A stretch of 21,789 bases of DNA from a virus, in IMG/VR virus record IMGVR_UViG_3300034106_000633, positions 1 to 21,789 of that record; one strand, 5' to 3'. Positions 1 to 21,789 of this stretch are shown here, in pieces. Under the pieces are notes generated by a model. It searched no databases. It was not told the DNA's origin and saw nothing but the letters and a program-made list of their open reading frames with translations. A program made the translations under genes and the position numbers. How positions within the stretch are numbered: the first letter of the stretch is position 1; each line of letters begins with the position of its first letter.

Positions 1-759
1 TCTTCTACCTCCAATAACAATTGGTAAAGTATCTAATCCATCATAAACTTTTGAAAAACTATCATTTAAAACACCATTTAACCAAAGTTGATTTGAAAAA
101 CTATCTGAAGGAGTTTTATTTCCAGCCCAAAGCCCTAAACTATTAGATATTGGAGTTCTTGCCGTAGCATTCAATGAATTTAATTCAAAGTATTTATTTG
201 TTCCATTAAAGTTTGATGCTATCCATAATCTAAATGAATTATCAGTTCCCATTAAAACACCTTGTGAGGCTGTTCTAATATAGGTTGATATATGAACATT
301 TGTAGCACTAAGTGTTGTTGAAGGGGTTAAAAATGTGTTTGCATAACCATTTGTTCCATTTGGAGTATACCCATTCACAGTCCAAGCACCACCTCCTGAA
401 AACACCAATCTAAATGCAGCATCCAAATCGCGTGGGTCTTTAAGATTCCATTTATGCTGGGAAGCCGTAGAACCTACAAATGGATACAAAGCCTTCATTT
501 TACTCCAAATAGAATATCCTTTCAAGTCAACTACTAATTGATTAATAGCACTTTGTTGTGTTGGGTCTGTTATTGCAGCCGCTGTTATAAATGCTTCAGC
601 ATCGGGGTCAACGGGTGGCGTTGTAATTCCTACAATATCCGTTAAACCCGCCCAACTATCAGCGTGTATGTCACCCCAACCAATAGCGTTGTTTGCACCT
701 TGCCCCCAACCTATTGCGTTGTTTGCTGAACCATCACCCCAACCGTTACTATTTGCCAT
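1..759 (-). CDS. Tail-fibre or receptor-binding structural protein, 3' end cut by window edge
   Basis: An open frame starts at the ATG at 757-759 and runs off the left edge without a stop, giving at least 253 residues. The first 35 residues carry a GWG repeat (GWGDGSANNAI, GWGQGANNAI, GWGD). A short stretch with the wording KGYSIWSKMKALYPFVG and WNLKDPRDLDAAFRL follows, which I recognise from virion proteins of Bacteroidota phages. The rest is rich in Ser, Thr, Asn and Gly with beta-type patterning (for example SFRLWIASNFNGTNKYFELN), as in concanavalin/LamG-like carbohydrate-binding folds. It is the last gene of the visible operon, next to another fibre-type gene, so a role at the tail tip is likely. 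The LamG-like fold is inference; the truncation is seen directly. Confidence 0.75.
   Translation of the reverse strand, partial: MANSNGWGDGSANNAIGWGQGANNAIGWGDIHADSWAGLTDIVGITTPPVDPDAEAFITAAAITDPTQQSAINQLVVDLKGYSIWSKMKALYPFVGSTASQHKWNLKDPRDLDAAFRLVFSGGGAWTVNGYTPNGTNGYANTFLTPSTTLSATNVHISTYIRTASQGVLMGTDNSFRLWIASNFNGTNKYFELNSLNATARTPISNSLGLWAGNKTPSDSFSNQLWLNGVLNDSFSKVYDGLDTLPIVIGGRR
674..750 (-). repeat. Short tandem repeat encoding GWG...ANNAI units
   Basis: Two 23-base units (674-696 and 704-726) differ at only a few positions and lie 30 bases apart. A partial third begins at 737. They encode the GWG-x(2-3)-ANNAI repeat at the N terminus of the fibre protein. Such repeats could expand or contract by slippage or recombination. 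Confidence 0.75.
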
Positions 760-790
760 ACTTATTTAACTTATTGATTCGTGTTTTGTC

Positions 791-1771
791 CTATATGCTA
801 AATTTTCTTACTGCACGTGTATGATATCCATTAGTGTTTTTAGCAAGCGTGCCAGCTAAACCACCTTCCGTAAAACTAAAAACATTAGCCGATGTACTAT
901 TATATTCAGTGCTACTCCAATAAGAATTAGCTAATATTTCAGTAGCTCCACTAATTGAACCAAAAGAGGAATTTCCAGATAATGTTTTATTTACATTAAA
1001 TCTACTTTGCCATAGTAAATTTAATTCATCAAAAGCAGGTAAATACCAATCTGATTTGCTATTGTTTGTTGAATCTAAACACAACTTAGCTGAACCAGCT
1101 GTAAATCCTGATTGTCCAACAATAGCATTTGAATTACTTAATCCATCCCAAGTACTTTGAGCTGTTGCGCCTATTGCTGTTCCAGTTATATTGCTCCATG
1201 TTTGACTTGTACTTAAATCAGTTGTGTCAACAACTAAATAATATTGAACACCATTATCAATATATCTATGAAAAACAACTCCACCCTCAGAAGATACATA
1301 TTGTCCTATTTCATAAGTATAACCAGTTCTTGCAGTCCAGCTTAATGTACCACTTCCATTTGTTTGTAATACTTGTCCACTTGTTCCATCTGCTGTTGGC
1401 AACGTATAAGTAGTGTTGCCAGTTAAATTATTAGCAGCTCTTAAGCCTACATAATTAGTGCCGTTATCTGACAATTCCATAAACCTTAAAGGAGCTGCAT
1501 TTGAACCACTTGAATCGCCAATTAAAACAGCACCAGTTCCGTTAGGTCTTATTTGAATATTTCCATTTGAAGCACTCGTAATTTGAAATCCATTTACATC
1601 TAAGTTACCACCTAATTGTGGTGAAGTATCTAAGCTAACTTCGTTAATTTCAGCTCCAGTTACATACTTAGTATCGTAAGTAGTGCCGTTATAATCTGCT
1701 ATTGGAATTCTATCTGTGCTTTCAACCTTTGCCGCTTTCGCTGTTAGTTGACTTATCTTTACGTCCGCCAT
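791..1771 (-). CDS. Tail-fibre-type protein with C-terminal DUF1566-like domain
   Basis: The protein has 326 residues. The N terminus (MADVKISQLTAKAAK, then DRIPIADYNG) is the usual start of phage fibre proteins. Residues about 50-150 contain the NGF/IRPNGTGAV and TYTLPTADGTSGQVL wording common in trimeric fibre shafts. From about residue 150 to the end there is a DUF1566-like domain, with GGVVFH, SDWYLPAFDELNLLW, SYWSSTEYN and a final R-AVRKF. That domain is C-type-lectin-like in known members and often sits on exposed surface or receptor-binding proteins. The gene lies between the connector and the last fibre gene. Host recognition is inferred. The C-type-lectin tip also makes it a possible target of a diversity-generating retroelement, although none is visible here. 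Confidence 0.8.
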   Translation of the reverse strand: MADVKISQLTAKAAKVESTDRIPIADYNGTTYDTKYVTGAEINEVSLDTSPQLGGNLDVNGFQITSASNGNIQIRPNGTGAVLIGDSSGSNAAPLRFMELSDNGTNYVGLRAANNLTGNTTYTLPTADGTSGQVLQTNGSGTLSWTARTGYTYEIGQYVSSEGGVVFHRYIDNGVQYYLVVDTTDLSTSQTWSNITGTAIGATAQSTWDGLSNSNAIVGQSGFTAGSAKLCLDSTNNSKSDWYLPAFDELNLLWQSRFNVNKTLSGNSSFGSISGATEILANSYWSSTEYNSTSANVFSFTEGGLAGTLAKNTNGYHTRAVRKFSI

Positions 1772-1844
1772 TTATTTTGTTTAAATAAATTTGTAATTTT
1801 TTAATGTTTTCAGCCTTAGGCTTGTATTTCTTTAAATGAACCAT
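1722..1844 (-). CDS. Possible small basic protein bridging connector and fibre genes
   Basis: A 40-residue frame starts at the ATG at 1842-1844, inside the last codons of the connector gene, and ends at 1722, inside the fibre gene. It begins MVHLKKYKPKAENIKKLQIY and is strongly basic, with an amphipathic helix-like middle part. It fills the otherwise empty 60 bases between the two larger genes. The 50-base overlap with the fibre gene is long, which argues for caution. I do not recognise a family. It could be a real small virion or assembly protein, or a chance frame. Confidence 0.35.
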   Translation of the reverse strand: MVHLKKYKPKAENIKKLQIYLNKINGGRKDKSTNSESGKG

Positions 1845-2332
1845 CCAAAATAATTGTTTTGTGTGTCCGGGTACATATCCCCATTTGAATTTAAGTTATA
1901 TTCAGGAAATAAGTCTTGGTTAAAACTCATGTAATCAATAAACCTTTCCGTGTAATGCTGTGCTATTGAACGCTCTTTTTCTATTAAGAAATCAATTTCG
2001 TCTTTTTCTACGTTTGTAGCGTTCTCCGAATTGTGTTTAAATACGCCTTTATTAGCGATTGTATAAGCCGCAAAGGGTAAATACTCAACCATTGCCCAAT
2101 GTATCAGCATAGGCTTTATATAAGTCGTTACAAGCGTTAAATAATTACCACCTAAATCATCGTTTACAATATCATCTTTTATTTTGTCTAATAACTTAGT
2201 GCCTAAGTATGTTTGAATGTGAATATCTTGAGCGACCTTAATCCATTGAATAAAGTTATCCGTGTCTACGTTGCCATTCATGGCTGTAAACTTCACGATG
2301 TCATCTCTTGTTATAAGTAATGCTTCTGCCAT
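1832..2332 (-). CDS. Head-tail connector-like protein (DUF6712-like)
   Basis: I chose the ATG at 2330-2332, one base after the portal stop codon (2334-2336). This gives 166 residues starting MAEALLITRDDIVKFTAM. A start at 2368 would add 12 residues but overlap the portal gene. The mainly helical protein has the order LLITRDDIVKF, DNFIQWIKVAQDIHIQTYLG, TYIKPMLIHWAMVEYLPF and, near the end, IDYMSFNQDLFPEYN. This pattern resembles the DUF6712 proteins of Bacteroidota phages, which sit beside portal genes and look like gp6-type adaptor proteins joining portal to tail. Its place directly after the portal supports a connector role. The family match is from memory of the motif pattern. Confidence 0.65.
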   Translation of the reverse strand: MAEALLITRDDIVKFTAMNGNVDTDNFIQWIKVAQDIHIQTYLGTKLLDKIKDDIVNDDLGGNYLTLVTTYIKPMLIHWAMVEYLPFAAYTIANKGVFKHNSENATNVEKDEIDFLIEKERSIAQHYTERFIDYMSFNQDLFPEYNLNSNGDMYPDTQNNYFGWFI

Positions 2333-2333
2333 C

Positions 2334-4079
2334 TTATTTTCTATAATATCCTCTGTCCTCTCGGTCAATCATTCTTTGACTTACCAAACTTGGATTTTTA
2401 ACTACATAACCTAATTTCTCTGCTTTACGCCCAGCAATTTGTTTAGCTGTGTTTACATCAATAGCTTGACCCTCAAACGTTGCATAAACTCTTTTATTCC
2501 AGCGATGATAACAATTAGGACCACCTTTATACAACCATACTGAATATGTCGAAGCTCCATCAATTCCAAAACCAGCATTAACTGGCTGACTTCCCATTTT
2601 TATAATGTCCTCTTTTCGATAAAGTTTATTTGCCCTCATCATGGATTTGCAAAATTCACGTCCATTTTCTTTTCTTTCTCCAGTGTAAACATACCGAGTT
2701 AAAAATTTAACGCCATCAATAACCGCATCTTGTCCACTTCGCAAATTAGGTCTCGGATCTCCAGTTGAAACTAAATTAACAACCTTAGATAATAAACTTT
2801 GTTTAGGCTCTTTGCTTAATATCTCGTTGTCTTTGTCATCTGTATCGTAGTCAACTTCGTGTTCATCTATTAATATCCAGTCAGGATTTTCATCCTCACC
2901 TAAATCAATTAACGCTTGAGCAATTTTATCACTTTGTGAACTTAATTCAGTTCCTGTTTCTTCAGCTACCTGCTCTTCTGTTTGGGCGTTTTCTAAGTCC
3001 ATAAACTCCAAAGGCTGTAAAGTCTTAAAGAATAACTTTAACGAAATTCCATTGTAAGCCAATATCCTATCAAAAGCTTCAAGTAATTCATCTTGCATAG
3101 GTTTAATAACCATGTTGTCAAACAAAATACTTGAATTTTTAAGTTCATCAGCATTCGAACTAAAACCCGTTGACGTTGCAATACCAAATAAAAGCGGACT
3201 TGTTACGTTATGACCTAACATAATCTTACGTAAACACTCCTCACTTAAATACGAATAGTGTTCAGGTGCGTCGTTTAATGGAATATCATCTACGGTTGTT
3301 TTGCTTGTTTCACTTGCATTAAATGCTACAATAGTTCGTAGTCCTTTAGAACCCGTTAATTGTGCGTTTACTTTGTTTGTAATGATACTTTGTTGCTCTT
3401 CAGTAGGAATACCATTGTTGAAGTTTATAACCTTTGTACCGCTGAATCCATGTTGAACTTCATTTATTAAATAGTCTGCTATTTCTTCCTCAAGTTTAGC
3501 ATAAGGAACCGCACCTTGATAATCAGGGTATGCGTAATACTTCATTCCAACCGTGTAAGGCTTTACGTAAAGTATTTCTATTTGTTCGTTTGAATATCCG
3601 TAAGCAGGTATTCTTTTAGGTGCGTACTTTTTAACATCTTGCCAATTATCTGAATAGTAATAACCTTCCACTTCGCCGTCTTTATTACACTTTTCAGCAC
3701 GTAATAAATTAACAGGCATATGGTAAGCCTTTAAAATTCTTTTACGGTCTTTTGAATAATGAACTTGAATAGAGCACTGCCCTAACATCTTTCTATCGAC
3801 TACTAACTTACGAACGCAATCAGGATGTAATAAAGCCATCATTTGAGCGTACTCATTTGGCTTTTTACTTGCATCTAACGCACTTAAACCACGTCCATAA
3901 ACCAATCTACTTATATTGTTTATTATTGCGTTATTTGTCGTAGAATACGTGTATCTGTCAATTAAGTATTGAAAGTAATTATTGTCCTCCCCGAACTCAA
4001 CCCAATTATCTCTTTTTGATTCTTGAATTACTGGCGTTTGGTATGAACTTAAATTAATAATATGTATGTTATCACTCAT
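2334..4079 (-). CDS. Phage portal protein with extra C-terminal domain
   Basis: The protein has 581 residues. Residues about 1-370 show portal features. They begin with NWVEFGEDNNYFQYLIDRY and NAIINNISRLVYGRGL, followed by the helical stem region DAPEHYSYLSEECLRKIMLG and then HNVTSPLLFGI and MQDELLEAFDRIL. The portal forms the dodecameric ring at one capsid vertex through which DNA is packaged. An acidic linker (about 370-425) leads to a separate C-terminal domain (about 430-581) containing RYVYTGERKENGREFCKSMM, VNAGFGIDGASTYSVWLYKGG and NCYHRWNKRVY. I recognise that domain from other phage head-assembly proteins, but its function is not known to me. The start overlaps the preceding stop by 8 bases. 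The gene follows the major capsid gene, although portals usually precede it. Confidence 0.85.
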   Translation of the reverse strand: MSDNIHIINLSSYQTPVIQESKRDNWVEFGEDNNYFQYLIDRYTYSTTNNAIINNISRLVYGRGLSALDASKKPNEYAQMMALLHPDCVRKLVVDRKMLGQCSIQVHYSKDRKRILKAYHMPVNLLRAEKCNKDGEVEGYYYSDNWQDVKKYAPKRIPAYGYSNEQIEILYVKPYTVGMKYYAYPDYQGAVPYAKLEEEIADYLINEVQHGFSGTKVINFNNGIPTEEQQSIITNKVNAQLTGSKGLRTIVAFNASETSKTTVDDIPLNDAPEHYSYLSEECLRKIMLGHNVTSPLLFGIATSTGFSSNADELKNSSILFDNMVIKPMQDELLEAFDRILAYNGISLKLFFKTLQPLEFMDLENAQTEEQVAEETGTELSSQSDKIAQALIDLGEDENPDWILIDEHEVDYDTDDKDNEILSKEPKQSLLSKVVNLVSTGDPRPNLRSGQDAVIDGVKFLTRYVYTGERKENGREFCKSMMRANKLYRKEDIIKMGSQPVNAGFGIDGASTYSVWLYKGGPNCYHRWNKRVYATFEGQAIDVNTAKQIAGRKAEKLGYVVKNPSLVSQRMIDREDRGYYRK

Positions 4080-4404
4080 AAACTATAAAAGTATTTGCAG
4101 TTGTATTTGAAGTATATTGCCCGTTGTTAACCGAGAAAGTAACTATCGGTTGATCGGTGCAAAATATCCTATCACGGTAAACGATGTTTGTTCCGTCTTT
4201 TAGTACTAAATTGTAAAAATGATTTTCAACTAATTCAACCTCAACCTCCATTGTAGAATAATAATCTCCTGCCGTAAATTCCCACTCTTCAACAACCGTT
4301 GTTTCATTGGTTTGGTCGTCCGTTATTTCAACAGTATCGAAGTCTCCATTTCGCGGAATTAAAGCGAATGTTTGCGCATTTGTTGAAGTAGTTAAAACTA
4401 TCAT
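4072..4404 (-). CDS. Small conserved virion-region protein, function unknown
   Basis: The protein has 110 residues and is acidic and beta-rich in appearance, with alternating hydrophobic residues (YYSTMEVEVELVENHFYNLVL, then TNIVYRDRIFCTDQPIVTFSV). There is no signal peptide, membrane segment or catalytic motif. It sits between the tail-tube-like gene and the portal gene, overlaps the portal start by 8 bases, and follows a terminator at 4443-4469. Its start is the ATG at 4402-4404. A small virion or head-tail interface protein is a reasonable guess from position only. Confidence 0.65.
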   Translation of the reverse strand: MIVLTTSTNAQTFALIPRNGDFDTVEITDDQTNETTVVEEWEFTAGDYYSTMEVEVELVENHFYNLVLKDGTNIVYRDRIFCTDQPIVTFSVNNGQYTSNTTANTFIVYE

Positions 4405-4442
4405 ACTTTATTAACTTAAAACACTTCAAATTGTTTCTTAAA

Positions 4443-4469
4443 TAAAAAACCCCACCTAAAAAGGCAGGG
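4443..4469 (-). terminator. Intrinsic terminator after the tail-tube-like gene
   Basis: On the minus strand, CCCTGCCT (4469-4462) can pair with AGGTGGGG (4457-4450), giving 8 pairs including two G-U. The loop is TTTT and a run of T follows (4449 to about 4443). It lies in the 93-base gap between the genes ending at 4498 and starting at 4404. Confidence 0.85.
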
Positions 4470-4497
4470 TCTTAAACCTATTTATGGAAAGGCAATC

Positions 4498-5070
4498 TTA
4501 ATTACTTACAATTAAAGCATCATTAACCCCATCAGTAAAGATTTCAGATAATTCAGTTTCGTTTGTGCAATCCAAGAAATTAGCAGGTATTCTTTCCATT
4601 CCTGTGAATGTTAAGTTATATCCGTTGAAGTCACCCATTGCAGTTCCTGAAGATACAGTTCCAGCAGTAACGTCACAGCCTTGGTCTAAACCAGCCATAA
4701 AATATTGGTGGTCTCTTGTTTCAACAACGATTCTTGGTCGTCCGTAAGCCAACAATTTAACATTCTTATGTGTAGCAATGTCCTGTTTTTTTAATTGTAC
4801 AGTCAAAACCTGCTCAAAAAACGTTGTTCCGTTGTCTCTTGACGTTTGAATAGTTTGTTCAAAACCATTTGCGCCTTTTAATTCGTACTTGTAAAGAGAT
4901 ACACGGGCATCTGCTGGCCATGAATCAATTACATCTGAATTTGCCCCAGTATCTTTATAAACAACGTCCTCTAAATTTAAAGCACCGTAGTTAATAAAGT
5001 AAATATTTAGAAGTCCTGAAATTGCATCCTTGCACGCTTCTAATCTTCCGTTTGCTATATCGCAGCTCAT
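4498..5070 (-). CDS. Probable major tail tube protein
   Basis: The protein has 190 residues and begins MSCDIANGRLEACKDAISGL followed by NIYFINYG. Later parts are ARVSLYKYELKGANGFEQTI, TTFFEQVLTVQLKKQD and, near the end, YNLTFTGMERIPANFLD. The mixed beta pattern and the final TGMER-PANF segment resemble a tail-tube family I know from Bacteroidota siphoviruses. Tube proteins stack in rings around the tape measure. The gene lies right after the capsid gene and is flanked by terminators on both sides (5095-5124 and 4443-4469), as suits a very abundant virion protein. A different tail or capsid-surface role cannot be excluded. Confidence 0.6.
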   Translation of the reverse strand: MSCDIANGRLEACKDAISGLLNIYFINYGALNLEDVVYKDTGANSDVIDSWPADARVSLYKYELKGANGFEQTIQTSRDNGTTFFEQVLTVQLKKQDIATHKNVKLLAYGRPRIVVETRDHQYFMAGLDQGCDVTAGTVSSGTAMGDFNGYNLTFTGMERIPANFLDCTNETELSEIFTDGVNDALIVSN

Positions 5071-5094
5071 TTTATTATTTTTTTAATGTTAAAC

Positions 5095-5124
5095 AAAAAA
5101 GGGTGGCGTATATTTCACCACCCT
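5095..5124 (-). terminator. Intrinsic terminator after the major capsid gene
   Basis: On the minus strand, AGGGTGG (5124-5118) pairs perfectly with CCACCCT (5106-5100), with an 11-base loop, and six T run from 5100 to 5095. It lies between the capsid stop (5144) and the next start (5070). Confidence 0.88.
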
Positions 5125-5143
5125 CGCTTATAGTTTAGTTTGA

Positions 5144-6094
5144 TTAGTTAGCTGAATTTACGATTCCGTAAGTAACCAAGTCGGAAGCAAAACCGTATTT
5201 AGCGTCAGCAGTAAATCGCATAACTACTCGTACGTTTTGAGAACCGTCGATGTCACCCATATCAATAACCTTAACTTCGTTCATATCATTCATCAAACCA
5301 GTTGCAAAATACAAGTTTGAAGTTTGAGAAAGAAGTGCAGTGTTTGAAGCAAGTCCGTTAGCTAAGAATATTTTAACACCGTCAAAATACAAGTCATTCA
5401 ATACTTGGTTTGTTCCTTTGTTATCGTAACCGTTAGCACCTACACCAGCAGCAGCAAAACCACCCAACGCACGAACGTAAGCTCTATAAATGTTGTTAGA
5501 AACATAAAGAACTAAATCCTCTTTTCCGTACAATGCAGCAGGTAAAGCGTCAACGATAGAACCTAATTGTGCAATAACGTTTGTAGCATCAACAGTAGTA
5601 CCCGCAATTTCTTGAGCAGCAGGTAAAGCAGCGTCAGTAGTTAATTGTGTCATGATTCCAGCAAATTGTCCAGCTGTTGCGTTAACACCTCTCCAAATTG
5701 AAGTCTCCATTCCAGCAGCAACTTTCTCAGCAGCGTGTGCAATTAAGAAATCAGCGAAAGACTTAGGCAATACATCGAATGCAGAGTAACCCATTTGGAT
5801 AGCATCCCAGTCAGCTCTAAAGTCAGCCTTACATAATTGTAGGTTAACTTGGAATGATTCAGGTTGAAGAACTCGCTCTGTTAAAGTTACAGTAGAAGTT
5901 GGATCAAAATCACAAGTTGCATTTTTGATGATGTCATCAGTAGCTACTCTTTTGATAACTTGTTTGTATTTAACGTTAGGCATGATAGTAATACCGCCTT
6001 TTTCTAAAGTTGGAGCTGACAATAAAGCAGCTGCAATATACTTACCTGCGAACTCGCCAGCGTAAGTAGTTGTAATTGATTGTGTTGTACTCAT
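5144..6094 (-). CDS. Major capsid protein
   Basis: The protein has 316 residues. It starts MSTTQSITTTYAGEFAGKYI, followed by LEKGGITIMPNVKYKQVIKR. The middle includes FQVNLQLCKADFRADWDAIQ, and then DFLIAHAAEKVAAGMETSIW in a long helix. The later part has DLVLYVSNNIYRAYVRALGG, VKIFLANGLASNTALLSQTS, NLYFATGLMNDMNEVKVIDM and VRVVMRFTADAKYGF. The order of a long helix, a domain with YVS-N-YRAY, and a final beta strand with R-V-RF-AD--YG is what I expect of HK97-fold capsid proteins in Bacteroidota phages. Context agrees: protease, scaffold-like and decoration-like genes come just before it, and a strong terminator follows. The leader before the ATG is pure A/T. Confidence 0.85.
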   Translation of the reverse strand: MSTTQSITTTYAGEFAGKYIAAALLSAPTLEKGGITIMPNVKYKQVIKRVATDDIIKNATCDFDPTSTVTLTERVLQPESFQVNLQLCKADFRADWDAIQMGYSAFDVLPKSFADFLIAHAAEKVAAGMETSIWRGVNATAGQFAGIMTQLTTDAALPAAQEIAGTTVDATNVIAQLGSIVDALPAALYGKEDLVLYVSNNIYRAYVRALGGFAAAGVGANGYDNKGTNQVLNDLYFDGVKIFLANGLASNTALLSQTSNLYFATGLMNDMNEVKVIDMGDIDGSQNVRVVMRFTADAKYGFASDLVTYGIVNSAN

Positions 6095-6117
6095 TTTATT
6101 TTAATTTTTTAAATTAT

Positions 6118-6540
6118 TTATACTACTGTTAATGTAATTGCTCCAGCAGCAGTTCCCAATCCGAAAACATACCAGTTAGAACCGTCACCATGTAATTCTA
6201 CGAAGTCACCGATTGTGTCAGCTGAAGCTGAAAATGTAATCGTGTTTTCGTCTGCTCCCGGTACGTTAACGCTGTTTACGATAACACCACCTTGGATTTT
6301 GTTTGAAGCCGCTTTAATAGTCCATGCAGTAGTTGCAAATAATGCACCAACTACAAACTTATAAGATTGACCAGCTCCGTCAGCAACAGCAGGAAGTGAT
6401 ATTTGCGCACCTGCAGCAGCGTTAAGAATAAATACTTTACCGCTATCTTCAGCAGTTAAAGTTGTTGCACCTGTCAATGTTTCAACTACGCCTACTTGAC
6501 GTAAAGAATCATTCGAAATGCTTGTGAATGTTGTACTCAT
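6118..6540 (-). CDS. Capsid decoration (cement)-like protein
   Basis: The protein has 140 residues, is rich in Ala, Gly, Thr and Ser, and has no Cys. It shows short beta strands such as GKVFILNAAAGAQISLP, GQSYKFVVGALFATTAWTIK and DFVELHGDGSNWYVFGLG. The end strand pattern (F-E-HGDGSNW-V) is like that of phage head-fibre or decoration proteins that trimerise on the capsid surface. It lies 23 bases before the capsid gene and after the scaffold-like gene, the usual place for a decoration gene. The role is inferred from composition and position. Confidence 0.6.
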   Translation of the reverse strand: MSTTFTSISNDSLRQVGVVETLTGATTLTAEDSGKVFILNAAAGAQISLPAVADGAGQSYKFVVGALFATTAWTIKAASNKIQGGVIVNSVNVPGADENTITFSASADTIGDFVELHGDGSNWYVFGLGTAAGAITLTVV

Positions 6541-6560
6541 TTTTTTTGTTTTTTAAATTA

Positions 6561-7145
6561 TTACTTATTTATTTTGTTCATTACTGAATCCATAATTGTG
6601 CGAGGTCTTTTTGAAGCTATTTTAATAACCTCTACTTTGTTCTCGTTTTCAGGATTAAAAGAAATTGGTTTAACTTCTTCTTCGATAGCTAACTCAACTT
6701 CCGTTTCTTTAACCTCTTTTAATTTGCTTAGTTCAGCTTTTAAAGTTTCGTTTTCTTCTTTTAGTTTTTCTATTTCACTAAAGAAAGTTTCTTTAACTAC
6801 TGATTCGATAGTTTTCTTAGCAGTTGGTTTTGAAGTTTCCATTTCTTCCTTTTTCTCGGTTTCAACTTCTACCTCAGCTTCAGGCTCTTCAATTTCTTCT
6901 TCTTTTTCTTTAACTTCGGAAATAACACCCTCTTCTACTACTATTAACATACGTCCATCTTCGAACTCATATTCACCTATTGGCAAAGGTATTTTTTGTT
7001 CATCTTCCGTTACGATAAATACTTCGTTACCTGCTTCGAATGAGTCAGCTTCTAAAACTGTTACACCATCCATTAATTTCATTTGCTCAAGTTTTACTTC
7101 CATTCCGAGTAAAGTTTTGATTTGGTTTATTAAGCTATTTTTCAT
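6561..7145 (-). CDS. Scaffold-like acidic coiled-coil protein
   Basis: The protein has 194 residues. Residues about 20-75 form a small beta-type domain (GVTVLEADSFEAGNEVFIV, KIPLPIGEYEFEDGRMLIV). Residues about 78-105 are almost all Glu, Val and Lys. Residues about 115-150 are heptad-like (FFSEIEKLKEENETLKAELS). The C terminus is basic and conserved-looking, with RPRTIMDSVMNKINK. An acidic coiled coil with a basic tail just ahead of decoration and capsid genes fits a scaffold that binds capsid protein during procapsid assembly. The antisense strand of this biased sequence also makes a long frame, which I reject. Confidence 0.6.
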   Translation of the reverse strand: MKNSLINQIKTLLGMEVKLEQMKLMDGVTVLEADSFEAGNEVFIVTEDEQKIPLPIGEYEFEDGRMLIVVEEGVISEVKEKEEEIEEPEAEVEVETEKKEEMETSKPTAKKTIESVVKETFFSEIEKLKEENETLKAELSKLKEVKETEVELAIEEEVKPISFNPENENKVEVIKIASKRPRTIMDSVMNKINK

Positions 7146-7155
7146 TTTTATTTAT

Positions 7156-7545
7156 TTAAAGGTTTTTAATGTTAGCGTCAATAGCATTTGCCAACTTAAA
7201 TAAATTAGCAGCTTTTGTTTTTATTCCTTTTGCAAATCCCGGTAAATTAGTAACAGATGCTGGAGCTTGTAATCCCAATGCTTTTGCTTCGGTAATTGTG
7301 CTGTTCGCATCTTTAATAAAAGCTTCGGAAAGTACATTTAATGATTTTCCTAAATTATTTAAACCCATTTTAGCATCATTTATAGCTTTTACATATCTTG
7401 AAGCTTCATTTGATTTAGCTAATAAATCAGCGTATTGTTTTTCAATTTCTTGAACTGACTTAAACATTGCTAATTCAACTTCGTGTTTTTCCAATTCCAC
7501 TTGATTAGAAAATAGTTTTTCGTAAACTGCTTTTTGTGTGTTCAT
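7156..7545 (-). CDS. Small helical protein of the head-assembly region
   Basis: The protein has 129 residues and is predicted by eye to be nearly all helix, with heptad spacing in the first 75 residues (VELEKHEVELAMFKSVQEIE, then KQYADLLAKSNEASRYVKAI). The C-terminal half is rich in Ala and Lys (GFAKGIKTKAANLFKLANAI). There is no signal peptide or membrane segment. It ends 10 bases before the scaffold-like gene. The coiled coil suggests an assembly or scaffold partner. I remember similar proteins in flavobacterial phages but know no function for them. Confidence 0.6.
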   Translation of the reverse strand: MNTQKAVYEKLFSNQVELEKHEVELAMFKSVQEIEKQYADLLAKSNEASRYVKAINDAKMGLNNLGKSLNVLSEAFIKDANSTITEAKALGLQAPASVTNLPGFAKGIKTKAANLFKLANAIDANIKNL

Positions 7546-7594
7546 TTTTATAACGTTTAACTTATTAACTTTTGAATTTATACTTGTTCCTTTT

Positions 7595-7795
7595 TTATCC
7601 GTTTTGTCGTACTATCGTGCGTACTCCGTCTATTTCTGTAATCGTTACGTTTTGTGGCGTTACACTGGCTGTTTTGCCTATCCCTTGCGCTTGTAAACTT
7701 CCGTCGCAACATTCCTTAGAGTATTTTCCGTCTTTACATAAACAACCCCTTTTGCCACCTCGTGGGCTAACTTTACTTAGTGTTTTTTCTGCCAT
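7595..7795 (-). CDS. Small Cys-rich conserved phage protein
   Basis: The protein has 66 residues. Its core is SPRGGKRGCLCKDGKYSKEC followed by CDGSLQAQGIG, with four Cys in a CxC...CC arrangement and many basic residues. I recognise this RGCLCKD-x-YS-x-CCDG pattern as a recurrent small protein in head modules of Bacteroidota phages. The Cys set could bind a metal ion. The start codon lies one base after the protease stop, so translation is probably coupled. Its exact role is unknown. Confidence 0.7.
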   Translation of the reverse strand: MAEKTLSKVSPRGGKRGCLCKDGKYSKECCDGSLQAQGIGKTASVTPQNVTITEIDGVRTIVRQNG

Positions 7796-7796
7796 G

Positions 7797-8702
7797 TTAT
7801 TTGTTTCTGATTTGTTCTAACTTTCTCTGAGCCCATTCAACTCCAGCGTCACCACCCCATGCAAGCCACATTAAACGACCGCAACCGTCACCTAATTCCT
7901 TTTGTGAACTTTGTCTATGTCGCTCAAAACTTGCCATTCGTGAAATTGTATCTTCGCTTATATTTTCACCGTTTGCTAATTGGTTTGCTCGTGCTTTTCC
8001 TACAGGCGTACCACAATCACCCCATCCGTTTTCTTCAGCATAACGTAAAGCTATCTTAGCGTTTTCGCTTGCCTCTTTTGGATAGTCGTTGTAAGTTTCT
8101 AAATTGTAGTTTTCGTCTTTTAGTATTAAATCACGAATAGCTTTTATTAACCTATCATCTTCGGTTTCTTGTAAACTCATTTCATATTTGTCTACAAAGT
8201 AACCCTCAATGCTGAATCCTTTTACTTCACCAGCTTTTACCTTGTTCCAAATCTCATCGTTATTTACTTTCATTGAAATCATCCAAGTTCCTTTCGGTAA
8301 ATTGAATCCGTATTTTGCTGACTTGTCTTGTTTCTCATCTTCAATAATCCAGCTTTCAACAACACTCATACCGTCTAACATTTTCTTTTCATGTTCTAAC
8401 GTTGCGTTGTTTTGGTTGGCTCTCATTAAGAATAACTCAGATGCTTTGCGTACTGTTTCCTCACTAAAATAAATATAGAACTCTTTGTCTCCGTTTTTAC
8501 GGTAAATCTGTTTATTAGGAACTAAAGCTGCGCCCATTAAGATACGTTTTTCACCGTCAACTTCTTTAAGTTCTACTTCGTGTTTTTTTAAGGCTACAAA
8601 ATTCTCTTCGATTGCAGGACTTTCAACTACTGAAACCGCATTGATACCGCTTTCGATTTTATTCTCATCAATTAGCAGTTCTATAATTTCCATCTTTGCC
8701 AT
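7797..8702 (-). CDS. XkdF-like prohead protease with conserved C-terminal domain
   Basis: The protein has 301 residues. Residues about 1-175 match the XkdF/Peptidase_S78_2 pattern, with NAVSVVESPAIEENFVAL, then GAALVPNKQIYRKNG. TLEHEKKMLDG carries the likely catalytic His104, and VKAGEVKGFSIEGYF carries the likely nucleophile Ser164. These enzymes cleave scaffold and capsid N termini during prohead maturation. Residues about 205-301 form a second domain (DYPKEASENAKIALRYAEEN, GTPVGKARANQLANGE, TISRMASFERHRQ, GCGRLMWLAWGGDAGVEWAQ). I know this domain as a frequent companion of phage proteases and related head proteins; its function is unclear. The gene opens the head module after the tape measure. 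Confidence 0.85.
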   Translation of the reverse strand: MAKMEIIELLIDENKIESGINAVSVVESPAIEENFVALKKHEVELKEVDGEKRILMGAALVPNKQIYRKNGDKEFYIYFSEETVRKASELFLMRANQNNATLEHEKKMLDGMSVVESWIIEDEKQDKSAKYGFNLPKGTWMISMKVNNDEIWNKVKAGEVKGFSIEGYFVDKYEMSLQETEDDRLIKAIRDLILKDENYNLETYNDYPKEASENAKIALRYAEENGWGDCGTPVGKARANQLANGENISEDTISRMASFERHRQSSQKELGDGCGRLMWLAWGGDAGVEWAQRKLEQIRNK

Positions 8703-8713
8703 AACTATCTAAC

Positions 8714-10663
8714 TTATAATGTTGCGTTTTGTACTCTATTTCTATCCAAAGCCTGTGCGCTTGTAACTTCACCACTCACTACATATGCCTTTGTTGGCTG
8801 TTGCTGTAATGTTGCTAATTGATTTACGCCACTTGTTCCTATAGTTTGAAATTGAGGTGCCATAGCACCACCACCAGCACCACCGCCTCCACCACTTGGG
8901 TTTTGAGCTGAAGGAGGGCTTCCCCCACCCAAAGTTTTTAAAGCTTTTGCAGTTGCTGCAATGTTAGCAGCGATTCCAATACCTGTTGAAATATTATTCA
9001 TTGCTATAACTGGCGCAGCTGCTGCCCCACTTGTTGCTATTGCTTGAGGAGTTGCTAAAGCTCCAGCGTTTGCTAACTTATTTGAAATAATCATTTTTGC
9101 AATACCTATTGCGCTTTCTGCAATTACTGCTGCTTTTTGAACTCCTTTTTGCTTTTCAAATAAACTCGCTATTAATTGAACGCCTTGTAATGCCGTGTCT
9201 AAACCTTGTTGTTGTAACGCTGCTTTTTGTTCTGCTGCTGCCTTAGCTGCTGCAATTTCTTTTTCTGTTGCTTCTTTATCTAAAGCAGCCTTTTTTTCTT
9301 TTGCTACCTTGTCATTTTCATAAGCTATGTTTTGATATTTTAAATTAATATCGTTTAGCTCATTCATTTTAGCCAATTCAATTTCTGCAAGTGCGTCTTT
9401 ATTTCCTTCCGCTAAAGTTTCAAGTTCAAAATATTTGTCATTAACTAATAAAATTTCACGTTCTTGTTCTGTTAAACTATTTTGAAAGTTTTGTTCTGCA
9501 ATATCTTCTAATCTTTTATTAAGTTCGTTTTGTTGTTCAATTGCTAAACGTGCTGCTTCTGCGTTTGCGCTTTTTATTAAATCGTTTTTTTCTTTATTAG
9601 CGTCTATTGTTTTTTGAGCTTCTGTTTTATTTATTTCTTTAATAGAAAGTTGAAAACCTGCTTGTTGATTTTTTAATTCAGTTAATTTTTCCTCTGCCGC
9701 CTTTATTGCTTTGTCTCCTTCCGATGCTGTCTCTTTGGGGTCAAATATTAATTCGGCTGCGCTTGTTTTCGCACCTTCAAACCATTTTGCCAATCCGCTA
9801 TCTTGACCTAAGTATTCAGCAACCTTATCCACTCCTTTTAAAAGCATTTCAAGTGGCTTAGCTATAAAATCAATTATTCCGACTAAAATATCTCTGTTTC
9901 TTTTAGCCGCTTCAACCTGTGCTTTCTTTGTAGCTTTTTGATTTTCTAAATTTGTTTCAGCTATTTTAATTGTAGCATCAAGCTCAGTTATTTTAAGTTG
10001 CAAAATTTCCTTTTCGCTTTTGCCTTGTAGCTTTAATATATTATCTTGCTTATCTAATGCCGATACTTTTGCCTCTGATGCCTCTAAATTAGCACTTGTT
10101 TTTTCATTTAATTTAGTTTGTTCATCACTTACACCACTAACCGCTTCCTTAATGTCATCCCAATAAGCTACAACAGTGCCTAATGCAACTACAAAAAGAC
10201 CTATACCCGTTGCTGCTAAAGCTCCTTTAATTCCTTTTAAAGCATTTATAGCAACCGAACCCAATTGTTTAAAAGCACGTCCAGCATCTTCTAAGCCTTC
10301 AAGTCCTTGCGCTAAAGCCATTGCACTTTGAACACGTAACATTGTTTCTTGTAGCTTTTCGGATTCTACCCCTACTAAACCCATTGCGCCCTCTACAGCA
10401 CTAAAACCACTTGCAACCGAACTAACTGACTTTCCTAAAGCATTAAACGCCCCTTCACCTTTAAACGCTTTAATAGCGTCGTTTGTGTCTTCGATACGGT
10501 CTTTTAAACCTGCTGCTTTCTTTGCTGCTTCTGCTGCTTGTTGTGATGTTTCACCGTATGCAGCTGCAACTTTTTGTAATTCAATAACAGCTTCTTTGTA
10601 TTGTTGTTTAAGGGTTTTACTATTATCTTGAATTTCTAACTCAATTGTTCTTTTTTCTGCCAT
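8714..10663 (-). CDS. Tape measure protein
   Basis: The protein has 649 residues and is rich in Ala, Lys, Glu and Gln. A long coiled-coil N-terminal part (about 10-70) is followed by SSVASGFSAVEGAMGLVGVE and a hydrophobic segment at about 148-167 (ALAATGIGLFVVALGTVVAY). Long charged helices follow (about 180-490). A second hydrophobic Ala/Ile-rich part (about 510-580) and a Gly-rich linker (about 582-605) come next, and the tail end reads PTKAYVVSGEVTSAQALDRN. This architecture is typical of tape measure proteins, which set tail length and enter the host envelope with the DNA. At the usual rule of about 1.5 angstrom per residue, the tail would be near 100 nm. The start codon overlaps the preceding 52-residue gene. 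Confidence 0.9.
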   Translation of the reverse strand: MAEKRTIELEIQDNSKTLKQQYKEAVIELQKVAAAYGETSQQAAEAAKKAAGLKDRIEDTNDAIKAFKGEGAFNALGKSVSSVASGFSAVEGAMGLVGVESEKLQETMLRVQSAMALAQGLEGLEDAGRAFKQLGSVAINALKGIKGALAATGIGLFVVALGTVVAYWDDIKEAVSGVSDEQTKLNEKTSANLEASEAKVSALDKQDNILKLQGKSEKEILQLKITELDATIKIAETNLENQKATKKAQVEAAKRNRDILVGIIDFIAKPLEMLLKGVDKVAEYLGQDSGLAKWFEGAKTSAAELIFDPKETASEGDKAIKAAEEKLTELKNQQAGFQLSIKEINKTEAQKTIDANKEKNDLIKSANAEAARLAIEQQNELNKRLEDIAEQNFQNSLTEQEREILLVNDKYFELETLAEGNKDALAEIELAKMNELNDINLKYQNIAYENDKVAKEKKAALDKEATEKEIAAAKAAAEQKAALQQQGLDTALQGVQLIASLFEKQKGVQKAAVIAESAIGIAKMIISNKLANAGALATPQAIATSGAAAAPVIAMNNISTGIGIAANIAATAKALKTLGGGSPPSAQNPSGGGGGAGGGAMAPQFQTIGTSGVNQLATLQQQPTKAYVVSGEVTSAQALDRNRVQNATL

Positions 10664-10799
10664 CGTGTTTTCTTTTCACTTGTTTATAAATCTTTTTTAA
10701 ATTGGAAGTGTATTCGTGTTTTCCTTTGGCAATATCCACTATTTCACTCACGTTAAAAAAGTCATCCGTTTTTAAAAGTTCTAATATCTGTGCTATCAT
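10641..10799 (-). CDS. 52-residue protein coupled to the tape measure gene
   Basis: A frame of 52 residues starts at the ATG at 10797-10799, which overlaps the stop of the large tail gene as ATGA. It ends at 10641, 23 bases inside the tape measure gene. It begins MIAQILELLKTDDFFNVSEI and ends in a basic stretch (KKIYKQVKRKHDGRKKNN). The first half looks like two short helices. The double overlap and full use of the gap make it a likely real gene. A tail-assembly accessory role is a guess from position only. It holds two copies of the AAAACACGA motif, one running over the tape measure start codon. Confidence 0.65.
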   Translation of the reverse strand: MIAQILELLKTDDFFNVSEIVDIAKGKHEYTSNLKKIYKQVKRKHDGRKKNN

Positions 10800-13117
10800 T
10801 CTTGTACTATAATTATGTCTTGCGTTAATAAAGTTCCTGCTGTATTAAAATATGATACTACTACTGTAATTACTTGAACCGAACTTTCCTCTGTAATTAG
10901 ATTTAATTCAGTTTCTGTAATTATTGGATTCGTGTTTTCGGCTAATATCTTTGAAGTTGTGTTTGGATTTGCAGGAATACACACCTCAACCAACTGATTT
11001 TGGTAAATTGTACTCGGAGTAATCGTAACACCCGAAAAAGAACTTGTAATTGTAGCGTATGCACTCCCATTTATAAAAGGAATATTGATATCTAAACATT
11101 GCGCACTTGAATCTGGGTTAATAGGCTCTTGCGCTATCAATGGTCGGAAGTCTAAATACAAACTGAAATTCACCTCGCCAGTTGTAAGGTTGCTTTTCAT
11201 TTCGTTTATAATGTATCTCTTATCACGAATTATAAGTCTATCGTTCAATCTAAGCGATGTTAATAGGCTAATTGGTAAAACAGTCTTAACCGTTACTAAA
11301 CGTTGCTTTAAATCGAATAAATTAGATAAATACGGAAAGTAATATGTTGCATATAATCCGTTGCTTATTGTTTCATTGTGTATTATGCTGTTATCTGCTC
11401 CAAAGTTTAAACTGTATTTCGTGTTTTGGTAGGTTAAATCTTGACCAAATAACATATACGAATCTATATTATCGTAATTAACGCCATTGTAAAATCTTAT
11501 GTCATGAGGTAATGAATCGCTTTCGCCATACATATAAAGCAAACAAGGCTTTGGAGTGTACGCTTGATAGTTTTCGTTAAGGGCATATCCTAAAATTGCG
11601 TAATTGTTACCACTAACTGAACGTTGGAATAATAAATTTTCAAATGGACTTTCAATAGTATATTCTCCACCGTCATAATCAAATTGGTAATTCATATCAC
11701 CGTATTTTTGATTGTAGGTTTTGAAGTAATTTTTATTTGTAAATGCTTCGCTTTCTTGATATGTGAAATTTATCTTTTTGAATAACGGAACTCTACTTAC
11801 ATCAATTGAATCTAAATCCGTGTTTTCGGTTATATCAACAATAGCTCCTTGACTGTACCATAAATCCAAAGGCAACACTTGATAAACATCTTGCTCAACA
11901 GGAACGCAAGTCATATTGAACTCTTTTAGCACTCCCGAAAAGAAATCAGCGACTTTCATATCAGGCATTACGTTGTTTAAATTTACGTTGCCCGATAATG
12001 TTGTTTGAACTGTACTAATTTGAGATAGATTATTTAATCCTTGAATTGCTTGGATTTGATAAATAATATTCATGTCAACACTCATTGGTACTGTTGCTCT
12101 TAACTTAAATGTTAAAACCGTATTTAAACCAATCGTGTTTTGAAAAGATACATTTCCAAAGTTCCCAGTAGTGTCTCCAGTTATTGTTTGAGTATAATTT
12201 CCGTTTTGAAAAACATCAATATAAAAAGTCCCAGCAGCCGATAAATTTAATACTTCAAAATAAACTGTGTGAAATTGTACACCAACAGCGTACAAAATAT
12301 TTATTTGGTCTTGGTAAATATCTACATATTGAGGTAAAGACGGATTTGGAATATTAGGGGCTGCAATTACAGTTGCTAATATTTGGTCTATTAATACATC
12401 AGACTGCTGACTTACCCATTGATATTCTATCGTGTTTTTGCCCCATAAAAATAGTTTCTTAAATCTTTCATCGTTAAAAAACGAACTATCAAATGTTATT
12501 CCGTATTTGTCTTCAATAGCTTCAAATATCTTACTTACTTTGACAGCAGGGAAAAGCTCATCGTATTGGATAGCATGAGCGTTTTGCGTTATGTCTTGCG
12601 TTCCATGATAATAAGTCCATAACCGCGTGTTGGCAATTAACGGATAGCGAACATCAAAATCTGTTACCGTGTCAGTTATTCTATTATAAATATTAGTTCC
12701 AGTAAAGGCAAATTCTAAATCGCTGTAATCTAAGTCTTTTAATTTATCCTCTCCAAACTTGTCTTTTAATGAAAGTATGTCGCCATAAAAAGTAATAGTG
12801 TAACTTTCTACTTGTCCGTTTTTTACATTCGCCTTTTCGAGCTGTATCTTTCCACGCCTAAAAAACGTTAAGTCAATTTCAATAAAAGCATCACGCCTTA
12901 AATTTTGGTCTATTGTAGGATTTACATCTGACTGATAAAAGTGTTCAAATATCTCATTGTTATGAGGTGAAGCAGGAACGGTAAAACTTTGCGAAAAGTC
13001 TGTGAATACCTTTGATATGTCCGAAATATTCTGAACGCTGGAAGTTACGTTAATCTGTTCATCGTTGAATAACTCTACTTGAACACCCTCAATAAATAAA
13101 CCGACTATCCGTTTCAT
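10796..13117 (-). CDS. Large tail protein, probable distal tail or baseplate hub component
   Basis: The protein has 773 residues. The N terminus (MKRIVGLFIEGVQVELFNDE, then SDISKVFTDFSQSFTVPAS) resembles phage tail proteins that start with a tube- or hub-like fold. The middle holds long beta-rich stretches. At about 400-440 there is a segment MKVADFFSGVLKEFNMTCVP with VYQVLPLDLWYSQG. About 580-660 reads like a domain for hub assembly (LRLNDRLIIRDKRYIINEMK). The C-terminal 100 residues are Thr/Asn/Ser-rich and look like an Ig-like appendage. Start and preceding stop overlap as ATGA. It sits just before the tape measure region, whereas hubs usually follow it, so the exact role is uncertain. Confidence 0.65.
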   Translation of the reverse strand: MKRIVGLFIEGVQVELFNDEQINVTSSVQNISDISKVFTDFSQSFTVPASPHNNEIFEHFYQSDVNPTIDQNLRRDAFIEIDLTFFRRGKIQLEKANVKNGQVESYTITFYGDILSLKDKFGEDKLKDLDYSDLEFAFTGTNIYNRITDTVTDFDVRYPLIANTRLWTYYHGTQDITQNAHAIQYDELFPAVKVSKIFEAIEDKYGITFDSSFFNDERFKKLFLWGKNTIEYQWVSQQSDVLIDQILATVIAAPNIPNPSLPQYVDIYQDQINILYAVGVQFHTVYFEVLNLSAAGTFYIDVFQNGNYTQTITGDTTGNFGNVSFQNTIGLNTVLTFKLRATVPMSVDMNIIYQIQAIQGLNNLSQISTVQTTLSGNVNLNNVMPDMKVADFFSGVLKEFNMTCVPVEQDVYQVLPLDLWYSQGAIVDITENTDLDSIDVSRVPLFKKINFTYQESEAFTNKNYFKTYNQKYGDMNYQFDYDGGEYTIESPFENLLFQRSVSGNNYAILGYALNENYQAYTPKPCLLYMYGESDSLPHDIRFYNGVNYDNIDSYMLFGQDLTYQNTKYSLNFGADNSIIHNETISNGLYATYYFPYLSNLFDLKQRLVTVKTVLPISLLTSLRLNDRLIIRDKRYIINEMKSNLTTGEVNFSLYLDFRPLIAQEPINPDSSAQCLDINIPFINGSAYATITSSFSGVTITPSTIYQNQLVEVCIPANPNTTSKILAENTNPIITETELNLITEESSVQVITVVVSYFNTAGTLLTQDIIIVQE

Positions 13118-14205
13118 ATTACGTTGTTAATTGTGTTGTAAGAAAAGTCAAACTCTAATTGATAGTTAATCGTCTTTTGGTTTATGTTCTTAAATAGTTC
13201 AGTGCTTTGTGTTTTTAAAGTAGCTGGTAAACTATTGATTAATATCCTTTCACTTAGCATAAGTTGCTTAAGTAAATTGTTATAACTTTCATCTACCCAG
13301 TCCGTGTTTACCTTTATTGAGTTTTTTCCGTTTGTGTTGAAACTCTTTGTTTGCCCTTCTAAAGTGTTGTAATTTGGAAAAGTGGACTGCATTAAATTGT
13401 ATTTCGTGTTTTCAACGCTTAGGATGTTATTTGAAGCTGCATAAAACCAAGTCCTTTGCCATGCTCCATATTGATTTACAAAGTCGCATAATACAGGCGT
13501 ATATCTACAATTTAAATTCGGCTTGAATGTTGCTTCCCATAATGATGTAAATGTAATTCCGGATAAAGTGCCTATTTGAAATTTATTTCCATCGGCATAA
13601 TTATTTGGGTGAACTCTGTAAACGTCTTTTAAAGTGGGAGTCAATGAAGATATATTAACAGTGGTTACGGCTCCAGTTCTTAAATTAGTATATCTCGCTC
13701 GATAAAGCGTATCGGTTAATACAGTGGCATGACCTCCTCTATAAGCATTATTTGAGCTTGGATTAATAGAACTATCATAAGCATAAGTAAACGTTCCCTG
13801 ATCGTGTAAAACTGTAGTAACCGAATATAAATTAGGATTATAACCTTGTTCGTAATACCCAAAGCCATCAAATGCTTTATAAGTTGTAGTACTTAAAAGC
13901 GTGTAAACTCCTGTATCTAATTTATAACGTTTTACTTGTGCGTTGCACCATTGTGTTGTTTCGGAATCTGGCGTAGTATTATATATTTGTTGTCGTACAT
14001 TCCAACTTATGTACTCTCGGATGTAAGGTGAAATATTATAATACGTGTTTACGTTGTTTGAAGCTGGAATTAATTTGCTAAGTATATATTGAGGGTCGGT
14101 TGGTGCTGAGCCAGTTCCGTTCCATAATCTTAATTCTATCTTTGAACCCTCTTGACCTGTTTCGGATATTTCGATTATATAAGGTGAACGTGCGAAAATA
14201 CTCAT
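13114..14205 (-). CDS. Tail structural protein, family seen in Bacteroidota phages
   Basis: The protein has 363 residues and is rich in Tyr, Asn and Thr, with beta-type patterning and few charged clusters. It begins MSIFARSPYIIEISETGQEG with IELRLWNG. The middle reads YYNISPYIREYISW, and near residue 230 CRYTPVLCDFVNQYGAWQRT followed by WFYAASN. I recall this CDFVNQYGAWQRT wording from structural genes of flavobacterial phages but not a proven function. Both ends overlap neighbours by four bases (ATGA at 14202-14205 and 13114-13117), so it is translated with the gp10-like protein before and the large tail protein after. A tail or baseplate subunit is likely. Confidence 0.6.
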   Translation of the reverse strand: MSIFARSPYIIEISETGQEGSKIELRLWNGTGSAPTDPQYILSKLIPASNNVNTYYNISPYIREYISWNVRQQIYNTTPDSETTQWCNAQVKRYKLDTGVYTLLSTTTYKAFDGFGYYEQGYNPNLYSVTTVLHDQGTFTYAYDSSINPSSNNAYRGGHATVLTDTLYRARYTNLRTGAVTTVNISSLTPTLKDVYRVHPNNYADGNKFQIGTLSGITFTSLWEATFKPNLNCRYTPVLCDFVNQYGAWQRTWFYAASNNILSVENTKYNLMQSTFPNYNTLEGQTKSFNTNGKNSIKVNTDWVDESYNNLLKQLMLSERILINSLPATLKTQSTELFKNINQKTINYQLEFDFSYNTINNVI

Positions 14206-14726
14206 TTTATATTTTTTAAGTTTTGATTTAATATTGAATTTAAAAGCGTTTCAGCATCTAATCCGTATTTATCTATTAACACGTCCGGAAGTTTCTTAAA
14301 TGCTTTCTCAAATGGCTTAGTAAAGAACAAGCTTGGTTTGATTCCGTATTTTTGTATATGCGCAGCCAAAGCAAATTTAATTCCTGAACGTGACGCAAAT
14401 TGACCGCCTTGTTTTCTCGGTGCTAATCCTTTTCGAACTACCCATTTATCAAAGTGTCTCGGACTTGGTCTATTTGATAAACCTGATTTATATGAATAAT
14501 CTGTATTGTATTTTTTATGAGTACCCGAAACCCCTTTATCTTGGAAGTTACCGTAAGCCTCCATGTCAAAATAAACGCCGATTGAATTTGGGAACTCTTT
14601 TACTTCACCTTTTATTGAGCTGGATAATTTTCCAGACGTATCTTTATTTTGTCGCTTTAATTCGGCTTTCGCTTGGCTAACAACTTCATCTCTAAATTTC
14701 TGTAAGGCTTTTAGTGTTTCACTCAT
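14202..14726 (-). CDS. HK97 gp10-like tail completion (neck) protein
   Basis: I chose the ATG at 14724-14726, which overlaps the preceding stop as TAATG. This gives 174 residues starting MSETLKALQKFRDEVVSQ. A TTG at 14732 would add only two residues. The protein opens with a basic helix (SQAKAELKRQNKDTSGKLSS), continues with VYFDMEAYGNFQDKGVSGT and ends with FFTKPFEKAFKKLPDVL. The order of N-terminal helix, YG-F-DKG loop and late P-F--KPFEKA helix is that of HK97 gp10 and related proteins, which join the tail to the head connector. Context within the tail module agrees. Confidence 0.72.
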   Translation of the reverse strand: MSETLKALQKFRDEVVSQAKAELKRQNKDTSGKLSSSIKGEVKEFPNSIGVYFDMEAYGNFQDKGVSGTHKKYNTDYSYKSGLSNRPSPRHFDKWVVRKGLAPRKQGGQFASRSGIKFALAAHIQKYGIKPSLFFTKPFEKAFKKLPDVLIDKYGLDAETLLNSILNQNLKNIK

Positions 14727-15181
14727 TAGCAAATAGTCATTGAGTTAGGAACTAAAATATCGAGTGTCATTGTCCAGCCTGCTAAGTAATTTTCAAAGCG
14801 TTCAGCGAATGGCTCAACTGTTGCGTTACCATCTACCATGAAATTGTCGCTGAATAATTCCCCACGTCTTAAACTTTCGTAAAGCCTATTTTGAACTGCA
14901 AACATTGTATTTAAAACGTCTTGTTCGTTGTTGTCTCCGATAAATATATTCGTGTTTTCGTTCTTTGAAATATCAACAATATCCATACATAAAATAGATA
15001 CATTAAAACGAATTATGTTATTCTCAATCGTGCTACTATTTACAATTATATGCGCTAAAGGAAAAATTGTTTGTTTAGACAAGTCAACAGCGAATATGTC
15101 ACCCTCCGTTACCGTGTTTATAAACGCGTCATTATCGAAGTGTCCTTTTAACGTATCCAGTAAATTATAATAATTACCCAT
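14726..15181 (-). CDS. Tail terminator or completion-like protein
   Basis: The protein has 151 residues and begins MGNYYNLLDTLKGHFDNDAF. TIFPLAHIIVNSS follows, then a strand IIRFNVSILCMDIVDISK. DVLNTMFAVQNRLYESLRRG and FENYLAGWTMTLDILVPN come near the end. The pattern of an early helix, a mid beta strand with V-D, a helix with the N--L phase, and a last strand ending in GW-M-L-I--P is like the gpU/gp17 tail terminator group and related neck proteins. Its stop overlaps the start of the gp10-like gene, its usual partner. The start ATG at 15179-15181 lies within the last codons of the alternative frame from the chaperone-like gene. The assignment is inference from pattern and context. Confidence 0.6.
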   Translation of the reverse strand: MGNYYNLLDTLKGHFDNDAFINTVTEGDIFAVDLSKQTIFPLAHIIVNSSTIENNIIRFNVSILCMDIVDISKNENTNIFIGDNNEQDVLNTMFAVQNRLYESLRRGELFSDNFMVDGNATVEPFAERFENYLAGWTMTLDILVPNSMTIC

Positions 15182-15943
15182 TTTTAAATTTTCTTTTTAA
15201 TTCTCTATTTTCAATTTCAGTTCGCTGTCGCTCGTAAGTAAGGTAGGTAAGGCACTTCCGTATTCCCAATTTGGTAACTTCATCAAACTTTGTAACGTCT
15301 CCTTTAGCGAGTGCATATATTGAATTATACCATCCCCATTGCTTATTGAATTGAGTCCGTTCTGAATAGTCGTGTTGAGTTCCTTGTTCTTCTTCATCTC
15401 CACTTCCAAAGAGGTAAGCGAAGCTTGAACTAAGTCGTTTCCTAAATGATAAAAAAAAACCGATGCTGACATTGCAATATCCAAAGGAGTGTATTTCATT
15501 AACTCAGCGAATTCATCCGTTCCTGAATACGGCATTATTTCGTAAGTGCTTTGTTTCGTTTTTTTGGTTATCGGCCTATAAAGAACTGCCATTGCTTTGT
15601 GAAATGTTTCAACCTTGCCTATATTGTGGTCCAAGTCTACATATTCACCGAAACTCATATCTTCTAAATTAGGAATGAAACCGAATTCCATGTCTTGTAT
15701 TTTAAACGTAGTTTTGAAATCCGTCTTTTGCTGGAATAATTCGTTAAAATGATTAGCCAATCCAACAACATCACTCCATTTAATCTTTAATACGTCACGC
15801 ATATTTAAACCGCAGAAAATTTCAATAGATTTTTGAGCGATTAACTCTTCATCGTTTGAATCCTCAACCAATTTCATGAACTTTTGGTAATTCATTAATG
15901 GAATTTCACTAAGCGTTGTTGGAATTACTATTTCCGTTTTCAT
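15174..15943 (-). CDS. Predicted -1 frameshift product of the chaperone-like gene
   Basis: A -1 shift on T_TTT_TTT at 15458-15452 would join the first 164 residues to a second frame of 92 residues, giving 256 in all. The second frame stops at 15174-15176. It has no in-frame ATG or GTG, and its only TTG lies deep inside. Upstream it is closed by a stop at 15504-15506, so it can be made only by frameshifting. Its sequence looks like real protein: NKQWGWYNSIYALAKGDVTK, FDEVTKLGIRKCLTYLTYER and TEIENRELKRKFKNG, a helical pattern that I recognise from the second part of phage tail chaperones. Lambda gpG/gpGT is the known example of this mechanism. Here both ends share about 255 bases in different frames, which is unusual. 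Confidence 0.7.
15197..15943 (-). CDS. Tail assembly chaperone-like protein, zero-frame product
   Basis: The zero-frame product has 248 residues. It starts MKTEIVIPTTLSEIPLMNYQ and has EIFCGLNMRDVLKIKWSDV, then FGFIPNLEDMSFGEYVDLDH and FHKAMAVLYRPITKK. The last 84 residues (from YHLGNDLVQASLTSLEVEMK to the end) lie downstream of a run of nine T. I recognise the family from flavobacterial phages, where it lies near terminase genes. A tail chaperone role rests on position at the head of the tail module and on the frameshift signature. The gene starts 12 bases after a small gene and ends 16 bases before the next start. No membrane segment is seen. Confidence 0.7.
   Translation of the reverse strand: MKTEIVIPTTLSEIPLMNYQKFMKLVEDSNDEELIAQKSIEIFCGLNMRDVLKIKWSDVVGLANHFNELFQQKTDFKTTFKIQDMEFGFIPNLEDMSFGEYVDLDHNIGKVETFHKAMAVLYRPITKKTKQSTYEIMPYSGTDEFAELMKYTPLDIAMSASVFFYHLGNDLVQASLTSLEVEMKKNKELNTTIQNGLNSISNGDGIIQYMHSLKETLQSLMKLPNWEYGSALPTLLTSDSELKLKIEN
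15452..15458 (-). promoter_or_regulatory. Slippery site for -1 ribosomal frameshifting
   Basis: On the minus strand nine T run from 15459 to 15451. In the zero frame they read GTT TTT TTT TAT, which contains the classic heptamer T_TTT_TTT. A -1 slip continues with TTA TCA TTT AGG. I see no strong stem-loop just downstream, only a weak one (AAGC/GCTT), so any stimulator is unclear. Transcriptional slippage on the same run is an alternative. Confidence 0.68.
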
Positions 15944-15955
15944 ATTTATATAACT

Positions 15956-16126
15956 TTAGATTTGATAATTGTAGTAAGCTAAGGCAATATCGAAGGCTTG
16001 CCCTAACATTTTTGTGTGTATTCGTATTTTCATAGGATCATCAAACACTATTTTTATGCGAATACCTTTCTTTTCTAAGATGAATTTCTCAACTGTGCGC
16101 ACCATTAACGGTAGGTCATCTGTCAT
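15956..16126 (-). CDS. 56-residue conserved-looking protein between terminase and tail chaperone
   Basis: The frame begins at the ATG at 16124-16126, nine bases after the large terminase stop, and ends 12 bases before the chaperone-like start, so it fills the gap exactly. It starts MTDDLPLMVRTVEKFILEKK, continues GIRIKIVFDDPMKIRIHTKM and ends QAFDIALAYYNYQI. The likely order is helix, two strands, helix. No catalytic motif or membrane segment is seen. I do not recognise a family. Its placement, spacing and reading-frame quality support a real gene. Confidence 0.7.
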   Translation of the reverse strand: MTDDLPLMVRTVEKFILEKKGIRIKIVFDDPMKIRIHTKMLGQAFDIALAYYNYQI

Positions 16127-16135
16127 TTATGTAAA

Positions 16136-17296
16136 TTAATGAATAAAATACTGACCATAATGTGGATTAACTCCCAACACTTCCATTTCGTGGTAACGTG
16201 CTGCGTCAATGCTGTGGTTGTTGAAGTCAATAGGCTTGTTTAAACGAACGCCAGTTTTATCAGTGTCCCAAATGTAGCCACGTAATTCTTTGATTAGATT
16301 CGTGCTGTTTGACGTTACTAAGTATTCTTGGCTTTGCATTATTTGAATACCAAAGTTTATTGAGTCCTTGCCTTTTGTTACTCCTTTTATCGTCTTTCCG
16401 TACCGTCTAATCTCTTCTATTGACTTAGGCTCGGAACTATCCGCATATATTGGAACGTTATCAGGAAGTATTTTAGCAATATCGCTGTTTATCATTCCTG
16501 TACGGTAAACAAGTTCGTTTAATATTCTTTGACCATTCCATGTATAAACCTCAACTGCTGAGGTGGGGTCATTCGTGTATCCAAAGTCAAGTCCAATTCC
16601 TATCAATCTCGCATCACTTGGAATACTATCAATTTGTTTCCAGTTGCTGAATATAACGCCCTCAAGCATTCCGATTTCGCCTAAGCCGTAAACACGCCAC
16701 CAATTACTCCAATACGTGCTTGTTGACGCTTTTTCTCGGTTCTTTTCTATTTGGTCAATAATTGACTTGTCAAGAGCTTCGTTATCCTTGTAGGTAAGAA
16801 TTATAAAGTCTGCGTCTGGTTCGTCTTTTAGTTCGGTATGCACCCAAAATTCATTAGCTGGGTTAAAGTCTAAAAATACTTCTTTTTTAGTCCGTATAGC
16901 AAGTTCATTATAAGATTCAAAGGTAACATTATTGCATTCGTTAATATAAAGAATATCACGGCGAGCACCACGTAACTTAGAGCTATCGTCCGCACTAAAA
17001 AATTCAAAAACACTTCCATTTTTAAAGTTATAGGTTAATAAAGATTTGTTGAATTGTTCATCGTTAAAGCGATTAGTCCATTTAAGTATTTTAAGAAAGT
17101 CTTTTAACGCTCCCCTACGTAAATGTGGTATAGATTCAGCTACTACGCTAATTTCTAAGTTAGGTTGTTGTATTGCTTTGTTTATTAAAACTGCTAAAAT
17201 AGAATACGTTTTCGAAGCTGCCGTACCTCCTTGTATTATTTTAGTTCGTCTTTTTAAAGCAAGAACCTTATTCGTTGCTGTCGTTCTCTTGAACAT
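16136..17296 (-). CDS. terL: Terminase large subunit
   Basis: The protein has 386 residues. The ATPase part has a Walker A-like motif GGTAASKT at 23-30 and a Walker B-like motif DILYINEC at 114-121, where Asn119-Glu120 takes the place of the usual Asp-Glu. The nuclease part shows the three acidic positions expected of an RNase H-like fold: Asp237 in IGLDFGYTNDP, Asp286 in PIYADSSEP and Asp364 in HSIDAARYH. It matches the Terminase_3/6 group, which packages DNA into proheads and cuts the concatemer. It is somewhat shorter than the common 420-450 residues. The start overlaps the small subunit gene by 29 bases. Confidence 0.93.
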   Translation of the reverse strand: MFKRTTATNKVLALKRRTKIIQGGTAASKTYSILAVLINKAIQQPNLEISVVAESIPHLRRGALKDFLKILKWTNRFNDEQFNKSLLTYNFKNGSVFEFFSADDSSKLRGARRDILYINECNNVTFESYNELAIRTKKEVFLDFNPANEFWVHTELKDEPDADFIILTYKDNEALDKSIIDQIEKNREKASTSTYWSNWWRVYGLGEIGMLEGVIFSNWKQIDSIPSDARLIGIGLDFGYTNDPTSAVEVYTWNGQRILNELVYRTGMINSDIAKILPDNVPIYADSSEPKSIEEIRRYGKTIKGVTKGKDSINFGIQIMQSQEYLVTSNSTNLIKELRGYIWDTDKTGVRLNKPIDFNNHSIDAARYHEMEVLGVNPHYGQYFIH

Positions 17297-17600
17297 CTGG
17301 AAATAATGGCTGTTCTAATATTGTTTGTTCTATTTGTTGTAATGGCGCACCATAACCGCTATCCATTAGTGCCTTATATGCTGCTACATCGCCTTCGCGT
17401 GCTTTTTTAATTAGCGCCAAAGTCATTAAATCTTCTTGCGACATTGTTTCTTCAGCACCCGTTAAAGGGTTTTTAAGCTTTTGATTTACCTCCAGCCAAT
17501 ACTTTGCTATTGTGCTTCTATTCTTTGCGCCTTTTGGTCTTCCGTTAGGGTTTCCGCTTTCGCCTTTTTGCCAACGTGGTTCTATATCTTTATTTGCCAT
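17268..17600 (-). CDS. terS: Terminase small subunit-like protein (DUF5681-type N terminus)
   Basis: The protein has 110 residues. Its N terminus has WQKGESGNPNGRPKGAKNRS, the DUF5681 signature of proteins that precede terminase genes. The middle (DLMTLALIKKAREGDVAAYK, then ALMDSGYGAP) resembles the helical oligomerisation part of small terminases, followed by an acidic tail. Such proteins recognise the packaging site and recruit the large subunit. The basic N terminus is likely to bind DNA. The gene overlaps terL by 29 bases, so translation is probably coupled. The cloverleaf region at 17630-17701 lies just upstream and could belong to its leader. Confidence 0.8.
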   Translation of the reverse strand: MANKDIEPRWQKGESGNPNGRPKGAKNRSTIAKYWLEVNQKLKNPLTGAEETMSQEDLMTLALIKKAREGDVAAYKALMDSGYGAPLQQIEQTILEQPLFPDVQENDSNE

Positions 17601-17629
17601 TGTGATTGTTGTATTCTCGTTGTAAATAG

Positions 17630-17701
17630 AGCGTCGGGGTGGTATCGCACCCCTTCTTTAATCTGGAATGATTAACGCATTACTTTTATGCTTCCGACGC
17701 T
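17630..17701 (-). ncRNA. Cloverleaf-like structured element between mom-like and terS genes
   Basis: On the minus strand four perfect stems can form. The outer stem is AGCGTCGG (17701-17694) with CCGACGCT (17637-17630). The second is GCAT (17691-17688) with ATGC (17680-17677). The third is TTAATC (17675-17670) with GATTAA (17663-17658). The fourth is GGTG (17641-17638) with CACC (17651-17648), which lengthens to GGGGTG/CACCCC if the outer stem opens. The order and spacing copy a tRNA, but the anticodon loop has six bases, the T-loop lacks TTC and the D-loop lacks GG. The outer 5' strand lies inside the last codons of the mom-like gene. It may be a decayed tRNA, a leader structure of the terminase operon, or chance. 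Confidence 0.45.
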
Positions 17702-18378
17702 TGTTGTTTTCGTTCTTGTAAAGTTACTTTTTTTCCTTTATACATACCCGCTCCTAATTCATCTATTTTTGAAAAAGGTAATATAGGAACTGTAATTTTA
17801 CATTTTTTATCTATTAAGTAAATGTAGCGGAGTTGATACCCTATTAAAGGTTTTGCACCTTGTTTTTTTGCTTTTCCAGCGCTTAATCCAATTGCCTTAT
17901 AATTTGAATTATTAAGTGTTTTGTCTGCAATTATTTTTCCGTTCCATTCAAGTATTGTTTTATTTTCTTTTACTCCAGTTAAACAAAAACCACTTGCTCT
18001 ATATATTGTACCATCACCACATTGTGTTCCATCTGAATAACTTAATAACCATTTTATATGCGGCGCGTTTTTTTTAATTAATTTAATTGAAATTGAAATG
18101 CATCTACTTTCTGAATTTTTAGGCAAGTAATCATTAAAAGCCATTCTATTTAATTCTAACATTTCATTCCATTTCGTGTTTTCAACAAGTGGTAAAATTT
18201 TTCTTTTATCCATACTTGTACCATAACTTAAAACCCCGTGTAACTGTTCGTCTAAAAAACAGCCAAAATGCAATATAGAATTTGGAACTACCTTACCTGA
18301 ATAGTGGTGTTTCTTTACAAACTCATTAGCAATCTTTGCGGGTATAACCTTAACTATTATTTCCTTTGCTCTGCCCAT
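17686..18378 (-). CDS. mom: Mom-like DNA adenine modification enzyme
   Basis: The protein has 230 residues, close to Mu Mom. Recognisable parts in order are VKKHHYSGKVVPNS (22-34), GVLSYGTSMDKRK (48-60), MLELNRMAFNDYLPKNSESR (73-92), the signature LLSYSDGTQCGDGTIYRASG (111-130) and, near the end, QLRYIYLIDK and ELGAGMYKG. Mu Mom has a GNAT-like fold and adds a carbamoylmethyl group to adenine in phage DNA, protecting it from host restriction. The gene overlaps the ParB-like gene by 22 bases and so is co-translated with it. The exact base modification made here is not shown by sequence. The coding end forms one side of the cloverleaf structure. Confidence 0.87.
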   Translation of the reverse strand: MGRAKEIIVKVIPAKIANEFVKKHHYSGKVVPNSILHFGCFLDEQLHGVLSYGTSMDKRKILPLVENTKWNEMLELNRMAFNDYLPKNSESRCISISIKLIKKNAPHIKWLLSYSDGTQCGDGTIYRASGFCLTGVKENKTILEWNGKIIADKTLNNSNYKAIGLSAGKAKKQGAKPLIGYQLRYIYLIDKKCKITVPILPFSKIDELGAGMYKGKKVTLQERKQQASEA

Positions 18379-18962
18379 TGCATAATAATTAAATAAAGTG
18401 CGTTACCATTCGTGTTTTCGTTACCCATTGTTTCGCAATATTTATACTCTTCAGTTTCTTTAATATCTGCTATTGCGTTTTTAATTTGCTCCGCTTGTTC
18501 ATCTGCTAAAGTAAAAGTCATTTGTTGAAACGGTGCTTTATTTCCATCAGGTAAACTAAATTCAGTTCCTAATTCATCAGCGTTTAAATCAAAACCCGGT
18601 AAGTCTAAACCCCAATTATCTAAACTTTCAACATCCCATTCATTTGCTAAACTATCCCAGTCCCATTCTCCAAAACCAACATTATCTTTAATTAAGAATT
18701 CGTTTTTTTGTTCCTCAGTCCATTCGTCTGCTACTATAATCGGTATTTCTTTTAATCCTATCTCTTTACAGGCTTTTAAACGCATATTACCACCTAAGAC
18801 AACGTATTTACCGTCAACATCTGTAAAAACGATTAGAGGGCGTTTATTTAGCATATCAGGAAATTCTTGGATAGACTTAACTAACTTTTGGAATTTTCCG
18901 TCTTTTATTATTCTTGGATTTTTTGGGTTTGGTTTAACCTCACTTATTTTAACTAACTTCAT
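18357..18962 (-). CDS. ParB-like (ParB/Srx fold) protein
   Basis: The protein has 201 residues. The N-terminal 90 residues match the ParB/sulfiredoxin domain: KISEVKPNPKNPRIIKDGKF with the PNP-NPR motif (11-17), RPLIVFTDVDGKYVVLGGNM with GGNMR (57-61) in place of the common GG-RR, and IPIIVADEWTEEQKNEFLI. EWDWDSLANEWDVESL follows, a stretch common in phage ParB-like proteins next to DNA-modification genes. The C-terminal third looks like a helical tail. Domain members bind nucleotides, and some cut DNA. The partner is the Mom-like gene that overlaps its end. A role in modification or packaging is inferred from that pairing, not proven. Confidence 0.82.
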   Translation of the reverse strand: MKLVKISEVKPNPKNPRIIKDGKFQKLVKSIQEFPDMLNKRPLIVFTDVDGKYVVLGGNMRLKACKEIGLKEIPIIVADEWTEEQKNEFLIKDNVGFGEWDWDSLANEWDVESLDNWGLDLPGFDLNADELGTEFSLPDGNKAPFQQMTFTLADEQAEQIKNAIADIKETEEYKYCETMGNENTNGNALYLIIMQWAEQRK

Positions 18963-19163
18963 TTAATTAGGGTTGTATTTATAACTTTCGTATTCGTCTT
19001 TATCTACCGGGTAAATTTCCATAGCATACAACTTGTAATCTATGAACACACAATAGTTTATTTCTGTTACTTGCATTATTAACCTTAGAGCGTTCCAATC
19101 TGACTTATGTTTATTTGGGTTCATAAATACAATATAGTAATCGCTGGTTAATGTTAGGCTCAA
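18963..19163 (-). CDS. 66-residue protein of unknown function
   Basis: This small frame starts at a TTG (19161-19163) that overlaps the stop of the 54-residue gene as TTGA. It ends directly before the ParB-like ATG (TAAATG). It begins MSLTLTSDYYIVFMNPNKHK and has WNALRLIMQVTEINYCVFID, with aromatic and beta-type patterning. The next possible ATG would start at residue 14, so the TTG is preferred because of the stop-start overlap. I do not recognise a family. It may work with the modification genes that follow. Confidence 0.6.
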   Translation of the reverse strand: MSLTLTSDYYIVFMNPNKHKSDWNALRLIMQVTEINYCVFIDYKLYAMEIYPVDKDEYESYKYNPN

Positions 19164-19324
19164 TTTTCGTTCGTGTTTTTGGATAGATTCTCTTCATAAC
19201 TTGTTGAACAAACTGCTAATCTTTGATCCGTGTTTTCAAACTCATTTACCATTGTGTCATCAGTCATGCAACGTTGAATGAACTCTGACTTTGTTTCGTT
19301 ACTTGTTGGCTTGGGAATCGGCAT
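19160..19324 (-). CDS. 54-residue protein with F-x2-RCM...QR-x-AVC motif
   Basis: A 54-residue frame begins at the ATG at 19322-19324, inside the end of the preceding gene (26-base overlap), and ends at 19160, where it overlaps the next start. It reads MPIPKPTSNETKSEFIQRCM, with TDDTMVNEF, and then QRLAVCSTSYE. I know this motif (PxPK...E-x-DF-x-RCM...EF...QR-x-AVC-x2-W/Y) as a recurrent short stretch in phage head-assembly regions, often beside or inside prohead protease or portal proteins. Here it stands alone, far from the protease gene. The two Cys may bind a metal. It carries one copy each of AAAACACGA and AAAACACGG. Confidence 0.78.
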   Translation of the reverse strand: MPIPKPTSNETKSEFIQRCMTDDTMVNEFENTDQRLAVCSTSYEENLSKNTNEN

Positions 19325-19709
19325 CTTCGTAAGTGTTATAAACTTGTTTTAATTGGTTTACTCTTTCCAAAATACACGATCCACAGCTTGTTGGTTCATT
19401 GCGCACTCCAAACACTCTTGAATGAATTGCAAGTATTGTCTTTTGTTCACTTGGCTTTATTACTTCCGACTTTTTGTCAAACCATTCTTTTAACCAATCG
19501 TACTCAGCTTGTTCTAAACACTTCGCCTTTCTGTAAGGAAACAACTCGTTTAACTTTGCTTTGCGTTCATCGCACCCACAATCTTCACCAAGTAACCATT
19601 TAGCAACCTTTGCTACTCCAGTTACTTCAAGTACCTTTTCAACGGTATCTCCTAATCCTTTACTTTCAGCTGCTAATATCTCAGCTTTTGTTCGTCTTTT
19701 TCTTGCCAT
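19299..19709 (-). CDS. Conserved Cys-containing phage protein, function unknown
   Basis: The protein has 136 residues. A basic N terminus (MARKRRTKAEILAAESKG) is followed by a hydrophobic helix (VEKVLEVTGVAKVAKWLLG), CGCDERKAKLNELFPYRKAK with Cys44, Cys46 and Cys64, and a late CGSC (Cys109, Cys112). The Cys pairs could form a zinc site. I recall the CGCD-RK-KLNELFPYRK wording from flavobacterial phage genes next to terminase operons, with no known role. It starts 4 bases after the sigma-like stop, and its end overlaps the 54-residue gene. Confidence 0.65.
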   Translation of the reverse strand: MARKRRTKAEILAAESKGLGDTVEKVLEVTGVAKVAKWLLGEDCGCDERKAKLNELFPYRKAKCLEQAEYDWLKEWFDKKSEVIKPSEQKTILAIHSRVFGVRNEPTSCGSCILERVNQLKQVYNTYEDADSQANK

Positions 19710-19713
19710 GTTT

Positions 19714-20256
19714 TTATTTTATTAATTCGTAATCCTCGTTTTTGTAGTCCTCATAATGTTCTCCGACTTCTATTTTTAAACTATCCTTGCAGTATTTTAA
19801 CGTTTGCCATACTGACTTAAAACTAATACCCGTGCATTTTTGTATTTGGCGCGTACTCATTCCTGTATCTCGGTAAAGTTCATATAATAGTTTGTCGTAC
19901 CAATGCCAACTGTTTACTGTTTCGTTTATTTTTACTTCTAATTGCTTTTGAGCGTTCGTCTTTTCGTATGAGCTACTTTCATCAACTAACTGTATTGCCT
20001 CCGTTATATCGACTTTCTGTAGCCTTTGTTTACTCTTTTCGAAGTCATAGTACATATTTCGTAAAACAATCCATACAAACCCCTTGTAAATAGTTCCGTT
20101 GCGGTAAAACCTTTCTTTGTTTTCGTGTTTCGCCAGCTTTAAATACATTTCTTGAACTATATCTTCAGCTAAATAATACTCTCCAAACGAGCGCACAACT
20201 TTAATCCAGTGTTTATGGTCTGCGTAAAGGTCATTTAAAAAACGGTTAGTGTCCAA
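19714..20256 (-). CDS. Sigma-70-like protein, possible phage transcription regulator
   Basis: The protein has 180 residues. Residues about 5-70 resemble sigma region 2 (WIKVVRSFGEYYLAEDIVQE, then MYLKLAKH, and FVWIVLRNMYYDFEKSK). Residues about 120-160 resemble region 4, with a helix-turn-helix (LLYELYRDTGMSTRQIQKCT, then GISFKSVWQTLKYCKDSL). The start is a TTG at 20254-20256 that overlaps the membrane protein gene by 11 bases. The next in-frame Met is residue 37, inside region 2, so the TTG is preferred. Proteins of this size can act as ECF-type sigma factors directing late transcription. A small terminase with similar helices is a less likely alternative, since a DUF5681 terS is present. 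Confidence 0.72.
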   Translation of the reverse strand: MDTNRFLNDLYADHKHWIKVVRSFGEYYLAEDIVQEMYLKLAKHENKERFYRNGTIYKGFVWIVLRNMYYDFEKSKQRLQKVDITEAIQLVDESSSYEKTNAQKQLEVKINETVNSWHWYDKLLYELYRDTGMSTRQIQKCTGISFKSVWQTLKYCKDSLKIEVGEHYEDYKNEDYELIK

Positions 20257-20455
20257 TTATAAACAACAATAAAATAAATAATACAACTATCAAACCACCT
20301 AAAACACGAATCAAACTCTTTCGCATTTCCAACTCATTAAACAACCATTTCTGAATCTTAACACTCGGAACGCTCCAAACAAAAACAAGTACAGCCCTAT
20401 CCAAAAAGAATAAGGCTATAATGAAAGGAAATAAAAGTATCGTTAAGTATTTCAC
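20246..20455 (-). CDS. Small two-segment membrane protein
   Basis: The protein has 69 residues, with a hydrophobic stretch at about 4-28 (LTILLFPFIIALFFLDRAVL) and another at about 50-68 (RVLGGLIVVLFILLLFIIGH). A short charged loop (VKIQKWLFNELEMRKSL) lies between them. The start is a GTG at 20453-20455 that overlaps the preceding stop as GTGA, and the end overlaps the sigma-like gene. Its form could suit a holin or a membrane anchor, but no lysin gene is near, so no function is claimed. Confidence 0.6.
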   Translation of the reverse strand: MKYLTILLFPFIIALFFLDRAVLVFVWSVPSVKIQKWLFNELEMRKSLIRVLGGLIVVLFILLLFIIGH

Positions 20456-20808
20456 ATGGCTAAGTTATGCAATTTTCTTTTATAGTTCAACAAACGACCT
20501 AAACCACGTGAACAAAGTTCTAATCTATCCGTGTATTTCTGCGCTAAATTAGGAAGATAACCTTTGTTTGCAGTCTTAATAAAGTCGCTTAACATTCTCA
20601 TTCGTGTTTGCATTCCTTGAATCATGTCGTCAATTATACCGATACGTTCTTCAATTAAATCAGGGTCTAATTGCTCACCAGTTCCTGAACATGACATACA
20701 TTCATAATCAACTATATCCTGCAAATAAGGAATTTCTGTTCCGTTGTGTTCAATCGTTACAGTTCCCCAACCATTACACTCTTGGCAATCTCTTGTTAAA
20801 TTTTTCAT
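20452..20808 (-). CDS. DnaJ-type zinc-finger-like small protein
   Basis: The protein has 118 residues. Two CxxCxGxG motifs are present, CQECNGWG (Cys8, Cys11) and CMSCSGTG (Cys37, Cys40), as in the zinc-binding part of DnaJ, but there is no J domain. The rest is helical, with IEERIGIIDDMIQGMQTRMR and a basic end. Such proteins bind zinc and sometimes DNA or proteins. It is the first gene after the promoter at 20839-20874. Function in this phage is unknown. Confidence 0.7.
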   Translation of the reverse strand: MKNLTRDCQECNGWGTVTIEHNGTEIPYLQDIVDYECMSCSGTGEQLDPDLIEERIGIIDDMIQGMQTRMRMLSDFIKTANKGYLPNLAQKYTDRLELCSRGLGRLLNYKRKLHNLAM

Positions 20809-20838
20809 AATTCTTATTTTTAATTGTTAATTGTTGAA

Positions 20839-20874
20839 CAAATATAATAATACTTTTTAATATAACAACAAAAA
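20839..20874 (-). promoter_or_regulatory. Bacteroidota-type promoter before the zinc-finger gene
   Basis: On the minus strand TATATTTG (20846-20839) matches the -7 consensus TAnnTTTG. A TTG at 20868-20866 lies 19 bases upstream, matching the -33 element, and a T-rich TTTTTG (20874-20869) comes before it. It sits just after a terminator and about 30 bases before the ATG at 20808. It probably starts the operon that continues into the terminase and tail genes. Confidence 0.68.
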
Positions 20875-20878
20875 GAAT

Positions 20879-20907
20879 AAAAAAAAGCGGAATTTTTTAC
20901 GTTCCGC
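20879..20907 (-). terminator. Intrinsic terminator after the helix-turn-helix gene
   Basis: On the minus strand GCGGAA (20907-20902) pairs with TTCCGC (20892-20887), with a nine-base loop, and eight T follow (20886-20879). The 167-base gap at 20809-20975 holds this terminator, the promoter above and nothing else that I can see. Confidence 0.85.
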
Positions 20908-20975
20908 CTTCCGACCGTGTTACCACAATCCAAAAATGATTCAGTAAGTGTTCTAATGGTAACTATCTGAATACG

Positions 20976-21179
20976 TTATTTACTAAAGAACTTTCCTATC
21001 TTTTCAATTGATTTACTCGATAAAGTGCTTCCACTCATAAATTTATGCAGGTTAGGTTGTTTAACCTCTACTAACTTCGAGAAAGCGTTTAAACTCAATT
21101 CGTGTTTTTGTAGGTAGTGTTTAACCATTACCCTTGTAATTTCATTCGCTTCGCTTAAAACCTCTGATTCGCGCTTCAT
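20976..21179 (-). CDS. Small helix-turn-helix (Cro/CI-like) protein
   Basis: The protein has 67 residues. Residues about 25-65 read like a Cro/CI-type helix-turn-helix (KHELSLNAFSKLVEVKQPNL, then HKFMSGSTLSSKSIEKIGKF), preceded by a charged helix. The start overlaps the preceding stop as ATGA. It is the last gene before the terminator at 20879-20907 and lies next to the promoter of the structural operon, so control of that promoter is a reasonable guess. No operator is evident. Confidence 0.7.
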   Translation of the reverse strand: MKRESEVLSEANEITRVMVKHYLQKHELSLNAFSKLVEVKQPNLHKFMSGSTLSSKSIEKIGKFFSK

Positions 21180-21430
21180 ATTCCATTTAAAAAGTCATCA
21201 AACTCTTTTCCGTAACTTGGTCTGCCTTGAGGCTTCACTTGTTGTTTAGCTTGTTCCTGTATTGGTTTAAAACTTAATGACTGAAACTTTCCTTTTTGTC
21301 CGTCTTTTACCCATGCTGAAACGTAATAATCTACACCTCCAATTGTAGCTTTACCCTGATAATGTGGGTGTGTTTCCTTTTCTCTTTTGTCGTTAGTGAA
21401 TAACGCTCCGCTGTTGTCTCTCTTTTCCAT
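21176..21430 (-). CDS. Small conserved phage protein (DUF736-like pattern)
   Basis: The protein has 84 residues and starts MEKRDNSGALFTNDKREKET, followed by HPHYQGKATIGGVDYYVSAW. The wording NSGALF-ND-K-K-HP-Y-G-A-I-G-Y-V-AW-K resembles a small protein often found beside recombination and ssDNA-binding genes in phages. A role in DNA metabolism is possible but not shown. It is coupled to the helix-turn-helix gene by an ATGA overlap. Confidence 0.62.
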   Translation of the reverse strand: MEKRDNSGALFTNDKREKETHPHYQGKATIGGVDYYVSAWVKDGQKGKFQSLSFKPIQEQAKQQVKPQGRPSYGKEFDDFLNGI

Positions 21431-21439
21431 TTTACTTAT

Positions 21440-21775
21440 TTATTTATGATTAATCCAAATTCCATCTTCACCACCATTCTTTTTTATTTCATCTTTTGCG
21501 TAATTAATGCGGTCTAACGTCATATCTAAGTCATCGGTTATAATCATTCGAGTAAACCCAAACTCATCGCCCTCCAGCTTTTTAAATAAAGATGCTTCAT
21601 AATGAAACCACATTGTTTCGTTTAAAGGTGATGCACCAATATAATAAACTACGTCATCTTGGCGTTTATATGCTTCGCTTTCTTTTAGCAACTTATAAAT
21701 ATCCCCAGCAAACTTAAAATATGCTTCGTTTCCTATAATGCTAATTAATTCTGTTTCGTTAATTGTCTTTTCCAT
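21440..21775 (-). CDS. Hypothetical protein
   Basis: The protein has 111 residues and is acidic and mixed helix/strand, beginning MEKTINETELISIIGNEAYF and including VVYYIGASPLNETMWFHYEA and GFTRMIITDDLDMTLDRINY. There is no signal peptide, membrane segment or catalytic motif. The start ATG at 21773-21775 has an A-rich leader. It ends 10 bases before the next gene and so belongs to the same transcript. I do not recognise a family. Confidence 0.55.
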   Translation of the reverse strand: MEKTINETELISIIGNEAYFKFAGDIYKLLKESEAYKRQDDVVYYIGASPLNETMWFHYEASLFKKLEGDEFGFTRMIITDDLDMTLDRINYAKDEIKKNGGEDGIWINHK

Positions 21776-21789
21776 TTTACTTTGATTTT

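Follow-up and report, generated by a model that had tools for sequence, protein, structure and literature searches.

A 54-residue open reading frame in the window (the whole stretch of viral DNA analysed, i.e. the 21,789 nucleotides of IMG/VR record IMGVR_UViG_3300034106_000633) is a real gene under purifying selection, and its product is a free-standing copy of a 46-residue domain, here given our own label RCM, which elsewhere is fused to head-maturation proteases of at least five types, including S78, S49, ClpP, Mu-I and XkdF. The RCM protein is probably an overlooked part of building or loading virus heads. The explanation we favour, with a confidence just short of even, is that it represents a small helical accessory domain on the inside or portal side of the prohead, where it would serve as a docking module. 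The micro-protein, MPIPKPTSNETKSEFIQRCMTDDTMVNEFENTDQRLAVCSTSYEENLSKNTNEN, is encoded on the minus strand from an ATG at 19324 down to 19160, and the following features are found at and around it.

19160..19324, minus strand: RCM micro-protein, 54 aa; the conserved domain covers residues 1-46, with C19 and C39 within it
19299..19324, minus strand: overlap of 26 nt between the RCM start and the end of the CGSC gene
19299..19709, minus strand: upstream neighbour, a Cys-rich (CGSC) protein of 136 aa, kept in the slot
18963..19163, minus strand: downstream neighbour g66, 66 aa, with a TTG start and a 4-nt overlap with the RCM frame; it served as a control
18357..18962, minus strand: ParB-N-like protein in the same cluster as the RCM gene (PF02195, E 1.9e-9)
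17686..18378, minus strand: Mom-like DNA modification protein, same cluster (PF25680, E 1.3e-52), varying among relatives
17268..17600, minus strand: DUF5681 protein adjoining the large terminase (PF18932, E 8.2e-16), presumably with a small-terminase role
16136..17296, minus strand: what we take to be the large terminase, the conserved end of the slot

That the frame is free, overlaps both neighbours and lies about 10 kb from the protease gene was already stated in an initial annotation of this DNA, and these statements hold (overlaps of 26 and 4 nt; protease gene start at 8702, 10.5 kb away), as does its remark that such a copy is easily missed by length cut-offs. A chance open reading frame is ruled out by the open frames in relatives and by the purifying substitution pattern. 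A pattern scan of IMG/VR with the single sequence found a relative encoded in 123 of 177 matches, and the reading frame is open across the matched stretch in 80/80 of the relatives kept (the best 80 of the 123), one of which (L055) ends at a contig end. Stops or frameshifts in relatives, which the annotation had named as evidence against the gene, are absent from all 296 loci collected, these having been admitted via a readable match. For the window gene pN/pS is 0.163 against 25 near relatives, and the median dN/dS for 1,514 pairs of free RCM copies (codons 10-45) is 0.134. The overlap at the start is also a lasting feature, since in 68/94 other free copies the ATG is overlapped over 1-26 nt by an upstream ORF of 90 codons or more (14 nt: 38 copies; 26 nt: 20; 23 nt: 5; 20 nt: 3; 1 nt: 2); such an ORF stops before the ATG in 10/94 and none was found in 16/94.

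Profile scans of IMG/VR gave at least 579, at least 593 and at least 586 confirmed relatives, the best 80 being kept from each, and genome contigs contained three more, one from an isolate (Caldicoprobacter algeriensis, L150) and two from MAGs (Bacteroidetes and Sulfurovum). The 296 loci, window included, reduce to 232 distinct neighbourhoods, and since they are best-scoring matches picked by patterns, the proportions given below are not population frequencies. RCM is free in 95/232 neighbourhoods and joined to a protease in 89/232. The latter are S78 proteases (65), S78-capsid fusions (6), S49 (4), the phrog_976 type (4), the ClpP type (3), Mu-I (2), the L225 type (2, with an S78 match below cut-off), XkdF (1), DUF2213 (1; L152, just below the Pfam cut-off) and the L243 type (1, matched by PHROGs only), where labels derive from Pfam and PHROG scans of representatives and from BLAST of the other carriers to these. 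The folds of S49 and ClpP are not known to be related to that of S78, and the association of RCM with proteases would therefore not stem from one protease lineage. Other partners are a domain named YPxxA (12), a HAD-like domain (11, labelled on inspection of the sequence and after a similar BFVD entry), portals which also hold YPxxA (3; L278, L279 and L280) and MuF (1; L205), while a 2'-5' RNA ligase-like domain also occurs alongside RCM (L234). Tails without a label are found in 16/232 (DUF3140, L188, L226, L227 and L273 types, and three others) and 5/232 are free or truncated. Nearly all labelled carriers are head components or act in the prohead, and the protease and portal carriers (89 and 3 of 232) agree with the initial annotation, which had linked the motif to head-assembly regions and to protease or portal genes joined to it.

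Within the first 80 relatives kept (the best 80 of 123), 54 copies are free and 26 lie within longer proteins, of which 15 carry an S78-type protease region, seven YPxxA and four a HAD-like domain. That any small gene of the window would turn up fused in some relative is ruled out by two controls, g66 and the CLCKDG protein, for which frames above 110 aa were found in 0/80 and 0/80 relatives, compared to 26/80 for RCM. The latter control, a 66-aa CLCKDG...CC protein (7595-7795, minus strand), adjoins the protease gene and has at least 596 relatives in IMG/VR, none of which is fused among the best 80. RCM is N-terminal in 224/232 neighbourhoods, possibly in three more, and C-terminal or internal in five, namely three portals, the S49 protease L245 and the XkdF protein L234. 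The portal fusions are of the lambda type with RCM at the portal C-terminus (3/232), where an internal start codon is possible, and L245 has no Met at the start of the domain. A strict N-terminal tag was rejected, as a core-only scan gave portal, S49 and XkdF cases with RCM C-terminal or internal.

The residues R18, C19, R35 and C39 are invariant in 232/232 neighbourhoods, and as two of the profile-scan patterns demanded RCM but not C39, the invariance of the latter is independent there. Free copies hold exactly two Cys in 94/95 cases and no His in 84/95. An AlphaFold2 model is compact, with three helices (12-21, 23-28 and 32-45) and a mean pLDDT of 87.5. The domain occurs in single copy: 32/32 whole records have one match at E <= 0.1, and in another 20 a single match was found in 19, the remaining record having a second match of 11 residues (E 0.03), taken as chance. 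One clear copy is thus seen in each of 52/52 records, many of which are fragments, copies beyond them being possible. The window protein matches no family in Pfam, PHROGs or NCBIfam, and searches with 19 A1 members (PHROGs, Pfam) and 16 A2 members (PHROGs) gave nothing under E 0.029; phrog_80 may hold some RCM copies, since full-length L150 and L141 align to it starting at residues 16-17. No match was obtained in a PDB sequence search with the protein, nor in a PDB fold search with the model at E <= 0.001 (five rows, best E 6.7; best Z 3.5 in a second look; taken as chance). Structural matches are found in BFVD, with a TM score of 0.75-0.95 over the query, 37-44% identity and a Foldseek probability of 0.97-1.00. 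These belong to uncultured phages, are unnamed or named for the attached protein, and range from short forms of about 44-68 aa and a 'HAD-like' form of 142 aa to 'Prohead protease' (372 aa) and 'XkdF' (483 aa). The entries A0A6J5MP76 (47 aa), A0A6J5NE47 ('Prohead protease', 372 aa) and A0A6J5NSH3 ('XkdF', 483 aa) show the same free and protease-fused forms as RCM, and their RCM part carries no function or domain name.

RCM is found in unnamed metagenomic phage proteins. A tblastn search of 50,697 named phages with the window protein and the domains of four other members yielded nothing credible (best E 0.8), a search by single sequences rather than a profile, which divergent RCM copies may escape. 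The L150 protease is matched by 524 named-phage records, and in the 40 matches listed the alignment starts no earlier than residue 33 and so leaves out most of the RCM domain. In Bacteroidota genomes RCM was found in 1/395, the seed itself. The domain is common in metagenomic phages and absent from the curated libraries searched, and length cut-offs combined with reference bias have probably hidden it. A small head accessory module is a known kind of protein; word searches of the open PMC literature gave no description of the RCM domain, of its spread over unrelated proteases or of its free form.

The gene order in the phage group of the window is sigma-like, CGSC, RCM, g66, ParB-like, (Mom), DUF5681 and TerL. 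A CGSC or sigma homologue is present in 81/95 free neighbourhoods and TerL in four more; the other ten are located elsewhere and few of their neighbours have a label. The annotation described the gene as far from the head genes; it does lie outside the head cluster, but its conserved slot upstream of the ParB-like, (Mom), DUF5681 and TerL genes places it in the packaging region and not as a stray. In an unrelated record (L260) the order is portal, free RCM and MuF, followed by a protease homologue. Among 13 records in which the RCM gene is free, many of them short, S78 was found in none (0/13) and the Pfam portal model in 4/13 (two above cut-off), so that free copies are not merely located beside an S78 protease. 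The Cys-rich 136-aa protein (19299-19709, minus strand) contains DCGC...CGSC motifs, accompanies RCM in most free loci and has only weak PHROG matches, to families without an assigned function. The Mom-like and ParB-N-like genes (17686-18962, minus strand) lie just upstream of the terminase, and the presence of both varies in near relatives.

A relation between the free gene and the protease is suggested by a second domain, YPxxA (also our own label), which in the window forms the tail of a protease without RCM.

7797..8702, minus strand: head-maturation protease of the XkdF type, without an RCM domain (PF14550, E 4.1e-18; phrog_3017)
7797..8108, minus strand: YPxxA domain, C-terminal tail of the protease, about 100 aa (AlphaFold2 mean pLDDT 93.7)

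Some RCM proteins end in this domain as well, and it is found within portals of the marine S78 group. YPxxA was searched for in 32 whole records and the protease in 21 of these, the protease identity to that of the window being 46-99% across the 21-record set. Nine of the records have a free RCM gene, and in 6/9 the protease is YPxxA-tailed (open frames of 296-306 aa); of the others, L200 has YPxxA inside a portal frame of 570 aa, L208 has a tailless protease of 210 aa and YPxxA nowhere in the record, and L096 ends within the protease. The six RCM-YPxxA records each have a single YPxxA, located on the RCM gene, and the protease is tailless (197-227 aa) in 4/4 that reach it. YPxxA is absent from the six RCM-HAD records, where the protease is tailless (197-207 aa) in 5/5 reaching it. 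Judging from these sequences, the tail module has switched between the protease gene and that of RCM among close relatives. As YPxxA trades between both genes, their products would serve the same place, which is probably the prohead, and this exchange makes co-localisation in the prohead directly testable. In the proteins scanned YPxxA itself is matched by no Pfam family, and a PDB fold search with its model gave nothing at E <= 0.001 (best E 1.4 among 43 rows, taken as chance); its carriers outside the window include L051, L068 and L279, and relatives are included in phrog_2859, a family without an assigned function. The HAD-like (FDYDGT) domain replaces YPxxA behind RCM in L077, L153, L121 and L189.

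A docking module fits these findings, as RCM changes carriers, occurs once per record and is almost frozen in sequence. The domain would bind a conserved component of the inner head (portal, scaffold or capsid shell), and this would hold its joined partner, or RCM alone, in the nascent head, the two cysteines forming a helix-helix disulfide or acting as contact residues. Prohead entry, docking, the nature of the partner and the part played by the cysteines are all what we infer here. Consistent with docking are the fusions to several protease types, portal and MuF, the one copy, the YPxxA exchange, the invariant R18, C19, R35 and C39, the compact model, the unfused controls and the free gene between portal and MuF in L260. 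Against it, the window protease has no RCM domain and so can function unlinked to it; a tag for generic entry would be expected on several cargoes per genome, yet one copy is seen; the gene of the window's group lies upstream of the terminase and not in the head cluster; and L208 has a free RCM gene and YPxxA nowhere in its record. The presence of RCM on unrelated protease families points to an undescribed common partner in the prohead. We advance only tentatively, as possible though rather doubtful, the wider proposal that RCM would be a 'head-entry' dock common to tailed phages with unrelated proteases, with one prohead-internal binding surface, a single RCM in each genome and interchangeable partners (at least five protease classes, portal, MuF, YPxxA, a HAD-like domain, or no partner at all), free in the window's group and with its tail module swapped with the protease.

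The main rival, which we consider unlikely, is that RCM is a passenger, i.e. a packaged effector or counter-defence peptide which would reach the head attached to the protease, portal or MuF, to be injected with the DNA, free copies entering alone or acting in the infected cell. Such domains are known to be carried by portal and MuF proteins (PMC5512222, PMC5576092), and fusion to MuF (1/232) or portal (3/232), a feature of injected effector modules, is seen for RCM, as is its association with the 2'-5' RNA ligase-like (L234) and HAD-like domains; the single copy per record points the same way. However, the sequence is almost frozen over distant phages, unlike that of arms-race effectors, and RCM has no apparent enzyme-like site; its model consists of three helices and has no PDB match at E <= 0.001. 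Also, the commonest partner is a protease, and the prohead protease is usually removed from the head. Sequence constancy favours docking, and single copy favours the passenger.

An accessory role in DNA packaging, in which free RCM would help the terminase to dock on the portal or to begin packaging, is suggested by the conserved slot upstream of DUF5681 and TerL and by the fusions to the portal C-terminus; it is improbable, as proteases carry 89/232 copies, no labelled partner is a terminase and the slot includes genes unrelated to packaging. The initial annotation proposed a metal-binding factor acting with the terminase or the Mom modification gene. The two cysteines are indeed invariant (232/232), a Mom-like neighbour is present in the window, and a site shared in a dimer or completed by conserved acidic residues may be envisaged. 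Classical zinc micro-proteins would be expected to have at least 3-4 conserved Cys/His per chain, a number not reached by RCM, and the Cys and His counts of the free copies leave a monomer short of the classical ligands for a single zinc site, so that support for metal binding is lacking and it was rejected as the main reading. The proposed partnership with Mom fares no better, no Mom or ParB homologue being seen at many of the loci where the RCM gene is retained, and the fusions point towards head proteins. This proposal is very improbable.

The docking module preferred here resembles two known systems in part. The capsid targeting sequence of T4 internal proteins is a short module taking varied cargoes into the head (PMC3012670). 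RCM resembles it in having exchangeable partners and is itself mostly N-terminal (224/232), but is a folded domain of 46 residues, sometimes C-terminal or internal and sometimes without cargo. It is found once per record (52/52, many being fragments), where a T4-type sequence would be expected on several cargoes of one phage. MuF/SPP1 gp7 minor head proteins and polyvalent-protein modules are likewise head-associated, portal-linked and equipped with exchangeable domains (PMC5576092, PMC5512222). RCM probably shares these properties but is 46 residues long and has no sequence match to MuF, one copy being itself fused to MuF (L205). Partner domains without a Pfam match are found behind RCM in L273, L275, L253, L227, L226, L188 and their relatives, and these are candidates for further head-associated modules.
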